The notes beneath the pieces are model-generated. The model saw nothing but the letters and a program-made list of their open reading frames with translations, was not told where the DNA came from and ran no database searches. A program made the position numbers and the translations under genes. Of a stretch of 64,000 nt of DNA, positions 1-64,000 are shown in pieces (position 1 is the stretch's first letter; each line of letters begins with the position of its first letter). The stretch comes from Lactiplantibacillus mudanjiangensis (GTDB taxonomy: Bacteria; Bacillota; Bacilli; Lactobacillales; Lactobacillaceae), in the NCBI RefSeq assembly GCF_005405385.1, contig NZ_BJDY01000003.1:558001-622000 (forward strand). The letters are read 5' to 3'.

Positions 1-322
1 AGTCACTAGTACTGGTTGTTGAAGTTGACGTCGTTGAAGCAGTGGTTGACGTTGTAGTGCTAGTTGAAGCCGTTGTCGCTGCTTTAGTAGTGGTTGAGCT
101 CGTCCCGTTAACCGTCAATTGGTCGCCAACGTAGATCATGTTAACGTTACTTAATTGGTTCGCTTGCTTGATTGCTGAAACGGAGGTATTGTGCGCTTTA
201 GCAATCTTAGCGACTGTGTCACCGGATTTAACAGTAACCGTGTCGGCGTTAGCAGCAGTGGTGGTAACAGCGAATAAACCTAAAGTGGCGATAGTTGATA
301 AAACAAGATTTTTGATTTTCAT
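1..322 (-). CDS. LysM-domain secreted protein (partial, C-terminus outside window)
   Basis: This is the 5' part of a gene that runs off the left edge of the window. It starts at ATG 322, 11 bases after an AGGAG. The first ~26 residues form a signal peptide (MKIKNLVLST, hydrophobic core, then ANADTV). Residues ~28-72 are a LysM domain (VKSGDTVAKIAKAH ... YVGDQLTVNG), which binds peptidoglycan or chitin-like glycans outside the cell. A Ser/Thr/Ala-rich linker follows and continues past the edge. It is a paralogue of the next gene, with near-identical layout and a shared upstream block. The catalytic C-terminal domain, if there is one, cannot be seen. I am sure of LysM and secretion, but not of enzymatic activity. 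Confidence 0.85.
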   Translation of the reverse strand, partial: MKIKNLVLSTIATLGLFAVTTTAANADTVTVKSGDTVAKIAKAHNTSVSAIKQANQLSNVNMIYVGDQLTVNGTSSTTTKAATTASTSTTTSTTASTTSTSTTSTSD

Positions 323-482
323 AAAATTAAGACACTCCTATACTTTGCGTCGTTTCTATTCCTAACTTACCGAAGCAAGTTTTCTAAATTGATTAGCGAA
401 TTGCTAACCAAGCAACAGAGACTAGTATAGCGAGTGAGTATTGCAGGTGGGTAAATAGCAGGTTACGGTTTATCCAAATAAA

Positions 483-519
483 TGTAATAAATGCTGATTT
501 TTGTAATGTTTTGTAACAT
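483..519 (-). promoter_or_regulatory. Conserved block upstream of LysM gene (WalR-box-like)
   Basis: On the + strand this reads TGTAAT, then an AATGCTGATTT-type spacer, then TGTAAT-N4-TGTAAC. Almost the same 37-bp string stands upstream of the second LysM gene. The paired TGTAAY hexamers resemble WalR (YycF) boxes, which control cell-wall hydrolases in Firmicutes, but the spacer is 4 rather than the usual 5 bases. The regulator is an inference. Confidence 0.45.
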
Positions 520-600
520 CCATGCGAATTTTTCAGAAAATAAACGTAACGATACTTAAGATTTTTAAATGGTCTTGAGTGTTTTATGTTTTAAGACAAA

Positions 601-616
601 CCAAGTGAGTACTTGG
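601..616. repeat. Perfect 6-bp inverted repeat with 4-base loop
   Basis: CCAAGT-GAGT-ACTTGG lies about 280 bases upstream of the first LysM gene and just after the end of the second one. It could be an operator or a small hairpin; no function can be assigned. Confidence 0.4.
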
Positions 617-630
617 AATTCCCAGATCCA

Positions 631-664
631 AAATAAAAAAGACACCGCCATAGCGATGCCTTTC
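631..664 (-). terminator. Rho-independent terminator of second LysM gene
   Basis: Read on the minus strand, GGCATCGC and GCGGTGTC pair (with G-U wobbles) around a TATG loop, followed by a T-rich run. It lies just after the stop codon of the gene at 683-1255. Confidence 0.75.
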
Positions 665-682
665 ATTGAAGTTAAATTTAGT

Positions 683-1255
683 TTAGTACCAGCCGTTAGC
701 TTCCCAATGAGCTTTGGCAGCTGACCATGAACCATAACGAGAGTTCACGTAGTTGTTAGCGACTTTTTCTTGGTTAGCAGCTGAGTAATCACCGTTTAAG
801 TATGAGGCGCTTAATTGGTATTTCCCAACATATTGACCATTACGAGCGCTATATGAACCACCAGATTCTTTGTTGGCAATCCAAGCTTTAGCTGAACTGT
901 CAGAACTGTTGGTAGTGCTAGTCGTTGTTGATGCCGTGTTTTGACTAGTCGTCGTGGTTGTATTGTTAGTCGTTGCTTGAGTTGTTGATGAAGCACTTAC
1001 CGCCGTGTTACTAGTAGTGGTTGTTTGTGTATCAGCACCATTGACCGTTAACTTTTGACCAACATAAATCAAGTTAACATTCTTCATGTGGTTCGCTTTT
1101 TCAATGGCAGAAATGGTTGTTTGATGGGCACGTGCAATCTTAGAAACAGTATCGCCGCTTTTAACGGTAACAGTGGCTGCGCTAGCGGTCGCTCCTAAAG
1201 CTAAAAGACCAGACGCCGCTGCAACGGTTGATAATAAGGCACTCTTAATTTTCAA
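683..1255 (-). CDS. LysM-domain secreted transglycosylase-like protein
   Basis: This 190-aa protein has a signal peptide (~1-27), a LysM domain (~28-72), a Ser/Thr/Asn-rich linker (~75-122) and a C-terminal domain of about 65 residues. That domain begins WIANKESGGSYSARNGQY, where the Glu of KESGG matches the catalytic Glu of small lytic-transglycosylase-like domains. It probably cleaves peptidoglycan at the cell surface. I chose TTG 1255 because AGGAG stands 10 bases before it and the protein then starts MKIKSALLST, like its paralogue. The longer reading from GTG 1267 would begin inside the ribosome binding site. The gene shares its upstream block with the preceding LysM gene. Confidence 0.85.
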   Translation of the reverse strand: MKIKSALLSTVAAASGLLALGATASAATVTVKSGDTVSKIARAHQTTISAIEKANHMKNVNLIYVGQKLTVNGADTQTTTTSNTAVSASSTTQATTNNTTTTTSQNTASTTTSTTNSSDSSAKAWIANKESGGSYSARNGQYVGKYQLSASYLNGDYSAANQEKVANNYVNSRYGSWSAAKAHWEANGWY

Positions 1256-1392
1256 AGTAATGTACACTCCTGTTTTTTTGATTTCCGATTCGCTTAGCCC
1301 CCTTGGTGTCTGCTAAGCTTCATAACAGGGAATAGTATAACCGCGCAGTGTGACAAACGAATAGCAGTTATTTTACGAAATTGGTGACTTTT

Positions 1393-1429
1393 TGTAATAT
1401 AAGCTGATTTCTGTAACATTTTGTAATAA
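1393..1429 (-). promoter_or_regulatory. Conserved block upstream of second LysM gene (WalR-box-like)
   Basis: This is the counterpart of the block at 483-519: TGTAAT, an AAGCTGATTT-type spacer, then TGTAAC-N4-TGTAAT. It sits about 140 bases before the start codon, against about 160 in the paralogue. Conservation of the block outside the coding regions suggests shared regulation. Confidence 0.45.
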
Positions 1430-1525
1430 TTGATCAAAAAATTGATTTTAATGCTGGAAAAGCGAAGACAAAGTTTCGATTAATTATAAAAAAATAACGT
1501 GAATCCCTGATTTAATTGGGTTTAT

Positions 1526-1550
1526 AAAAAGCCTCACTGACGGCTTTTTT
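1526..1550. terminator. Bidirectional terminator-like hairpin
   Basis: AAAAAGCC and GGCTTTTTT pair around a short loop. It lies ~130 bases after the gcvH-like gene stop (minus strand) and upstream of the LysM promoter block, so it would insulate the two genes. Confidence 0.5.
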
Positions 1551-1678
1551 AACCGTAAGTGGGGCTGCTGATGGCAAATAGGAATGAACTAATCATTAAA
1601 TGACTAATATTTAATCGAGATGAAAACGATTACACTTCGCTTAAATCGCTTATTTTTAGTAATTAACGGACTCAAGGA

Positions 1679-2050
1679 TTAATCGGCTTTAAGTTTGACG
1701 ATCCAGTTCTTAGCAAACTTATTTTGCGCAATTTGGGCAGGATTTGTTCGTAAGTCATCATTATATTCAACAATCGTGCCGTTGACTGGGGCTTTGAACG
1801 TTTCGACCGCTTTACCGCCTTCGATATCGATTAATGGATCGCCCGCTTTAAGTTGAGTGCCCTTGGTCGGGTATTCGATGAAGGTGATTTCACCAATATC
1901 GGCTTTAGCTTCATCGGTAAGCCCCAAGGTAATTCGACCGTGTGACTGGGTTTGTAACCAGATGCCGTCATAAGTCGTGGTTACTTTAGAATGACGTGTA
2001 AGCCAATCATTTTTAAAATAATTCCAAGTTGATCTCCATACTGAAGCCAT
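1679..2050 (-). CDS. Stand-alone GcvH-like lipoyl-domain protein
   Basis: The 123-aa product has the length and fold signature of glycine cleavage H protein. The segment EGGKAVETFKAPVNG aligns without gaps to the lipoylation motif ESVKAVSDIYSPVSG, placing Lys80 at the lipoyl-lysine. No T, P or L protein genes are visible nearby, and lactobacilli of this group are not known for a glycine cleavage system. The divergent neighbour is a lipoate-protein ligase, so this is probably its substrate or a lipoyl relay protein. The start ATG 2050 follows AAAGGAGG by 8 bases. The family match is firm; the role as acceptor or carrier is inferred. Confidence 0.8.
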   Translation of the reverse strand: MASVWRSTWNYFKNDWLTRHSKVTTTYDGIWLQTQSHGRITLGLTDEAKADIGEITFIEYPTKGTQLKAGDPLIDIEGGKAVETFKAPVNGTIVEYNDDLRTNPAQIAQNKFAKNWIVKLKAD

Positions 2051-2173
2051 GGCTAAACGCCTCCTTTAACTAGGGATTAAGTATAGCACATAAAGCGCTC
2101 TCAATTAGGATTGTTTTTGTGATGGTAACGCTTTATCATAGAACTAATCTTAAAAAAGTTAGAGGTGCTTGCG

Positions 2174-3199
2174 ATGTTTTTTATTGATACGTCCCGCAAT
2201 GGTCAACCGGTTTATGATCCAATTGTGAATCAATCGCTTGATAATTATTTAGTCAATGATCTACGGTTACCGGGCCATGGGTTAATCATGTATGTAAATC
2301 AGCCGGCCGTCATCGTCGGGGTGAACCAAAATGCCTACGCGGAAGTCGATTTACCCTATTTGAAACAACATGATATCAAGTTAGTTCGACGTACCTCTGG
2401 CGGTGGTGCGGTTTATCATGATTTTGGCAATATTATCTTTGAAAACATCGTCATTGATGATGACCAGTATTTTGGTGATTTCAAGCACTTCGCTCAACCG
2501 ATTATCGAGGCACTCCATGACATGGGCGCGACTAACGCGGAGATGCGTGGCCGCAATGATATGGTCATTGGCGATCAAAAATTCTCCGGGATGACGATGT
2601 TTAAAGTCGGCCAGTCTTACGCAGCTGGTGGGACATTGATGTTTGACTTGAATATGGATGCGGCCAATGAAGTCCTGACGCCGGATAAAGAAAAGTTAGC
2701 CTCTAAAGGTGTTCAGTCGGTTAACAGTCGGGTGACGAATGTGAAACCATTCTTAGATGCGGCCTATCAAAACTTGGATATTGAAGGCTTTAAAGAGGCA
2801 CTCTTATTACGCTTATTTAACGTTGATCGGTTAGACCAAATCGAAACATATCATTTGAATGACCATGATTGGGCCGTGATTGATGAACGTTTGCAAGGTA
2901 AGTATGATACGGAAGCGTGGAACTATGGTCGTAATCCAGGTTATGATCACTATGTTTCTAAACATTATCCAATTGGGACCGTTAGTTTTAACTTTACGGT
3001 TGTCGATGGGGCCATTAGTGAATTGAAGCTTTACGGTGATTTTATTACTGGTGGTGATATTCACTTGGTTGAACAGGCTTTAATTGGCGCGAAATTTAAT
3101 CGTGATGCCTTGATTCAAGCCTTGAGCCAGGTTGATTTAGCGGCTAACTTAGGGGCGATCACGGCAGATGAAGTGGCCGATTTGTTATTGGCTATTTAA
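2174..3199 (+). CDS. lplA: Lipoate-protein ligase
   Basis: This 341-aa enzyme activates lipoate with ATP and joins it to a lysine of lipoyl domains. The family signature RRTSGGGAVYHDFGN lies near residue 77 and the lipoyl-AMP lysine motif GDQKFSGM near residue 136. The C-terminal accessory domain (NYGRNPGYD onward) is complete. I start at ATG 2174 because AGAGG precedes it; the in-frame GTG 2165 overlaps that site. It is divergent from the GcvH-like gene across a 120-bp shared promoter region, which supports a joint lipoylation function in the cytoplasm. Other targets would be the E2 subunits of 2-oxoacid dehydrogenases, if the strain has them. Confidence 0.93.
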   Translation: MFFIDTSRNGQPVYDPIVNQSLDNYLVNDLRLPGHGLIMYVNQPAVIVGVNQNAYAEVDLPYLKQHDIKLVRRTSGGGAVYHDFGNIIFENIVIDDDQYFGDFKHFAQPIIEALHDMGATNAEMRGRNDMVIGDQKFSGMTMFKVGQSYAAGGTLMFDLNMDAANEVLTPDKEKLASKGVQSVNSRVTNVKPFLDAAYQNLDIEGFKEALLLRLFNVDRLDQIETYHLNDHDWAVIDERLQGKYDTEAWNYGRNPGYDHYVSKHYPIGTVSFNFTVVDGAISELKLYGDFITGGDIHLVEQALIGAKFNRDALIQALSQVDLAANLGAITADEVADLLLAI

Positions 3200-3247
3200 C
3201 TTAAAAATCGAGAATCAGTTAGGTGGATAATTTTTAAAAGGTGGTTT

Positions 3248-3882
3248 ATAGCCGCCTGCGTCAGCCAGTGATTCTGCCGGCTGTGGGGACCGGTTCCAGC
3301 CCAAAGTCGGGCTTTCACCTCGCTTTTGAGCCTAGCCAAAATCGCTAGTCTCAAAAGGCGTCCACATCGTAAAGTCCGGCAAAAGCATCCGGACTTTACG
3401 ATGTTTTCACGGCCGGCGCCATCACAGGCTGACTTCGACTATATGTTGATTTATATTTCAATTTGGTTGATGTTTGATCATCATTTGAATAGTCTTAACA
3501 GCGTTTCAGTTCTGATTGGCGAACAGGTAGGCCGAGCATAAATAGTATTAGAAAAAAATCGAGATTCTAAGCACAGTTGCTTAGGATCTCGATTTTAGTT
3601 CAAGTACTAAAGGTCGAAAGATAATTATTGGCGATAGAAATTATATCAGTACAGGCCGGCGTTCGATTGCATTGTGGCCGTTAAATAGTTTAACAATCAT
3701 CATAACCGAGAGTGAGCCCATATTGAGCCCAGCCGTGGGAGCTCTTAGCGATTTATCGCTTAGAGATTGGCGCTTTTGAAACGCGGATTAAGCGGTTCAA
3801 AACGACGGTTCAGACCGCTTTTTGGCTGAACCGGTCCGCCCACAGCGTTCCAGCTCAAGGTGGGCGAACGGTAGGTGGCAAG
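3248..3882 (+). repeat. Composite intergenic repeat R1 (part A, spacer with terminator, part B)
   Basis: Part A (stem 3260-3433) opens with GTCAGCCAGTGAT and closes with ATCACAGGCTGAC. It contains inner hairpins CTAGC/GCTAG flanked by CTTTTGAG/CTCAAAAG, and ATCGTAAAGTCCGG/CCGGACTTTACGAT. Part B (3702-3882) starts ATAACCGAGAGTGAG and ends GGTAGGTGGCAAG. The two are separated here by a longer spacer that contains a terminator. Together they fill the 750-bp gap between lplA and the next operon; no credible gene lies inside. Nine other copies occur in this window. Confidence 0.85.
3556..3597. terminator. Strong bidirectional hairpin, likely displaced lplA terminator
   Basis: ATCGAGAT-CTAAGC pairs with GCTTAG-ATCTCGAT around ACAGTT, with A- and T-runs on both sides. 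The string AAAAATCGAGA also occurs right after the lplA stop (about 3204), as if repeat part A had inserted into the terminator region. Confidence 0.7.
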
Positions 3883-3949
3883 CATGACTATTTTTGCTCG
3901 ATGAATACTTACCTCGTTAACGATTATTGCTAAAAAGGAAGGTTCAACT

Positions 3950-4867
3950 TTAAGTCAGGGATAATAACCGGTGCATTAATTGAAAGTGATGCATCAAAGC
4001 TAACTTTTTAACGGCACCGAGGCCGGGAAATTTCGGACTATCTTGATAAGCCAATAAGTCTTGTAGTGCCGGTGTTTGATTTAGTCCGGTTAAATGTACG
4101 GGAGCCCAAGCAACCAGCTTTTGTAAGGCTTCGAAAAACTTGTTTTTTTGACCACGCATACTGTCATTGCTATCTGAAACAAAATGATGCAGGCGCAAGC
4201 TGCCATCAGCCGTCACGTAAACTAGATGAATGGCGATCGCTCGTGAGGGCATGCCTTTATCAAAGTAGTGGTGTCCCACGATGCTGTAATCACCGAACCC
4301 TTGGCTGCCATCAAGTTGGTAGGACCAGTTAGCGGGAGCAAAAAATTCATCGGTTAACTGAGCGTATTCAGCGATATGTGGCAAGAACGGCATGGGATCA
4401 GTTAACGCAATGGCGCGCGTTCCAGCGATTGCCCGTAAACGCGCTTCGTTAGGAACTAAGATTCCGTTGACCGTTTTAAACATGGTTGTCTGCTGATAGG
4501 CCTTGAGTAACGGATAATTAGGCGCAATGAGTAGACTTGATTGTTGTGCATTTTTGGTCAACCAGTCGGCCCGAAAATCTGGCGCTAAAATGGCACTTGG
4601 GTGATAAAACGGTAACTCAGTGAGATCCGGTAATGGGTATAACTTGGTATCATTTAGGCCGTAGACGCTGACTTGAGGATTGGCAACGACACTAAACGGT
4701 TGTTCCGCTGTGATTAAAGCCTGAACAGTGGTCACGAGTTCCTTAGAATCGCGAACTGGTTCAATAATTGGGACAATATTTGGCCCTAATTGGTGTTGTT
4801 CGGCCAATGCTTTTAGTGCCAACAGATCGTACATGCGGCCGCGCAAGTAGGGATAATAAGTCGTCAT
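3950..4867 (-). CDS. sce7725 / phage beta-protein family protein
   Basis: The 305-aa product begins MTTYYPYLRGRMYDLLAL and has NIVPIIEPVRDSKEL near residue 34. Both are typical of the sce7725 family (Pfam beta-protein type), whose biochemical function is unknown. It is predicted soluble and cytoplasmic, without signal peptide or membrane segment. Its ATG overlaps the stop codon of the upstream PD-(D/E)XK gene (ATGA at 4864-4867), so the two are translationally coupled. They form one operon with the helicase-nuclease gene. The operon suggests a role in DNA processing or defence, but that is inference; the family name comes from recall of its N-terminal motif. Confidence 0.7.
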   Translation of the reverse strand: MTTYYPYLRGRMYDLLALKALAEQHQLGPNIVPIIEPVRDSKELVTTVQALITAEQPFSVVANPQVSVYGLNDTKLYPLPDLTELPFYHPSAILAPDFRADWLTKNAQQSSLLIAPNYPLLKAYQQTTMFKTVNGILVPNEARLRAIAGTRAIALTDPMPFLPHIAEYAQLTDEFFAPANWSYQLDGSQGFGDYSIVGHHYFDKGMPSRAIAIHLVYVTADGSLRLHHFVSDSNDSMRGQKNKFFEALQKLVAWAPVHLTGLNQTPALQDLLAYQDSPKFPGLGAVKKLALMHHFQLMHRLLSLT

Positions 4868-5580
4868 AATTGATCCTCCAAGTCAGGATGGACCAAGGCC
4901 CGATACTTAAGCTGCAAGGCCTGATACTCAGCGTTGCGCGCATCTAATTCAATTTGTAATGCGGTGATAGCCTCATTTTGGATGTCATCAACGAAGCGGT
5001 CGTAGAGATTATGATCTGGTTGATAGATGTCGTAACCAACTTTGGCCCGTTTTTTGAGAGCTTTAAATAACTGATCGTCGGAATAGAGTTGTAGCCCTTT
5101 TTTGACGCGCTTGGCCTTATCGACTTCACGGAATAAGGACGCGACAAAGTGTCCGGTTAAGGCGGTTTCGTCCACTTGTAAGTCTTGATGTTGGGCCTTT
5201 TTTGCTACAGTTAAAAAGCCGGGTGCTCGCAAGGGTTGCGGTGCTAAGTCAACGGCCTGTTGATCAAAGGGGCGATAAATCAAGACGCCAATCTGGGTTG
5301 GAATCTCATCAGCGACTTCCTCGTATAGGGCCTGTGGTAAGACGAAATAGTTATAGTGGCCGATGAAAGATAACTGTGCTTTGGAATGGAAGTCGGCTTT
5401 AGTGACTTTCAATTCATAACAACGCCATTCGACCTGATTGTCTGGGCCCAGTTGATAACTTAACGTATCGACAATGCCTTTTTTTGCGGGCATGGATACT
5501 TCTTCAACAACGTAGGCACCTTGTTCAAGGCAATATTGATAGAGGGTACTTTCTAATTGTTTGGTTAATTTAGTCTTCAT
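4864..5580 (-). CDS. PD-(D/E)XK nuclease-like protein (MmcB-like)
   Basis: This 238-aa protein carries a restriction-endonuclease-like core: GIVDTL (Asp38), then CYELKVTKADF (Glu56 and Lys58), then a YNYFVLP strand and IGVLIY. The order D...E-x-K followed by a Tyr/Phe-rich strand resembles MmcB-type DNA repair nucleases. The last 60 residues are charged and probably helical. I start at ATG 5580: GGAGG lies 6 bases upstream inside the 3' end of the helicase gene, and the reading frames overlap by 11 bases. A longer in-frame reading would run far into the helicase and is unlikely. Nuclease activity is inferred from motifs only. Confidence 0.7.
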   Translation of the reverse strand: MKTKLTKQLESTLYQYCLEQGAYVVEEVSMPAKKGIVDTLSYQLGPDNQVEWRCYELKVTKADFHSKAQLSFIGHYNYFVLPQALYEEVADEIPTQIGVLIYRPFDQQAVDLAPQPLRAPGFLTVAKKAQHQDLQVDETALTGHFVASLFREVDKAKRVKKGLQLYSDDQLFKALKKRAKVGYDIYQPDHNLYDRFVDDIQNEAITALQIELDARNAEYQALQLKYRALVHPDLEDQL

Positions 5581-7945
5581 GATTTTCCTCCACTTGGTGC
5601 CAAAAGTTGTCAATTGTGGCGGTGAGTTGGGGTACGGATTGAATCGTTTGGTAGTATTGCCAATGTTCCGGGAACAGGGCCGTGTAGCGGCGACTGGCGA
5701 ATCGCTGGTCGAGTAATAAAACGATACCGACATCTTTGGTACTGCGAATGAGGCGACCGGCCGCTTGCAACACGTTATTCATACCGGGTAATTGATAGGC
5801 GTACGCAAAACCTTGCCCATTCTCATGATTATAGTAGTCACGAATGAGGTCGGTTTCCGGATTGATCCCCGGCAGCCCTACACTAACAATCGCCACACCG
5901 ATTAAACGGTCCCCACGCAAGTCGATTCCTTCTGAAAAGATACCACCAAGCACACAGAAACCGACCAATGTTTGGTCTGGTTCGGCTTGAAATTGGTCCA
6001 AAAAGGCTTGGCGGGCAGTAGCATCCATCGCATTTTCTTGGGCGATGGTGGCAATGTCTGGGTAAGCCAATTCAAAGGCTGCTTTAATTTGCGTTAAGTA
6101 ACCGTATGACGGAAAGAAAAGCAGATAATTGCCAGTTTTGGCAGTAACTAATGCGTGTAAACTGGCGATGATAGCGGCCTCACTATGGGGGCGTTCGTGA
6201 TAAGTGGTCTGAATATATTGTGTGACTAAAATCGCTTGATGCTTAGGCGGAAACGGTGAGGGCAATTGATAAGCCAAACTATTGTCAGCACTGCCAAGCA
6301 CATTTTGATAGTACGACATTGGCGATAGCGTCGCTGAAAATAAGACAGCACCTGCGCCCAAACTCAATGAACGATTCAAAAAGTCACTTGGGTCTAAACA
6401 TAACTCTTTAACGATCACATGATGGCCGTCTGAAACGATCCGCGTTTGATAGCTCCCGTCGTAAAGATCGCCGATTTTAACAAAAGTTAGGCTATTGAAA
6501 AAGTAGTCACGGGCTGCATCGTAGAGCGTTGAAGGCGCTTGTTGAGCCAACCAATCACTCATGAACTCGTTAAAAGTACGCATCGTTTGTAATAATTTTT
6601 CGGGTGGCTCGGGCGCTATTAAGGTCGTTTGACCATCATCGGTTAAGACGCGTCGAAGCCGGTTGAAGCTACGCCGAACTTTCTTAAGGGCTTGTTGTAA
6701 GTCGTCACTTGGTTGTGATTTATCCGGTTTAGCTAGTTTTAAAATCGCCGCAATTGGGTCGTCACCGATTTCAGCGGAATACATATCACGCGCTCGACTG
6801 ACTAAGTTATGGACTTCATCGACTAAGAAAAAGTTTTCATCATCAGCTTCACTGAAAAATCGTTGTAAGTAAACTAACGGATCAAATAAATAATTGTAAT
6901 CGCAAATAATCACATCACAAAATAACGACGCGTCTAAGGAAAATTCAAACGGGTCGACAGTATGTTTGCGAGCATATTGTTCAATGACCGCGCGGGTGAG
7001 TTGATCTTCATGAGTCAATAAATCTTTTAAAGCCGGTTTCAAGCGATCGTAGTAACCGATCATAAACGGATTCTCTTCTGGTCGGACGTCTTGTTCTTCT
7101 GGAAAGCGAATCTGGTCTTTCGCTGTTAAGGTGATACTTTTAAGCCGTAAACCGTCCGCGCTCATTAAGGTGATGCCGCCTTCAGCCACGTGTCGCGTGC
7201 TCTGTTTGGCAGTTAAATAGAAGATCCGTTCAATGACATCTTCACCCATGGCTTTGACTGCTGGAAATAGTGTAGAAATGGTTTTCCCAGTCCCAGTTGG
7301 TGCTTCAACAAACAATCGTTTTTGAAAACGGATCGTTTTATAAACCGCGGCCGCTAGTTCTCGTTGCCCATTGCGATAAGCTGGAAACGGGAAGGGCAAG
7401 TCGATGATTGAGGCATTGCGTTGCTGGCGCAAGTCGGCCCGTAACGTGAGCCAATACTCGTATTCCGTAATTAGCGTTTTGAAGAAGTCGTCTAGTTCAG
7501 ACCGTGTGAGGATTTTTTGTGTTTTAGTGATTTTGTCGGCATTCGTCTGAACGTAAGTCAGTTGGAGCGTCACTTGGTCCACGTCGTCATGATCTTTTAA
7601 TAATAAGTAGCCATAGACTTTAACTTGGCCCCAATAGAGATCATGCGTGTTTTCGGTTAAGTCTTCAAAGGCTTGATCCGAGGTTTTAATCTCTTCAATT
7701 AACAGACCATCGTCAGTGGTTTGAATGCCATCCGCACGCCCGGCAATCACATAATCGGCACCGTTCATGGTGACTGTGGTTTTTAAGTAAACTTCACTTT
7801 GGTAGGCGTCCGAGCGGCTACTTTGCAATTGCCGATGAATCTTGGCCCCCATCTGCGCGGTGTTTTGACTGTTTTTCGTTTCAATCAAATCACCTTTCCG
7901 CAAGACAAATTCAACGAGTTGGCGAATCCCAATTTTAGTAGCCAC
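5570..7945 (-). CDS. XPD/DinG-family helicase with N-terminal RecB/Cas4-like nuclease domain, Fe-S cysteines absent
   Basis: The 791-aa protein starts at GTG 7945, eight bases after AAAGGAGG. The N-terminal ~170 residues form a RecB-like nuclease: His37, GRADG (Asp72), EEIKT (Glu85, Lys87) and QVKVYGYLL. The superfamily 2 helicase follows: Walker A EAPTGTGKT (~214-222), DEVH (~376-379), FSATLSPMSYY, GIFSEGIDLRGDRL and QAAGRLIRS. In related proteins four cysteines between motif Ia and DEAH bind a 4Fe-4S cluster. Here those places read QIRF, DVRPE, ENPF and TVDPF, and the whole stretch from ~260 to 340 has no cysteine. It is first in a three-gene overlapping operon. Likely roles are DNA unwinding with nicking in repair or defence. 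Confidence 0.88.
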   Translation of the reverse strand: MATKIGIRQLVEFVLRKGDLIETKNSQNTAQMGAKIHRQLQSSRSDAYQSEVYLKTTVTMNGADYVIAGRADGIQTTDDGLLIEEIKTSDQAFEDLTENTHDLYWGQVKVYGYLLLKDHDDVDQVTLQLTYVQTNADKITKTQKILTRSELDDFFKTLITEYEYWLTLRADLRQQRNASIIDLPFPFPAYRNGQRELAAAVYKTIRFQKRLFVEAPTGTGKTISTLFPAVKAMGEDVIERIFYLTAKQSTRHVAEGGITLMSADGLRLKSITLTAKDQIRFPEEQDVRPEENPFMIGYYDRLKPALKDLLTHEDQLTRAVIEQYARKHTVDPFEFSLDASLFCDVIICDYNYLFDPLVYLQRFFSEADDENFFLVDEVHNLVSRARDMYSAEIGDDPIAAILKLAKPDKSQPSDDLQQALKKVRRSFNRLRRVLTDDGQTTLIAPEPPEKLLQTMRTFNEFMSDWLAQQAPSTLYDAARDYFFNSLTFVKIGDLYDGSYQTRIVSDGHHVIVKELCLDPSDFLNRSLSLGAGAVLFSATLSPMSYYQNVLGSADNSLAYQLPSPFPPKHQAILVTQYIQTTYHERPHSEAAIIASLHALVTAKTGNYLLFFPSYGYLTQIKAAFELAYPDIATIAQENAMDATARQAFLDQFQAEPDQTLVGFCVLGGIFSEGIDLRGDRLIGVAIVSVGLPGINPETDLIRDYYNHENGQGFAYAYQLPGMNNVLQAAGRLIRSTKDVGIVLLLDQRFASRRYTALFPEHWQYYQTIQSVPQLTATIDNFWHQVEENHED

Positions 7946-8039
7946 GTGGCGTCCCTCCTTTAATCGTAAATTCAAATCGGTTTTAATTATAAAACAGATG
8001 TTCGGGATTGTCTGTAAGGGATACTAAAAATCAGCCCAA

Positions 8040-8068
8040 ATAAAAAGCCGACCGCTAACTAGCGGTCG
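8040..8068. terminator. Terminator of membrane protein gene
   Basis: GCCGACCGCTA-ACT-AGCGGTCGGT is followed on the minus strand by a TTTTTA run. It lies between the membrane protein gene and the helicase operon. Confidence 0.8.
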
Positions 8069-8084
8069 GTGGTTATTAACTGAT

Positions 8085-8450
8085 TTATTGCCATTGAGAA
8101 TGACGACGACGTAGGGCCTGACGTAAGTTGAACCCATAGCTTAAGATGCCGGCCATCATCACGATGGCGAGAATGGCGCTACCCCAAGCAACGGTGTTGG
8201 TACTAAAGAAAGTGGCATAACCCGCACTCAAACTAATAATTGCAATGGTGGGTGCGAGCACGCTGAGCGGTGCCGGTTGAAGAAAAGCGAGGGCTGCAAT
8301 GCCAAGTACCCCGGCAGTGACAGTGGCCTCAACGCTTAATAAGGTGCCAAAGCTAGTGAGTAGCGCCCAAAGAATTAGACCACTACCAATGACGAGCAAA
8401 CTGGTGGCAAAGTAACGATTCAAAGTCCAAAAACGGTTCGTTGAACGCAT
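8085..8450 (-). CDS. Small integral membrane protein of unknown function
   Basis: The 121-aa product has four hydrophobic stretches (about residues 14-34, 40-60, 64-82, 86-106) and a basic C-terminal tail (NLRQALRRRHSQWQ) that should face the cytoplasm. I do not recognise a family. The start ATG 8450 follows GGGAGG by 8 bases and a terminator follows the stop, so it is a real single-gene unit. It sits upstream of the helicase operon in the same direction but separated by the terminator. Confidence 0.7.
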   Translation of the reverse strand: MRSTNRFWTLNRYFATSLLVIGSGLILWALLTSFGTLLSVEATVTAGVLGIAALAFLQPAPLSVLAPTIAIISLSAGYATFFSTNTVAWGSAILAIVMMAGILSYGFNLRQALRRRHSQWQ

Positions 8451-8587
8451 GCTAATCGCCTCCCTAATTTACCTTAATTATACTACCGACAAGGGTAACG
8501 AAAGAAATGATATGCGCTTGTGGCGCTTATGAATCATAAAGAATCTTGATTGGTTTCAAGAAAAAAATAAGCTTTTTTAGCCAATCC

Positions 8588-8616
8588 TTGAAAGCGCATT
8601 CAATATTAGTTACACT
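8588..8616 (+). promoter_or_regulatory. ackA promoter with overlapping cre-like site
   Basis: TTGAAA (8588-8593), a 17-base spacer and TACACT (8611-8616) form a SigA-type promoter. TGAAAGCGCATTCA (8589-8602) matches the catabolite-responsive element TGWAANCGNTNWCA at all but one defined position and overlaps the -35 box. CcpA control of acetate kinase genes is known in Firmicutes; the effect of this site is inferred. Confidence 0.6.
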
Positions 8617-8651
8617 TACAGTATGCACGTGAGAAATTGGAGGGAAAGAAC

Positions 8652-9857
8652 ATGGCAAAAGTATTAGCAATTAACGCCGGCAGCTCGACGTTGAAGTGGA
8701 AATTATTCAGTTTACCCGAAGAAACAGTGATCGCCTCAGGAATGGTGGATCGTTTAGGCTTACCACAATCAAAATTTGTGATAAAAAAAGCTGACGGTGA
8801 AAAGTACACGGAAACTAAGGATACTATTGATGCTCAAGAAGCGGCTGCAATGGTGTTAACCCGTTTAAAGAGTGATGGTATTCTGGCTCATTTGAGTGAA
8901 ATTACTGGCGTTGGACATCGGGTCGTGGCTGGTGGGGAAGATTTTAAAGATTCTGTGGTCATTACCCCAACCACGTTGAAGCAAATCAAAGACTTATCAG
9001 AATACGCGCCGCTACATAATCCGACGCAGGCTTACTACATCGAAGTCTTTCAACAATTATTACCAAAGGCGGTTCAAGTGGCGGTCTTTGATACATCTTT
9101 GTACGCGACGATGCCGGAAGCTAATTACTTATACAGCCTCCCTTACGATTATTACAAACAATTTGGTGCCCGGAAATATGGCGCTCACGGAACGAGTCAT
9201 CGTTACGTTGCCAATCGCACCGCTGAAATTTTAGGCAAAGACTTAAAAGACTTGAAGTTAATTACCTTGCATTTAGGTTCAGGGGCCTCCATTACGGCGT
9301 TTGATCACGGTCAAGCGATCGATACGTCAATGGGCTTTACACCATTAGCCGGAATTACGATGAGTACGCGTTCAGGAGATATTGATGCGTCCTTGATCCC
9401 ATTCTTAATGCGGCATTTGGGAATTTCAGACGTGCAAGACTTTATCAATATTTTGAATAACAAATCTGGGTTACTTGGGATCTCAGGCGTATCACCAGAT
9501 ATGCGTGACTTAGATAAAGCGGCGGCCGAAGATAACCATCAAGCTGAATTGGCGCTTGAAATCTTTGCGAACCGTGTTGTGAAGTATATTGGGAGTTACA
9601 TCGCTGAAATGGGTGGCTTAGATGCCCTCGTCTTTACGGCGGGTGTCGGTGAGAATTCAGTGGCGATGCGTGCTCGGATTACAAAACAATTAGGCTACTT
9701 TGGCATTACCATTGATGACGAAAAGAATAACGTTCATGGTCAAGAACGTTTGATTAGTCAAGATGGCGGTAAGGTCGATGTTTTAGTTGTGCCAACTAAC
9801 GAAGAATTAATGATTGTGCGTGACGTTGAACGGTTGACTGAAAAGTCCCCAATTTAA
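8652..9857 (+). CDS. ackA: Acetate kinase
   Basis: The 401-aa enzyme interconverts acetyl phosphate + ADP and acetate + ATP, the ATP-yielding step of the phosphoketolase and pyruvate dissimilation routes. Family motifs are the N-terminal phosphate-binding NAGSSTLKWKLF, VAVFDTSLYATMPE, HLGSGASITAF, DTSMGFTPLAG and FTAGVGENS. Length is normal for the family (~395-405). I start at ATG 8652 after GGAGGGAAAGAAC; the upstream in-frame codons belong to the ribosome binding site. It is monocistronic, with its own promoter and terminator. Lactobacilli often have more than one acetate kinase; no pta is adjacent. Confidence 0.96.
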   Translation: MAKVLAINAGSSTLKWKLFSLPEETVIASGMVDRLGLPQSKFVIKKADGEKYTETKDTIDAQEAAAMVLTRLKSDGILAHLSEITGVGHRVVAGGEDFKDSVVITPTTLKQIKDLSEYAPLHNPTQAYYIEVFQQLLPKAVQVAVFDTSLYATMPEANYLYSLPYDYYKQFGARKYGAHGTSHRYVANRTAEILGKDLKDLKLITLHLGSGASITAFDHGQAIDTSMGFTPLAGITMSTRSGDIDASLIPFLMRHLGISDVQDFINILNNKSGLLGISGVSPDMRDLDKAAAEDNHQAELALEIFANRVVKYIGSYIAEMGGLDALVFTAGVGENSVAMRARITKQLGYFGITIDDEKNNVHGQERLISQDGGKVDVLVVPTNEELMIVRDVERLTEKSPI

Positions 9858-9866
9858 AGCGACTAT

Positions 9867-9916
9867 GAATAAACGGATTGTTAGCTGGTTTGTCAGTTAA
9901 CGATCCGTTTTTATTA
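9867..9916 (+). terminator. ackA terminator (left copy of a flanking repeat)
   Basis: AAACGGATTGTTA pairs imperfectly with TTAACGATCCGTTTTT. Nearly the same 50-bp unit, starting GAATAAACGGAT and ending CGTTTTTATTA, recurs at 13293-13340 on the far side of the accessory insert. Confidence 0.8.
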
Positions 9917-9996
9917 GGCTAGAAAATTTGTTCTGCGATAGCAAATTCGCTACCATCAAAGAATAACACCTATATTTGAGTAAGAAGGATGGACAA

Positions 9997-10273
9997 GTGA
10001 GCAAAATCGATGAGTATGCGGTTGAAAGAAGTGCAACACGCCCGACTTTTTCAGGACTTTTAGAACAGGAACATGTTAACTTAGAAGTTGCCGTTAAAGT
10101 GTGTGAACTTCGTGACCAGTTAGGAATGAGCCAACGTGAATTTGCTGATTTGGTTGGTAAACCTCAATCAACGATTGCACGCATCGAGAATGGCTCGATG
10201 AATGCTTCAACAAAGAAATCGCGCTGGCGACTAATCAACGGTTAACGATCCAATTTAGTCCTACGCATTAGCT
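9997..10273 (+). pseudogene. XRE-type HTH antitoxin-like gene, frameshifted near the 3' end
   Basis: The reading frame from GTG 9997 (after AAGAAGGA) encodes a HigA-like HTH: VCELRDQLGMSQREFADLVG, then KPQSTIARIENGSMNAST. After NASTK the frame is lost. A neighbouring frame continues EIALATNQRLTIQFSP and stops at 10273, which is a natural ending for this family. A deletion, not a multiple of three, appears to have removed the LLN-type residues at the junction. As read, the protein ends KKSRWRLING at 10245. No toxin gene is adjacent. It is probably a decayed toxin-antitoxin antitoxin. Confidence 0.75.
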
Positions 10274-10276
10274 AAT

Positions 10277-10334
10277 TAAAAGCTACTACTAGACATCAAA
10301 CTTGTGATTGATAGTCTAATAGTAGCTTTTATTA
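10277..10334. terminator. Bidirectional terminator between HTH pseudogene and GNAT relic
   Basis: AAAAGCTACTA-CTAGAC pairs with AGTCTA-TAGTAGCTTTT around an 18-base loop. A- and T-runs on either side make it usable in both directions. Confidence 0.75.
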
Positions 10335-10405
10335 TACCAAGTTAGCGGTACGAATCATTTTCAGATAGGGCGTTTGATTGAAAATCAACGGTTCACCACG
10401 CGTTG
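10332..10405 (-). pseudogene. 3' relic of a second GNAT acetyltransferase
   Basis: Read on the minus strand this encodes GEPLIFNQTPYLKMIRT followed by ANLV and a stop. It matches the C-terminus of the intact GNAT gene at 13338-13778 (GKPFIFNQTPHLKMICV) at most positions. The rest of the gene is missing; the sequence upstream of it passes into a transposase relic. It is the remains of a homologue or of an older duplicate, cut off by an insertion-deletion event. Confidence 0.7.
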
Positions 10406-10439
10406 TGCTAGGGAGTGTCTTCAAATTACTTTGTGTGCA

Positions 10440-10615
10440 GGAAAATGGTCGCAACATGGACAATGCTAAAAACGACTCGGCTAGTTTATCGAAGCGAGTC
10501 GCTATATGTCTAAAGTGTTTTAATTTATTGAAGTAACACCTTGTTCTTTTTTAGGAAAATAAGATTTAATTTGCAACCGTTGTTCAGCAGTTAACTCATA
10601 GCGATGGCTTATCAT
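10440..10615 (-). pseudogene. IS5-family transposase remnant with internal deletion
   Basis: From ATG 10615 the minus strand reads MISHRYELTAEQRLQIKSYF then PKKEQGVTSIN and a stop, the usual N-terminus of IS5-type transposases. Directly after, in another frame, comes KHFRHIATRFDKLAESFLAL followed by SML, their usual C-terminus. The catalytic middle is gone, so it is not functional. It shows that an IS element once acted in this accessory segment. Inverted ends could not be identified. Confidence 0.7.
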
Positions 10616-10711
10616 TGTCACCAGTCCTTTGTTTTTATCTTAACAGATTTAATGACCATTAAGCGACTTTTATGATTTGAATACAGACCATAGTACAACG
10701 CGTGTTATTAA

Positions 10712-11134
10712 TTATTTTCTAAACCAATTGAATGTTTTATTTTTTGTAAGTGTAGAAATGTTTTCGTTATCTTTTGATTTTGTATTTTGACGACTGGTCG
10801 ATAAATTAAGTTGCTGTTGTTGATCCAGTAAGATTTGAAAATTATCTATTTCCTTTTCCCTTTGCCTTAATTCTATTTTGAGCTCATCCACTTGTGTTCT
10901 TAAAGTATCGATTAACTCTTGCTCGTACTTTCGGTTAGTTGTTCTATGAATATTATTCTTTTTAATTCCTTTCAAAATAGCTCTTTTAGAGTACTCATCG
11001 TATAGTAAAACGTTGCCTCTTTTAGAACGTTCTTGAATGCTTTTGTCACGAATATAACGCCATACTTTAGTTTTATCAACGCCTGCTGCGATTGCTATTT
11101 CACTCATTTTGTACAAATGCTCATTTGTATTCAT
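10712..11134 (-). CDS. Plasmid-type replication-associated protein (DUF536-like)
   Basis: The 140-aa product has an N-terminal helix-turn-helix (KMSEIAIAAGVDKTKVWRYI, ~9-28) and a long charged coiled coil (~62-110). Its tail runs LLDQQQQLNLSTSRQN and ends NKTFNWFRK. This layout is that of the DUF536 accessory proteins found downstream of repB in theta plasmids of lactic acid bacteria. No replication initiator or iterons are visible here. It is therefore a chromosomally captured plasmid fragment or a DNA-binding protein with a new task. The start ATG 11134 follows AGAGGA by 7 bases. Family assignment is from recall of layout, not a search. Confidence 0.65.
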   Translation of the reverse strand: MNTNEHLYKMSEIAIAAGVDKTKVWRYIRDKSIQERSKRGNVLLYDEYSKRAILKGIKKNNIHRTTNRKYEQELIDTLRTQVDELKIELRQREKEIDNFQILLDQQQQLNLSTSRQNTKSKDNENISTLTKNKTFNWFRK

Positions 11135-11340
11135 TTACCGGTCCTCTTTGAATGTTTTATATGCTGTATTGAAAAAGTATATCATAGTCTACTAATGCTA
11201 CGTTCAGAGTATTTTTAATAGTACTTTGACTTTACGTTTAATTAATAAGGCCATGTAAACTAAACGTTTCCCTAGGTAAACGTTGCCGTTCTTATGAATT
11301 AAAAATCAAGACTATAACCTCGAATCAGGAGGTCATAGTC

Positions 11341-11667
11341 TTGAAAAAATTTATCTTATCAATTGTCACTTTTGTTCTTTTGTTTGCTTTTCCAGCTTCT
11401 GTGAATGGTGCCACTTTCAACGTTACACATACATCAGCCTTATCATGGAATGCCAGCTACCATGTTACAACTTCTGGAAATACTATAAAAAAGGTATCTC
11501 ACATTAAGACTCACGCCCTAATCGGCAGGATAAAACATCAATCATTAATTAGGGATTCTAGCAGTAAAGTAACTTTAAAAATGACCAGATCTGTTGGTGT
11601 TATTACCTATTATTCGTATCTCTCTGCAAAGATACGCAACCATAAATTATATGTCACTGCTAGTTGA
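11341..11667 (+). CDS. Small secreted protein, DUF5626-like C-terminus
   Basis: The 108-aa protein has a classical signal peptide (MKKFILSIVTFVLLFAFPAS, cleavage near NGA-TF at ~23-25). The mature part is small and beta-rich: LIGRIKHQSLIRDSSSKVTL, then YYSYLSAKIRNHKLYV. The end resembles lactobacillar secreted proteins of the DUF5626 type, of which this would be a short version. The start is TTG 11341, eight bases after AGGAGG. Its 3' end overlaps the end of the convergent HTH pseudogene by 8 bases. Function unknown; in this setting a bacteriocin-like or surface role is possible but unsupported. Confidence 0.6.
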   Translation: MKKFILSIVTFVLLFAFPASVNGATFNVTHTSALSWNASYHVTTSGNTIKKVSHIKTHALIGRIKHQSLIRDSSSKVTLKMTRSVGVITYYSYLSAKIRNHKLYVTAS

Positions 11668-12171
11668 TTTTATAAACGGTTGTTTGTGACGGTTGAATCC
11701 AATTGTCGTTAATAATCACGTAACAATTAAGTATACTTAAAATAATTACTAAAATGGACACTAAAATAATTGTCTTATACAAACTATTGTACTTTGTATT
11801 TCTCCAAATCGTATAACCTGGCATAAATAGACCTATTGGTGGAATAATCGCCGAAATTATTACTAGTATAATTAATAATAGCCCTTCATCTTTGTTCTGA
11901 TAGGGTTGTGTGTCTACTGGTTTTAAATTTTTTTTGTTTCGTTATCAGACTCAAATTGTGATTGAAGATCAGGATTCTGTCGTAAAAGTTTATCTAGGGA
12001 CATTTTATATACATTACTCAACAATATTAAATTGTCAATGTCTGGGTACCCTCTTCCATTTTCCTACTTAGAAATTGACTGTCGTGAGATATGTAAAATT
12101 GTCGCAATTTCGTTTTGAGAATATCCTTGTTGTGTTCGGGCTTCTTTTAATTGACTAGCTATCGTAGTGAT
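11660..12171 (-). pseudogene. HTH-membrane regulator gene with nonsense codon and poly-A frameshift
   Basis: The minus strand after AAGGAG encodes TTIASQLKEARTQQGYSQNE, IATILHISRQSISK, then TAG at 12064-12066, where the family has Trp (K-W-ENG). The same frame continues ENGRGYPDIDNLILLSNVYK to a run of eight A residues near 11928-11935. After a one-base shift there, it continues KPVDTQPYQNKDEGLLLIIL into a membrane segment and ends TTVYKIN. The expected start codon reads ATC. Three lesions make this a dead XRE regulator with a membrane anchor. It faces the secreted-protein gene at 12435-13070 and may once have controlled it. Confidence 0.75.
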
Positions 12172-12362
12172 ATGAACGCACTCCTTGCTTAATTAAGTGT
12201 TTACACGCATATTGGCACACTTCATCAGGCCATGTGCAACTTGTAAGTTCCTCATGTAAACCCTTGGTTCCTTCAATTATTCAGTATACATTATGTAAAA
12301 TAATATTTGTTAACAAATATAAGGTATCAATGCGCATTGGTAAGAATCGAGCTTTTAAAAGA

Positions 12363-13070
12363 TGAAAAAAAACAGCAAAAGCACTTGTTCTAGCTACAAT
12401 TACGTTATCTGTCATTGCCTCGACAGGATTTAATGTGAATGCCGACACGAATTCCACTAATTTAACAGTAGCTTCATATAAAGATTATTTGAAAAATTAT
12501 GATACTCAGGATGCGGAAAAGGCAGGTGTTCAATCTCAATACATTAGTAGCGCAGTTTCTGGTGCAGCGACAGAATTAAACAACTTCAATAAGATGTCCC
12601 CTGATAGTCAGAAGAAATTCGTCAACTCTATGTCAAATCCAAAACAACAGAATTATACAGAGAGTGATTCAAATGATACACTAAGTACTGTCGCTACAAT
12701 GTCCCTATTAAGAAGTTCTGCTAGTTCATCAACTTCCAGAAGTACCCAATACACGTATTCAAGAAAACCTGGGAAATATTGGCCTGCCATCACAACTGTT
12801 CGTATCAAAGTTAACTATAAAACAAAAGGTAAAAAGGTTCTTAAAACTACCAGTAGTGATGCTTACGTAGTTAAAAATTACAATCCAATGGTAAGCTTGA
12901 ATAAAGATGGACAAAAGAGATATGTTACAAATAATCAAGCGTATGCTTGGGGCAGATGGTCATATACTATTGGAATTGGTAAGTATGGTATAACGACTGG
13001 TCACATCAATGCTTCTGTGAAGGGAAATTATAAGGGTACGCGTACTTTCTACCATGGTTGGGCAAATTAG
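12363..13070 (+). CDS. Secreted protein of unknown function with out-of-frame signal peptide start
   Basis: The open frame from GTG 12435 encodes 211 aa starting MNADTNST, with SKY-, Ser- and Thr-rich segments and a C-terminus GTRTFYHGWAN. Directly upstream in the same frame lies a good signal peptide (KKTAKALVLATITLSVIAST). Its ATG at 12362-12364 is out of frame by one base: eight A residues follow it where seven would fit, and the in-frame codon there is TGA. So the gene is either broken, phase-variable or rescued by slippage in the A8 run. A 29-aa membrane peptide follows 14 bases later with a strong ribosome binding site. No family recognised. Confidence 0.55.
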
Positions 13071-13084
13071 ATTAGGAGGAAAGC

Positions 13085-13174
13085 ATGACAAAATTCTTTA
13101 AATGGACTTTAGCAACCTTAATCGTTTTAATAATATTTGGCATTTTATTAGGGCTTATTTATTTTATATTTTAA
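13085..13174 (+). CDS. 29-aa single-span membrane peptide
   Basis: ATG 13085 follows AGGAGGAAAGC and opens a 29-codon frame: MTKFFKWTLATLIVLIIFGI then LLGLIYFIF. It is one transmembrane helix with a short basic N-terminus. It lies 14 bases after the secreted-protein gene and before a terminator, so it belongs to the same transcript. Small companions of secreted peptides can be immunity or export helpers, and single-span peptides can be type I toxins; the sequence does not decide between them. Confidence 0.6.
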   Translation: MTKFFKWTLATLIVLIIFGILLGLIYFIF

Positions 13175-13248
13175 GAAAAATAAGATAATTAATAGATATT
13201 TGGTTGTGTTATTGTCAATTTAGACTTATAGATCGTTTTCATACTTTT

Positions 13249-13276
13249 AGAGATGGCTTCGGCTGTCTCTTTTTAT
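13249..13276 (+). terminator. Terminator after the 29-aa peptide gene
   Basis: AGAGATGGC and GCTGTCTCT pair around TTCG and are followed by TTTTTATTTT. Confidence 0.75.
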
Positions 13277-13292
13277 TTTATGCAAATTATAT

Positions 13293-13340
13293 GAATAAAC
13301 GGATCGTTAATGGTTACCAGTTAACGATACGTTTTTATTA
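13293..13340. terminator. GNAT-side terminator (right copy of the flanking repeat)
   Basis: AAACGGATCGTTA pairs with TTAACGATACGTTTTT. It matches the ackA terminator at 9867-9916 over almost its full length. It marks the right border of the accessory insert. Confidence 0.75.
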
Positions 13341-13778
13341 TGGCAGCTCAGCGACGCAAATCATTTTCAGATGGGGTGTTTGGTTGAAAATAAACGGTTT
13401 ACCGACTGCATGGAAGTTGTAACGCTCGTAAAACGCTTGAACTTGAATTTGGGCTTCAATCTGAATCGGTTCCACGGGAAAGCGGTCTTTGGCAACTGCT
13501 AAGATCTGAGTCATCAGGGCGGCCCCTAAATGTTGCCCGCGCTGACTGGCATCGACGACGACCCGGCCAAAGGATAAATGATCGTCTTCTTGAAAAACTC
13601 GTGCATATGCAATTATTTTACCGTTGTGCATCTTAAAAATATGTATCGCGGTTAGATCAATTTCATCGACTTCTTGATAAATACGTTGTTGCTCAACAAC
13701 GAACGTTTTGACGCGTAAGTTATAAATGGCGTATAATTCAGAAGTGGTTAATTCAGTGAATGTTTTGCTTTGCCACAT
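13338..13778 (-). CDS. GNAT family N-acetyltransferase (ElaA-like)
   Basis: The 146-aa protein begins MWQSKTFTELTTSELYAIYN and shows the ElaA-type signature LRVKTFVVEQQ. It has an acetyl-CoA-binding segment SQRGQHLGAALM near residue 87. The C-terminus reads FYERYNFHAVGKPF. It probably acetylates a small amine or protein N-terminus in the cytoplasm. ATG 13778 is preceded by AAAGGACG; the longer frame begins inside that site. It is divergent from a MarR gene across a palindromic operator. A relic of a homologue lies at 10332-10405. Confidence 0.85.
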   Translation of the reverse strand: MWQSKTFTELTTSELYAIYNLRVKTFVVEQQRIYQEVDEIDLTAIHIFKMHNGKIIAYARVFQEDDHLSFGRVVVDASQRGQHLGAALMTQILAVAKDRFPVEPIQIEAQIQVQAFYERYNFHAVGKPFIFNQTPHLKMICVAELP

Positions 13779-13820
13779 GTTGCCACGTCCTTTCAATGTC
13801 AATTAGTTTATCACTTAATG

Positions 13821-13834
13821 ATTGCATATGCAAT
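13821..13834. promoter_or_regulatory. Palindromic operator between GNAT and MarR genes
   Basis: ATTGCATATGCAAT is a perfect 14-bp palindrome 19 bases upstream of the MarR start and 42 bases upstream of the GNAT start. MarR proteins bind such palindromes in divergent promoters, so auto- and cross-regulation is likely. Confidence 0.65.
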
Positions 13835-13852
13835 AAAATGGAGGCTTTTAAG

Positions 13853-14287
13853 ATGATCCCAACTTTAAGGTTAATGGGGACGATTTCGCGGATGATAATG
13901 AATGAAGGCAATCAACGCTTTGCACAATACGGTCTCAACAATAATCAATTTATTTATTTAATCCGAATTTGTGAACAACCAGGGCTGTTTTTTGGTCAAC
14001 TGGCCGATCAAATGAAGATGGATCGGACCACCAATTATCGCGCAGTTCAGAATTTAATAAAAAAAGGCTATGTTGTAAAAACGACGCAACCAGATAACAA
14101 AAAAGTTCGATGCTTGTATCCAACTGAAGCCGGTCAGGCGCTTTACCCTCAGTTGCATGAGTATGAACAGTGGTGCGCTGAACTAGTGGCCGAAAACTTA
14201 ACGCCAGGGCAACGCCAAGTTTTATTTGAAGATCTGTCCTTAGTGGCCGAACAAGTACAGCATGCTATTGAAGCGCCAGTTAAGTAA
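13853..14287 (+). CDS. MarR family transcriptional regulator
   Basis: The 144-aa protein has the winged-helix core of MarR: GLFFGQLADQMKMDRTTNYR (~45-64), VQNLIKKGYVVKT, and the wing DNKKVRCLYPTEAGQAL. The start ATG 13853 follows GGAGG by 9 bases; the longer upstream reading has no ribosome binding site and crosses the operator. It probably represses the divergent GNAT gene and itself, and may also control the small membrane protein 70 bases downstream. The ligand is unknown. Confidence 0.88.
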   Translation: MIPTLRLMGTISRMIMNEGNQRFAQYGLNNNQFIYLIRICEQPGLFFGQLADQMKMDRTTNYRAVQNLIKKGYVVKTTQPDNKKVRCLYPTEAGQALYPQLHEYEQWCAELVAENLTPGQRQVLFEDLSLVAEQVQHAIEAPVK

Positions 14288-14356
14288 CTAACGTTTTTGC
14301 TAGGTGTTGGTTATCAACTTCTCGTAAACTAAGTATCATAAAAGGAGTTGGTGATC

Positions 14357-14614
14357 ATGGCAAAAGCAACGACAATGAATCTGCTCAGAGGTGGATTCCT
14401 CAGTTTAGTTGGCATCTGGTTACTGCTTAGTGTGGTTAGCGTTAATCAGTGGTTGATGGGTGGTTTGGCTTTCAGTGCGTTGATTATTTTGAATGGACAC
14501 TTCTTAATTTTTCCAGACACGGCGGCTCGTGGAGTAAGCAGAGTCAGCTTAATTGGGTCAATCGCGTTAGTTGTGATTGGTGTGATTAAGTTCTTTATTT
14601 TGTCAGCACTATAA
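14357..14614 (+). CDS. Small membrane protein of unknown function
   Basis: The 85-aa product has three hydrophobic stretches (about 10-28, 32-48 and 60-83) and little else. ATG 14357 follows AAAGGAG by 9 bases. It lies 69 bases after the MarR gene in the same direction and ends at a shared terminator. No family recognised; co-transcription with MarR is possible. Confidence 0.65.
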   Translation: MAKATTMNLLRGGFLSLVGIWLLLSVVSVNQWLMGGLAFSALIILNGHFLIFPDTAARGVSRVSLIGSIALVVIGVIKFFILSAL

Positions 14615-14616
14615 AA

Positions 14617-14653
14617 AACGTGGGGTCTCAATTTTTGAGGCCCCACGTTTTAA
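14617..14653. terminator. Bidirectional terminator
   Basis: AAACGTGGGGTCTCAA and TTGAGGCCCCACGTTT pair around a few T residues. It serves the small membrane protein gene (+) and the CPBP protease gene (-). Confidence 0.9.
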
Positions 14654-14654
14654 G

Positions 14655-15431
14655 TTAGTCGTTTAATTCGGTTTGAATGGTGATACCTTTAACTTGGCGT
14701 TTAGCCACGACAATCGCAATGATGAAGATGACGAGATAGATACCAGCGACAGCTAAAGAAATAGCCGGTGACATCGTGAAATTACTAAAGTCAGCGGCAT
14801 GGTTAACTAGTTGAGTGATCAGTGAGACGTCGGTAATGGCATGCAAGGCAATAGTTAGCATGAGATTGTTGGTGCTCACGTAGAGACTGGCGAAAAAAGT
14901 TCCTAAAGCCATCGCAAATAAGATTTGCGGTAAGACATAAGTCCAAGAAATCTGGGTCGTGTTGATCAAGTGTAAACCACCAAATAAAACACTTGATAAT
15001 AAGACCGTTGCGAGTGGTTTACCGGGTAGTGATCGTGCCAAGAGGGGAATTATTAAGCCACGAAAGACAAATTCTTCTGTTAACCCAATGAGGATGACAT
15101 AGCAGAGATAAAAAGCCATGACCGGTTGAAAGGGCGTCTGAAATAGCTGAACGAGTTTAGCGACCGCTAGAAAGGCGACTAAAATCATCGCTGGGATGGC
15201 CAAATGAAACTGCTGATCAAAATTTTTAAAGTTTCCCCAATGAACCGGGACCTTAGCAACGTAGTGATTATAAGTCCAAGCGCCTAATAAAACGAGCGTG
15301 TCTTGTAGTGGGCCAGAAAGTCGGCTGGACATGCCGGTTAGCTTAACAATCCAAGCCGCCGCAAACATCATAACGGGGACCAGAATGAATAACAGTAACG
15401 CTGAACCCCAACCGCGTTTGAAAGTTTTCAT
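14655..15431 (-). CDS. CPBP family intramembrane metalloprotease
   Basis: The 258-aa polytopic protein carries the family's motifs: LTEEFVFRG (Glu119, Glu120, Arg124), FGGLHL (Phe150, His154) and HAITD (His197, Asp201). These residues bind zinc and cut within the membrane. About seven to eight transmembrane segments are predicted. CPBP (CAAX/Abi) proteins in lactobacilli are linked to bacteriocin immunity or peptide maturation, but no bacteriocin gene is next to it. ATG 15431 follows AAGGAG by 11 bases. The gene is monocistronic. Confidence 0.92.
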   Translation of the reverse strand: MKTFKRGWGSALLLFILVPVMMFAAAWIVKLTGMSSRLSGPLQDTLVLLGAWTYNHYVAKVPVHWGNFKNFDQQFHLAIPAMILVAFLAVAKLVQLFQTPFQPVMAFYLCYVILIGLTEEFVFRGLIIPLLARSLPGKPLATVLLSSVLFGGLHLINTTQISWTYVLPQILFAMALGTFFASLYVSTNNLMLTIALHAITDVSLITQLVNHAADFSNFTMSPAISLAVAGIYLVIFIIAIVVAKRQVKGITIQTELND

Positions 15432-15525
15432 AGATTTTTTGCTCCTTAGTTTGGTAGATCTAGTGTAGCACGCATCTAATCAAAATTGGATGACTAACTT
15501 TGGTTAGGTGAGTAATTGAACCAAA

Positions 15526-15776
15526 GATCATCCGGACTAACGATGTTTGCACGGCTGTTTCTGGTTAATCTTGTGGATATTAATTAGTAACCAGTATAAC
15601 CGAGAGTGAGTCCACATTGAGCCCAGCCGTGGGAGCTCTTAGCGATTTATCGCTTAGAGCCTGGCGTTTTTGAAACACGGGTTTGGTGGTTCAAAACGAT
15701 GGTTCAGACCGCTTTTTGGCTGAACCAGTCCGCCCACAGCGTTCCGGCTCAATGTGGGCGAACGTTAGGTGGCAAG
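15526..15776 (+). repeat. Composite repeat R2 (end of part A plus complete part B)
   Basis: It retains the A-end fragment around TCCGGACTAACGATG, the linker ending in ATAACCGAGAGTGAG, and a full part B ending TTAGGTGGCAAG. It fills most of the gap between the CPBP gene and potD. Nothing else is visible there apart from the potD terminator. Confidence 0.85.
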
Positions 15777-15815
15777 CAGATCTATTTTTAACCTTTAGCT
15801 AGCGATATTTCGAGA

Positions 15816-15848
15816 CAAAAGAGGCCGCGACAAAAGTCACAGCCTCTA
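15816..15848 (-). terminator. Terminator of the pot operon
   Basis: On the minus strand AGAGGCTGTGAC pairs with GTCGCGGCCTCT and a TTTTGT run follows, just past the potD stop. Confidence 0.8.
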
Positions 15849-15860
15849 AGTGGTTAAGTG

Positions 15861-16931
15861 TTAATGATGCATTTTAAATTCAAGATAACGATCATTATAA
15901 AGGCCAACTTTAGCCGGTGATAGGTCTTGGTAAATCTGTAAATGACGAATCGTGTTGTTATCCGGATAGAATTGCCGATCGTTACGCACAGCCTTTGGTA
16001 ATAAGGCTTTAGCTTTCAAGTTCGGTGTCGCATAGCCGATGTATTCGGCATTTTGGGCCGCGTTTTTCGGTTCGCTCATGAAGTTTAAGAACGCATAAAT
16101 GGCTTTGAAATGCTTAGCCGTCTTGGGGATAACCAAATTGTCAAACCACAAGTTACTCCCTTCGGATGGGACGACATAGTGGAGATGCGAATTACCGGCC
16201 AACATTTCAGATGCTTCACCCGACCAATCGACAGCGACGGCCGCTTCATTTTGAATCATATACATCTTGATTTCATCAGCGACAACAGCTTTGACGTTGG
16301 GTGCTAAGCGGTTGAGCTTATTGCGTGCCGCGAGTAATGTGGCCGGATCGGTCGTGTTCATCGACTGATTCATCGAGGCCAACGCCATCCCCATGACGTC
16401 ACGGGCACTATCAATGAGCATGATATTATTGCGGTACTTTTTAGTCCACAAGTCATTCCAATGCTTGATGCTACCAGGTTTGACGTACTTGTCATTGTAA
16501 ACAATCCCTAACGTACCCCAAAAATAAGGCACGGAATAGCGATTATGTTTATCAAAGGCTAGATTCATAAAGCGCGGATCATAATTTTGCATCCCGGTTA
16601 GGCGCTTTTTGTCGAGTGGTAATAGTAACTTGGCAGCTTTCATCTTTTCGATCATGTAATCGCTGGGCACCGTTAAATCATAGCTGGTCCCGCCTTGTTT
16701 GATCTTGGTGAACATTGCTTCGTTGCTATCAAATGTTTCAACGTTGACGTGATAGCCGGTTTGTTTTTGAAACTTGGTCAGCAGACTTGGATCGATGTAA
16801 TCGCCCCAGGTGTATAGGTTTAACACTTTTTTACCGGTACTACCGGCACTCGTTTGTAAGTGTTGTGCGCCCAAGGCTAACAAGCCACAAACCAACAATA
16901 GGCCAATAATGGCACTGATTAATTTTTTCAT
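15861..16931 (-). CDS. potD: Spermidine/putrescine ABC transporter, substrate-binding protein
   Basis: The 356-aa protein captures polyamines outside the membrane and hands them to PotBC. Family marks are LNLYTWGDYIDPSLL after the signal segment, TVPSDYMIEKM, YFWGTLGIVYNDKY and a conserved YFLN-type C-terminal region. The N-terminus is a hydrophobic segment whose only Cys (LLVCG) does not fit a lipobox, so it may be anchored by an uncleaved helix. The start is ATG 16931, overlapping the potC stop by one base (TGATG). It is the last gene of the operon and is followed by a terminator. Confidence 0.93.
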   Translation of the reverse strand: MKKLISAIIGLLLVCGLLALGAQHLQTSAGSTGKKVLNLYTWGDYIDPSLLTKFQKQTGYHVNVETFDSNEAMFTKIKQGGTSYDLTVPSDYMIEKMKAAKLLLPLDKKRLTGMQNYDPRFMNLAFDKHNRYSVPYFWGTLGIVYNDKYVKPGSIKHWNDLWTKKYRNNIMLIDSARDVMGMALASMNQSMNTTDPATLLAARNKLNRLAPNVKAVVADEIKMYMIQNEAAVAVDWSGEASEMLAGNSHLHYVVPSEGSNLWFDNLVIPKTAKHFKAIYAFLNFMSEPKNAAQNAEYIGYATPNLKAKALLPKAVRNDRQFYPDNNTIRHLQIYQDLSPAKVGLYNDRYLEFKMHH

Positions 16932-17737
16932 CAATGCCGCCCCCTAACCGTTTTGCGATGGCGACTGCTGTATTGATTAATGAAGTAGTAACCGATGACT
17001 AACACTAGGGCCATTAAGAACATTAAACCTGATAAAGCGTTAATTTCGAGGTTGATGCCTTGCCGAGCCCGTGAATAGATTTCAACTGATAAGGTGGTAA
17101 AGCCATTCCCGGTAACGAAGAAAGTGACCGCAAAATCATCCAGCGAGTAGGTTAAAGCCATGAAAAATCCTGAAAAGATGCCAGGCATGATGTAAGGCAC
17201 GATGACTTGGCTCAATAGTTGCCAGTTGTTAGCCCCTAAATCCGCCGCGGCATCGAGCAAACTCGTGCCCATTTCTTGAATTTTCGGTAAGACCATTAAG
17301 ACCACAATCGGAATCGAAAAGGCGATATGACTGAGTAAGACTGAGCCGAAACCAAGTGGAATCTTTAAGGCCGTGAAGAAGATTAAGAAACTGGCCCCGA
17401 TAATAACATCAGGGGACACCATCAAAATATTGTTCAAGGCTAGCAAGGTATTCTTGGTAACGGGACGAGTCGTATTGTTAATGCCTAATGCGCCCAAGGT
17501 TCCCACCGCAGTGGCGATGATTGAAGACAGTAGGGCGATTAACAAGGTATCTAAGAAGATAGCAATCAGCCGGCTATCGGCAAACAAGGCTTGATAATGA
17601 GCCCACGTGAAACCGTGATAATTGGTCATGGTTGTGCCTTGACTGAAAGAGTAGACAATTAAAAACAGAATCGGCGCGTAAAGCACAATAAAGACTAACC
17701 AAAGGTAAAGGTTGCGCCATTTAAAACGGGTTTTCAT
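16931..17737 (-). CDS. potC: Spermidine/putrescine ABC transporter permease
   Basis: This 268-aa inner-membrane permease has six predicted helices. The EAA loop that docks the ATPase reads LLDAAADLGANNWQLLSQVI, followed by PYIMPGI. The tail is basic. Its ATG overlaps the potB stop (ATGA) and its stop touches the potD start, so translation of potB, potC and potD is coupled. It forms the translocation channel with PotB. Length is typical of PotC. Confidence 0.93.
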   Translation of the reverse strand: MKTRFKWRNLYLWLVFIVLYAPILFLIVYSFSQGTTMTNYHGFTWAHYQALFADSRLIAIFLDTLLIALLSSIIATAVGTLGALGINNTTRPVTKNTLLALNNILMVSPDVIIGASFLIFFTALKIPLGFGSVLLSHIAFSIPIVVLMVLPKIQEMGTSLLDAAADLGANNWQLLSQVIVPYIMPGIFSGFFMALTYSLDDFAVTFFVTGNGFTTLSVEIYSRARQGINLEINALSGLMFLMALVLVIGYYFINQYSSRHRKTVRGRH

Positions 17738-18561
17738 TTCGTCAACCCCTTTCGTGGCTGGCGACCACTAGTGAGCCACATGATAATGACCATGGCGATG
17801 ATGAGAACCACGCCAATGGTTGACCCCATTCCCCAATTCATGGTGGTTAAGAAGTGTTCTTCAATCGCCGTCCCTAAGGTGATCACCTTGTTACCACCAA
17901 TCAGTCGTGTCAACATGAAGAGTGACAACGATGGAATAAAGACAGCTTGAATCCCAGCTTTGACGCCTGGCAAGGTCAGTGGAAAAATCACACGACTGAA
18001 AGTTTGCCAGTTAGTAGCGCCTAAGTCCCGACTCGCATTGACATAGGATGGCTTGAGTTCGCTAATCGAGTTATAGATCGGCAATACCATGAATGGAATC
18101 TGAATATAAGCCGCCACAAAGATGAAGCTGAAATTCGTAAAGAGCAGTTGCTTAGGGCCGATACCAATAAAGCTCAAAAATTGATTGGCGATCCCAGCTT
18201 GACTGAAAATGCCAATGAACGCGTAGGCTTTCAGTAATAGGTTGATCCAAGTTGGCATAATGATCAGTAACAGCCAGAGCTGTGGATGCTTGGTTTCATT
18301 TAACAAATAGGCCGTTGGATAGCTGATCAGTAATGTTGCTAATGTAATCAAAAAGGCATACCAGACTGAGTTAACGGTCATCATTAAATAAGTGCTGGAA
18401 GCAAAATAAGTTTGATAATTGGCAAAGGTAAATTGGCCATCAATGTTAAAGAATGATTGATAGATCAACAATAAGACCGGTGCAATGACGAAAAGCACGA
18501 TCCATAAGGTATACGGGATAAAGTAGGCCGTACTGCGAGTTAATCGTTGTTTTTGTTGCAT
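17734..18561 (-). CDS. potB: Spermidine/putrescine ABC transporter permease
   Basis: The 275-aa permease has six helices and an EAA loop YVNASRDLGATNWQTFSRVI. It is the partner of PotC in the channel. ATG 18561 is preceded by TTAGGGGG and lies 11 bases after the potA stop. The gene order potA-potB-potC-potD is the standard one in Firmicutes and leaves little doubt about the assignment. Preference for spermidine or putrescine cannot be read from the sequence. Confidence 0.93.
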   Translation of the reverse strand: MQQKQRLTRSTAYFIPYTLWIVLFVIAPVLLLIYQSFFNIDGQFTFANYQTYFASSTYLMMTVNSVWYAFLITLATLLISYPTAYLLNETKHPQLWLLLIIMPTWINLLLKAYAFIGIFSQAGIANQFLSFIGIGPKQLLFTNFSFIFVAAYIQIPFMVLPIYNSISELKPSYVNASRDLGATNWQTFSRVIFPLTLPGVKAGIQAVFIPSLSLFMLTRLIGGNKVITLGTAIEEHFLTTMNWGMGSTIGVVLIIAMVIIMWLTSGRQPRKGLTK

Positions 18562-18572
18562 CTGCTTGCCCC

Positions 18573-19670
18573 CTAATCGTCTTCGTATTGTTCGAGGCGG
18601 GCATCAAAGGCCGCTTCGGATTCATGGAGACGCATGACGTGAATATCTTGGGGGTCAAAGGTTAAACCGATTGGCGTCCCTTCATCGGCCGGATTAGTCG
18701 AGTGAACTAGCCATTCATTCTGATCCGCGTCAAAAGCCACGATTTCAAAGTAATTGCCGCGGAAAAGCTGGGAATCAACAGTGACGACTAATTTACCTTG
18801 ATCGGCTGCAACGATATCTAAGTCTTCTGGACGTAAAACAACTTCAACGTCTTCATTTGGTCGCATACCGGCATCGGCACATTCAAACCGCTTGCCAACG
18901 AATTCAACTTCGTAATCTTGTTTCATTTGGCCGGGGATAATATTACTTTCGCCGATAAAGTTAGCCACGAAATGATTGATCGGTTCATCGTAAATATCAA
19001 CCGGTGTGCCACCTTGCAAAATCTCGCCACTATTCATGACAAAGATTTCATCACTCATGGCTAAGGCTTCTTCTTGGTCATGGGTGACAAAGAGGAAGGT
19101 GATCCCGAGGCGCTGTTGCAAGTCCCGCAATTCATATTGCATGTCTTTACGTAGTTTAGCATCTAGCGCCGATAATGGTTCATCAAGTAATAAGACTTTT
19201 GGCCGCATGACTAAGGCGCGAGCAATCGCGACCCGTTGTTGTTGCCCACCAGAAATCTCGCTGATTTCACGATCACCGAAATCGGCTAGTTGGACTAAAG
19301 CCAAGGCTTCTTGGACGCGTTGGTTGATTTCAGTTTTAGCAACTTTTTGCAATTTCAGGCCAAACGCCACATTTTCAGCCACGGTTAGATGGGGAAAGAG
19401 AGCGTAGTCTTGAAAGACTGTATTGAGTTGTCGTTGGTTAGCAGGCAACGTATTGATAACTTGGCCATCAAATTCGACTTGGCCTGAAGTTGCATCGGTA
19501 AAACCTGCAATGGTTCGCAGAATCGTGGTTTTACCACAACCCGATGGCCCGAGTAACGTATAAAATTTACCGGCTTCGAGTTCGAGATTAATATTTTTGA
19601 GGATTTGATGATCCCCATAACTTTTACAAACGTTGGTTAAACGAATAATTGGTTGTGCATTGACCGCCAA
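18573..19670 (-). CDS. potA: Spermidine/putrescine ABC transporter ATPase
   Basis: The 365-aa ATPase shows Walker [10 protein letters not shown], the Q-loop [20 protein letters not shown], the signature [15 protein letters not shown], Walker [13 protein letters not shown] and the switch [10 protein letters not shown]-terminal TOBE-type domain (~250-350) includes [11 protein letters not shown]. The start is TTG 19670, eight bases after AAAGGAGG. It drives polyamine import at the cytoplasmic face. The regulator gene lies 26 bases upstream in the same transcript. Confidence 0.95.
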
Positions 19671-19696
19671 TTGAAACCCCTCCTTTTAACAGCTAG

Positions 19697-20239
19697 TTAT
19701 AAGTAGGACTCGGTCGTGACTAAGGTAAATGTACATGGACCGGTCCCGGCATTGTGAATTTGATGCCGTTTGGTAGCGTGGAAATACACCGTATCGCCCG
19801 CGGTTGCCGTATATTGTTGCGACCCGAGATGTAAAATTAAGGTGCCAGCTTGAACCATCATAAAGGTCTCAGCCGGCGAGGGCTCAAAAGATTTGAAACA
19901 CCCGTGTGGTGCTAAGGTGATGGTGACCGGTTCCAAAGCATTTTCGTTGGAAGCGGGTACTAACCATTTTAACTGATAGCCCAGGTTTTCATCGTCATAG
20001 GTCATTTGTTCTGTCGGATGATAAACAATCTGATGTGTCGGGGTTTCTGGCTTAAAAAAAGCAGCCGGCGTTTCACCGAGTACCGCCAAAATATGGAAAA
20101 AAGTTTCCATTGAAGGCGATGATTGATTATGTTCTAATTGCGAGATATACCCCTTGGAAAGGTCGGTGCGTTCACCGAGTTCCTCTTGGGTCAATTGCTT
20201 TTGCATCCGTAGATTGCGGAGACGTTGACCAATATCCAT
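19697..20239 (-). CDS. HTH-cupin regulator of the pot operon
   Basis: The 180-aa protein combines an XRE helix-turn-helix (LRNLRMQKQLTQEELGER then LSKGYISQLE, ~6-38) with a C-terminal cupin (~100-178; GDTVYFHATKRHQIHN). PuuR-like HTH-cupin proteins sense polyamines or amines. The gene heads potABCD and is co-directional, which supports control of polyamine uptake. ATG 20239 follows AAGAAGG by 8 bases; the in-frame GTG 20248 lies inside that site. A palindrome in its promoter suggests autoregulation. Confidence 0.9.
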   Translation of the reverse strand: MDIGQRLRNLRMQKQLTQEELGERTDLSKGYISQLEHNQSSPSMETFFHILAVLGETPAAFFKPETPTHQIVYHPTEQMTYDDENLGYQLKWLVPASNENALEPVTITLAPHGCFKSFEPSPAETFMMVQAGTLILHLGSQQYTATAGDTVYFHATKRHQIHNAGTGPCTFTLVTTESYL

Positions 20240-20274
20240 GACTTTCACCTTCTTTAATGTGTGTTTTGTGTGAG

Positions 20275-20329
20275 TAAACTAAAAGTTTAGCTCGATTTAT
20301 TATTATAATGAAAATGACACGACTGGCAA
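20275..20329 (-). promoter_or_regulatory. Promoter and operator of the pot operon
   Basis: On the minus strand TTGCCA (20324-20329), a 16-base spacer and TATAAT (20302-20307) form a near-consensus promoter. Just downstream, TAAACT-TTT-AGTTTA (20275-20289) is a perfect inverted repeat. It is well placed to act as the operator for the HTH-cupin regulator. Confidence 0.7.
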
Positions 20330-20409
20330 GTGTTTCTGAATATTTATAGCTGAAACCTAGGATAAAAGCCTACTCCTCCGCATCGCTTAGGAATGTCCCA
20401 TTCTCGCTA

Positions 20410-20438
20410 ATAAAAAAAGCCCAAGACTAGGTCTCAGG
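20410..20438 (-). terminator. Terminator of the ASCH-domain gene
   Basis: On the minus strand GCCTGAGAC pairs with GTCTTGGGC and is followed by seven T residues. Confidence 0.85.
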
Positions 20439-20455
20439 CAGTTGTGACAATGAGC

Positions 20456-20923
20456 TTAATCGGCACGGTAAACCACTTCAAAAACTTCGCTGACCATTGG
20501 GGTGTCAGGGCCTAATTGATGACCGTGTTCTTCCAAAGTTGGGGTGAATTCTTCGGTTTTAAGTTCACGCCAGTTACTGATTGAGCGGTCGCCATCACCT
20601 TCGTGATAAGCATGTTCCGCTGAAATCCGGTAAAACGGAATTAATTCAGAGACAACAGTCTTTAAAACCGCGACTGGTTTCATGTCACCATTTAATAAGA
20701 CGTTATAATCGCCCACTTGGGGAATGGCGACTTGTTCGGCCGTATAACTATCCAGTGGGGTGGTTGTGGCCGTTTTATGACCAGCCAAAATCGCGTCGGT
20801 TAACGCTTGAACTTGTTCCGGTTGACCTTGGTCACCGAACCAACGAGTTTGATATGAGGCTCCGTTGGTATCGGTTGTTTCATTATAAGCTTTCCATAAT
20901 TGTTCGGCAGATTGTGCTGGCAT
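20456..20923 (-). CDS. ASCH domain-containing protein
   Basis: The 155-aa protein has the ASCH arrangement: an N-terminal helix pair ending QTRWFGD, an alpha-beta core LTDAILAGHKTATTTPL, then PQVGDYNVLLNG and a C-terminal FEVVYRAD. ASCH proteins have a PUA-like fold and are thought to bind RNA or act as nucleoside amidohydrolases, as E. coli YqfB does. ATG 20923 is preceded by AGGTG by about 7 bases. It is a single gene with its own terminator. The specific substrate is unknown. Confidence 0.85.
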   Translation of the reverse strand: MPAQSAEQLWKAYNETTDTNGASYQTRWFGDQGQPEQVQALTDAILAGHKTATTTPLDSYTAEQVAIPQVGDYNVLLNGDMKPVAVLKTVVSELIPFYRISAEHAYHEGDGDRSISNWRELKTEEFTPTLEEHGHQLGPDTPMVSEVFEVVYRAD

Positions 20924-21254
20924 GGTCGTCACCTAATTTCTTTAAGATTACTGAATTCATTCACTTGTAAACGAATTCACAACTTAAGTATAGCATGTCG
21001 GTGGCAAAAGCGACATGTCGTTGACCATTTTTTCAGTTACTGATGAAGTTTGGCTACTTTGAAAGGAAACTAACCAATCAAGCGAGGTATAATGAGTGTA
21101 CGTTGTTACGATAGAATTGACTGAAGGTTGAAAGTTAATGATCACAATGAATGTAAGACTAACAGCGATTTAGACAACGCTAAATTAGTCACGATTGCCA
21201 GCCAGCACTATTACCGGCTAATATTGGTTCTGTAAAGCTTTTTTACACTATAGT

Positions 21255-21437
21255 TATAGCCGAAAGTGAGCCCATATTGAGCCAAGCCGTGGAAGTCTCT
21301 TAGCGATTTATCGCTTAGAGACTGGCGCTTTTGAAACGCGGTATTGGCGGTTCAAAACGATGGGCGAGACCGTCCTTTGGCTCGACCAGTCCGTCCACAG
21401 CGTTCCGGCTCAATGTGGGCGAACGTTAGGCGGCAAG
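21255..21437 (+). repeat. Repeat R3 (part B only)
   Basis: It is a part B copy from ATAGCCGAAAGTGAG to GTTAGGCGGCAAG. Its 3' hairpin reads GGGCGAG...CTCGACC where R1 has GGTTCAG...CTGAACC, a set of compensatory changes. Apart from this copy and the GNAT ribosome binding site I see nothing in the gap 20924-21506. Confidence 0.85.
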
Positions 21438-21506
21438 CATGACCGTTATATCAGTGATTGTTGACCTAAAATATCTTTCAACTTTTAGAGAATTGAGGAA
21501 AAATAA

Positions 21507-22034
21507 ATGAAATTATCGACTTTACAAGCTGAATTGCCTAATTTTAAAGTTAAAGTCTTAACTGCGGCGGATCTGGCTGACTTACTGGCGTTGGAACAAA
21601 GCAATCCAGCCTATCGACAGTCATTGGGGGCGGGTGAAATCACCCTAGCAGAAATTCAAGCAGATCTAGTGGCCCATCCTGAGACGGTAACGGCCGAACA
21701 AAAACAAGTCTTCGGGTTTTATTTGGCAGGACACTTAGTGGCGATGGTGGATGTGCTCAGCCGGTATCCCAAAGCCGATTTCATGTTTATTGGATTGTTG
21801 ATGGTTGGTGCCGATTATCAACGACGTTCAGTGGGAACGGTGGTCATGATGGGTCTAATGCAGGCAGCTCTAAAGAGCAATATTCATTGCTTGCAGTTAA
21901 CCCGAGTGACTGCGGATGCTGGTGTGGCCGCGTTTTGGCGTAAGCTGGGCTTTGAAGACGGTGATCAGTTATTTTTACCGTTAGCGCCAAGTGGTCGCTT
22001 AGCGGTGACGACCATGACTCGTGTACTGGTTTAA
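21507..22034 (+). CDS. GNAT family N-acetyltransferase
   Basis: The 175-aa protein has the GNAT core: FGFYLAGHLVAMVDVL (beta strand), then FIGLLMVGADYQRRSVGTVV with the acetyl-CoA loop QRRSVGT (~112-118). FWRKLGFEDGDQ closes the fold. The acceptor is unknown. ATG 21507 follows TGAGGA by 8 bases. The gene is monocistronic and follows repeat R3 directly. Confidence 0.85.
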   Translation: MKLSTLQAELPNFKVKVLTAADLADLLALEQSNPAYRQSLGAGEITLAEIQADLVAHPETVTAEQKQVFGFYLAGHLVAMVDVLSRYPKADFMFIGLLMVGADYQRRSVGTVVMMGLMQAALKSNIHCLQLTRVTADAGVAAFWRKLGFEDGDQLFLPLAPSGRLAVTTMTRVLV

Positions 22035-22157
22035 TTGAAATGAACCGGTTACAAACATTAAAATAATTCTAATGGAATTCTTAAGTGGTCGCCCTTTAAC
22101 CAGGATTACCAGGTGTTACACTCGTTACGATAAATAAATCGAAACGGGGTTGTACCG

Positions 22158-22343
22158 ATGATTAAACACTGGGCGAAAGTGGATACCGGAATGTTGATTG
22201 TGGCGGTTATTTTATTAGCTGGCATCTTTGCTTTCTTTGGCATCACCGCCGACTTAATGGTAAGCGCAATTGCATTTCCAATTAGTTTGGGCATTTTAAT
22301 GGCCGTGATGGAATACGCGGCTCGTGAATTGCGTCGTAAATAG
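22158..22343 (+). CDS. Small two-span membrane protein
   Basis: The 61-aa peptide has two helices (~11-28 and ~32-50) and a basic tail (ARELRRK). A weak GGGG element precedes ATG 22158 and a strong terminator follows the stop, which argues that it is expressed. No family recognised. Confidence 0.6.
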   Translation: MIKHWAKVDTGMLIVAVILLAGIFAFFGITADLMVSAIAFPISLGILMAVMEYAARELRRK

Positions 22344-22357
22344 ATATTCAGAAACAT

Positions 22358-22393
22358 CAAGCGTTTGAGGGTAAAACCTCAAGCGCTTTTTTT
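22358..22393 (+). terminator. Terminator after small membrane protein
   Basis: AAGCGTTTGAGG and CCTCAAGCGCTT pair around GTAAAA, followed by seven T residues. Confidence 0.9.
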
Positions 22394-22473
22394 GTGCCAA
22401 ATTAAAAGTAGCTCAACTTGCTAGCTGAGGTTATGCTAGTGATTACTGATTAATTAACATCCGCATGATAACC

Positions 22474-22530
22474 GAAGCCAGTCAGTGATGGCACCGGTCC
22501 TCACAGCTGGCAGAATCACTGACTGGCTTC
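22474..22530. repeat. Miniature repeat R4 (outer stem of part A only)
   Basis: GAAGCCAGTCAGTGAT and ATCACTGACTGGCTTC are perfect 16-bp arms around GGCACCGG...CACAGCTGGCAGA. This is part A with its ~130-bp interior deleted, in the orientation of R9. It lies just upstream of the GntR promoter. Confidence 0.85.
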
Positions 22531-22554
22531 TGTGGCAAATTTAGCAGCTGATAT

Positions 22555-22608
22555 TGCCGAAACTGTCCTACCCTGATATAATACACCGTAATACAGTGTA
22601 GTACAGTT
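22555..22608 (+). promoter_or_regulatory. Promoter/operator of the GntR-ABC operon
   Basis: TTGCCG (22555-22560), a 16-base spacer and TATAAT (22577-22582) form the promoter. It runs into ACACCGTAATACAGTGT, an imperfect palindrome, and a further GTAGTACAG. YtrA-type GntR repressors bind such sites in their own promoter. Confidence 0.6.
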
Positions 22609-22621
22609 TGGAGATGACGAA

Positions 22622-22978
22622 ATGGTTGTAATTGATCGGCAAAGTGGGCAACCATATTATGCTCAACTAGTAACAGGGATTCAACAAGACATCGCCCACG
22701 GCCTTTGGCAACCGGGCGAACAATTGCCATCAGTTAGAGAGTTAGCCAAGCAACATCTACTAAATCCCAATACGGTGAGTAAAGCCTATAAGCAACTGGA
22801 GCAGCTACAAGTGATTCAAACTGTCCCGGGAAAAGGCAGCTATGTCACAGCAGCAACCACTAAAACAGCGCAATCCGAGATTCAGCAACAGTTAGTCCAG
22901 TTAGTGCAACAAGCAGCACAAGTTGGGATTTCAATTAGTCTCCTACAAACTTGGCTGACACAAATGGAGGAACAGTAG
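22622..22978 (+). CDS. GntR family regulator (YtrA subfamily)
   Basis: The 118-aa protein has only the GntR winged helix (GEQLPSVRELAKQHLLNPNT, ~31-50) and a short helical tail. That small size defines the YtrA group. YtrA regulators precede ABC transporter genes and respond to cell-envelope-active compounds. Here the gene overlaps the region of the next ATPase start and lies two bases before it, so the operon organisation fits. ATG 22622 follows GGAG. Confidence 0.9.
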   Translation: MVVIDRQSGQPYYAQLVTGIQQDIAHGLWQPGEQLPSVRELAKQHLLNPNTVSKAYKQLEQLQVIQTVPGKGSYVTAATTKTAQSEIQQQLVQLVQQAAQVGISISLLQTWLTQMEEQ

Positions 22979-22980
22979 TC

Positions 22981-23874
22981 ATGAGCTTAAAGATCACAAA
23001 TTTGAATAAACAAATCGATCACCATGCGACCTTGATTGATCTTGATTTTACAGTTGAACCCGGCCAGATTGTCGGGATTATCGGTCGAAATGGGGTTGGA
23101 AAAACCACCTTATTTCGAACGATTAATGGTCAGTATTTACCGGATACTGGTCAAGTGCTAGTGGATGATCAAGCGGTATCCGCGCAACCTGAATTACGGC
23201 AACGGTTAAGCTTTGTTGATCCGCAAGCGAATTTCTTTAAAGGCGTCACTGCTAAACAAATTGCTTGGTATTATCGCGCGACTTATCCGGAATTTGACCA
23301 AGCGAAGTTTGATCAATTAATGACACGCTATCAACTACCGGTTGACCAGAAGTTACGCCATTTTTCAAAAGGCATGTTTGGCCTATTTACGATTATTCTA
23401 AGTGTCTCAACGAAGGCGACTTATCTCTTTTTAGATGAGCCGTTAGATGGTCTCGATGTGATTATTCGGAAAAATGTCCTTAATATTTTAATCGATGAAG
23501 TGGCTAACGGGGATCATGCGATTCTAATTGCGTCACACAACTTGAGTGAATTAGAGGGCATCATTGATCGGGTATTGATGCTAAAAGATGGTCGAATTAA
23601 ACATGATTATCAATTAGAAACGATGCGGGCTCAAGCACGTAAAATGCAGGTGGTTTATCGCGATAAGACTATTCCGGCCGTATTACGTGAACAAGGACAT
23701 ATTATTAGCGTGTCTGGTCGAGTCATTGTCGTCGTTTTTGAAAACTTTACGCCAGCTTTGGCTGATCAACTGACGGCAACTAAACCGGTCTTTCAAGAAG
23801 CACTACCGTTGTCGTTAACTGATCTATTTGTGGCGAATTTAACGGATGAACATGACTATGAGTTACTATCTTAG
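22981..23874 (+). CDS. ABC transporter ATPase with degenerate signature motif
   Basis: The 297-aa ATPase has Walker A IIGRNGVGKTTLF, Walker B YLFLDEPLDGLD and the switch ASHNLSELE. The signature reads FSKGMFG rather than LSGGQ, which is common in YtrB/bacitracin-type exporters. It pairs with the membrane protein encoded 12 bases downstream. ATG 22981 follows GGAGGAAC; the longer reading overlaps the GntR gene. It probably exports or senses an antimicrobial or lipid; the substrate is not shown. Confidence 0.9.
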   Translation: MSLKITNLNKQIDHHATLIDLDFTVEPGQIVGIIGRNGVGKTTLFRTINGQYLPDTGQVLVDDQAVSAQPELRQRLSFVDPQANFFKGVTAKQIAWYYRATYPEFDQAKFDQLMTRYQLPVDQKLRHFSKGMFGLFTIILSVSTKATYLFLDEPLDGLDVIIRKNVLNILIDEVANGDHAILIASHNLSELEGIIDRVLMLKDGRIKHDYQLETMRAQARKMQVVYRDKTIPAVLREQGHIISVSGRVIVVVFENFTPALADQLTATKPVFQEALPLSLTDLFVANLTDEHDYELLS

Positions 23875-23886
23875 GAGGACGGGGCA

Positions 23887-24891
23887 ATGACAAACACAAC
23901 TTTATGGCGGTTATTATGGCGCCGTTATCGAGTCTTATTGGGAACGGCTTTAGTGGTGATGGGGCTAGTCGGTATTAAGGCCGCAACTGATTTAGTTGGG
24001 ACCGTTGGTAATTTATTTACAAAGCACGGTTATATTACAGGCAATGCAGACAGTTTATTAATGTTCATGACTTTTGTAGTCGTGACTGTCTTAGGCTGGG
24101 CGATATTTGCTTGGGATCATCATACGGATTTTAACCATTATCTATTCGCGCTGCCAGTGACCCGGCGTCGGATTTATCGGCAAAAGCTACAACTGTTATT
24201 GACCACTGTGGCCGGTAGTTATGTCTTGATGCATGGCCTTTTTTTAGGCGTATTGGGGTTAATTAAACGGTCGACGATGACTTATAATTTGAACTGGGCC
24301 AACGATTTACGCTATTGTGTGAGTCAGTTGATGTTCTTATTGGCGGTTTTGATGGTGGCGATGACTTGTGGGTTGTGGCTGGGCCAAATTTTTGCCAGTG
24401 CGCTCACAACGGTTATCTTTATGGCAAGTTGGCTCTTTGCAATTAATGGGTTTAGCACGATTTTAATGGATTTGACGGGCATTCAATTGTGGCGAGTTCA
24501 TTGGATTTATTACTTTGATCAGTCGACCTGGTCGGGTTTTAGCATTCTAGTACTCGGTAGTTTAGCCGTTATTGTTGCGCTATATTATTTAGATCGTTGG
24601 GCTTTTGAACATCTGTCTTTGGAAGAAACTGGCGAATATTTCTTGTTGCCGCAATTCCGACAAACGTTACTTTGGTTAGTTATCGTATATTTGACGGTGG
24701 CAGTTAGTTTCTCAAGCTTTGGTCATTTAATTATTCAAATGGTCACCAATCACTATGTTGCAGATTTACCACTCTATCAAAACGTGCTGTTAGCAGTGGT
24801 CGTGGCCTACTTAACTTGGAGTATTGGTCGCTTAATCTTGTATCGACCAGACCAAGTTCGAACGGCATTTAAATTCAAAAAAATTGCGTAG
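23887..24891 (+). CDS. ABC transporter permease
   Basis: The 334-aa protein has about eight hydrophobic segments and a short basic N-terminus (LLWRRYRVLLG). It is the membrane partner of the preceding ATPase. Domain features are those of ABC-2-like permeases in GntR-linked operons; sequence similarity is low in this group, so the assignment rests on topology and context. ATG 23887 follows TAGGAGGACGGGGCA. A strong terminator ends the operon. Confidence 0.85.
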   Translation: MTNTTLWRLLWRRYRVLLGTALVVMGLVGIKAATDLVGTVGNLFTKHGYITGNADSLLMFMTFVVVTVLGWAIFAWDHHTDFNHYLFALPVTRRRIYRQKLQLLLTTVAGSYVLMHGLFLGVLGLIKRSTMTYNLNWANDLRYCVSQLMFLLAVLMVAMTCGLWLGQIFASALTTVIFMASWLFAINGFSTILMDLTGIQLWRVHWIYYFDQSTWSGFSILVLGSLAVIVALYYLDRWAFEHLSLEETGEYFLLPQFRQTLLWLVIVYLTVAVSFSSFGHLIIQMVTNHYVADLPLYQNVLLAVVVAYLTWSIGRLILYRPDQVRTAFKFKKIA

Positions 24892-24899
24892 CACCTAAA

Positions 24900-24948
24900 A
24901 GGCGCCGTTACTAGCAAGCTTAACTTGCTCAGTAGCGGCGCCTGTTTT
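24900..24948. terminator. Terminator of the GntR-ABC operon
   Basis: GGCGCCGTTACT and AGTAGCGGCGCC form the outer stem, GCAAG and CTTGC the inner one, followed by TGTTTTT. Confidence 0.9.
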
Positions 24949-24984
24949 TGGCGGCAATTCTAATTTATCTTTGAAAAAAGGGTA

Positions 24985-26355
24985 TTAACGAATTTTGCTT
25001 AAGCGTTTGGCAACGGTCTTGATATTCAAGAGGTCCCAATCTTCCAAGTTGTGCGAAATTGAGTTATGGCCCCAAGTGCCACAGCCCAAAGTCAAGGATG
25101 GCGCAACATTGTCATATTTGAAACCGATGGCACCTTGTGAGGAAGGTACGTTGATTAAAGCCCGACAAGCGGTCATTTCGAGTGCAAATTGAGTCATGAC
25201 AGCTTCATCAGTGGTGTGGAGCACTGCGGTATGGCCTAAACCACCCAAAGCGAGGCTCCGCTTCATCAAATTAAAGCCAACTTGTGTATTCTTTGCATGA
25301 ATAACGGCGAGTACGGGTGATAACTTTTCACGTGAAAGTGGTTGGTCACCACCGATGCCGTCTAATTCAACCGCTAAGACTTTCGTGTCGACTGGAATAT
25401 CGAATCCGGCCCACTGCGCGATTTGCCAAGGCGTTTGTCCAGCAACTTTTGGATCAACGGCCTGTTTCTTGAGGTTCATGACGGTTTTTTCTAAAGCTGA
25501 AACTTGTTCAGGCTTAGTGAAGTAAACGCCATTGGCACTTAATTCGGTTTTAACTTGATCGTAGATGCTATCGTCAACGATTAAGTTAGATTCAGACGCG
25601 CAAATCATGCCGTTATCGAACGACTTAGAGGTAATGACGTCGTCAACTGCTTGCTTAACGTCAGCAGTCTTTTCGATGAAACAAGGCACATTACCAGGAC
25701 CCACTCCTAACGCTGGTTTCCCAGTTGAGTAGGCCGATTTGACCATGGCTGAACCACCAGTCGCGATAATGGTGGCAACGCCTTTGTGATTCATCAAAGC
25801 TTCGGTGGCCGCTAAACTAGGTTGCTTAATCCATTGCATCCAGTTTTTAGGTGCGCCGGCTGCAATGGCGGCATCACGAATAATTCGACCAGTTTCAACA
25901 CAAGTCTTTTGGGCAAAAGGATGAAAACCAAAGATGATAGGGTTCCGGGTCTTTAAGGCTAACATTGCATTGAAAATCACCGTAGATGTTGGGTTGGTTA
26001 CAGGCGTTACGCCGGCAATAATCCCAACGGGTTCGGCAACTTTCATCACGCCACTGACTGGATCGTCATTAATGATTCCGACAGTTTTGTCATCTTTAAT
26101 AAAATCGTAGACGTTTTTAGCAGCAAAGTCATTTTTTGCGACCTTATCACGGTAGTTCCCACGGCCGGTTTCTTCAACAGCCATAGCTGCTAACATTCCA
26201 CGCGCTGCATGCGCCGCGTGAGCAAGTGCGGTTACGGCCGCATCAATCTGTTCTTGGTCCATAACTTCTAGCCGGTTCGCCGCTAATGACGCATTGAAGA
26301 CTAAGCGATCGGTTGACTGTTGAACATCGGTTTTTTCATCAATTTCTTTCAACAT
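24985..26355 (-). CDS. acdH: Acetaldehyde dehydrogenase (CoA-acylating)
   Basis: The 456-aa enzyme reduces acetyl-CoA to acetaldehyde with NADH. It corresponds to the N-terminal half of AdhE and to EutE. Marks are GIIAGVTPVTNPTSTVIFNA, IIATGGSAMVKSAYSTGKP, GVGPGNVP, the catalytic Cys in NGMICASESN, and LGGLGHTAVLH. There is no alcohol dehydrogenase domain, so it is a single-domain enzyme, not a truncated AdhE: its C-terminus is complete. It is divergent from fba, and two cre-like sites lie between them, which fits fermentation control by CcpA. Confidence 0.9.
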   Translation of the reverse strand: MLKEIDEKTDVQQSTDRLVFNASLAANRLEVMDQEQIDAAVTALAHAAHAARGMLAAMAVEETGRGNYRDKVAKNDFAAKNVYDFIKDDKTVGIINDDPVSGVMKVAEPVGIIAGVTPVTNPTSTVIFNAMLALKTRNPIIFGFHPFAQKTCVETGRIIRDAAIAAGAPKNWMQWIKQPSLAATEALMNHKGVATIIATGGSAMVKSAYSTGKPALGVGPGNVPCFIEKTADVKQAVDDVITSKSFDNGMICASESNLIVDDSIYDQVKTELSANGVYFTKPEQVSALEKTVMNLKKQAVDPKVAGQTPWQIAQWAGFDIPVDTKVLAVELDGIGGDQPLSREKLSPVLAVIHAKNTQVGFNLMKRSLALGGLGHTAVLHTTDEAVMTQFALEMTACRALINVPSSQGAIGFKYDNVAPSLTLGCGTWGHNSISHNLEDWDLLNIKTVAKRLSKIR

Positions 26356-26513
26356 CGCACAATTCCTCCTAAGCCAAACAAAACTTGTTGTTTATTTCAC
26401 AAGACTTATTATAATCACTTCTTCACAAATGTAAATAGGCAATTTTAAATCACAAAATAAAAAATAAAGCGGGACTAATAGACTGATATATAGGCATTTT
26501 ATTTTGAAAATAA

Positions 26514-26527
26514 AGTAAGCGTTTACA
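26514..26527. promoter_or_regulatory. cre-like site between acdH and fba
   Basis: AGTAAGCGTTTACA matches TGWAANCGNTNWCA at all but the first position. It lies 159 bases before the acdH start. Binding by CcpA is inferred. Confidence 0.6.
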
Positions 26528-26624
26528 ACGTGATTAAACCAATAAACTGTTACTAAATTCACAATCTTTACAAACTAATTGGACTTAACCTTAAAAGTCA
26601 GCGGCATAAATTAAATTATACGAA

Positions 26625-26638
26625 AGAAACCGATTACA
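26625..26638. promoter_or_regulatory. Second cre-like site between acdH and fba
   Basis: AGAAACCGATTACA matches the cre consensus at all but the first position. It lies 80 bases upstream of the likely fba -35 box. Confidence 0.5.
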
Positions 26639-26704
26639 TGTTTAAATTCCAAGTCAAACCAGCCAAATCTTGGTTTTGACAGCATAATAAATATCGCAAA
26701 ACGG

Positions 26705-26734
26705 TTATCACTCCTAGGCAAAGTGTGCTAAAAT
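26705..26734 (+). promoter_or_regulatory. Likely fba promoter
   Basis: TTATCA, an 18-base spacer and TAAAAT precede the fba start by about 50 bases. A TTGACA at 26676 lacks a good -10 partner. Confidence 0.5.
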
Positions 26735-26785
26735 GAATGTGATTCAAAAATCGTATCTCTTAATTAACCTAGGAGGGTTATTTTT

Positions 26786-27649
26786 ATGTCATTTGTAAAT
26801 GCTGTTGATATGACACAAGACGCATACAAGAACCATTACGCTATTGGTGCGTTCAACACTAACAACCTTGAATGGACTCGTTGCATCTTAAAGGGTGCCC
26901 AAGATACTAACACCCCTGTTATTATCCAAGTTTCAATGGGTGCTGCTAAATACATGGGCGGCTACAAATTAGTTAAGCATTTAGTTGCTGATACTATGGA
27001 AAGCATGAACATCACTGTTCCTGTTGTTATGCACTTAGACCATGGTAACTACGAAGCAGCTAAAGAATGTATCGAAGCTGGTTACTCATCAGTTATGTTC
27101 GATGGTCATGACTTGCCATTTGCCGAAAACTTAGAAAAGACTAAGGAAATCGTCAAATTAGCACATGCTAAGGGCATCTCTGTTGAAGCCGAAGTTGGTT
27201 CAATCGGTGGTGAAGAAGACGGTATCATCGGTGAAGGTGAATTAGCATCTGTTGAAGAAGCTAAACAATTAGCTGACACTGGTATCGACATCTTGGCTGC
27301 TGGGATTGGTAACATTCATGGTAAGTACCCAGAAAACTGGACTGGCTTACATTTCGAACGTTTACAAGAAATCTCAGATGCTGTTAAGATGCCAATGGTA
27401 TTACACGGTGGTTCTGGTATTCCTAAGGACCAAATCGTTAAGGCCGTTAAGATGGGTATCAGCAAGGTTAACGTTAACACTGAAAACCAAGTTGCATTTG
27501 CTAATGCTACTCGTGCTTACATCGAATCTGGCGCAGACCAAATCGGTAAGGGCTACGACCCTCGTAAATTATTAGCACCTGGTAAGAAAGCTATCGTTGA
27601 TGTTGTTTCATCACGTATTGGCTGGTTCATGACTCCAGAAGCTAAATAA
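26786..27649 (+). CDS. fba: Class II fructose-bisphosphate aldolase
   Basis: The 287-aa zinc enzyme cleaves fructose 1,6-bisphosphate into the two triose phosphates. Marks are IGAFNTNNLEWTRCIL, the metal- and substrate-binding VVMHLDHGNYEAAKECIEAG, AEVGSIGGEEDG, the second metal site GIGNIHGKYP and VLHGGSGIPKDQI. Codon choice is clearly more biased than in the neighbours (GGT, AAC, GAA, TTC), as expected for an abundant glycolytic protein. A strong AGGAGG precedes ATG 26786. It is monocistronic. Confidence 0.97.
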   Translation: MSFVNAVDMTQDAYKNHYAIGAFNTNNLEWTRCILKGAQDTNTPVIIQVSMGAAKYMGGYKLVKHLVADTMESMNITVPVVMHLDHGNYEAAKECIEAGYSSVMFDGHDLPFAENLEKTKEIVKLAHAKGISVEAEVGSIGGEEDGIIGEGELASVEEAKQLADTGIDILAAGIGNIHGKYPENWTGLHFERLQEISDAVKMPMVLHGGSGIPKDQIVKAVKMGISKVNVNTENQVAFANATRAYIESGADQIGKGYDPRKLLAPGKKAIVDVVSSRIGWFMTPEAK

Positions 27650-27666
27650 TTAGATTCTTGAATCTC

Positions 27667-27695
27667 GAAAAGTCGACGCTGAGTCGGCTTTTCTT
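27667..27695 (+). terminator. fba terminator
   Basis: AAAAGTCGAC and GAGTCGGCTTTT pair around a short loop, with a TTTTCTT run. Confidence 0.75.
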
Positions 27696-27712
27696 ATGAT
27701 CTTGTAAATAAA

Positions 27713-27752
27713 ACAAAGTCGCCATCGAATTCAGTTTCGATGGCGACTTTTT
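27713..27752. terminator. Terminator of the GPH transporter gene
   Basis: AAAGTCGCCATCGAA and TTTCGATGGCGACTTTTT form a near-perfect hairpin at the end of the minus-strand transporter gene; it can work in both directions. Confidence 0.9.
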
Positions 27753-29088
27753 AATTGCGCACATTGTCAAAATGCTGATTAACGGCGGTCAGCAATTGCG
27801 TTTCGTTGTAGAATAACAAGACGATAAACATTAAAATGTAGAGACCTAACGGTAACCAAGCGTAATTTAGCGTAATCATGTGTTGCGTGGCCACGTTTTG
27901 CGGATGGTTAGCAACGTAACCAGATAGGTGGAATAAGCCAGCCGTAATTAATCCACCTAAGCCTAACCCAACGTTGACCCCGAAGTCATCGGTTGACGCT
28001 AAGATACCTTCAGCTTGAATCCCCATTGTCATCCCATAACGGATGGTGTCCGCGATCATGATTGACACGAGGCCAATGATCAGGCCATTTCCAATCGAGT
28101 TGATGAATGTTCCCGCAAAGATGATGGGGAGTTGTTGTACCAGGGTGCCACTAGCTAGAATGAGTTGGCCAATGGCGGCGATGGCAATCCCCGTTAACAT
28201 CGTCCGCTTTTTACCGAGGCGTTTAGCAGCACTGACAATAAGAACGACGCCAATCAATGCCGCGAAGGTAAAGCCGTTGACGAGTGGCACTAAACTTTCG
28301 CTGTGTTGCAAATATTTAAAGTAGTAGATGGTTGTTTGATTCTTAATGGCGGTTGTTAACCAATACAATAGAATCACAATTGAAATCACGAACCACGGTT
28401 GATTCTTTTTTAACATCTGCCAGACTTCGCTTAATGGTTGGTGATCGGCTTCTGGTTGACTAAAGCGTTCTTTGATTTGGAAGAAGGTATTCCAAATTAA
28501 CGCTAACGAAATGATGCCAAACAAAATGATCGTATATAAGAATCCGTGTTGTTGATTACCCCGACCGAGTAAGGCGACCAATGGTAAGGTGAAAACGGCG
28601 ACGATAATTTGAACGGCACTACCAGAGAACTGCCGAATCACACCAAGTAACGTGAGTTCTTGATCATTTTTTGATAGCGTCGGTAAAATAGACGTAATCG
28701 GTAAGTTTACCGCGGTGTAGAAGAATCCCAGTCCTAGATAGGTTACGTAGGCCCAGATGAGTTTACCAGTATCACCAAAGTTGGGCGTCACAAAGGTCAA
28801 AACCGCAAACAAGACATAAGGCAAGGCGTACCATAAGAAGAAGGGACGACTTTTACCAAAGCGTGAGTGTGTATGATCGATCATGATGCCGATAATTAAA
28901 CTTTCAACGACATCTGCTAAGCGCGCCACGATGAATAAAATTGCGGCCGCGCTAGCCGATAACCCGTAGACGTCAGTATAGAAAAATAGCAGGTACGTGG
29001 TCATCATTTGGAAAACCAAGTTATCGGCCGCATCGCTTAAACCGTAACTGATTCGTTCTGGCCAAGCGGTTTGCCAAGGTTGCTGCAA
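27751..29088 (-). CDS. GPH family sugar:cation symporter
   Basis: The 445-aa protein has twelve predicted membrane segments. The GPH signature is IMIDHTHSRFGKSRPFFLWY (about 77-96), close to the melibiose-carrier motif. It starts SYGLSDAADNLVFQ, also family-like. It has no C-terminal IIA domain, so it is not a LacS type. It probably imports a glycoside or pentoside with a cation. I start at TTG 29088, eight bases after GGAGG; the TTG 29103 reading overlaps that site. No glycosidase lies next to it, so the substrate stays open. Confidence 0.87.
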   Translation of the reverse strand: MQQPWQTAWPERISYGLSDAADNLVFQMMTTYLLFFYTDVYGLSASAAAILFIVARLADVVESLIIGIMIDHTHSRFGKSRPFFLWYALPYVLFAVLTFVTPNFGDTGKLIWAYVTYLGLGFFYTAVNLPITSILPTLSKNDQELTLLGVIRQFSGSAVQIIVAVFTLPLVALLGRGNQQHGFLYTIILFGIISLALIWNTFFQIKERFSQPEADHQPLSEVWQMLKKNQPWFVISIVILLYWLTTAIKNQTTIYYFKYLQHSESLVPLVNGFTFAALIGVVLIVSAAKRLGKKRTMLTGIAIAAIGQLILASGTLVQQLPIIFAGTFINSIGNGLIIGLVSIMIADTIRYGMTMGIQAEGILASTDDFGVNVGLGLGGLITAGLFHLSGYVANHPQNVATQHMITLNYAWLPLGLYILMFIVLLFYNETQLLTAVNQHFDNVRN

Positions 29089-29221
29089 AAAGATCGCCTC
29101 CAAAATGATTATAAATTTTAGCTAAAGCACAGTTTAATTGTACCCTAACCAGATTTGAAATCGAAGTAGAGCGCCTTGGACGTGAAAAAACGGCCATTTA
29201 TCGTAGCTGCTGCTAACGACC

Positions 29222-29413
29222 TTATCTTTCGGTATGAACGAAGAAAGCACTGCCAACGGCCAATAGACTGACAATTAACAGTAGGCCATAAGTGATGACA
29301 TCACCAACCGTGGCGTAAGTCCGGGGATAACCTGCGAAGACGATCCAAATGAATAGGCCACCTAGCCAAAAACGACCAGTTTTATAAAAAATCATCGGCT
29401 TAATTAAATGCAT
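29222..29413 (-). CDS. Small two-span membrane protein
   Basis: The 63-aa protein has two hydrophobic segments (WLGGLFIWIVFAGY and ITYGLLLIVSLLAVGSAFF) and a basic end (HTER). ATG 29413 follows GGGGGC by about 8 bases. It is probably independent of the transporter downstream. No family recognised. Confidence 0.55.
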   Translation of the reverse strand: MHLIKPMIFYKTGRFWLGGLFIWIVFAGYPRTYATVGDVITYGLLLIVSLLAVGSAFFVHTER

Positions 29414-29577
29414 AATTAACGCCCCCAAGTCTTTAGATTGATTTGAGTTTAATCGGGCGGCTAGTTAAAGCCAACTGGAAACGACTGGTTAGTTAACCGA
29501 TCAAAATCGCTTGGCTTACATAACGGGGGTATAACGCGTATGATGAAATCTGAAACTAATTTGAAATGAGAGGTAAT

Positions 29578-30984
29578 ATGATGACAACAGGTTCACAGCC
29601 GACAACCGTGCCACGAAAGAACCTATTGGCCGTTTTTGCGGTTGCAATCATGGCTTTTTTAGGTATTTTGGTAGAAACGTCAATGAACGTGACGTTCCCT
29701 ACACTAATGAAAACGATGCACGTGTCATTGAGCACGGTGCAATGGATTACGACGGGGTATTTATTAACAGTAGCGTTATTGATGATCACGTCGGCATTCT
29801 TAAAACAACGATTTACTAATAAGCAATTATTCGTGACGGCTGCCCTGGCATTCATTGTCGGCGACTTAGTTTGTGCGCTAGCTACGACTTTTCCAATTTT
29901 ATTGATTGGTCGGGTGATTCAAGCTGGTTGTGCTGGAATTGCGATTCCGTTGATGTTTAACATTGTGGCAGAGAGTGTGCCGCGAGCACGTCTAGGATTT
30001 TACATGGGAATGGCTGGCTTAATCTTGATGATTGCGCCGGCGAGTGGTCCAACGTTTGGTGGTGTAATGGTTGCCATGGCTAATTGGCGTTGGATATTTT
30101 GGAGTACGATGCCAGTTGAAGGCTTAATCTTATTACTCGGAAGTGGTGCGATTAAACAATTTATTCCCGTTCGTGCGGTGCGGTTCAATTGGGGTCAATT
30201 TTTATTATTGGCGGTGGCCTTTGTGAGTTTCACCGTGGGACTGGACCAAATCAGTACCGTTGGCTGGTTAAGTTGGCAATTCTTAGGAGGCATTGGGTTA
30301 GCGCTGATTAGTTTGATTGGCTATATTCAATTAGCTAAACATAGTCAGACGCAATTATTGAAACTCGCTATTTTTAAGAATCCAGTTTTTACGTACAGTT
30401 TTCTAGCGTATATCATTCTACAATTCTGTAATATCGGGATTAACTTTGCACTACCGAATTACGCGCAAATTGTGGTTGGTGCGAGTTCATTAATTGGCGG
30501 CTTGATGCTATTACCTGGTAGCTTGATTACGGCGGTGTTGCAACCTTGGTTTGGTCATTTATTAGATGAACACGGCGCACGATTGCCGATTTTAACAGGG
30601 AGTGGGTTATTCTTACTTGCTGCGACTGGATTTACCGTTTTTGGTCGGGCGTTACCTATTCTGATGATTACGATTTTATACATTGTATTCAGTATCGGCC
30701 GGTCGATGGCGTTTAGCAATACGTTGACGAATGGGTTAAAAGAAGTTGACTTGGATCAACGGGCTGATGCCAATGCGATCTATAATACGGGTCAACAGTT
30801 TGCCGGTTCGATTGGGACTACCATTTTAGCAGCGCTAATGTCGGCAGTGCCCACTGGAAAGCTATCCTATGCGCATGCAACGGCAATTGGAAGTCAATTG
30901 GCTTTTGGGTTAATCATGGTCTTGGCTGTGGTGAACTTTGGACTGTATTATTTAGTCTTCCATTATCAAAAAACAGATAAATAA
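29578..30984 (+). CDS. DHA2 family MFS multidrug exporter
   Basis: The 468-aa protein has fourteen predicted membrane segments, as in EmrB/QacA. Motifs are ETSMNVTFPTLMKTMHVS (motif D1), TTGYLLTVALLMI, LIGRVIQAGCAGIAIPL (antiporter region) and MGMAGLILMIAPASGPTFGG (motif C). It probably exports toxic compounds by proton antiport. The start is ATG 29578 after AGAGGTAAT. No regulator is adjacent, and a terminator follows. Confidence 0.88.
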   Translation: MMTTGSQPTTVPRKNLLAVFAVAIMAFLGILVETSMNVTFPTLMKTMHVSLSTVQWITTGYLLTVALLMITSAFLKQRFTNKQLFVTAALAFIVGDLVCALATTFPILLIGRVIQAGCAGIAIPLMFNIVAESVPRARLGFYMGMAGLILMIAPASGPTFGGVMVAMANWRWIFWSTMPVEGLILLLGSGAIKQFIPVRAVRFNWGQFLLLAVAFVSFTVGLDQISTVGWLSWQFLGGIGLALISLIGYIQLAKHSQTQLLKLAIFKNPVFTYSFLAYIILQFCNIGINFALPNYAQIVVGASSLIGGLMLLPGSLITAVLQPWFGHLLDEHGARLPILTGSGLFLLAATGFTVFGRALPILMITILYIVFSIGRSMAFSNTLTNGLKEVDLDQRADANAIYNTGQQFAGSIGTTILAALMSAVPTGKLSYAHATAIGSQLAFGLIMVLAVVNFGLYYLVFHYQKTDK

Positions 30985-30989
30985 GTAAA

Positions 30990-31023
30990 AATCGCTCGCC
31001 AGCGGACTGGTGAGCGATTTTTT
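30990..31023. terminator. Bidirectional terminator
   Basis: AAATCGCTCGCCAG and CTGGTGAGCGATTTTTT pair around CGGA, between the convergent MFS and SPFH genes. Confidence 0.9.
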
Positions 31024-31034
31024 CATAGGACAGA

Positions 31035-31940
31035 TTAATTTGTTTTAGTCACTTTTCCGAGCTTGGTTAAAGCGGGAATTAGTCCCAAACTATCCAAGGT
31101 CTGGTTTGGTAAGACCACGGTATTGGCGTCACCTTTAGCCAAAGCTTTAACAGCTTCGGTGTTTTGGAAAATAAAGTAATTTTCGGAAGACTCAGCTAAG
31201 GCACCATTTAAAATCCGTGTCCGGTACGCATCGGCATCGGCTTCGGTTTGAACGGCAGTTGCCTTGGCCTTGGCACTGTTCACCAGGGCTTCGTTTTGAG
31301 CCTTGTTAGTGGCAAGCAAGGCTTGGTTATTGGCCTCGTTTTCCAAAGTGATTGACTTACTTTTCCCTTCGGCGGTGGCGATGGTAGCGTCTCGTTCCCG
31401 GGTAGCTTGCAACAGTTTGTTCATCGATGCTTGAATATCTGCGGAAGGGTTAACCGAGTCAATATTGACCCGATCGACATTGAGACCATAACCAGCGGTG
31501 ACTGATGAGATTTCCTTGAATAAGGCGGCGTTGATTTCTTGCGTCCCATTTAAGACTTCATTCAGTTCTTTATTCCCGATAATCCCCCGTAAAGAGGCCC
31601 GAGTATCTTGAATCATACTGCGAACCGAATCTTCGTTTTTGAAAACAAAGTCTTCGATATCAGTGACATGATACTTCAGCGAAATTTTGACCGAGATTTC
31701 AGCGTTATCTTTGGTGATCACAACTTGTTGATCTAAGTCGACAGGCGTTTGAGCCGTATTCACGGTAATCACCCGTGAAATAAATGGCTTGATGAAGTGA
31801 AAACCAGAACTGATTACCCGTTCGAATTTCCCAAATGTTAGGACAACGCCTTGATTTGGTTGTGTGATAATCCGAATGGATGCCGCGAGTGTCGAGATCA
31901 CAAGTAAAATAACGATAAACCCAATAATAAGTCCGAGCAT
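31035..31940 (-). CDS. SPFH/band 7 family membrane-associated protein
   Basis: The 301-aa protein has an N-terminal membrane helix (LIIGFIVILLVISTLAASI) and a band-7 domain (TQPNQGVVLTFGKFERVISS, TVNTAQTPVDLDQQVVITKD). A long helical segment rich in Ala and Glu (~190-245) is typical of the QmcA/stomatin branch. Such proteins form ring-like scaffolds in membrane microdomains. It follows an NfeD-like gene by 14 bases, the standard SPFH-NfeD pairing, so the two act together in membrane organisation or quality control. Confidence 0.9.
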   Translation of the reverse strand: MLGLIIGFIVILLVISTLAASIRIITQPNQGVVLTFGKFERVISSGFHFIKPFISRVITVNTAQTPVDLDQQVVITKDNAEISVKISLKYHVTDIEDFVFKNEDSVRSMIQDTRASLRGIIGNKELNEVLNGTQEINAALFKEISSVTAGYGLNVDRVNIDSVNPSADIQASMNKLLQATRERDATIATAEGKSKSITLENEANNQALLATNKAQNEALVNSAKAKATAVQTEADADAYRTRILNGALAESSENYFIFQNTEAVKALAKGDANTVVLPNQTLDSLGLIPALTKLGKVTKTN

Positions 31941-31954
31941 TAGATTGAATCCCC

Positions 31955-32152
31955 CTATTGGCGGGGCGTAACAACGGTGACGGTTAAGCCATGCGCATCT
32001 GCATGCGTGACTTCAACCAAATCCCCAACATGTAACGACGTCGTTGCGCGCAAATGATAAAAGATGCCGAAGAACGTGACCCCGTCAAGCAGCTGACTGG
32101 CAGTTAGGGTGAAGCGTTGGCCGATTAAACGTTGATCTAAGTATCCTTCCAT
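31955..32152 (-). CDS. NfeD-like OB-fold protein
   Basis: The 65-aa product corresponds to the C-terminal OB-fold of NfeD only (LIGQRFTLTASQLLDGVTFF, then LHVGDLVEVTHADAHGLTVT). It has no protease or membrane domain, so it is among the shortest forms of the family. It precedes the SPFH gene in an operon and is probably its partner. ATG 32152 follows AAAGGTGGG by 7 bases. Confidence 0.75.
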   Translation of the reverse strand: MEGYLDQRLIGQRFTLTASQLLDGVTFFGIFYHLRATTSLHVGDLVEVTHADAHGLTVTVVTPRQ

Positions 32153-32327
32153 TTGAAGTCCCACCTTTATTTATTTAATAAACTAATTATAAGCGGTTTG
32201 ATACTAGATTGATAGGTTTTAATCTGGAAGTTAGTGACTAAAATTGTTGTCAAAATAGATTGACAAATAGCTATATCGGCGTAAACTGAGTGCAGTTTTA
32301 AGTTAAGACGCTATGGGGGGAACGACA

Positions 32328-32669
32328 ATGACTGATAATGAAGAAACGACTTTAAAGGCCACGTTAATGCAACAAATGAGTGCGGCTTATGATGATCCAA
32401 AGGTCATGGCAGATCCAGAATTGAAAGCCATTTTGGTCACAGCCGCAACTGGTTTGAATTCAGACGATCAAACGTATACGGCGGTAGTTAGTGAGCTTTC
32501 ACATAGTATTTCAGAGTATTATGTCGGTCACGGGCATCATAAAGTGCCAGAGTCCTTTTCAGCAATCTATCACCAGATTCAAGCTGATGTCGAAGCTGGC
32601 AAGTTAGATGATTCGGTTTTGCGTCAACAAGAATGGTCCGGTTTGGTGTTTGGCCCAATCATGTTTTGA
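32328..32669 (+). CDS. Small helical protein of unknown function
   Basis: The 113-aa protein is acidic, probably all-helical and soluble (MSAAYDDPKVMADPELKAIL; HSISEYYVGHGHHKVPESF). Size and helical make-up recall bacteriocin immunity proteins of the EntA type, but I see no diagnostic motif and no bacteriocin gene beside it. ATG 32328 follows GGGGGGAACGACA and a terminator follows the stop. It is a single-gene unit. Confidence 0.6.
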   Translation: MTDNEETTLKATLMQQMSAAYDDPKVMADPELKAILVTAATGLNSDDQTYTAVVSELSHSISEYYVGHGHHKVPESFSAIYHQIQADVEAGKLDDSVLRQQEWSGLVFGPIMF

Positions 32670-32679
32670 TAGGAATTTT

Positions 32680-32727
32680 AAGTCTTATTGAGTTGGTGTT
32701 TCAGCTAGCTTAATAAGACTTTTTTAG
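32680..32727 (+). terminator. Terminator after small helical protein gene
   Basis: AAGTCTTATTGAG pairs with AGCTTAATAAGACTT and is followed by TTTTTT. Confidence 0.75.
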
Positions 32728-32790
32728 TGGATTCCTTTAGGTTGAAAAATAAGTATGACGATAAAACCTTTACTATCCCTGTTTTAGGTC

Positions 32791-32889
32791 ATGCTAAATT
32801 AACCACCTACGTCAGTCAGTGATTCTGGTTAGTTTGCGGATGCTAATTAGGTTTGTGATCACTAATTTAGGCGAACGTCAGATGGCAAG
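32791..32889 (+). repeat. Deleted composite repeat R5
   Basis: The 5' end of part A (GCTAAATTAACCACCTACGTCAGTCAGTGATTCTG) is joined through a linker-like GCGGATGCTAATTAG...GTGATCACTA to the 3' end of part B (GGCGAACGTCAGATGGCAAG). Both interiors are missing. This shows that A, linker and B behave as one unit. Confidence 0.75.
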
Positions 32890-32922
32890 CTGATCCAATA
32901 AATTTAAAAAAGCGCACAAAAA

Positions 32923-33147
32923 ACCTTCGTACGGGAATACGAAGGTCAAAAGGAGTAGGTCATCAGATGACGGGGAATCATCTGACGAGCACTTAATGAG
33001 CGTTTATTCATATAAGCGGGGGGACGTTCACATGCCGCTCATTAAGCTTTGTCAAAGTTATTCGCTTCGACTGATTTCATTACTTTGGAGGAGTAAATGA
33101 AAAGAATGTTAATTGTTATAGTAGCAACTTCGGAGGGGAATCCTTAA
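32923..33147 (+). other. Structured segment with three hairpins and nested tiny ORFs
   Basis: Three hairpins follow one another: ACCTTCGTA/TACGAAGGT (32923-32945), TCAGATGA/TCATCTGA (32963-32985) and CTTAATGAGCG/CGCTCATTAAG (32992-33046). Three short frames with Shine-Dalgarno-like sequences lie in it. They are a 9-codon frame at 32967 (MTGNHLTST), a 22-codon frame at 33032 (MPLIKLCQSYSLRLISLLWR then SK), and a 16-codon frame at 33097 (MKRMLIVIVATSEGNP). The last starts inside the stop of the second (ATGA) after GGAGGAG. It could be a regulatory leader, a small peptide operon or a relic. The remaining gap up to the dipeptidase gene is AT-rich without further features. Confidence 0.45.
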
Positions 33148-33402
33148 TTGCTATGAATAGATCATAACAACGAATTGTGAAGAAAGTGTGTCGATGATTT
33201 TTTGAAAATAAGAATAATTCATTAAAAAAATAAAATATCCTTATTTCGTCAGTTAAATCAGATTTATATTAACGGCGATTCGGGCAATGAGAATTATGTA
33301 AGAATTTATTGATAACGCTGTCATCGTGGTAGTAATTTTAAATAGACGGTGTAAAATTGAACTTGTAAAATGGATTGATAACTTAAATAAGGAGTTGTTT
33401 GC

Positions 33403-34815
33403 ATGTACGAACAAGCTTGTACCACTATTCTGGTGGGGAAAAAGGCCACGGTTGATGGCTCGACGATGATTGCGCGTAATGATGATACGTTTATGCCGAT
33501 TACCCCACAAAAATTTATCGTGCATCCGGCCGTTCATGGTCGCCACGAAACGTTAACTTCTGGTAAGAATGGCTTTACAGCACCATTACCCGCTGATGGC
33601 TACCGTTACCAAGCGGTACCTAACATTGAAGTTGCGGAAAAAGGAGTTTTTGAAGAAAACGGCTTTAACGAAAAGAACGTTGGGGTTTCTTCAACGGAAA
33701 GTGTTTATGGTAACGAACATACTTTAACTTTCGATCCTTTCGTTAAAAATGGGTTGGCGGAAGATTCCTTACCAACCATGGTGACCCCATTTATTGACTC
33801 CGCTCGTGATGGAGTGACTTATTTAGGCCAATTAATTGCCAAATATGGGTCACCAGAAGGTAACGGCGTCCTCTTCAATGATAAAGATGACGTTTGGTAT
33901 ATGGAAATTGTCACTGGTCATCACTGGGTTGCACAACGGATTCCTGATGATGCCTATGCAGTTGCGGCCAACCAAGTTGCCATTCAATGGGTTGATTTTG
34001 ATGATCCTGATAACTTCATGTGGTCTGATGGCATCCAAGAATTTGTTGCTGAACATCATTTGAATCCTGATAAAGAAGGGTTTAACTTCCGGCATATCTT
34101 TGGGACTGATAATGAAAAGGATCGCCATTACAATACGCCACGGGTTTGGTATGGTCAACGCTATTTTAACCCTGAGATTGAACAAGATCCACAATCTAGT
34201 GAATTGCCATTCATTTGTCATGCTGCTAAGAAAATCTCTGTGGCTGATGTCGAATACGTTTTAGGTTCACACTACAATGAAACTAAGTATGATCCATTTA
34301 CGGATTCACCAGAAGCCAAGAAGTTCCGGCCAATTGCGATGAATCGGACGCAAAATTCACACGTGATGCAAATTCGTAATGACGTACCAGCTGAACAAAG
34401 CGCCATCATGTGGATGACGTTTGGGATGCCTGCTTTTGCCCCTTACTTGCCATTCCACGCGAATGTGTCAGAAACGGACGAAAGTTTTGCCAATACGCCA
34501 TTAACCTACGACCGTAAGAGTGCTTATTGGTTGTACCGGACCTTATCGATGATTGTTGAATCGCACTATGCAGATTTTGTACAAGAAGATATCGATTATT
34601 TGAAGGAATGCCGGATCGAATTAGCACAATTTGTGGCTCAAACGGACGCCGAAGCCGCTAAGTTAACTGGTGATGACTTGACTGCTTATTTAACTGCTCA
34701 AGATAAAGCTATGGTTGCTCAAATGCGTGATAAAGCGGAAGACTTAATTGGCCGCTTGATTACCAAAGGGTTAACGTTGTCGAAACTCACTTATAACGTC
34801 GACATCAATCTTTAA
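33403..34815 (+). CDS. pepD: C69 family dipeptidase A
   Basis: The 470-aa enzyme begins MYEQACTTILVGKKATVDGS, where Cys6 matches the N-terminal nucleophile of C69 (PepDA-type) dipeptidases released by self-processing. DGSTMIARNDD and the following PLPADGYRYQAVPN are family-typical. Length agrees with lactobacillar PepD (~470). It hydrolyses a broad range of dipeptides in the cytoplasm and supplies amino acids from peptide uptake. ATG 33403 follows AAGGAG by 8 bases. Several paralogues are usual in this genus. Confidence 0.93.
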   Translation: MYEQACTTILVGKKATVDGSTMIARNDDTFMPITPQKFIVHPAVHGRHETLTSGKNGFTAPLPADGYRYQAVPNIEVAEKGVFEENGFNEKNVGVSSTESVYGNEHTLTFDPFVKNGLAEDSLPTMVTPFIDSARDGVTYLGQLIAKYGSPEGNGVLFNDKDDVWYMEIVTGHHWVAQRIPDDAYAVAANQVAIQWVDFDDPDNFMWSDGIQEFVAEHHLNPDKEGFNFRHIFGTDNEKDRHYNTPRVWYGQRYFNPEIEQDPQSSELPFICHAAKKISVADVEYVLGSHYNETKYDPFTDSPEAKKFRPIAMNRTQNSHVMQIRNDVPAEQSAIMWMTFGMPAFAPYLPFHANVSETDESFANTPLTYDRKSAYWLYRTLSMIVESHYADFVQEDIDYLKECRIELAQFVAQTDAEAAKLTGDDLTAYLTAQDKAMVAQMRDKAEDLIGRLITKGLTLSKLTYNVDINL

Positions 34816-34878
34816 ACTTTTAGTTTTGATGGTGACGTGTGTATAATGAAGTTACCAAACCAAAGGATGTGATCAACA

Positions 34879-35136
34879 ATGGATGAAAATGTTTTATTTA
34901 ATCCAGGCGATGCGATTTCAGAATCCCATGATTACAATGAAGCGTTACGGAGTGCGGATATCTATAATGCACGCCAAGGTCGTAAGCGCGGCATTTTAAT
35001 TGCCAAGCCGTTGAATGAGGATCATGGTTATTCGATTTTTTATGCGGATGATCTCATTCCCGCGGAAAAAGCACAGACCGAAAGTCAGTCGTATCACGTT
35101 GAAAAACGATACGATGATGACGACAAGACAAAATGA
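34879..35136 (+). CDS. Small acidic protein of unknown function
   Basis: The 85-aa protein is hydrophilic and charged, with a central RKRGILIAKPLNEDHGYSIF strand region and an acidic-basic tail YDDDDKTK. It has no membrane segment. ATG 34879 follows AAAGGATG and a perfect terminator ends the gene. It lies 63 bases after the dipeptidase gene and may share its transcript. No family recognised. Confidence 0.6.
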   Translation: MDENVLFNPGDAISESHDYNEALRSADIYNARQGRKRGILIAKPLNEDHGYSIFYADDLIPAEKAQTESQSYHVEKRYDDDDKTK

Positions 35137-35141
35137 AGTTG

Positions 35142-35187
35142 ACCTACACAAAAACGCCTGGACAATTACGTCTAGGCGTTTTTGTGT
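35142..35187. terminator. Terminator after the 85-aa gene
   Basis: ACACAAAAACGCCTGGAC and GTCTAGGCGTTTTTGTGT pair over 18 positions with one mismatch. Confidence 0.9.
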
Positions 35188-35215
35188 GGGGTAATGTATT
35201 AGTAATGGAAAAAAT

Positions 35216-35619
35216 AGTACCTCCGCCAGGCAGTGATTCTGCCAGCTGTGGGGACCGGTTCCAGCCAAAGATCGGGCTTCCACCTCGCTTTTAAGCCTAG
35301 CCCAAATCGCTAGTCTCAAAAGTCGTCCACATCGTAAGCCCGGAAAAAATCATCCGAACTAACGATGTTTTCACGGCCGGCGCCATCACTGCCTGACTCC
35401 GGTTGTATCGTGTTTTAGTAATCATGATATCAGCTCTACAGCCGAGAGTGAGTCCACTTTGAGCTCAGCCGTGGGAGTCACTTAACGATTTATCGCTTAG
35501 TGACTGGCGCTTTTGAAACACGGGCTTGGTGGTTCAAAACGACGACCTAGACCGCTTTTTGGCTAGGCCGGTCCACCCACAGCGTTCCGGCTCAATGTGG
35601 ACGAACGGCAGGCGGCAAG
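35216..35619 (+). repeat. Composite repeat R6 (parts A and B)
   Basis: Part A runs from GCCAGGCAGTGAT to ATCACTGCCTGAC, part B from CAGCCGAGAGTGAG to CAGGCGGCAAG. Outer A arms (CAGGC/GCCTG) and B arms (GTCCAC/GTGGAC; CCTAG/CTAGG; AGTCACT/AGTGACT) differ from the other copies yet stay complementary. It fills the gap 35190-35630. Confidence 0.88.
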
Positions 35620-35632
35620 ATTCAATTTTTAG

Positions 35633-36799
35633 TTATAAGCTACCAGCATCTTTTAATCGTTTTTCGAGTAAATAAGCGTCCATATAACCGAAGGATAATT
35701 CGACGACTTGATCGAGTTCAACTAACGTGCCAACACGATTGAGTTGGTGATCATCTTCAACGTTATAGAAGATGAAGTGTCCGTTATTAATCGGGCCTGG
35801 ATAGCCTGTCATCGTTGGCAGGAGCGCATTCTTGGTTGTGAGATGCAACAAGTTGTGAAAATTGCCAGCCTGACGAATTTGACTTTCAAATAGGTCGGTG
35901 GTGCCATCAAAGAGGCGCTCGTCGTTTAAGACGGGTTGAACATTCAATTCATACTGTTGATTCAATTCGATAAAGCCACGGACGGTTTGCAAGTAATCTG
36001 ATTGAATCGAAACTGATTCAATTAATGACCGCCGGCAAAGGGTATAACCACCGAATTGACCGGTCATATCAACGAGATTAATGACCAAGCTGTCAGCGTT
36101 TAGTGTATTCACGAAACCGACAAAAAACATGCCGGACCCATCCGCTGAATCGACAGCCACCAATTGATGATGCGCTTGTGCATGGACTAAAGTATCGTTG
36201 ATGGCCCGTTTGCCGGTTGCTTTAATGTCATCTTGATGGCGATAGTCTGTTTGAACATAAGCACTTTCGAGTAATAGTTCGTTACCTTGGAATTCAATAA
36301 TACTAATAGCCGCAATGTCGAGCGTTTCAGTATCATGATTGCGATAGTTAAATTTGTCAAAAATCTGGAAGGTGACTTGATCATCCGTAAAACCTTGGAC
36401 TTGGCCTTCAAGATAATTCTCATTATCAGCTAACACTAACAAGATGATTTGTTGTGTCGTGCGAGCTTGAGCTAGGATTTGTGGTAATCCGGATTGTTTA
36501 GCATCGAGTTGTACCGATGTTTGTGGCACCGTGCTTAAGCCAGCTTGATCGGCATTAGCGATGCGAAACGCCATGTTATCCAAATCTTCACTCATGGTTT
36601 CCACTTCATCGACAACATCATAACGCATGAAGACGGCACCATCTTGCAGCCCAGCATCGTCATAGGTATTCACGACGACGCCATCGGGTGCCAGACTATC
36701 GATATAGCCAGTATAAACAACCTCGCTGTCGGCTTGATAAAGATTGATGAGATCGGCTTGGTGTTGGGCCAATTGTAAAGCTGCCATAATTTCACTCAT
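35633..36799 (-). CDS. Unknown protein with three tandem ~100-residue repeats
   Basis: The 388-aa soluble protein is built from repeated units. Each has a helix rich in Gln/Ala/Leu (MAALQLAQHQADLINLYQAD; LPQILAQARTTQQIILLVLA; NDTLVHAQAHHQLVAVDSAD). Then comes a beta-rich segment with a G-x-V/I start: YTGYIDSLAPDGVVVNTYDD, YLEGQVQGFTDDQVTFQIFD, FVGFVNTLNADSLVINLVDM. Each closes with an Asp/Ile stretch such as LDIAAISIIEF. A fourth, partial unit lies near the C-terminus (RVGTLVELDQVVELSF). The beta pattern recalls small Sm-like or PRC-type barrels, which is a guess. ATG 36799 follows AAAGGGGG. No homologue comes to mind and no operon partner is present. Confidence 0.7.
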   Translation of the reverse strand: MSEIMAALQLAQHQADLINLYQADSEVVYTGYIDSLAPDGVVVNTYDDAGLQDGAVFMRYDVVDEVETMSEDLDNMAFRIANADQAGLSTVPQTSVQLDAKQSGLPQILAQARTTQQIILLVLADNENYLEGQVQGFTDDQVTFQIFDKFNYRNHDTETLDIAAISIIEFQGNELLLESAYVQTDYRHQDDIKATGKRAINDTLVHAQAHHQLVAVDSADGSGMFFVGFVNTLNADSLVINLVDMTGQFGGYTLCRRSLIESVSIQSDYLQTVRGFIELNQQYELNVQPVLNDERLFDGTTDLFESQIRQAGNFHNLLHLTTKNALLPTMTGYPGPINNGHFIFYNVEDDHQLNRVGTLVELDQVVELSFGYMDAYLLEKRLKDAGSL

Positions 36800-36942
36800 C
36801 GGTCTAACCCCCTTTTACTATAATATTCCTCCATGATAGCACGTTTTAGGGAACCCCCGGTGATTTTTGGTGCAAGTTTTGCTTGTAATATATCGAATAG
36901 ATACATATAATATAAAACGCACTAAAAGTAAGGTGGTTAAGG

Positions 36943-37494
36943 ATGTACGAATTATTTATTTTAGGTCAATTAATGGATCGACCGATGACGGGCTATCAAT
37001 TACGGAAAGCCCTGTCGTCAGTAGTCGGTCAAGAATTGACGATTAGCTTTGGGGCGTTATATCCGTTGATGGATAAGCTGGCCGTAGCGGGGGAACTCAC
37101 GTTGGCTTTTGCGCCTGGTGAAACCAAGCGGCCTCAAAAAGTGGCGACAATCACGGAAGCTGGCCGTGACCGTTTTATGAAGTTAGCTTTAGCCCCAGTG
37201 ACATTGAATAAGCAGACACAGTTAACTTTTCAAATGAAGCTTAATTTTTTGCATTTATTCAGTCAGGACCAACGAGTGACTGTTTTGACTGCATATCAGA
37301 AGTTTGCGATCGGGCAATTAGATCGATTAGCGACGCATCGGCAATACCTTGAGCATAATCCGCACATGGTAGCCGAGGACGTTCAAGATGCCTTATTGGT
37401 TAATCAATTACAACAAGTTCGGGCGCAAGCCCAAGCAGATTGGGTGACAGCATTATTGCAACATGTTCAACAAGAGAGGGAGTCAGAATCATGA
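36943..37494 (+). CDS. PadR family transcriptional regulator
   Basis: The 183-aa protein has the PadR winged helix: FILGQLMDRPMTGYQLRKAL, then SFGALYPLMDKLAVAGEL and the wing RPQKVATITEAGRDRF. A helical C-terminal dimerisation region follows. Its stop overlaps the start of the DHA2 exporter gene (ATGA), so it almost certainly regulates that exporter in the manner of LmrR-type PadR proteins. ATG 36943 follows AAGGTGG. Confidence 0.9.
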   Translation: MYELFILGQLMDRPMTGYQLRKALSSVVGQELTISFGALYPLMDKLAVAGELTLAFAPGETKRPQKVATITEAGRDRFMKLALAPVTLNKQTQLTFQMKLNFLHLFSQDQRVTVLTAYQKFAIGQLDRLATHRQYLEHNPHMVAEDVQDALLVNQLQQVRAQAQADWVTALLQHVQQERESES

Positions 37495-38930
37495 AACAAT
37501 CAGCATTTGCGGCTGACCCGCAGATTCAAAAACACCGCTGGTGGATTTTAGTCGCGGTGTGTTTATTTACGTTTATGTCAACACTAGACGGGAGTATCGT
37601 TAATATTGCCTTGCCCGTCATGAGTAAGTCATTAGCCATTCCGATGAATCAAGCGGAATGGGTAGTTTCGATTTATTTGATCGTGATTTGTGCGTTGCTG
37701 CTATTATTTGGTAAATTAGGCGATAAGTATGGTAAGATCCGCATTTTTAAAGTGGGTTCATTATTCTTTATTATTGGGTCACTGTTATGTGGGTTTAATT
37801 CAGGCTTAGCGATGTTACTTGGTGCGCGGGTTTTACAAGCAGTTGGCGCGGCGATGACCATGAGTACCAATAATGGGATCATCACCGAAGTCTTTCCGTT
37901 TCAAGAACGTGGCCGAGCCTTGGGGATGATTGGATCATTTGTGGCGTTAGGCAGTATTGCCGGACCTGGGATCGGTGGGCTGATCTTAGCCCATTTAAGT
38001 TGGGGGTATATTTTCTGGATCAATGTTCCCGTTGGAATTATTGCGTTAATCCTTGGTCAAGCGATCTTGCCTAAGGATGTGACGACAACTGATAGTCCGA
38101 TTGATAAATTAGGGGCGGGGCTGTTTGCGATTGTGATGGTCACGTTATTTGCCGGTGTCTTTGTCGGCCAAGAGATTGGTTTTACGAAACCAGCCATTTT
38201 AGCCCTATTTGCCGTGGCTTTGGTTGCCATTATTGGCTTTGTGATGTGGGAATTACGCATTGAACAACCGATTTTAGCATTACATCTGTTTAAAAACTCG
38301 CGATTTTCCATCAGTATCTTATGTGCCTTTTTGATTTTTGTAGTGAACTTCTTCTTTAATGTGATTTCACCATTTTACTTGGAAAATGCGCGTGGTTTAG
38401 CGGCTAATTATGCCGGGTATGCGTTGATGACGTTCCCAATTGTGCAAGTGATTGTGGCGCCGATTGCCGGTTCGATTTCGGATAAGATTGGCCCAGAACT
38501 ATTGACGTTTATTGGGTTAGTGGTGATTTCGATTAGCCAAGTGGGTTACTTGATGTCTAACTTAACGACACCATTGTGGTTGTTCATGAGTTTTATTGGC
38601 TTGGTTGGGTTAGGCAATGGGATCTTTCAAGCACCGAATAACTCAATTGTCATGAGTTCGGTCGCCGTTAAGGATCTCGGCGTTGCCGGCGGGATTAATG
38701 CCTTGGCGCGTGAACTCGGCATGGTGATCGGAATTTCGGTGGCAACGACCGTTTTGTTCAGTGCCATGAGTCAAGCAGCCGGCTATCAAGTCACGGCTTA
38801 CTTACCAGCGCATCCTGAAATTTTTATTGCGGGGATGCGAGTGGCCTTTAGCGTGGCGTTAGTGATTTGCTTGATTGCCACGGTAATTACAGGCGTTCGG
38901 TTATTAAAACGGCCAACGACTGCTAAATAG
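37491..38930 (+). CDS. DHA2 family MFS multidrug exporter
   Basis: The 479-aa protein has fourteen membrane segments. Marks are STLDGSIVNIALPVMSKSL (motif D1), GKLGDKYGKIRIFKVG (motif A), LGARVLQAVGAAMTMS and GMIGSFVALGSIAGPGIGG (motif C). It is co-translated with the PadR gene (ATGA overlap at 37491-37494). It probably pumps out phenolic or other toxic compounds sensed by PadR. A strong terminator follows. Confidence 0.92.
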   Translation: MKQSAFAADPQIQKHRWWILVAVCLFTFMSTLDGSIVNIALPVMSKSLAIPMNQAEWVVSIYLIVICALLLLFGKLGDKYGKIRIFKVGSLFFIIGSLLCGFNSGLAMLLGARVLQAVGAAMTMSTNNGIITEVFPFQERGRALGMIGSFVALGSIAGPGIGGLILAHLSWGYIFWINVPVGIIALILGQAILPKDVTTTDSPIDKLGAGLFAIVMVTLFAGVFVGQEIGFTKPAILALFAVALVAIIGFVMWELRIEQPILALHLFKNSRFSISILCAFLIFVVNFFFNVISPFYLENARGLAANYAGYALMTFPIVQVIVAPIAGSISDKIGPELLTFIGLVVISISQVGYLMSNLTTPLWLFMSFIGLVGLGNGIFQAPNNSIVMSSVAVKDLGVAGGINALARELGMVIGISVATTVLFSAMSQAAGYQVTAYLPAHPEIFIAGMRVAFSVALVICLIATVITGVRLLKRPTTAK

Positions 38931-38938
38931 GATAAGCA

Positions 38939-38974
38939 AAAAGGATCACAACGGAAAAGTTGCGATCCTTTTTG
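38939..38974. terminator. Bidirectional terminator
   Basis: AAAAAGGATCACAAC and GTTGCGATCCTTTTT pair around GGAAAA between the convergent exporter and small membrane protein genes. Confidence 0.9.
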
Positions 38975-38975
38975 G

Positions 38976-39239
38976 TTACCCCCGAAAATAGCCATAGCTA
39001 CCCAAAATGGTCAAGATATAACTAGCAGCCACCACGAGTGACAATAACATCCCGTTTGTTTGGCTAAAGCCCCGGGCCTTGCAAAACCGGAGACTGTTAC
39101 TAGTTAAAGCGGCCAACGTAAGTCCCATCAAAATGGTACTCAACGCCCGGCCCCAGCGCCCCAGCAGGGCACAGCCAACACCAAGGATGGTAAAAACAAT
39201 GATAATAAGCCATTGTTGGCGTGTTGTTGGTTGTCGCAT
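38976..39239 (-). CDS. Small membrane protein of unknown function
   Basis: The 87-aa product has three hydrophobic segments: QWLIIIVFTILGVGCALLG, ALSTILMGLTLAAL and MLLSLVVAASYILTIL. I place the start at ATG 39239, nine bases after GGGATG; ATG 39248 is the alternative. It shares a terminator with the exporter gene. No family recognised. Confidence 0.55.
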   Translation of the reverse strand: MRQPTTRQQWLIIIVFTILGVGCALLGRWGRALSTILMGLTLAALTSNSLRFCKARGFSQTNGMLLSLVVAASYILTILGSYGYFRG

Positions 39240-39393
39240 AAAAATCATCCCATCAAAATAATAGTGAACACCTTAAATAATACTCTAGGTGACATTCTAG
39301 CATTTTTTTGGATAAATGGGGACTAAAATGCAATTTTTTTAATAAATTTGATAAAATAACCCTTTCAATTGCATATTTAATGACAATGAATTG

Positions 39394-39819
39394 TTATTTT
39401 AACTCGGATGCCCGGTCGGCCCACTGTGCTAGTTCAGTATGAGTTTGATCAATGGCCGTTTGAGTGCTGTCCGCTAAGACTTGGTCCCAGAGTTGTTGCA
39501 TTAAGGCATTGATCGTTGTACAAGCAGCTTGCCCGGTCGGCGTAATTTGGACCCAAGATGTGCGATGATCCTGCTGATCGGTGGTCCGATCAATATAACC
39601 GGCAGTATCTAAACGGGTCAACTCACGGCTAACTAGGCCTTTATTGATGGCTAGCGTCGTGGCAATTTGTTTGGCAGTGACGCGATCGTGTTCACTGATG
39701 AATAATAAAAAGTTGGCGTTTGTCGCATTTAAGGCTGGCAACGTTAGTTCTCGATTGATAACGATTTGAAATCGGCGATGCAACACACCGACATATTTTC
39801 CTAAATCATTAGTTCGCAT
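39394..39819 (-). CDS. MarR family transcriptional regulator
   Basis: The 141-aa protein has the MarR winged helix: RVTAKQIATTLAINKGLVSR (~46-65), ELTRLDTAGYIDRTTDQQDH (recognition helix end and wing) and TPTGQAACTTI. It is divergent from a DUF2798 membrane protein gene. A 24-bp inverted repeat in that gene's promoter is the likely operator. ATG 39819 follows AAGGACG. Confidence 0.9.
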   Translation of the reverse strand: MRTNDLGKYVGVLHRRFQIVINRELTLPALNATNANFLLFISEHDRVTAKQIATTLAINKGLVSRELTRLDTAGYIDRTTDQQDHRTSWVQITPTGQAACTTINALMQQLWDQVLADSTQTAIDQTHTELAQWADRASELK

Positions 39820-39873
39820 AGTGGTCACGTCCTTATGTTCATTAGGATTATTGTAGCATAGTTTGCTAATTAG

Positions 39874-39925
39874 TTGACAATTAAACTATTTTGCTTATAA
39901 TTAATAGTTGACTTATCAACTATTA
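39874..39925 (+). promoter_or_regulatory. Promoter and MarR operator of the DUF2798 gene
   Basis: TTGACA (39874-39879), a 16-base spacer and TATAAT (39896-39901) form a consensus promoter. TAATAGTTGA-CTTA-TCAACTATTA (39902-39925) is a perfect inverted repeat directly after the -10 box. A weaker half-copy TAGTTGACAATTAAACTA overlaps the -35. This is a clear repressor site. Confidence 0.8.
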
Positions 39926-39938
39926 GGAGATTAATTTT

Positions 39939-40394
39939 ATGCCATTAAAACAAAGATTAGTATTTACATTAATGATGTGTATTGGAATGGGCAGTATTAT
40001 GAGTTGGTTGGGAATGGTCACGAGCACAGGGCTCTCAGCAACGGTCATGCATCAATTCTGGTTACAAGTATTGCCGACGATTGCGTTTGCGTACGTGTTT
40101 AATTTGCTGATTGCGACTAATCTAGCCGCGTTAGCGATTAAGCTGGGGACCCGGCGATTAACGGACACGGTAGCGATTATGAAACGCGCTCAGACGATTC
40201 GTGGTTGGGTGATGATTGTGGTGATGTGTTTGACAATGAGCACACGGGCCTTAATAATGACTGGCGCACTTTATCAGATGACGCCGTTGCAATTTGGCTT
40301 GGGTTTCATTGAGTCATTGATCATGGCTTTAATCGTACGTGATTTTTTCGTCAAACCAGTGACGCGTAGGCTTACCGCATCGTTGGCCAATTAA
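39939..40394 (+). CDS. DUF2798 family membrane protein
   Basis: The 151-aa protein has four membrane segments and the two-fold layout of DUF2798 proteins (RLVFTLMMCIGMGSIMSWLG ... RGWVMIVVMCLTMSTRALIM). Function is unknown. It is controlled by the divergent MarR protein, judging by the palindrome in its promoter, which suggests a stress-induced membrane role. ATG 39939 follows AGGAG by 10 bases. Confidence 0.8.
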   Translation: MPLKQRLVFTLMMCIGMGSIMSWLGMVTSTGLSATVMHQFWLQVLPTIAFAYVFNLLIATNLAALAIKLGTRRLTDTVAIMKRAQTIRGWVMIVVMCLTMSTRALIMTGALYQMTPLQFGLGFIESLIMALIVRDFFVKPVTRRLTASLAN

Positions 40395-40403
40395 AAAGAC
40401 AAC

Positions 40404-40447
40404 CTAAAACGTCCATCAAACCGTGATTGTTTGATGGACGTTTTAGA
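40404..40447. terminator. Bidirectional terminator
   Basis: CTAAAACGTCCATCAAA and TTTGATGGACGTTTTAG are perfect arms around a 10-base loop, between convergent genes. Confidence 0.92.
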
Positions 40448-40458
40448 TTGGAAGTTAC

Positions 40459-41418
40459 TTAAGCTAACTTTTGTAGGGGAGCTTGTGGCTGAGTTAAGGC
40501 ATCGTCGAAAGCATGGAACTTCTCGATAATGGTATTCGCCGAGTTTTGGAATTTAGCAGTTTCGTCAGCGGTTAAAGCTAAGGTGGTGACACTTTCAACC
40601 CCATTTTTACCAATGATCGCAGGTTGCCCCACATAGGTGTCGAAGGTTTCGCTATAAGCTGAAACCGGGCAAGCTAACCGAGCGTTAGCAAAGACTGCTT
40701 CACTTAATTTAACGGCACAAGTCGCAATTGCAAAGCTGGTATAGCCTTTCCCAGAATGTACGGCCCAACCACCATGGCGAGCTTCAGCTTCTAGCGCATC
40801 GAGATCGAGGTGATGACTGTCAACTAAGTCAGTGATTGGGACACCGTTAACTTGAACGGTTGACCATGCGGTGAATTGAGATTCACCGTGTTCGCCATAG
40901 ACATAGCCACTGATATTTTTAGGATCACAATCAAAAACTTCGGCGACAACCTTTTGCATCCGTGCGGTATCCAAGAAGGTGCCTGTCCCGAAGACTTGAG
41001 CCCGAGATAGGCCAGTGGCACGTTGGAAGTAGTGAGTAATGGCATCGCAAGGGTTCATCGTATCGATAGCAACCCCGTTAAAGCCGGATGCTTTCACTTT
41101 TGGCGCAATGGCCTGCACGATTTCTTTCGTATAGTCAAATTCTGCCCAACGATTACCCGAAGCGTGGTCTAAGGCATGGATGTTGCCGCTGGTAATGAAG
41201 AGAATATCAGTATCAGCTAGTTCATGGTAATCATTAATTTTAATAATGGTCCGACTATCTAAACGGGCTTGAGCGTCTTGCAAATCAAGTTGTTCCGCCC
41301 GTGCTTTGGCTGTATTCGTATCAATTAAAATCAATTCATCCGCAATTCCCTTACAAACCAGGGTGTACGCAATGGTAGCGCCGACGTGGCCGACACCGAT
41401 AATGGCATATTTTCGCAT
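40459..41418 (-). CDS. hicD: L-2-hydroxyisocaproate/L-lactate dehydrogenase family enzyme
   Basis: The 319-aa enzyme has the NAD-binding GVGHVGATIAYTL, the Asp of LILIDTNTAKA, the substrate loop region, GTGTFLDTARMQ with the catalytic Asp/Arg pair, and the catalytic His in GEHGESQF. In lactobacilli this branch includes L-HicDH, which reduces branched 2-oxoacids. It differs from L-LDH in the substrate loop (ALDHASGNRWAEF in place of the usual KPGETR), which fits L-HicDH better. ATG 41418 follows the AGGAGG-like GGAGGAT. Substrate preference is inferred. Confidence 0.85.
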   Translation of the reverse strand: MRKYAIIGVGHVGATIAYTLVCKGIADELILIDTNTAKARAEQLDLQDAQARLDSRTIIKINDYHELADTDILFITSGNIHALDHASGNRWAEFDYTKEIVQAIAPKVKASGFNGVAIDTMNPCDAITHYFQRATGLSRAQVFGTGTFLDTARMQKVVAEVFDCDPKNISGYVYGEHGESQFTAWSTVQVNGVPITDLVDSHHLDLDALEAEARHGGWAVHSGKGYTSFAIATCAVKLSEAVFANARLACPVSAYSETFDTYVGQPAIIGKNGVESVTTLALTADETAKFQNSANTIIEKFHAFDDALTQPQAPLQKLA

Positions 41419-41618
41419 AATTATGTATCCTCCGTTTAATTATTAAGAACTAAGTAGTTGAAATTTAATTATTTTATAATGTAACGATGCTTAGCTTAAC
41501 GACAATTTATCGTGATGTCAATTTGGAAAACGGTTTCGTGATCAGTAACTTATTATCTTAAGTCAGATAACAACTAGGCTGCGTAGAAATGGATTGTTGA
41601 GTTAAGATAATTAAACGA

Positions 41619-41635
41619 TGTAAGAAAATGTGACA
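41619..41635. promoter_or_regulatory. GlnR box 1 upstream of amtB
   Basis: TGTAA-GAAAATG-TGACA fits the GlnR/TnrA consensus TGTNA-N7-TNACA at every defined position. Confidence 0.7.
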
Positions 41636-41734
41636 TTTCTTTTGGCAAAAGATACCAAATTAACATTTAAGCTCAGTTAATTTGACTAAAATCATCGTTT
41701 TTTACAAAAAAATGCCCCACTCATCAAAAGTTAA

Positions 41735-41751
41735 TGTTATAATTTCTAACA
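41735..41751. promoter_or_regulatory. GlnR box 2 over the amtB -10 region
   Basis: TGTTA-TAATTTC-TAACA fits TGTNA-N7-TNACA exactly and covers the TATAAT at 41738-41743. Repression of ammonium uptake under nitrogen excess is the expected outcome. Confidence 0.75.
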
Positions 41752-41779
41752 TCAAATGGTATGGATAGGGGTTATGATT

Positions 41780-43096
41780 ATGAATGCTGCAAATTCAACG
41801 TTCTTAGTTCTGTCTAGTATATTGGTATTGTTTATGACACCAGGGTTAGCCTTTTTTTATGGCGGGTTAGTATCGAAACGAAACGTTGTGAATACGATGC
41901 TGTCAGTGTTTATGATTTGCGGATTGGCAATCTTACTATGGATCGCGGTGGGATATTCGTTATCTTTTTCTGGAAACTTAGGTGGCGTTGTTGGTGATTT
42001 ACATGTACTTTGGCTGCATGGCGCGCGTTTAACGGCCTTAACGGCAACTAAAATTCCAAACGGACTCTACATGATCTTTCAGATGATGTTTGCCATTATT
42101 ACGCCGGCGTTGTTTGTGGGGGCGGTTGTTGGTCGAATTCGCTTTAACTTCTTATTAGGGTTCATCGTCTTTTGGTCAGTCTTGATTTATTATCCGATGG
42201 TCCACATGGTATGGGACAATGGCTTGTTAGCTCAGCTTGGCGTGATTGATTTTGCTGGTGGGACCGTGGTTCATATTAATGCGGGGATTACGGCGTTAGT
42301 GTTATCGGCGTTTCTAGGGCCACGTTACAATTATGGCAAGCGTGAGATGCAACATTATAATATTTTATGGGTTTTACTTGGAACCGCCATTTTGTGGATC
42401 GGCTGGTACGGATTTAACGCTGGTTCAGCTTTAGCGATGAATAACATTGCGATTCAAGCATTTTTAACCACAACGGTGGCCACGGCGACATCTATGATGA
42501 CTTGGATGATCTTAGATATGGTCACCAAAGGTAAACCGACCTTAGTTGGTGTTTGTACGGGGACCCTTTGCGGCTTGGTTGGAATAACGCCAGCTTGTGG
42601 TTACGTAACCGTGAGTGGGGCCTTCTTCATTGGCTTGATTGCCACGTTAACCAGCTATGCTTTTATTACCTTGCTTAAACCTCGGTTGGGCATTGACGAT
42701 GCCTTGGATGCGTTTGGCTGCCATGGGGTGTCTGGCATTGTAGGAAGTGTTTTAACTGGATTGTTTGCCACTAAGACCGTCAATTCGACAATTACGCTTA
42801 ATGGGCTATTTTATGGCGGTGGCTTTAAATTATTTGGACTACAATTGCTAGCGACTGGGTTCACGATTGTTTTTACCACCCTGATGTGTATTGTCATTAT
42901 CATGATTCTGAAGCGATTTGTTAAAATGCGAGTAGATGTTGCTGAAGAAAAATTAGGGTTAGATCAAGGCGAACATGGTGAGGTTGCTGATTACACAGTG
43001 CCAATGAGTTCACAATTGAGTGAAATTGAACGTCACAGTGATGAGTTTAAAGGACAATTGTCACGCTTACTAGACGGACATCAACGATTTAGATAG
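41780..43096 (+). CDS. amtB: Ammonium transporter
   Basis: The 438-aa protein has eleven predicted membrane helices. It contains FFYGGLVSKRNVVNTM near the N-terminus and the twin histidines of the conduction pore: YPMVHMVW (His142) and DAFGCHGVSGI (His315). It imports ammonium. A hydrophilic C-terminal tail (~395-438) could contact a PII protein, but no glnK gene is adjacent. I start at ATG 41780, eight bases after AGGGG. Two GlnR boxes precede it. It is monocistronic. Confidence 0.94.
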   Translation: MNAANSTFLVLSSILVLFMTPGLAFFYGGLVSKRNVVNTMLSVFMICGLAILLWIAVGYSLSFSGNLGGVVGDLHVLWLHGARLTALTATKIPNGLYMIFQMMFAIITPALFVGAVVGRIRFNFLLGFIVFWSVLIYYPMVHMVWDNGLLAQLGVIDFAGGTVVHINAGITALVLSAFLGPRYNYGKREMQHYNILWVLLGTAILWIGWYGFNAGSALAMNNIAIQAFLTTTVATATSMMTWMILDMVTKGKPTLVGVCTGTLCGLVGITPACGYVTVSGAFFIGLIATLTSYAFITLLKPRLGIDDALDAFGCHGVSGIVGSVLTGLFATKTVNSTITLNGLFYGGGFKLFGLQLLATGFTIVFTTLMCIVIIMILKRFVKMRVDVAEEKLGLDQGEHGEVADYTVPMSSQLSEIERHSDEFKGQLSRLLDGHQRFR

Positions 43097-43104
43097 TAAT
43101 TATC

Positions 43105-43146
43105 AAAATAACCACCGATTAATCGTTAATCGGTGGTTATTTTTTT
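43105..43146 (+). terminator. amtB terminator
   Basis: AATAACCACCGATTAA and TTAATCGGTGGTTATT pair around a short loop, followed by TTTTTT. Confidence 0.9.
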
Positions 43147-43825
43147 GTTATTGATATATAACTTTTGAATGTAATTCCGTTATTGCTGATATTATGATTA
43201 TTTATATACCTTATGGCGCTAAATCCCGACATATCAATTCTGATATCGTAAGTTTATCACGTGATTGATAATTTGAATTTCTAATGATGATGAAGACTAT
43301 TAAGAATGCTAAATTCATGTTTATGCAAACACTGAATGGTTGCTGGATACTGGCAGCATTGGTTAACAAGACGACTTGAAATAAACTAATCCGAGCAATT
43401 AGTGAAAGACGATGACTGTTAGTTGTAAGCGCTAACCAACTTGTTTCGTTTGCTTGAAAATCATGTCGATGAAATGCGACTAATCAATTGAACGAAAAAA
43501 CTATGCTAAGTCAGCAGTATTATAAGCAATGATAATAGCAATGGATGAGTGAAAAACGCTGTATCTAAATTGATCGTCTCAGGCTTTATATTATTAATTA
43601 TTATAAACTTTTATGATGATTGCTTGAACAATATTGTTGATAAAAGCCATATAACCCTTATAAATAAAGAGTTTATATGGCTTATTGATAAAAACTGCGA
43701 TTCACAGTCTTTTACATACTAAATAAGTATCGATAATAGAAAAAGACGTTTTATTCGAATTAATTTTTATTGAAAATTCGAAAATAAACATCATATATAT
43801 TAAAATTTACTTCTGTAAACAAAAT
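43147..43825. other. AT-rich intergenic region without a recognisable gene
   Basis: About 680 bases lie between amtB and the 3' end of rpiA. I find no credible reading frame. Present are a cre-like TGTAAGCGCTAACC (43434-43447, one mismatch) and a long inverted repeat AAGCCATATAA...TTATATGGCTT (about 43643-43682), which could end the rpiA transcript. The AT-rich, stop-dense character suggests a decayed gene or a small RNA. Confidence 0.4.
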
Positions 43826-44494
43826 TTAATATAAGTAATTTATTGCTCCAGTTATGGGTGAACCAATGATGGCATTGGTTACCAAATGGTCGAAATAAGA
43901 CGTCTCAACCACTCCAGCTAATGCTGACAACTGCTGGTTTATATTTGGTAGACTTTGATAGCTTGGAAAGTGGCAATCAATGATCAAATTACCATTGTCA
44001 GTTAACGTCATACCATCGCGATTACTGGCCGTACGCACGGTCGGTTGACCACCTAATCTTGCAACTTTATGCATAACTAATGCAAAAGCTTGCGGTAGGA
44101 CTTCTAAGACTAAAGGATCTTTAGTGTCAAATTCGTTGACTAGCTTAGTTTCTGGCGCTAAAAGCCAATATTCGTCTGCCAACGTTGCGATTATTTTCTC
44201 ATTCGAATGAATACCGCCACCGCTTTTTAAGGCTGAGTGATGGTGGTCTAATTGGTCACACCCATCGAATGCCAGATCGATGCGATCACAATATTGAGCG
44301 TCAATAACGGTGTAACCTAGGACGGTTGCTAACTGGCGTGTTGTTGGTGAAGGGGTTAAAACTTGAACTTCGTTAACTAGGTTAGCAGCGGCCTTTACCA
44401 ATAGCCCAACGGTAGTTCCACCCCCGAAACCAATGGTCATTCCCGGTTTGATAAGTAAAAGCGCCTGTTGTACGATATTTTCGCTGATAGACAT
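43826..44494 (-). CDS. rpiA: Ribose-5-phosphate isomerase A
   Basis: The 222-aa enzyme interconverts ribose 5-phosphate and ribulose 5-phosphate. Marks are IGFGGGTTVGLLV (phosphate loop), DGCDQLDHHHSALKSGGGIH in place of the usual DGADE...LIKGGGA, and NEKI with the catalytic Glu. The key Asp, Lys and Glu are kept, but the surrounding residues are unusual, so it is a divergent paralogue rather than the housekeeping form. ATG 44494 is preceded by GTGGA; the longer TTG reading is less likely. It stands alone. Confidence 0.85.
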   Translation of the reverse strand: MSISENIVQQALLLIKPGMTIGFGGGTTVGLLVKAAANLVNEVQVLTPSPTTRQLATVLGYTVIDAQYCDRIDLAFDGCDQLDHHHSALKSGGGIHSNEKIIATLADEYWLLAPETKLVNEFDTKDPLVLEVLPQAFALVMHKVARLGGQPTVRTASNRDGMTLTDNGNLIIDCHFPSYQSLPNINQQLSALAGVVETSYFDHLVTNAIIGSPITGAINYLY

Positions 44495-44713
44495 ATTAGG
44501 TTCCACTTCCAATTTTTTAAAGATAATTCCATATTACCACTTGCATGAGTAAGCGAATTAAAAAACTTGGATTAACTAATTAACTAACACGAGAAATGAA
44601 AAAAATCGAATCGGTTGGGTCAATCTCAAACCGTAAACCAAAAATAATCGGTAGCTAGCCTTAAAATAAAGGTACATTGATAGCTACCTTCAGTGAAGCG
44701 AAAGAAGGTACCA

Positions 44714-45292
44714 ATGATGAGAAAGAGAATGCGGTTGGTTTTAGTGATGCTGGCAATGCTCCTAACGTTAAACTTAGGGAGCGTGGCACAAGCATCCTCA
44801 GCAGCCACCCCTTTCAGTAGTCACCGCTGGCGGCATCCAGAAGTGACGTATGTTTACAATACCAAGTCAACTTATTACCGGAGTATTTACCAAAAGGCGA
44901 TCAAGGCTTGGAATAAGACTGGCGACTTTAAGTTTGTTGCGGGCACCGCGAAAAGTCATGATATTGTTTTGACAACGAGTACGGCGACAACTGGTAAATA
45001 CAACATGTTGGCTGGGATCACGTTTACAAAAGCTGATTCGGTGGGCTATTTTACTAGTGCGACAGTCAAACTGCTTCGGAAGAATCTCGCCACTTACAAG
45101 TACTCAAAATCCGATCGGGTGCATGTGGCCGAACATGAATTAGGTCATGTGATTGGGTTACAACACAGCTCGAACTCGCACAGTGTCATGATGGCGAACA
45201 ACCGTTATAACGCGATTGCGGGTGTCGATAAGTCGGCCGTGGCTAAACGCGACTTGATGCCGGTTGGTAAGAGTTCTTTAAGTGCACAATAA
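44714..45292 (+). CDS. Secreted matrixin-like zinc metalloprotease
   Basis: The 192-aa protein has a signal peptide (MMRKRMRLVLVMLAMLLTLN, cleavage near AQA-SS at ~27). Its metzincin site HELGHVIGLQH (141-151) supplies three zinc-binding histidines and the catalytic Glu142, followed by a Met-turn (HSVMMANN). The family is M10A/M57-like, with little beyond the catalytic domain. It acts outside the cell or at the wall. The start is ATG 44714 (or the adjacent ATG 44717), after AGAAGG. Such proteins in lactobacilli have no established substrate. Confidence 0.87.
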   Translation: MMRKRMRLVLVMLAMLLTLNLGSVAQASSAATPFSSHRWRHPEVTYVYNTKSTYYRSIYQKAIKAWNKTGDFKFVAGTAKSHDIVLTTSTATTGKYNMLAGITFTKADSVGYFTSATVKLLRKNLATYKYSKSDRVHVAEHELGHVIGLQHSSNSHSVMMANNRYNAIAGVDKSAVAKRDLMPVGKSSLSAQ

Positions 45293-45300
45293 AAGTAGAG

Positions 45301-45478
45301 CTGTTGGTAGCGATCAATGGCAAGACTCACCGTGTTTTGATTAACCCCCGCGAAGCTGCTTGCCCCAATCGGCAGCTAGGTGAGCTTTGGGCCTCGGCTG
45401 TAAGCAACCGAGGTTGATGGGAAACTTAATAAGGATAAATAACGAAGCAACTAACGCCCCTAGTTAGTTGCTTTTTTG
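45301..45478 (+). ncRNA. Putative structured RNA ending in a terminator
   Basis: Downstream of the metalloprotease gene, ACTCACC (45325) can pair with GGTGAG (45379), enclosing an AGCTGC/GCAGCT hairpin (45354-45377). CCTCGG-N10-CCGAGG (45392-45413) follows. A strong terminator, GCAACTAAC/GTTAGTTGC with TTTTTT (45447-45477), ends it. The compact fold before a terminator suggests a small RNA or structured 3' UTR. I do not recognise a known class. Confidence 0.4.
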
Positions 45479-45550
45479 CATCCTACTGTATAGAAGAAAA
45501 GATTGGAAAGTGATTATGCGGCCGGTAGCGGCCTTATGACCTAAAGTTGT

Positions 45551-45947
45551 GTACCTCCGCCAGCCAGTGATTCTGCCGGCTGTGGGGAACGGTTCCAGCC
45601 AAAGTGCGGGACTCCATCTCGCTTCTAAGCCTAGCCAAAACCACTAGTCTTAAAAGTCGTCCACATCGTAAGTCCGGAAAAACCATCCGAACTAACGATG
45701 TTTGCACGGCCGGCGCCATCACTGGCTGGCTCCGGACAGTTCACTATGTGTCAATCTAGCGATCACTATTATAACCGAGAGCGAGTCCACATTGAGCCCA
45801 GCCGTGGGGGTTCTTAGCGATTTCGCTTAGCCTGGCGCTTTTGAAACGCGGGTTTAGCGGTTCGAAACGACGGATCAGACCGTTTTTTGGCTGAGCCGGT
45901 CCATCCACAGCGTTCCGGTTCAAGGTGGGCGAACGGTTGGTGGCAAG
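45551..45947 (+). repeat. Composite repeat R7 (parts A and B)
   Basis: Part A runs from GCCAGCCAGTGAT to ATCACTGGCTGGC, with the outer arms changed in a compensating way from R1 (GTCAGCC/GGCTGAC). Part B runs from ATAACCGAGAGCGAG to GGTTGGTGGCAAG. It fills most of the space between the putative RNA and the laccase promoter. Confidence 0.88.
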
Positions 45948-46151
45948 CATGACTATTTTCGATAGGTGAATACTTAACCTAGCAAAAAAATATGGTTAAA
46001 AAGTGATTTTCAACCTTTAATTATAGAAGAAAACGGTTGCTTAATAATCGTTGACACTCAATTGAAACAATTCTAAACTGGACGTAGAGTTAACGGTTGC
46101 TAACTCCGGTTATCAATATAGGATGTTTAGAATTTTAGAGGGGATGTCACA

Positions 46152-47657
46152 ATGACCAAGAAAGTCTATACGGATTATTTTTTTGATGAACCAGCTTATA
46201 ACACGCATGATGGCGGTTATATTCCACTGAAGACGCCAACGGTTGAGCCACAACCATTGGCAGTACCACCATTGTTGAAGCCCGATAAACAAACGGCGAC
46301 AGATGATTATTACACCGTAACGGCTGAAACGAGTGAAACGCAATTTCTGCCAGGAAAAAAGACTAAGACTTGGGGCTACAATGCAGGCTTTTTAGGTCAA
46401 ACGTTAGTTTTTCGCAACGGAAAACACACACATATTGATTTAGAGAACAAGTTACCTGAATTAACGACTTTCCATTGGCACGGGTTAGATGTTTCGGGGC
46501 CAATTACGGATGGTGGTTGTCATGCGCCGGTTTATCCGGGGCAAACCAACCACATTGACTTTGATGTCATGCAACCAGCCGCTACGACTTGGCTACATGC
46601 TCATCCATGTCCATCAACGGCTACTCAAGTTTGGAAAGGCTTGGCAGCGATGGTCATTATTAAAGATGACGTCGAAGATCAATTACCATTCCCACGCAAT
46701 TATGGGGTCGATGATATTCCATTAGTCTTACAGGACCGGGAATTCCATGCGGATAATCAATTCGATTATCGCGCGGACTATGATCCTGATGGCGTGCAAG
46801 GACATACCGCATTGATCAATGGGACAATTAATCCTTATTTTGATGTCACGACACAACGGGTTCGCTTACGAATCTTGAATGGGTCCAACCGGCGTGAATG
46901 GCGGTTACACTTTAATGATGATCTTGAATTTGCCCAAGTGGGTTCTGACGGTGGTATTATGCCAGCGCCAGTTTACATGAACAAAGTCATGATGACTTGT
47001 GCTGAACGGGATGAAATTATTGTGGACTTTGGTGCTTACAAGCCGGGTGATGAAGTCGCTTTGATGACTGATGAGACGCCATTAGTACATTTCCGGATCA
47101 AAGCATTTGAACCTGACGATACCCAACTGCCAGATCATTTAGTGGATTTGCCAGCAGAAACACCGACACCAGGCTTACCAGTTCGAACAATTACGATGGA
47201 CGGTATGGACGAAGAAGTGGCGATGGACGGTAAGAAGTTCGACATGCAACGGATTGATGCACGACAAAAAGTGCACGATGTCGCGATTTGGGACATTAAT
47301 AATACGAACAGTACGGAAAACGGGATGGTTCATCCGTTCCACGTGCATGGCACCCAATTTAGAGTGTTATCACGTAATGGTGGGCCCGTTTATCCTAATG
47401 AACATGGTTTGAAAGATACCGTTGGGGTTAACCCGGGTGAAACGGTACGGATTCAAGTTCGGTTTGATTTGACCGGGGTTTACATGTATCACTGTCACAT
47501 CATTGAACATGAAGATGGTGGGATGATGGCTCAGATCGAATCTTATGATCCAGATCATCCAAAGACATATCATTTAATGGATATGGACACGCTGCGCAAT
47601 GCCTTTGCGGAAGAGCAAGGGGTTAAACCCGAGGATGTTTGGATGCCAGGTATGTAA
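46152..47657 (+). CDS. Multicopper oxidase (laccase/bilirubin oxidase-like)
   Basis: The 501-aa enzyme has all four copper signatures: FHWHGLD, TWLHAHPCPS, HPFHVHGTQF and YHCHIIEHEDGGMM, the last with the Cys, His and Met of the type 1 site. It oxidises phenols or amines with reduction of O2 to water. L. plantarum-group laccases of this type are known to act on biogenic amines. There is no signal peptide or Tat motif, so it is probably cytoplasmic, which is unusual for this family. ATG 46152 follows GAGGGGATG. It is monocistronic. Confidence 0.92.
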   Translation: MTKKVYTDYFFDEPAYNTHDGGYIPLKTPTVEPQPLAVPPLLKPDKQTATDDYYTVTAETSETQFLPGKKTKTWGYNAGFLGQTLVFRNGKHTHIDLENKLPELTTFHWHGLDVSGPITDGGCHAPVYPGQTNHIDFDVMQPAATTWLHAHPCPSTATQVWKGLAAMVIIKDDVEDQLPFPRNYGVDDIPLVLQDREFHADNQFDYRADYDPDGVQGHTALINGTINPYFDVTTQRVRLRILNGSNRREWRLHFNDDLEFAQVGSDGGIMPAPVYMNKVMMTCAERDEIIVDFGAYKPGDEVALMTDETPLVHFRIKAFEPDDTQLPDHLVDLPAETPTPGLPVRTITMDGMDEEVAMDGKKFDMQRIDARQKVHDVAIWDINNTNSTENGMVHPFHVHGTQFRVLSRNGGPVYPNEHGLKDTVGVNPGETVRIQVRFDLTGVYMYHCHIIEHEDGGMMAQIESYDPDHPKTYHLMDMDTLRNAFAEEQGVKPEDVWMPGM

Positions 47658-47839
47658 AAAAAGTTGTGGTGATCGCGTTGCCATTACTAGTAGTAAATAG
47701 ATGTTGATAAAAGAGCGACCTGCCATTGCTGACGGGGCGCTCTTTTATGTCACGATTATCTTAATGATAAGCCGTTCGGGTTTATTCAATGAACGCCCTT
47801 TGTTACACTAGAATTAGTTAAATAAAGGGGTTGAGTATA

Positions 47840-48208
47840 ATGGCAATTGCAGCAATGATTATGGCCATTTTAGTGGCAGTCGAGCATTTCTTTATTCTAT
47901 GGTTGGAAATGTTTAATGCGGATAGTGAGATGGCAGCTAAGGCCTTTGGGGTTCCACGGAAATTATTGAAAATGCCAGAAGTTAAAACGTTGTTCGGCAA
48001 TCAAGGCCTGTACAATGGATTCTTAGCGGTTGGTATTTTATATAGTTTATGGGTTGTGCCTGCAGCTGCTAGCACGGGTGTCACCTTGTTTTTCTTAGCA
48101 TGCGTGATGGTTGCAGCGGTTTACGGTAGTGCGACCGCCAGCAAGTCGATTATCGTGGTTCAAGGGTTACCAGCCTTGATTGCGTTTGTCTTGTTCTTGT
48201 TAGTCTAG
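47840..48208 (+). CDS. DUF1304 family membrane protein
   Basis: The 122-aa protein has four membrane helices and the DUF1304 hallmarks VAVEHFFILWLEMF near the N-terminus and NQGLYNGFLAVGI in the middle. Function is unknown. I start at ATG 47840 after AAAGGGG; the upstream in-frame TTG lies inside the Shine-Dalgarno region. A bidirectional terminator follows. Confidence 0.85.
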   Translation: MAIAAMIMAILVAVEHFFILWLEMFNADSEMAAKAFGVPRKLLKMPEVKTLFGNQGLYNGFLAVGILYSLWVVPAAASTGVTLFFLACVMVAAVYGSATASKSIIVVQGLPALIAFVLFLLV

Positions 48209-48213
48209 CGAAT

Positions 48214-48250
48214 AAAAAAAGTTTGTGCCTAATATTGGCGCAAACTTTTT
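48214..48250. terminator. Bidirectional terminator
   Basis: AAAAAAAGTTTGTGCC and GGCGCAAACTTTTTTT are near-perfect arms between convergent genes. Confidence 0.92.
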
Positions 48251-49171
48251 TTATGATCCATTTTCGGAAGCCCAACTGAGTCGATTCATGACTTGTTTGT
48301 ACAAATAGACCGTACCTAAAAAGAAAATCGCCGCTAAGCTAGCCGTTAGCGGTAAGCCAAGAAACATGTTAGTGGGTAAGACTAGTGCTAGCAGTGGAAA
48401 GGCATAAGCCGCGGGCAACTTGAGGTTTAAGAGGCTTAGCATGATAAAAACCAGAGGTAAGCTAACCAAAGTTGCTAGCAACCAAGTACCCAATAAATAA
48501 TAGCTCACAACACCTAATGTGGCAGCGCCACTCAATGCAATGATGTGTTTAATGGCTAACTTACCGCTATAGGTAGGCAATTGTGCAACCTCGAAGAAAA
48601 CGACCAGTACCGGTGGAATACCGGCCATCTGGGGTTGATCAATCCTCCAAACAACACCGATCCACAGGGTCGCGGCTAACATAAAGCCTAACATTGTGGG
48701 CCATTGTAGTTTAGGTGCCGGGGCTGTTTGACGATAGGTACCTTGTAAAAAGACCCCGATCATTAGGCTGGCGGTGAAGACCACAATCGCCACGATAAAT
48801 ACCCAATGTGTCGCATTAACGATGATGGGTAATAAGCCAGTCGCAAATGATGGGGCTAACGTTGAACGTAAAATGCTAAGCAACACGAGAATTAGTAACA
48901 AGGTTAAGTAGACTTTAACGGCGTAACCTAGTGCTAATTGGTTGACCAAAAAGCCAATAATAGCTGTACCAGCGGGGGCTAGAAAGATTTTGACGGGTTG
49001 GTTAATCCAGGTGGCCTTACGATAAATCCAAGTGCCTGTCGTGAGGGCACCGATTTCTGGCAAAATGATCTCGTAATCTTGCTGATAAGTGGCAAGACCA
49101 ACCATGATGAGAATGAATGCAAAGCCGATGAGATAATCGCGACCCGGTCGAGTGGTGAATAAGTGGCGCAT
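48251..49171 (-). CDS. Polytopic membrane protein of unknown function
   Basis: The 306-aa protein has about ten hydrophobic segments in two halves. A conserved-looking loop YEIILPEIGALTTGTWIYRK follows the first helix. The layout recalls HPP- or FUSC-like integral membrane proteins, but I cannot name the family. ATG 49171 follows AAGGAG by 8 bases. It stands alone between terminators. Confidence 0.65.
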   Translation of the reverse strand: MRHLFTTRPGRDYLIGFAFILIMVGLATYQQDYEIILPEIGALTTGTWIYRKATWINQPVKIFLAPAGTAIIGFLVNQLALGYAVKVYLTLLLILVLLSILRSTLAPSFATGLLPIIVNATHWVFIVAIVVFTASLMIGVFLQGTYRQTAPAPKLQWPTMLGFMLAATLWIGVVWRIDQPQMAGIPPVLVVFFEVAQLPTYSGKLAIKHIIALSGAATLGVVSYYLLGTWLLATLVSLPLVFIMLSLLNLKLPAAYAFPLLALVLPTNMFLGLPLTASLAAIFFLGTVYLYKQVMNRLSWASENGS

Positions 49172-49332
49172 ACAAAAAACTCCTTAATCTAGTTTTAATA
49201 TAAAAAAATAATATTATTTGAAACGACTGTTGACGATTATAACATACTTATTTTAATCTTTCAGGCCTATATAAAGGCAATTTGTTAAATAATAAACCTA
49301 AATCATTTACATTTAAATTCCATTTGGATATT

Positions 49333-49367
49333 AAAAAGAGCTTGGAACAAATGTCCAAACTCTTTTT
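49333..49367. terminator. Bidirectional terminator-like hairpin
   Basis: AAAAAGAG-TTGGA pairs with TCCAA-CTCTTTTT. It lies in the gap between two minus-strand genes. Confidence 0.7.
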
Positions 49368-49398
49368 AAATCTCCGAATATTTATAGTCGAAACGTGC

Positions 49399-49500
49399 GA
49401 CAAAAGACTGCTCCCTCCGCTTAGCTACGAAATACGAACGATTGAAATGCACAATCATTCGTATTCCTAGGCTATGCTCGGTAGCAAACCGTCTTTTGTC
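49399..49500. repeat. Long imperfect palindrome
   Basis: GACAAAAGAC and GTCTTTTGTC form outer arms about 100 bases apart. Inside, AATACGAACGATTG and CAATCATTCGTATT pair. It may act as a terminator for the PEBP gene (minus strand) or be a palindromic repeat unit. No second copy was noticed in the window. Confidence 0.55.
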
Positions 49501-49520
49501 TCACTCTCTTTCAATAATCT

Positions 49521-50030
49521 TTAGTGCCGACCAACGACAATTGCTTTAGCTGTAGCTAAAACATGGCCTTCGCTTAATTTGTAAAAATCATTTAACCAGT
49601 AACCAGGTTTGACTGGTAGGGTGGTATCCAAGGCATAGAGTTTGAACGTATAGTCGTGATCGCCATTAGGTGGATAAGGCCCAACGTAATGTTGGGTGAC
49701 TTTCAGATCGGTTTCACCGGTATAGCCCCCAGCACTAGAATTGTTACCTTGTACCATGGAGACAGCGCCACTTTGGCTGGCATTTTCTGGTAGGCTGGTC
49801 GTATCAGCTGGTAAGTTCGCAGCAATCCAGTGAATCCAAGTGAAGCCACTAACTGGGATCGCATCGTGATCATAAAAGACGAACGCTAAACTTTCAGTAC
49901 CAGCGGGGACGTCTTGAATGTCAACTGGAAACGAGATAATCGGATGGCCCTTGTATTGTTGATCGGGAGCGGCGTGTTTGCTGTATTTGTCAGCTAACAG
50001 ACCGTTAACCGTTGGGATCGAGACTTGCAT
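49521..50030 (-). CDS. YbhB/YbcL family Raf kinase inhibitor-like protein (PEBP)
   Basis: The 169-aa protein carries the PEBP anion-pocket motifs: FYDHDAIPVSGFTWIHW and GPYPPNGDHDYTFKLYALD. Bacterial PEBPs are small cytoplasmic proteins of unclear function. ATG 50030 follows AAGGAGG by 7 bases. It is 32 bases downstream of the DUF2075 helicase gene and may be co-transcribed with it. Confidence 0.9.
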   Translation of the reverse strand: MQVSIPTVNGLLADKYSKHAAPDQQYKGHPIISFPVDIQDVPAGTESLAFVFYDHDAIPVSGFTWIHWIAANLPADTTSLPENASQSGAVSMVQGNNSSAGGYTGETDLKVTQHYVGPYPPNGDHDYTFKLYALDTTLPVKPGYWLNDFYKLSEGHVLATAKAIVVGRH

Positions 50031-50061
50031 AAAAATGCCTCCTTAAAATTGAGTAACTTTA

Positions 50062-51258
50062 TTATAACGCTAATAGGTGTTGTCGTAGGACCGGATCGCA
50101 GGCATAAAGATATAAGCCGTAACGACCACGTTTCATTAACACATTGATTGAATTGAAGATAATCTGGGCTTTTAATGGTGCAAGTTCGCCTAAATCATCA
50201 CGATTTTTAAACGCTTCTTGATCTTCGTAACGATCAGGACGCACGATGACGTGGTTTGTTTTTGGATCATAACCAACCGATGGCCCTAAAATAACGCCTG
50301 CATAGTTCAAGTCAAATCCTTGAATGGTATAAATTGAGCCGACTTCATTTAACGTTTCCGGTCGTAAGGCCCACGGATCATCGGTTAAATTAACCTTATC
50401 CCAAGGTAACTTTAAGGAACCAGCGGTCACATACCACGTGCCGTGATTCACAACGTATGGAAAGTCAGCAGTAGCGACAACTCGTGATAATTGGGACTTG
50501 GCGTCACGTCGACGAATCAGGTCGTATAGTGGTTGCCCATCATCGAAAATTTGAAAGTCGAATTGTGGACTGTGTGGTTTGGCGAGAAGCTTGCCGTGGG
50601 TGAAACCGTCGATCCAGTTGACGACCTCAGCATTACCAGTCACACGAAACTGTTCATCGAGATTGAAGATCTCGTGCGGGTAATGAGCCAAAAATGGCGC
50701 TAGTTGGTCGGCTTGCCAGTAACTTTTGAGCTTTAAAACTTGGTGTGGATCAAAGACTAATACGACAACGCGACTGTGCTTGATAATCTCGTGTAGCTGA
50801 TTTTGTTGGTCAAACCGATTGTAGCGATCGGGCTGTGTGAGCAGTAAATGGGCCTCGTCAACAAAGACGACATCGGCTTTGTGATCGGACTTGGCGAGTC
50901 GATTAATTAAGGGTGTCGGTTTTTGAAAGTCCTTTTTACGCAAATCGGGATCGTCACCGGCTAAACGTTTGTAAATTTTGAGCATTTCATTGTGATTGAC
51001 GACCAAGTAATTGTCCGTGTGTTGCAACGGGTTGGCTGCTGCTTGACGGCTCAAAGCTTGAAGCTTAGTGAAAGCTGCTGCTAAGACTGCACTTTTACCG
51101 GTACCGGCATCGCCTTGAATGACGAAGAGGCCAGTAGTTGGTGTTGTTAAATGTTGTTGGATAAAGTTGAGTAGTTGATGCTCTAATTGTTGTTGGGCCG
51201 GGGATAGTGCGGCCGCATCCGCGAGCTTGAAAGTCGCGGCACTTAGTTCAGTTGTCAT
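50062..51258 (-). CDS. DUF2075 family DNA/RNA helicase-like ATPase
   Basis: The 398-aa protein has Walker A IQGDAGTGKSAVL (~46-58), Walker B VVFVDEAHLLL, the LDEQFRVTG motif, and the family-specific IYTIQGFDLNYAGVILGPS and LMKRGRYGLYLYA. These place it in the DUF2075 group, related to UvrD/Upf1-type ATPases. It is often linked to GIY-YIG nucleases or defence genes, none of which is present here. ATG 51258 follows AGGGGG. It is divergent from an Rrf2 gene across a Fur-like palindrome. Confidence 0.88.
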   Translation of the reverse strand: MTTELSAATFKLADAAALSPAQQQLEHQLLNFIQQHLTTPTTGLFVIQGDAGTGKSAVLAAAFTKLQALSRQAAANPLQHTDNYLVVNHNEMLKIYKRLAGDDPDLRKKDFQKPTPLINRLAKSDHKADVVFVDEAHLLLTQPDRYNRFDQQNQLHEIIKHSRVVVLVFDPHQVLKLKSYWQADQLAPFLAHYPHEIFNLDEQFRVTGNAEVVNWIDGFTHGKLLAKPHSPQFDFQIFDDGQPLYDLIRRRDAKSQLSRVVATADFPYVVNHGTWYVTAGSLKLPWDKVNLTDDPWALRPETLNEVGSIYTIQGFDLNYAGVILGPSVGYDPKTNHVIVRPDRYEDQEAFKNRDDLGELAPLKAQIIFNSINVLMKRGRYGLYLYACDPVLRQHLLAL

Positions 51259-51300
51259 ACATAAAGCCCCCTGAGCGCATTATAACGTAACTTTTAGTTT

Positions 51301-51325
51301 AATTGAAATGAGAATCATTACAATT
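51301..51325. promoter_or_regulatory. 25-bp palindrome resembling a Fur-family box
   Basis: AATTGAAATGA-GAA-TCATTACAATT is an inverted repeat with one mismatched pair. Its core AATGAGAATCATTA differs from the classical Fur-box core by one base. It lies 43 bases from the helicase start and 46 from the Rrf2 start, so either gene could be controlled. Rrf2 itself or a Fur/PerR/Zur protein might bind it. Confidence 0.6.
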
Positions 51326-51370
51326 GGTGGTAAACTTAGCTTAGTCAACTAAATGATGGGAGGGATTTTT

Positions 51371-51841
51371 GTGAAGCTTGATTTTTCAGTGGCGGTGCAC
51401 AGCTTGCTATACTTAGATGAGCATCGACCAAATAAAATATCTAGTCGGGAACTTGCACAATCATTGCATTTAAATCCAGTGATGATTCGCAATATTTTAT
51501 CAATTTTACATAAGCAGGGATATTTGGTGGGGACAGTTGGAAAAAATGGTGGCTATCAACTGGAACAGTCGCTAGCAGCGATGAATCTGGGTGATCTGTA
51601 TGATTTAACGATTCCACCGACCTTGAGTTATGCTCGCTTTATCACCGGGCCATCGCAAACGGAGACGTCGGCCGATCAGTCGGCAATTGCGGCCAATATT
51701 AGTGAGACGTTAACGGATTTGTTTACGGTTGCGGATCGTGAGTATCGGGCTTATTACCACCAATTTACGATGGCAGATTTAAAACGCGATATTCAGCATC
51801 ATGGGTATTTTTTACAACGTGAAGCAGATTTAGATTCTTAA
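51371..51841 (+). CDS. Rrf2 family transcriptional regulator without cysteines
   Basis: The 156-aa protein has the Rrf2 N-terminal winged helix: VAVHSLLYLDEHRPNKISSR, ELAQSLHLNPVMIRNILSIL and VGKNGGYQLE (wing). The three cysteines that bind an Fe-S cluster in IscR/NsrR are absent; the protein has no cysteine at all. So it belongs to the cluster-free YwnA/CymR-like branch. GTG 51371 follows GGGAGG by 7 bases. Confidence 0.88.
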   Translation: MKLDFSVAVHSLLYLDEHRPNKISSRELAQSLHLNPVMIRNILSILHKQGYLVGTVGKNGGYQLEQSLAAMNLGDLYDLTIPPTLSYARFITGPSQTETSADQSAIAANISETLTDLFTVADREYRAYYHQFTMADLKRDIQHHGYFLQREADLDS

Positions 51842-51900
51842 TTAAAGGCTGAAAGTTGGTTTTGACGGTAAAAAATTTAGCAGCATTAATTTGAGTTATA

Positions 51901-52314
51901 CTAAATTGGTCACCTCCGTCAGCCAGTGATTCTACCAGCTGTGGGGACCGGTTCCAGCCAAAGTACGGGCTTCCACCTCGCTTTTGAGACTAGCCCAAAC
52001 CGCTAGTCTCAAAAGTCGTCCACATCGTAAAGTCCGGAAAATCCATCCGGACTAACGATGTTATCACGGCCGGCGCCATCACTGGTTGACTCCGGTTATC
52101 ACGTGGATGCTAATCAATTAGTGATCACTATTATAACCGAGAGTGAGCCCGCATTGAGCCCAGCCGTGGGCCTCTCTTAGCGATTCATCGCTTAGAGACT
52201 GGCGCTTTTGAAACACGGGTTGGGTGGTTCAAAACGACGGTTCAGACCGCTTTTGGGCTGAAGCGGTCCGCCCACAGCGTTCCGGCTCAATGTGGGCGAA
52301 CGGTAGGTGGCAAG
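51901..52314 (+). repeat. Composite repeat R8 (parts A and B)
   Basis: It begins CTAAATTGGTCACCTCCGTC, contains all inner hairpins of part A, a linker ending GTGATCACTATTATAACCG, and part B ending GGTAGGTGGCAAG. It is the most regular copy in the window and fills the gap after the Rrf2 gene. The rest of that gap (52315-52533) holds only AT-rich sequence. Confidence 0.9.
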
Positions 52315-52533
52315 TATGACTATTTTTTTGATCGGTGAACACTTGACCTATCAACAACTGTTATTGAAAGCAACTTTTTGACCTTTAGATTCTTAACTAA
52401 AATAGCGGACTTGTTTGTAATTTAAGGTGACTTGATTTAAGAACCTTAATTTAAAACGAGTTCGCTGTTTTTGATTGTCAGCGCCTAAGTGACGTGGTAT
52501 CTTTGTTCACATATTCAATGAGGGGGCCTGGCC

Positions 52534-52845
52534 ATGACCAGCTGTTTAGCAATCGTTCATGAAGAAAGACGTTATCAAGAATTGGCAGAAGATCGATATT
52601 GGGTGGAATCAGCCGCCTTTTGGGGCGTTGATGGCCGCGGAAATACGGTAAATGAAGCAATCGGTGATTTTTTGACGCATCTGGTGCAATATTGTCATGA
52701 TTATTATCAACGGGACCTCTGGCAGCTTGACAATCGGTTATTACAATTGGATCAAGTCGATGCGGTATTGGCCTATGTTAAAGCCGGTAAATCGCCGGCA
52801 CCGTTGCTACAATTTAAGGTTGTACCTGCAACCGCTACGGCTTAA
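52534..52845 (+). CDS. HicB-like small protein, orphan
   Basis: The 103-aa protein has an N-terminal segment like the HicB/UPF0150 fold: DRYWVESAAFWGVDGRGNTV and NEAIGDFLTHLV, where HicB has Y-x-V-x-x-P-D-L-x-G-x-x-x-G-x-T-x-x-E-A. No HicA toxin gene is nearby and there is no DNA-binding tail. ATG 52534 follows GAGGGGG. It may be a stand-alone HicB-fold protein; the similarity is weak. Confidence 0.5.
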   Translation: MTSCLAIVHEERRYQELAEDRYWVESAAFWGVDGRGNTVNEAIGDFLTHLVQYCHDYYQRDLWQLDNRLLQLDQVDAVLAYVKAGKSPAPLLQFKVVPATATA

Positions 52846-52943
52846 TTTTGAAAAATTCTTAATGAAGCATTCACACTTCCATAATAATCCTGCGGTACAC
52901 TTAGCATTATAATAAGACGTGTCAATTATTGGAGGGTTGTTTG

Positions 52944-53501
52944 ATGGATTTAGATAAGATTTACCAGTTAATGGATAAGTTTGAACAAAGTAACTTAACG
53001 AGTTTTGAATATCGCGATCAAGAATTTGAGATCCAGTTGGGTAAGAAGAGTAAAGCTGCAGTAGCTAGCGGTCCGGTTGTGACCCCAGCACCTGCGACAC
53101 CCCAACCGGCACCAATTCCCAATGCCCCAGTTAGTGAGGCGCCCATTGTGACGCCTCAACCAACGGTCACGACACCAGTAGCGCCCACTGCGGCACCAAC
53201 GCCAGTATCGGCAGCTTCAGCGCCGGTTATGGATGAAATCGATCCAAAAGAATGTGTGACGGCTCCGGTAGTGGGGATTTATTATCCAGCACATTCCGCT
53301 GAAGAACCACCTTATGTTAAAGTTGGCGACCATGTTAGTGTTGGTCAACAGGTGGGGTTGATTCAAGCGATGCAAATGATGCGGCCGGTAGTTGCAAAAC
53401 AAGCCGGACAAGTAAAACGGATTTTAGTGAAAAATGGTGACGAAGTGAACTTCGGCCAACCATTGATTCAATTGGCACTAGATAATCCTAGTGATATTTA
53501 A
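52944..53501 (+). CDS. Biotin carboxyl carrier-like protein lacking the biotinyl lysine
   Basis: The 185-aa protein has the layout of AccB: an N-terminal helix (MDLDKIYQLMDKFEQSN), a Pro/Ala/Thr-rich linker (~45-95), and a biotinyl domain (TAPVVGIYYPA ... VKVGDHVSVGQQVGLIQ). The biotin site, normally EAMKM, reads QAMQM (Gln141, Gln144), so it cannot be biotinylated in the usual way. The rest of the domain (VKNGDEVNFGQPLIQL) is well kept, which points to selection for a non-carrier role. No other acc genes are next to it. ATG 52944 follows TTGGAGGG. Confidence 0.88.
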   Translation: MDLDKIYQLMDKFEQSNLTSFEYRDQEFEIQLGKKSKAAVASGPVVTPAPATPQPAPIPNAPVSEAPIVTPQPTVTTPVAPTAAPTPVSAASAPVMDEIDPKECVTAPVVGIYYPAHSAEEPPYVKVGDHVSVGQQVGLIQAMQMMRPVVAKQAGQVKRILVKNGDEVNFGQPLIQLALDNPSDI

Positions 53502-53510
53502 TGATAATGA

Positions 53511-53557
53511 AAGGCTAGTCTCGCCAATGAATAGGTGAGACTAGCCTTATTTTTGTG
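53511..53557. terminator. Bidirectional terminator
   Basis: AAGGCTAGTCTCGCC and GGTGAGACTAGCCTT pair around a short loop and are followed by ATTTTT. Confidence 0.9.
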
Positions 53558-53558
53558 T

Positions 53559-53798
53559 TTAAGCGCGATTGCGCCACCAATGGATGGCTTGTTCAATGAG
53601 TTCGGAAAGACTAAAGAAGATCAGGGCGCCTAAAAGGCTGGTGGCTAACAGTTTGAGATAGGTAAGCAACTCATACTGACCATTGGTAATGAGATCAATT
53701 AAGCCCTTAATGATAAGGACAACCGGAATTAAAATCACCATTAGGATTTCAACGGACCCCCAAATATCTAACCATGCTGCTTTTAACTGTTTCATCAT
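53559..53798 (-). CDS. Small two-span membrane protein
   Basis: The 79-aa protein has two membrane helices (EILMVILIPVVLIIKGLIDL and LLATSLLGALIFFSL) and a basic end (HWWRNRA). ATG 53798 follows GGAGG; the next ATG, three bases on, is equally possible. No family recognised. Confidence 0.6.
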   Translation of the reverse strand: MMKQLKAAWLDIWGSVEILMVILIPVVLIIKGLIDLITNGQYELLTYLKLLATSLLGALIFFSLSELIEQAIHWWRNRA

Positions 53799-53941
53799 TA
53801 CCAACCTCCATCACAGTTTGTCTGCCGAACGCCGTGTGCTCTCGATAAATTAAGCTTAGCATAATGAAGTGGCTTATTAGAAATAATGACATAAAGTCAT
53901 GAAAATCCGCCTTAAACGTTAGGGATACCTTAAATTGGCCC

Positions 53942-53978
53942 ACTTGCCATCTGCCGTAGGTGACCAATTTAACCTAGC
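53942..53978 (-). repeat. Minimal repeat remnant R10
   Basis: In the orientation of R9, the 3' end of part B (ACTTGCCATCTGCC) is fused to the 5' end of part A (GTAGGTGACCAATTTAACC). Everything between the two ends of the composite element is missing. Confidence 0.55.
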
Positions 53979-54057
53979 CCAAGACGTCTCTGATAAAGTT
54001 TCGCTCGCAATTATTAACGTACAGTCTTTAGAACTTAACTAAAAAATGGTGCTGAGA

Positions 54058-55011
54058 TTAAGCGTGTTTATACTGCCGCATCATTTCCGCCAAATGCACT
54101 TCGTGAGTGACGAATTCATGGACCCGACAAACATAGTCGTGTTCGCGACCGAGTTTGGCGATGTAGCCGTTGATGTAATCGACTTCGGTTGGCCGACCGT
54201 TTGAAAAGTCTTGGTACATTGATGGATAGTGGTACTTGTAAGCGTGGCTGACCGTTTCAACAGAATCAATCTCGGCTTGGCGGGTTTCGATTAACTTAAT
54301 GCCGGCGCGCTCGCAAGCATCGTACGCTTCATTGAAGAGTTGGGTCGCCATAGCCTTGACGCCGGGATATTCAATGAATTGCCCCATTTGTAACTCAAAC
54401 ATGGTACAAAGACTATTAGTTACGGCGTTGAAAACGACTTTAGACAGGCACATACCCATAAAATTATCTGACCAAATGGGATTTAGTTGTGCTGCTTTGA
54501 AATCAGCCATGACGGCTGTAGTTGTGTCATCGATTTTGCCAGCATATTTACTCATATGCATTGCCTCACTACCTTTGGGTCCCATAAAATCAACGTCACC
54601 GGGACCATTTAGGACCGTTGCGATCATGGCAGTTCCCCCAATAATATGGTCAGCAGGGAAGTAGGCCGCGATTTTTTCAAAATGACCCATGCCGTTCATG
54701 GCTGAAAAGACGTATTGATCGTCATGAAATAATGGGGCATCACGTTTCAATTCGTCGGCCAGCTGCATCTGCTTTTTGAAAACAATCCAGACGTCGGGAT
54801 GACCGGTGTAGTCTTCTGGGGTATAGATGTTAATCGGGACGATGTGTTGATTTGCATGATCACGGGCAACTTTTACGCCACCTTGGTCGTGAACCATTTG
54901 GATATTAGGAGTCCAAGTTTCGATAAAATCAACCTCGACCGCCGCGTTCTCTTGCAACATGACCCCGTAACGATACCCCATCGCGCCTGCACCAATAATG
55001 CCGTATTTCAT
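54058..55011 (-). CDS. panE: PanE/ApbA family reductase, probably a branched-chain 2-oxoacid reductase
   Basis: The 317-aa enzyme has an N-terminal NADP site GIIGAGAMGYRYG, VWIVFKKQMQ, the catalytic Lys region LSKVVFNAVTNSL, and SMYQDFSNGRPTEVDYINGY near the C-terminus. The formal family is 2-dehydropantoate 2-reductase. In lactic acid bacteria some PanE homologues instead reduce branched 2-oxoacids to D-hydroxy acids. The T-box leader upstream, with an Ile or Leu specifier, supports that second role. ATG 55011 follows AAAGGAAG. Confidence 0.82.
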   Translation of the reverse strand: MKYGIIGAGAMGYRYGVMLQENAAVEVDFIETWTPNIQMVHDQGGVKVARDHANQHIVPINIYTPEDYTGHPDVWIVFKKQMQLADELKRDAPLFHDDQYVFSAMNGMGHFEKIAAYFPADHIIGGTAMIATVLNGPGDVDFMGPKGSEAMHMSKYAGKIDDTTTAVMADFKAAQLNPIWSDNFMGMCLSKVVFNAVTNSLCTMFELQMGQFIEYPGVKAMATQLFNEAYDACERAGIKLIETRQAEIDSVETVSHAYKYHYPSMYQDFSNGRPTEVDYINGYIAKLGREHDYVCRVHEFVTHEVHLAEMMRQYKHA

Positions 55012-55130
55012 AAATTAAAACTTCCTTTCAACTATTTAATATATGTGAATAATTTATAATATGATGAATCTATATGTAACGACTATGTGTGTTGGAATTG
55101 GTATGACTTATGTTTGATAAAACGAGATGA

Positions 55131-55376
55131 CAAAAACGCCCTTTGGATCTAAAATCCAAAGGACGTTTTCACGGGTTACCACCTTAATTTGATTAGTGTT
55201 CACACACTAATCCTCAACACGTTCAGTAAACTAAACGCTGCACGGTAATGGGTGCACCCAGCGAACCTCGAAAAGTTCGCGCCAACTTTGCCCTTTAATT
55301 CAATTGCCAAGGCACCTTCCCAACAAGCGGTACTTTCTAAGCATGTCAATTGAACGACTCCTTCAAAGTATTTGGC
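55131..55376 (-). promoter_or_regulatory. T-box riboswitch upstream of the PanE-like gene
   Basis: On the minus strand, Stem I is closed by GCCA...TGGC and ACTTTG/CAAAGT (55364-55376 with 55281-55290). A CAATTG/CAATTG helix lies above, and a distal AGAAAGTACC...GGTGCC region tops it. The specifier strand AATTAAAGGG (55291-55300) offers AUU (Ile) or UUA (Leu). The T-box AAGGTGGTAACCCGT (55171-55185) precedes the terminator AACGTCCTTTGGAT/ATCCAAAGGGCGTTTTTG. A promoter TTGACA-N17-TATGGT (55401-55429) stands upstream. Uncharged tRNA should allow read-through into the reductase gene 120 bases on. Confidence 0.85.
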
Positions 55377-55448
55377 TTTTCATCAAGTTTTAATGTTATA
55401 ACCATAATGTCATTTTTAGGAAATGTCAACTATTTTTCGGTAAACTAA

Positions 55449-55485
55449 AGAATCTTAACCTGAGTGACCCCAGATTAAGATTCAA
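55449..55485 (-). terminator. Terminator of the nucleoside hydrolase gene
   Basis: GAATCTTAATCTG and CAGGTTAAGATTC pair around GGGTCACT, followed by TTTAGTTT. Confidence 0.75.
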
Positions 55486-55519
55486 TCGTTGATTTTAATT
55501 AAAAAACTAAAGGTTATCT

Positions 55520-56431
55520 CTAACCAATTGCTTCAACAGCAGTTAAGAACCAGGTATTGAAAGCAGCAGCGTCAATATCGACACAAACCGTTGCATTCGT
55601 TTTGCCCTCATGGTAAGCGCCACGAATATCGCCGACCGTTTCGCCAATTGCGGGACCGTCAGTTTGGACATCAATCCACATCTTTTCGGTTGTAAAGGCC
55701 TCAGGATGTAAGAGATAGAACAACGTGTTAACATCGTGCATCGGAATCCCTGCTTGGTCACCATCGTTGTAATGATTGAAGAGGGCATGTAACATTGTCC
55801 CAGTTTTGCCGAGTGTTGGGAGTTTGGTCATTGTATCAGGTGTCAACAAAGCCTTCATCGTGACATCTAAGCCAACCATGGTAATTGGCACACCAGCGGC
55901 ATACATGATAGCGGCTGCATGTGGATCGGTGAAGACGTTGAATTCAGCGGCACTAGTCATGTTACCTTTACCTAAAGCCCCACCCATGGCGATGATTTCT
56001 TTAATATGTGGAATCACTTCGGGATAAGTCTTGAATAACAAGGCAATGTTGGTATAGGCACCAGTTGGGACGAGTGTGATGGGTTCTTTGGCAGCCATGA
56101 TGTGATCACGTAACGCTTCAATTGCCGTCATCGACATTGGTTGGTCTAAATCAGTTGGAAAATCATAGCCGGGCATACCAGATTCGCCGTGGATGCGAGC
56201 AGCATCTTCAAATGGCTTGATCAGTGGTTGTGCGGCACCGCCCGCAACGGGGACGTTTTTATGAAAAAACTTAGTCAGTTTTAAAGCATTTAATGTGGTT
56301 TTATCGACCGTGACATTCCCAGCCACCGTGGTAATGAGTTGTAGGTCAAAATCTGGGTGGTTCAACGCAATCGTGATTGCAGCGGCGTCATCGATACCAG
56401 GATCCGTATCCATAATAATTTTAGTTGGCAT
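55520..56431 (-). CDS. Inosine/uridine-preferring nucleoside hydrolase
   Basis: The 303-aa enzyme starts with the calcium-binding IIMDTDPGIDDAAAI and contains TTVAGNVTVDKTTLNAL, IIAMGGAL, EFNVFTDPHAAAIMY and MHDVNTLFYLL (second metal Asp). It splits ribonucleosides into base and ribose. ATG 56431 follows TAGGAGG by 8 bases. No transporter is adjacent. The ribose released could enter the pentose phosphate pathway, where RpiA acts, but linkage is only by function. Confidence 0.92.
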   Translation of the reverse strand: MPTKIIMDTDPGIDDAAAITIALNHPDFDLQLITTVAGNVTVDKTTLNALKLTKFFHKNVPVAGGAAQPLIKPFEDAARIHGESGMPGYDFPTDLDQPMSMTAIEALRDHIMAAKEPITLVPTGAYTNIALLFKTYPEVIPHIKEIIAMGGALGKGNMTSAAEFNVFTDPHAAAIMYAAGVPITMVGLDVTMKALLTPDTMTKLPTLGKTGTMLHALFNHYNDGDQAGIPMHDVNTLFYLLHPEAFTTEKMWIDVQTDGPAIGETVGDIRGAYHEGKTNATVCVDIDAAAFNTWFLTAVEAIG

Positions 56432-56597
56432 AGTCATTTCCTCCTATTATATAAGCAGTGACGCTAGCCAGCGTCGTTAATAACTATCATTAGTGTACCA
56501 TTTTTAGGCATAGTTCGCGCTATTGAATCCGATTGCAATTCCCAGCGTTAAGGCGTAGCATGGCATTAATCATTAAGGATAATTGGAGGCAACTTTT

Positions 56598-57491
56598 ATG
56601 ACAGAGCCACGGGTGATTTTGATTACAGGGGCGTCATCAGGAATTGGGAAGGCCACGGCGTTGAAGCTAAAAGCGCAAGGCAATATTGTGTATGGCGCTG
56701 CTCGTCGAGTTGAGAAAATGACCGATTTAGCGGCGGCTGGTGTGCATGTGTTAAAACTGGATGTGACTGATGAGCAAACATTAGTGGTAGCAGTAGCGAC
56801 GATTAAGGCCGAACAGCAGCGACTTGATGTATTAATCAACAATGCGGGGTATGGCTCATATGGCGCGTTGGAAGATGTACCGTTAGCCGAAGGTGAGTAT
56901 CAATTCAAAGTGAATGTCTTTGGTGTCATGCGGCTAACCCAATTGGTGTTACCGATGATGCGGGCGCAAGGTGCTGGCCGCATTATCAACGTGTCATCAA
57001 TTGGTGGCAAAATCTATCAACCGTTAAGTGCGTGGTACATGGGGACGAAACATGCGATTGAAGGTATGAGTGATGCGTTGCGAATGGAATTAGCGCCATT
57101 GGGCATTGATGTAATCATGATTGAACCTGGTGGTATTAAGACCGAATGGGCCGGTATTGCGGAGCAAAAACTCTTAGCTGTTTCTGGTGAAACTGCCTAT
57201 GGAAAGCAAGCTAAAGAAGTTGGTGCGATGTTATCATTATTTGATCAATTTGCCTCACAACCGGGTGTCATTGCGAAGTTGATGGTGCGTGCGGTCAACG
57301 ATGACCGGCCGAAAACTCGTTATCATGCGGGCATGGGTGCGGGCGTTTCACTCGCGGCGCGGAAGTGGCTATCGGATCGTCAGTTCGATTACTTAATGAA
57401 CCAAGCTGTTCACGGCGCCGCTAAGTTAGCAAAAGTGATGCATAAAAAGACGCAGCGAGCTAGTAGTCGTCATTATCGGCGTGAAAGTTAA
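56598..57491 (+). CDS. Short-chain dehydrogenase/reductase
   Basis: The 297-aa enzyme has the classical SDR motifs: ILITGASSGIGKATALKL (nucleotide loop), DVLINNAGYGSYGALEDV, the catalytic Ser in INVSSIGGKIY and YMGTK (Tyr, Lys), then IEPGGIKTEW. The C-terminus is longer than minimal SDRs and basic (KKTQRASSRHYRRES). Substrate unknown. ATG 56598 follows TTGGAGG by 8 bases; the upstream TTG reading overlaps that site. Confidence 0.9.
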   Translation: MTEPRVILITGASSGIGKATALKLKAQGNIVYGAARRVEKMTDLAAAGVHVLKLDVTDEQTLVVAVATIKAEQQRLDVLINNAGYGSYGALEDVPLAEGEYQFKVNVFGVMRLTQLVLPMMRAQGAGRIINVSSIGGKIYQPLSAWYMGTKHAIEGMSDALRMELAPLGIDVIMIEPGGIKTEWAGIAEQKLLAVSGETAYGKQAKEVGAMLSLFDQFASQPGVIAKLMVRAVNDDRPKTRYHAGMGAGVSLAARKWLSDRQFDYLMNQAVHGAAKLAKVMHKKTQRASSRHYRRES

Positions 57492-57519
57492 GCGTACCGA
57501 TTAATTAAAAATAGCGTTG

Positions 57520-57922
57520 CTTGCCACCTACCGTTCGCCCACATTGAGCCGGAACGCTGTGGGCGGATCGGTTCATCCAAAAAGCGGTCTGAACCGTCGT
57601 TTTGAACCACCCAACCCGTGTTTCAAAAGCGCCAAGCTCTAAGCGATAAGAGCTTCCCACGGCTGGGCTCAATGTGGAGGCACTCTCGGTTATAATGATG
57701 ACTAGATTGATCAACGTTATAACCGGAGTCAGCCAGTGATGGCGCCGGCCGTGAAGACATCGTTAGTCCGGATGGTTCTGCCGGACTTTACGATGTGGAC
57801 GACTTTTGCGACTAGCGATTTGGGCTAGGCTCAAAAGCGAGGTGGAAGCCCGAACTTTGGCTGGAGCCGGTCCCACAGCCGGCAGAATCACTGGCTGACG
57901 TAGGTGGTCAATTTAGCATAGC
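57520..57922 (-). repeat. Composite repeat R9 (inverted orientation)
   Basis: Part B comes first, in reverse (CTTGCCACCTACCGTTCG to CTCGGTTATAA), then the linker, then part A in reverse, ending GGCTGACGTAGGTGGTCAAT. It is a complete copy on the minus strand and fills the gap after the SDR gene. Confidence 0.9.
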
Positions 57923-58126
57923 TCAAATCAGTACTAGTAAGGACTTTACTGCATATTGACTAATAAATTAAGCATAATCAATGCTTTTAGGTCGTTTTCA
58001 TTTGTATATTGGTTGCTTTTTATGACGGTAACGGTAAAATGAAAATTATCTGTCTAATTAAGCTAGAACTAAAACTGAAATTAATAAAACAACCATGTTA
58101 AGGTGCGAAATGAGGTGAGGGCTGAC

Positions 58127-59251
58127 ATGACATGGTTCCATTGGCAAGTGCCGCCATTTGTCACGGGCGTCTTTTTCATCTTAGGTGTCGTCACCCTTTA
58201 CTGGGCAACTGTTAATACCTTAAAAATCTGGATTCACGAATGGCATTTACCATGGTCGGATGATCAGTTCGAAGCCTGGTATGGCTTGGGCTATATGATT
58301 GTCTTCGTATTCGGCTTACAAGCTCTGGTTGTAGGGGCGAACTATTCGTGGCAATTTATGAACTTTCAATTAATGGCCGTGATTTTTTGCGGTTATTTTG
58401 TCAATTTACGTGTGCCTTATTATACATTAGCCCCATTGTTGATTATGTTTATGTGGTTTAACCACTCTTGGGGGTCGTGGGAATCATGGGCGCATGGTTT
58501 TGCGATGTTGGCTTTCTTCGGTGTTCTCAACTATATCCAACGGCGTCATCAGACGGTTAGACAACCGATTATTGGTTATTTACTAGTTACGATCCCATTT
58601 GGTGGGGTATTCTGGGTACTAATGCAGATTAAGTTCAATTTTACTTGGCGAATCTTTTGGGAAGAATGGCTGTATCTGGTTATTTTCGAAATTCTGATCT
58701 ATCTGTATGTGTCGATGTTGTCGCATAACAGTGAGTTGCGTCAGCAATTGGAATGGTCCGCTGAACATGATGAGTTGACCCACGCTGAAAACTTTGCGGC
58801 TTATACTGAAGCTTTGAATGGGTGGTTTAAACGGCATCATCAGCATCAACAGCCGTTAACGATGATGATGTTTGATATTGATCACTTCAAGCATATTAAT
58901 GATACCTATGGGCATTTAGCGGGTGATCAAGTCTTGAAGCAAGTGGTGGTCGTTGCCCAAACCGTGATTGAAGCTAATCACGCGCAAATGCGGTTGTATC
59001 GAACTGGTGGTGAGGAATTCAACGTGCTCATGCCAGTTGAACCAGAAGTAGCGAAAAAAACGATTCAGCAAATCTTTTTGGCCATCAATCATACGCAAGT
59101 TGTGACGGGTGACGGGATAATCGAACTCTCGATCTCAGTCGGAAGTGCCGCCTTAGCCGCTGATGTGTCGCCGACTGTCTTCTATGATCGCGTGGATAAA
59201 AATTTATATCATTCGAAACAAAATGGTCGGATGCAAATTACGAGTGATTAA
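58127..59251 (+). CDS. Membrane-bound GGDEF diguanylate cyclase
   Basis: The 374-aa protein has five to six membrane helices (~10-200) of a sensor-type module and a C-terminal GGDEF domain (~208-372). Motifs are DELTHAENF, MFDIDHFKHINDTYGH and the active site GGEEF (294-298), which is catalytically competent. There is no RxxD inhibitory site in the usual place before it. It should make cyclic di-GMP. No EAL, HD-GYP or PilZ gene is visible in the window. ATG 58127 follows AGGTGAGGG. Confidence 0.9.
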   Translation: MTWFHWQVPPFVTGVFFILGVVTLYWATVNTLKIWIHEWHLPWSDDQFEAWYGLGYMIVFVFGLQALVVGANYSWQFMNFQLMAVIFCGYFVNLRVPYYTLAPLLIMFMWFNHSWGSWESWAHGFAMLAFFGVLNYIQRRHQTVRQPIIGYLLVTIPFGGVFWVLMQIKFNFTWRIFWEEWLYLVIFEILIYLYVSMLSHNSELRQQLEWSAEHDELTHAENFAAYTEALNGWFKRHHQHQQPLTMMMFDIDHFKHINDTYGHLAGDQVLKQVVVVAQTVIEANHAQMRLYRTGGEEFNVLMPVEPEVAKKTIQQIFLAINHTQVVTGDGIIELSISVGSAALAADVSPTVFYDRVDKNLYHSKQNGRMQITSD

Positions 59252-59383
59252 AGGAACTGCCGTGGGGTGGTTCTTTTTTATTACCCAAACGGGCAGTTAA
59301 ATATGTCCCAACGTTCGATGACAAGCATTTCAGGACGCGTTAAACTTAGCTCACTAATTTAAGAGAGAACTAGGTGATAACGC

Positions 59384-61432
59384 GTGAGTTATTTAGAGTT
59401 AAAAGACATTCATAAAGCCTATTACTTAGGCAAAGAAGCTTTCCCAGTATTAAATGGGATTGATTTAACCTTTGAACGTGGCGAATTCGTCGCGATTTTA
59501 GGTGAGTCTGGTGGTGGTAAATCCACCTTGATGAACATTATTGGGGGATTAGACCGGCAATTCGATGGGCAAGTCTTGCTCCAAGGTCAAGCCATTGATC
59601 ATCATCAAGAAAAACAAATGGACCGTTACCGGCGCGAAACGATCGGGTATATTTATCAGTCATATAATCTAATTAGTCATTTGTCGGTTTTAGACAATGT
59701 CTTAATTTCATTAGATATGACCAAGCTCTCACGATCGCAACGGGAACAACGGGCGCATGAGTTATTGGCGCAAGTCGGCCTCAGTGATCAGGTGAAAAAA
59801 TATCCGAACCAATTATCTGGTGGTCAGAAACAACGGGTTGCCATTGCGCGGGCATTGGCAAGTGATCCTAAGATTATTATTGCCGATGAACCAACGGGTG
59901 CCTTGGATTCTCAAAACACAGCCGAAGTTTTACAGCTTTTAGATCAAATTGCTGCCGAAGGTCGGTTAGTTATTTGTGTGACGCATTCACAGGCAGTTGC
60001 GGATGCGGGTACGCGGATTGTCCGGTTAGCTGATGGGAAGATTACGGCTGATGAGCGGTTGAAGACGGCTTATCCCGTTGACGAACAGGCTCAACAAATT
60101 GCGGCCCGTAAGTTACCATGGTACGTGCCATTAACAACGGCTTTCAAGCATCTCAAATATACGTGGAGCTGGAATTTACTCATTGTGATTGGGACGGCAA
60201 TTGGGTTATTTGCGGTCATGTTATTTAACGGTCTAGGCAATGGACTGAAGGGCTATATTAATCAACAGATTAATGATATGGTGAACCCACAAGTTGTGAC
60301 GGTGGCTCGTTATACGAAGACGAGTCAGTCTAAGCGTGGCGGCAGTCAGAGCAACCAACAAGCGCAAGCACAACAGGCCCAAGGTAGCGGTAGCCCAAGT
60401 GCTGCTGGCAGTGCGACCGCCACGGCCAGCGCTAGTGATACTAGTAGTGTTAAGACATTTTCAACGGCGCAGATTAAGCGATTAAGTCAATTAAAGCACG
60501 TTTCCAGTGCCCAAGGTGGCTTAACTGCCAGCAATGCCACTATCAAAATTGGCAAAAAAGACTATACGGCTAGTTCATTGACGACCTGGTCCGCCAATGA
60601 TCGCAAGTCAACGATTAAAGTGGGACATCAAGCTGGCAAAAATGAAATTGTCCTCGATAAGAGTACGATCGCTAAAAAGTGGTCTAGCAAAAACTGGCGT
60701 AAGTTAGTCGGTAAAAAAGTCACGGTTTCTTATCAGACAACGAATAAGTCAGGTAAGACGGTGACAATCAAACGGAAGTTAACAGTTGCTGGGATTACTA
60801 ATGGGAGTACTGGTAGTGGCGCCAATGCAGTTACTTATGCAACGATGCAATCGATGCAGGCTAGCAAAAAGGCCAACACGAAAGCTACTTCAGTCACGGT
60901 TAAAGTCGATTCACGGCAACACAATAAAAGTGTCACCAAACAAATCAATAAGTTGAAGACGAGTGGTAAACGCCAATTTATGGCGACGAGTATTGCCAGC
61001 ATGTTGACCACAGTTAATACGTACGTGAACTTAGCCACAACTGTCTTAGCGGCAATTGCGGGAATCTCGTTACTTGTTTCAGCCTTGATGATTATTGTCA
61101 CGATGTTTATGTCGGTTAGTGCGCGTAAAAAAGAAATTGGCATTTTGCGGGCTTTAGGTGAAAGTCGCCGGGATATTCGTCGATTGTTTACGAGTGAATC
61201 GTTGATTATTGGTGTGGTCAGTGCGGCTCTAGCAACGGGGTTAGCCTATGGAATTGGCGCTGTCTTGAACAAAGCCCTCTATAGTATTGCCAGTTATAAC
61301 CTGATTCAAATTCAAGTTGATAATATTGTCTTCACCTTTGTCATTGCGTTAGCGATTGCCTTGTTGGCGGCGATCTTACCAGCTTGGCGGGCCGCTCGTT
61401 TGAATCCAATCGATGCGTTAGCCGCTGATTAG
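59384..61432 (+). CDS. MacB/FtsX-type ABC transporter, fused ATPase-permease
   Basis: The 682-aa protein has an ATPase domain (Walker A GESGGGKSTL ~40, [15 protein letters not shown] ~144, DEPTGALD ~167) followed by one FtsX-type permease. The permease has a first helix near 265, a large extracellular loop, and three helices near 555-675. The loop begins with a Ser/Gln/Ala/Thr-rich low-complexity stretch (~315-365) and then a MacB-like periplasmic-core region. Such proteins export peptides or act in mechanotransmission. GTG 59384 follows AGGTGA. The two-component genes downstream probably control or sense with it. Confidence 0.88.
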   Translation: MSYLELKDIHKAYYLGKEAFPVLNGIDLTFERGEFVAILGESGGGKSTLMNIIGGLDRQFDGQVLLQGQAIDHHQEKQMDRYRRETIGYIYQSYNLISHLSVLDNVLISLDMTKLSRSQREQRAHELLAQVGLSDQVKKYPNQLSGGQKQRVAIARALASDPKIIIADEPTGALDSQNTAEVLQLLDQIAAEGRLVICVTHSQAVADAGTRIVRLADGKITADERLKTAYPVDEQAQQIAARKLPWYVPLTTAFKHLKYTWSWNLLIVIGTAIGLFAVMLFNGLGNGLKGYINQQINDMVNPQVVTVARYTKTSQSKRGGSQSNQQAQAQQAQGSGSPSAAGSATATASASDTSSVKTFSTAQIKRLSQLKHVSSAQGGLTASNATIKIGKKDYTASSLTTWSANDRKSTIKVGHQAGKNEIVLDKSTIAKKWSSKNWRKLVGKKVTVSYQTTNKSGKTVTIKRKLTVAGITNGSTGSGANAVTYATMQSMQASKKANTKATSVTVKVDSRQHNKSVTKQINKLKTSGKRQFMATSIASMLTTVNTYVNLATTVLAAIAGISLLVSALMIIVTMFMSVSARKKEIGILRALGESRRDIRRLFTSESLIIGVVSAALATGLAYGIGAVLNKALYSIASYNLIQIQVDNIVFTFVIALAIALLAAILPAWRAARLNPIDALAAD

Positions 61433-61458
61433 TAGTGGTGTTATCGGGATAAATAGTG

Positions 61459-61494
61459 TAAAGTCGTCCTCAGTAAGTCGGGGACGACTTTTTA
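61459..61494 (+). terminator. Terminator between the ABC transporter and kinase genes
   Basis: AAAGTCGTCC and GGACGACTTT pair around a short loop with TTTTTAA. It would make kinase-regulator expression lower than, or separate from, the transporter. Confidence 0.8.
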
Positions 61495-61513
61495 ATGAAA
61501 GGAAGCATGACTA

Positions 61514-62785
61514 ATGCCACCAAAACCACCTAGACCCAAACCAGTGCGGCGGGCCGTTCAAAAAGAAATTTTAACCAAGGGCCGACCTGCTAGCATCGCG
61601 TGGCTATTAATTGTCGCCTTTTTAACGTTGGGCATGCATAATGCGACGCTGATTGCGACGGGGCAAGTCACGAAACCAGGGCCGAGTGTGACTTGGCTAG
61701 CTTGGTTAGTAATCGTGGCGTTTGTCGTCCTAGTCGGTGGCTTGATTTGGTTGTTGCCACGACTGATGACGGTTTGGCTGTGGCAATGGGGTGTGATTAT
61801 TGCGCAGTTGGCGCTGACGGTTGGCGTTGGCACTTGGTTACATGGTGGTCAAGAGCTGCTTTATATGGGGATGTTGCCGCTGATGCTGATTGAAGGATTG
61901 AATTTGGTTAGTGATCGTTGGTGGGTGATAGTCTTGATCTGGCTAACCTATGGCGCAGTTTGGGTATCGTATGGCTTAAATACGAACTGGACCCGAATGG
62001 CAGTGATGATTCAAGCTAGCCTGTTTACAGCGGTCGTGGTGATTTACTATTGGCGGTTTTACAGTCATCAAGTTGATGAACGGTTAAAAAGTGAAAAAGT
62101 GTTGGCGGAGTTACGATTGGCGTACAAGCAATTAGAAGCCTCAACTGCTCGTAATGAACGTGAACGAATGGCGCGCGAATTGCACGATACGTTGACCCAA
62201 GGACTAGCGGGTGTCGTGATGCAATTGGAAGCGGCTGATGATTTATTAGATAACGATCAAGTTGATCGTGCCAAGCCAATCATTAAACGGAGTGTGACGA
62301 TCGCCCGTAAAACATTGCAAGAGTCACGGTTAACGATCACTGATTTACGAAGTGCCAGTGAAGGCGATCTGGCTGGACGGGTACAGTTATTAACTGAGAC
62401 GTTTCAAAAAAATTATGGCTTAACGGTGCAGACGAAGTTACCAGATTTGCCGGTCTTTTCCCCAAATGTGCTGACAGAAGTGTCGCGGTGTCTCTCGGAA
62501 GCCTTAACGAATGTGGTGAAGCACGCGCAAACAGATACGGTGATTATTCGCGGACAACGGCAAGCGGATCAGTATCAAGTCCAGGTTGTTGATTTCGGCC
62601 AAGGGTTTAAGTTGAGTTTGCGTCAACCGGCGGGACATTTTGGTTTGGTCGGATTGCGAGAACGAATGGCCGCAATTAATGGGCAAGTCCAGTTAACAAG
62701 TGAACCAGGTGAAGGCACAACAGTGACCTTTTTAATCCCAATTAAGGAAGGCATATCTCATGATAAAAGTGATGTTAGTCGATGA
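61514..62785 (+). CDS. LiaS/NarX-type sensor histidine kinase
   Basis: The 423-aa kinase has a Pro-rich basic N-terminus and five to six membrane helices (~27-185). The HisKA_3 box is ERMARELHDTLTQGLAG, where the His is phosphorylated. The HATPase region shows ALTNVVKHAQ and FGLVGLRERM. It lacks an extracellular sensing domain, so it may sense through the membrane or through the transporter. The response regulator gene overlaps its end by 26 bases. ATG 61514 follows AAAGGAAG. Confidence 0.93.
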   Translation: MPPKPPRPKPVRRAVQKEILTKGRPASIAWLLIVAFLTLGMHNATLIATGQVTKPGPSVTWLAWLVIVAFVVLVGGLIWLLPRLMTVWLWQWGVIIAQLALTVGVGTWLHGGQELLYMGMLPLMLIEGLNLVSDRWWVIVLIWLTYGAVWVSYGLNTNWTRMAVMIQASLFTAVVVIYYWRFYSHQVDERLKSEKVLAELRLAYKQLEASTARNERERMARELHDTLTQGLAGVVMQLEAADDLLDNDQVDRAKPIIKRSVTIARKTLQESRLTITDLRSASEGDLAGRVQLLTETFQKNYGLTVQTKLPDLPVFSPNVLTEVSRCLSEALTNVVKHAQTDTVIIRGQRQADQYQVQVVDFGQGFKLSLRQPAGHFGLVGLRERMAAINGQVQLTSEPGEGTTVTFLIPIKEGISHDKSDVSR

Positions 62786-63380
62786 TCATCAATTGCTACG
62801 TGAAGGGTTGAAGACTATTTTGGAAAATACCAATGAATTTGAAGTGGTCGCTGAAGCCACGGATGGTCAAAACGGGCTGCAACAGTTGGAGACGATCACA
62901 CCGGATATTATTATTTTAGACATTCGCATGCAGCCAATGGACGGGATCACGATGTTGCAGCAATTAGCCAATCAGCATAGTCAACTTCCAGTGGTCGTAC
63001 TGACCACCTTTGATGATCAAGAACCGATTCAAATGGCATTGAAATTAGGTGCAAAAGGTTACTTGTTGAAAGACGCAACGCGTGAAACAATTATTCAAAC
63101 CTTGCATCAAGCGTTAAACGGTCAAGTGGCGTTAGAAGCCGAAATTGCGGCCAAGGCCTTTCAACCGGCGACGCCGGCGGTAGCGCCGTTGAGCCCACAG
63201 AATCAAGCGATTTTAACGGCCGTGGCGCAAGGTTATCATAGTAAAGAAATTGCTCAAACGATGCATTTGAGTGAACGGACGATTAAGGCGCATTTGACGC
63301 AAATCTATACGGATTTTGGCGTCTTTACTCGGGCCGAAGCAGTGGCCTACGCCTTGAAACATCACTTGATTGAAATTTAA
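62760..63380 (+). CDS. NarL/LuxR-type response regulator
   Basis: The 206-aa protein has a receiver domain (MLVDDHQLLREGLKTIL; phospho-acceptor Asp in IIILDIRMQPMDG; Lys in GYLLKDA) and a LuxR-type HTH (QNQAILTAVAQGYHSKEIAQ then TMHLSERTIKAHLTQIY). It is the cognate partner of the overlapping kinase. Probable targets are the MacB-like transporter and cell-envelope genes. ATG 62760 follows AAGGAAGG. Confidence 0.95.
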   Translation: MIKVMLVDDHQLLREGLKTILENTNEFEVVAEATDGQNGLQQLETITPDIIILDIRMQPMDGITMLQQLANQHSQLPVVVLTTFDDQEPIQMALKLGAKGYLLKDATRETIIQTLHQALNGQVALEAEIAAKAFQPATPAVAPLSPQNQAILTAVAQGYHSKEIAQTMHLSERTIKAHLTQIYTDFGVFTRAEAVAYALKHHLIEI

Positions 63381-63394
63381 ATGGTTAGGCTAAA

Positions 63395-63427
63395 AGGCAC
63401 CCGGAAAAATTCCGGGTGCCTTTTGTT
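63395..63427. terminator. Bidirectional terminator
   Basis: AAAGGCACCCGGA and TCCGGGTGCCTTT are perfect arms around AAAAT, between convergent genes. Confidence 0.92.
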
Positions 63428-63432
63428 TATCG

Positions 63433-63849
63433 CTAAAAATCTTCCGCAACGATATCGATGACACGATAGGTTGCGAGTTGACCTAGCACTTGTAAGAATG
63501 TGTCTAAGTCTTGATTGTCAAAAAATGCCGCTTCAATCAAGTAATTCAGCTCACCGGTCGTGTGATAATGATGGCGAATGGCATTGTGATGTGCCTGGAT
63601 AAACGCAAAGTATGCAGCGTGTTGTGGTTTTTTAAGGCCAGCTTGGATGAAAACCTGTCGCTGAAGGCCCATTTTGACTAAATCAATCTCAATCGTATAG
63701 TTTTTAATCACCCCGGTTGTTTCCAAACGTTCAATACGCGCCGCGACAGCCGGTGCCGTTAGGTGGACCTGCTTAGCTAGATGGCTGACTTTGAGGCGAC
63801 AATTCTTATTTAGCGCTTTGATAATAGCGAGGTCAGTTGGATCGGTCAT
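63433..63849 (-). CDS. Lrp/AsnC family transcriptional regulator
   Basis: The 138-aa protein has an N-terminal HTH (LAIIKALNKNCRLKVSHLAK, VHLTAPAVAARIERLETTGV) and a C-terminal RAM/AsnC ligand domain (GELNYLIEAAFFDNQDLDTF). It probably senses an amino acid and binds DNA as an octamer. ATG 63849 follows AAGGTG by 8 bases. A GGGTTAACCC palindrome lies 31 bases upstream and may be its own operator. Confidence 0.92.
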   Translation of the reverse strand: MTDPTDLAIIKALNKNCRLKVSHLAKQVHLTAPAVAARIERLETTGVIKNYTIEIDLVKMGLQRQVFIQAGLKKPQHAAYFAFIQAHHNAIRHHYHTTGELNYLIEAAFFDNQDLDTFLQVLGQLATYRVIDIVAEDF

Positions 63850-63880
63850 ATCGTAACACCTTATTTTTTAAAGTTTTAGG

Positions 63881-63890
63881 GGGTTAACCC
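63881..63890. promoter_or_regulatory. Palindrome upstream of the Lrp gene
   Basis: GGGTTAACCC is a perfect 10-bp palindrome, flanked by AGTTTTA and TAGTTTTA direct elements. It sits between the Lrp start and the right edge and is a candidate autoregulatory site. Confidence 0.4.
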
Positions 63891-64000
63891 TTTAGTTTTA
63901 ATCTTAACAGGGTCGTCAAGCAGGTGTAGACTGTTAAATGTTGAACTTTTAAAGTTACAGGTGAAGCAAAAATCGTGAAGCGTTTTACTGCGATTTTAAA

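Follow-up and report, generated by a model that had tools for sequence, protein, structure and literature searches.

Twin outward-facing folded modules carried by IS4-family MITEs of Lactiplantibacillus mudanjiangensis

Dispersed between the genes of Lactiplantibacillus mudanjiangensis is a repeat whose copies differ in sequence while the arms of its apparent helices change together, and the question that it raises is what has kept these arms complementary: selection on a folded RNA, the use of a DNA cruciform in transposition, or no selection at all. The initial annotation, made for one window (the whole stretch of DNA considered here, 64,000 nucleotides, positions 558001-622000 of contig C3 in a genome of 3.29 Mb), offered the first two readings for seven copies of what it called part B. 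All seven are located where it put them, the copy at 57520 being on the minus strand. Its account of B as a folded unit stands; what it missed is that part A is an inverted module of the same kind and that the repeat has transposon ends.

Copies in the window and their mobile ends

The features of the window, with R1 to R9 denoting the copies, are these:

3256..3444, minus strand: A module of the R1 region (nhmmer, 135.4 bits)
3607..3620, plus strand: IS4-type terminal repeat with one mismatch, lying in the R1 region between its A and B modules (TIR scan)
3691..3894, plus strand: B module with flanks (R1), model core 3715-3866 (nhmmer, 235.0 bits; cmsearch, 169.5 bits)
15585..15788, plus strand: B module (R2), core 15609-15760 (cmsearch, nhmmer)
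15785-15798: end-like sequence with two mismatches, at R2
21121..21488, plus strand: B-only MITE, TIR to TIR, with the target duplication AGAATTGA flanking both ends
21246..21449, plus strand: B module (R3), core 21269-21421 (cmsearch, nhmmer)
26786-27649: fructose-bisphosphate-aldolase-like protein (Pfam; best named match L. daowaiensis, 98%)
32735..32827, plus strand: left-outer-end fragment with a degenerate TIR (three mismatches), the outer layer and CACCTACG..., without module core (inverted repeat, TIR scan)
35219..35412, minus strand: A module (R6), which served as query of the A search
35428..35630, plus strand: B module (R6), core 35451-35603 (cmsearch, nhmmer)
45554..45736, minus strand: A module (R7) (nhmmer)
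45761..45959, plus strand: B module (R7), core 45784-45931 (cmsearch, nhmmer)
46007-46020: end-like sequence with two mismatches, at R7
51842..52388, plus strand: complete MITE (TIR, A on minus, spacer, B on plus, TIR), with the duplication ATTCTTAA at 51834-51841 and 52389-52396
51913..52104, minus strand: A module (R8) (nhmmer)
52122..52326, plus strand: B module (R8), core 52146-52298 (cmsearch, nhmmer)
57508..57703, minus strand: B module (R9), inverted with respect to the other window copies, core 57536-57680 (cmsearch, nhmmer)
57714..57904, plus strand: A module (R9) (nhmmer)

Because the terminal repeat at 3607..3620 separates them, the A and B modules of the R1 region may belong to two elements. 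A 71-base direct repeat, 80% identical between 10327-10397 and 13333-13403, lies in the window outside the MITE copies.

The repeat is carried as cargo by a MITE belonging to an IS4-family insertion sequence. The elements are about 320-547 bp in size, complete copies are bounded at both ends by CTAAAGGTTGAAAG, and with at most one mismatch this end occurs at 63 forward and 69 reverse sites in the genome, the reversed control at none. Target duplications of 7-9 bp, some of them imperfect, accompany 9 of 20 end pairs on C3 (1.3% with swapped flanks) and 15 of 28 on contigs C4 and C7 (4.4%). Two relatives, L. daowaiensis and L. songbeiensis, have at the place of 21121-21488 a gap whose length is consistent with an empty site, the difference being roughly one element and one duplication; in L. 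songbeiensis the gap matching the element at 35.2-35.6 kb is short as well.

The exact end was found in 12 of the 21 genomes of the genus. In one of these, G004, a same-ended element of 1565 bp has a 451-codon ORF with Pfam DDE_5 and DDE_Tnp_1 matches, and the NCBIfam model for IS4 family transposase (NF049925, cut-off 250) gives 481.6 bits there and 460.2 bits in G001. Same-ended insertion sequences of 1567 bp (G001) and 1559 bp (G012) are flanked by the duplications ATAGGAG and GACTTTA, respectively; the G004 copy has no clear target duplication. A transposase protein match is present in seven of the 21 genomes, with the gene looking intact in G004 and G001, in pieces in G012 (two frames), G013 and G017, and reduced to a short piece in G014, while the L. 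mudanjiangensis genome itself retains only a remnant in which both gene ends are present and the middle is missing, one terminal repeat lying beside it. The MITEs, which are between genes and far shorter than the 451-codon ORF, have no transposase of their own. Module-free end-like sites on C3 were mostly inside called ORFs, and none then had a second end and a transposase. The G004 insertion sequence (L281, 635-2199) starts inside the end of a 209-codon ORF (16-645), an apparent insertion into a longer gene, and five contigs of G004 and seven of G007 begin 13-77 bases from a terminal repeat, as if the assembly broke at the insertion sequence.

That the modules are cargo follows from the part-B model finding no module in the three same-ended insertion sequences, together with the presence of an outward module pair in each of the three G001 elements with exact ends. 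The modules themselves are about 120-170 nt, with a spacer of 38 to 425 bp between A and B (26 pairs). Read on the opposite strand, part A of the full-element consensus has the architecture of B in diverged form, RNAalifold gives a multibranched fold for 54 A copies of this genome, and a model built from B alone detects A at one locus (L171) with 35.8 bits (E 3e-7). The census on C3 comprises 33 A+B elements, 13 with B only, five with A only and one A-A; that on C4 and C7 comprises 48, 13 and seven of the first three kinds. All 81 A+B elements in these 1.52 Mb of the genome face outward (33/33 on C3 and 48/48 on C4 and C7), as do 27 of the 28 distinct two-module loci of relatives, a count made after dropping same-place duplicates and both-strand matches; L185 is the exception.

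Fold, covariation and strand sense

The B fold is cloverleaf-like and has 55 pairs, arranged as P1 (14 bp), P2 and the hairpins P3, P4 and P5. In the seven window copies 95.7% of cells are paired in this structure, and the joint change of paired arms that had been claimed for them is borne out by double-sided change in ten of the 55 pairs, where shuffling gives a mean of 4.5, none of 500 shuffles reaches ten and slid partners give 0-2; one of five measures, the number of further pair types, was not unusual, as 66 of the 500 shuffles reach it. Unconstrained folding of R1 and R6 comes close to the structure, with z of -4.1 and -3.1. Most arms had been quoted correctly: GTCCAC/GTGGAC in the terminal helix of R6, TTCAG/CTGAA (R1, R2, R8), CCTAG/CTAGG (R6) and CGAG/CTCG (R3) in the 3′ hairpin, and GTCACT/AGTGAC in the central hairpin of R6. 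The pairing GCCCAC/GTGGGC, said to form the terminal helix in most copies, has to be corrected, since a 5′ arm GCCCAC occurs in none of the seven: the arm is GCCCAT in R1 and R3, GTCCAC in R2, R6 and R7 and GCCCGC in R8, and the start of R9 differs. As these 5′ arms mostly give one G-U pair against GTGGGC, R6 is the end of a path from C-G by way of U-G to U-A.

With 30 B copies from the whole genome, 96.0% of cells are paired and 20 of the 55 pairs are changed on both sides, against 9.0 with shuffling and 1-7 in slid controls. Covariation was assessed with a tree-based null of our own as stand-in for R-scape (FastTree, parsimony and substitutions re-placed by site rate). In 58 B copies of the genome the all-pairs test gave one significant pair, which lies in the structure, and a test restricted to structure pairs gave 4 of 55, so formal support within one genome is modest, the power there being low. 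The corresponding all-pairs and structure-only results are 0 and 2/64 for A of this genome, 0 and 3/63 for A of genus g16, and one pair and 6/60 for B of g16. The g16 B set consists of 19 of 26 copies, the other seven being without the motifs used for cutting out, and its alignment and folding by MAFFT and RNAalifold, independent of the model alignment, yielded the same architecture. G005 is outside the per-group tests, fixed cutting motifs having retrieved 0 and then 1 of its 19 modules.

A much broader sample comes from the multi-genus alignment, which has 94 distinct sequences among 104 aligned matches, these having been both found by and aligned to the part-B model, with a few rows antisense at the same place. 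Paired cells amount to 95.9%, and all 38 significant covarying pairs are structure pairs; when the structure pairs alone are tested, 47 of the 55 reach significance. Folded without constraint, 81 of the 94 sequences recover 80% or more of the model pairs. A purine-rich flank of P1 is partly kept in several genera (AGYCGGA-like on the 5′ side, GGAG..CGGCA-like on the 3′ side), and CGGCA-like tails, counted as four 5-mers, accompany 53 of 111 modules of relatives against about 12 shuffled and 6 further out.

Which strand carries the fold can be judged from the wobbles that it tolerates. In the sense of each module G-T cells exceed A-C cells in this genome, by 127 to 36 for B and 174 to 39 for A, as well as in g16 (70 to 2 for B, 36 to 9 for A) and in other species (149 to 46). 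Events on the trees lean the same way, Watson-Crick pairs changing to G-U rather than to A-C in ratios of 66:31 for B of this genome, 108:29 for the multi-genus set and 96:38 for A of this genome, and in g16 by 14 to 8 (A) and 10 to 2 (B); unpaired positions lack a matching transition bias (27 vs 38 for B, 146 vs 146 for A). The bias persists on terminal branches, at 49:24 and 77:34, and these branches are long because the family is only partly sampled. In 72 of the 94 sequences the sense strand gives a better fold than the complementary strand. Selection on a folded single strand, in the outward sense of each module, is highly probable, and we infer that the strand in question is most probably RNA.

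One alternative has the modules act as DNA, folding as single strands or as a cruciform recognised in transposition or replication. They do travel within a transposable element, and single-stranded DNA also tolerates G-T wobbles, so that the strand bias alone would also suit single-stranded DNA. A cruciform would be symmetric and predicts G-T equal to A-C, and is disfavoured by the excess of G-U over A-C in the sense of each module, seen in both B sets and in A of this genome; its use in transposition is disfavoured further because the same-ended IS4-family insertion sequences (three loci) hold no module match and because module copies in other genera sit in loci without those ends. There are also two short forms, C3:33117-33435 (319 bp) and C3:52905-53226 (322 bp), in which the outer A end has replaced the 5′ arm of P1 and is joined to B from P2, the rest of A being gone; their P1 arms have ceased to be complementary, but each form retains its two ends and imperfect target duplications. 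A DNA-level structure is accordingly unlikely. Of the interpretation first offered, a folded strand under selection and membership of a mobile element are supported and the transposition cruciform is disfavoured.

Position among genes and a possible role

No element among 120 has over half its length within a called ORF, the genes having been called by a simple script rather than taken from curated annotation. Convergent gaps hold 20 of 52 elements on C3 and represent 98 of 602 gene pairs there (p ~1e-4), which was replicated on C4 and C7 (29 of 68 elements against 93 of 660 gene pairs, p ~1e-8), and divergent gaps are under-represented (7 of 52 and 4 of 68 elements). In tandem gaps B is the sense module in 9 of 15 and 15 of 22 A+B elements. 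Lone modules in tandem gaps had at first given a clue to orientation, with one sense and nine antisense; the prediction was fixed before its test on new contigs, where six sense and seven antisense modules amount to chance, and it was dropped. The B-only MITE at 21121-21488 is preceded by a TATAAT at 21088 and followed by a GNAT-type gene (start codon at 21507), in whose leader B would be sense if that TATAAT is its promoter. A promoter pattern scan of one region gave two promoter-like sites with 1.4 expected, and a pair of internal promoters is not a general feature, some spacers measuring no more than 38 bp.

The enrichment between convergent genes and the presence of strong hairpins on either strand would suit modules that are bidirectional transcription terminators. 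Terminator-like sites, however, are absent from 51700-52600, lie within 60 bp, on either strand, of 48 of the 120 elements, and before elements are no commoner than at control gene ends (32/143 vs 33/151), counts that leave intrinsic terminators unsupported as a general explanation. An efficient terminator at 21121-21488 should also silence the gene at 21507, on the same proviso about the TATAAT at 21088. Termination as the function of the modules is thus improbable.

With selection on RNA as the preferred reading, the outward arrangement suggests a different use of transcript ends. A transcript entering an A+B element from any direction would have the distal module transcribed in sense, and since the distal module is always the sense one any transcript would gain a strongly folded 3′ domain. 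The element may then be an orientation-independent RNA element at transcript ends, serving protection, processing or insulation, and such a 3′-end role would let a high copy number between genes be tolerated. This RNA-level role is a guess, with the balance of chances somewhat against it, and it is held so low because the convergent excess, which such a role fits, would equally result from selection for promoter avoidance, the clue from lone modules was not replicated and the terminator-like sites are uninformative. Taken as a whole, the best explanation, one that we lean towards without great assurance, is an IS4-family MITE with twin folded modules acting at transcript ends.

Spread across the family and comparison with known repeats

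The part-B model has at least 145 matches in this genome (the number scored) and matches in 19 of the 21 genomes of the genus, this one included. The covariance-model search of relatives that had been suggested was fruitful, with matches in 45 of 201 genomes of the family and in 11 of 40 genera, the present genus included, under strict filters and with at most 15 candidates scored per genome; under strict filters and with at most 10 candidates scored per genome there were none in 298 other genomes of the class. Named records with matches, from 68 loci searched, are those of Companilactobacillus nantensis, C. formosensis and C. mindensis, of Lactiplantibacillus songbeiensis and of Pediococcus ethanolidurans. 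One C. nantensis locus (L121) has eight module matches, one of them partial, in 20.9 kb, and in L. mudanjiangensis neither A nor B is matched anywhere in C3:129240-250824, a stretch of about 121 kb, the elements otherwise being about 14 kb apart on average.

In Lactiplantibacillus, and also in one Pediococcus record, the mobile ends that carry the module are of IS4 type. With at most one mismatch the CTAAAGGTTGAAAG end is present in that record and, among 33 model loci of the same genus, in six, of which two duplicate a place already counted and one (L191) comes from G005; it is absent from 32 loci of g16, 24 of other genera and 20 of G005, and many same-genus copies are also without a recognisable end. 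When module ends are taken as element ends in g16, only 1 of 12 flank pairs shares at least six bases (0.8% with swapped flanks). Plasmid and phage records gave no match to part B, and a genome-contig collection none to an exact 25-mer, records of or near this genome having possibly been left out of both. Rfam has no match in the window, and in five loci one match alone is above threshold, a tRNA lying outside the modules; the remaining matches, one of which overlaps a module, are far below it. The twin outward module of the Lactobacillaceae could be an RNA entity in its own right that predates, and is independent of, any single transposon, keeping its fold in at least 11 of the 40 sampled genera while its sequence turns over, and riding different mobile ends. 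It would then represent a new class of structured, high-copy RNA served by a cellular partner of its own; this is speculative, and we regard it as doubtful.

Site rates bear on whether complementary arms might arise without selection. On terminal branches B of this genome has 1.66 changes per paired site and 2.09 per unpaired site, a slight slowing; the multi-genus set is reversed in direction (9.85 and 8.29), and A of this genome, with 2.04 and 5.28 when outer flank columns are counted as unpaired, is the one set with a clear slowing. The rates of B and of the multi-genus set speak against a strong constraint. Template switching in imperfect palindromes could make arms complementary as a mutational artefact, and the failure of paired sites to change more slowly in the multi-genus set would fit, as would the frequent change of arms as blocks, for instance P5 in R3 and R6, which is what quasipalindrome correction would give. 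Such correction is strand-symmetric, yet G-U is in excess, and it should heal mismatches, yet T33 x T48, C20 x A131 and A68 x G82 are invariant or nearly so in 30 copies, so that an origin of this kind is quite unlikely. That the modules are neutral debris of a dead MITE, with a fold inherited rather than maintained, is very improbable, as the annotation had held: the genome does retain only a remnant of the insertion sequence, and 67 of 133 pair-changing events on terminal branches of its B copies break pairs, but double-sided changes go beyond shuffles, the G-U bias extends to terminal branches and the same fold is matched in 11 of the 40 sampled genera.

Structure-conserved MITEs are already known, and a twin outward fold kept across genera was not found described; a search of the open-licence PMC literature likewise gave no description of this element. 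To our knowledge bcr1-bcr3 of the Bacillus cereus group have no twin outward modules, the modular layout of BOX and RUP differs from that of the present element, and BIMEs contain inverted pairs of REP units. The REPs themselves, as described in PMC3733652, are palindromic extragenic units of 20-40 bp, a description that multibranched folds of about 120-170 nt do not fit. Closer in kind are bcr1-bcr3, which in the account of PMC3446304 are high-copy intergenic MITE-like repeats, often in UTRs or between operon genes, with bcr3 correlating with mRNA decay; the likeness to the present element (high-copy, intergenic, MITE-like) is one of description. BOX and RUP of Streptococcus pneumoniae are likewise folded, high-copy, intergenic and MITE-like in the treatment given in PMC10969869; the absence of part-B matches concerns 298 other genomes of the class, among which the pneumococcus is not necessarily included. 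With the MITEs of bacterial insertion sequences, as reviewed in that same source (PMC10969869), the element has in common that it is short, non-coding and intergenic, with TIRs, a target duplication and the ends of an autonomous IS4-family element; it differs in that its interior is not derived from the insertion sequence, as far as tested with three of these, and holds a covarying module pair that also occurs in other genera without these ends.

The fold across genera points to a putative, hitherto unrecognised family of folded RNA. What sets it apart is one fold kept across genera of a family, with up to about 100 or more matches per genome, arranged as an outward pair and absent from Rfam. 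The element would explain some of the intergenic DNA of lactobacilli, for the annotation of which a covariance model is now available, and it offers a testable case for selection acting on an RNA structure that a transposon carries, its abundant paralogous copies with natural compensatory changes being a ready-made mutant library.
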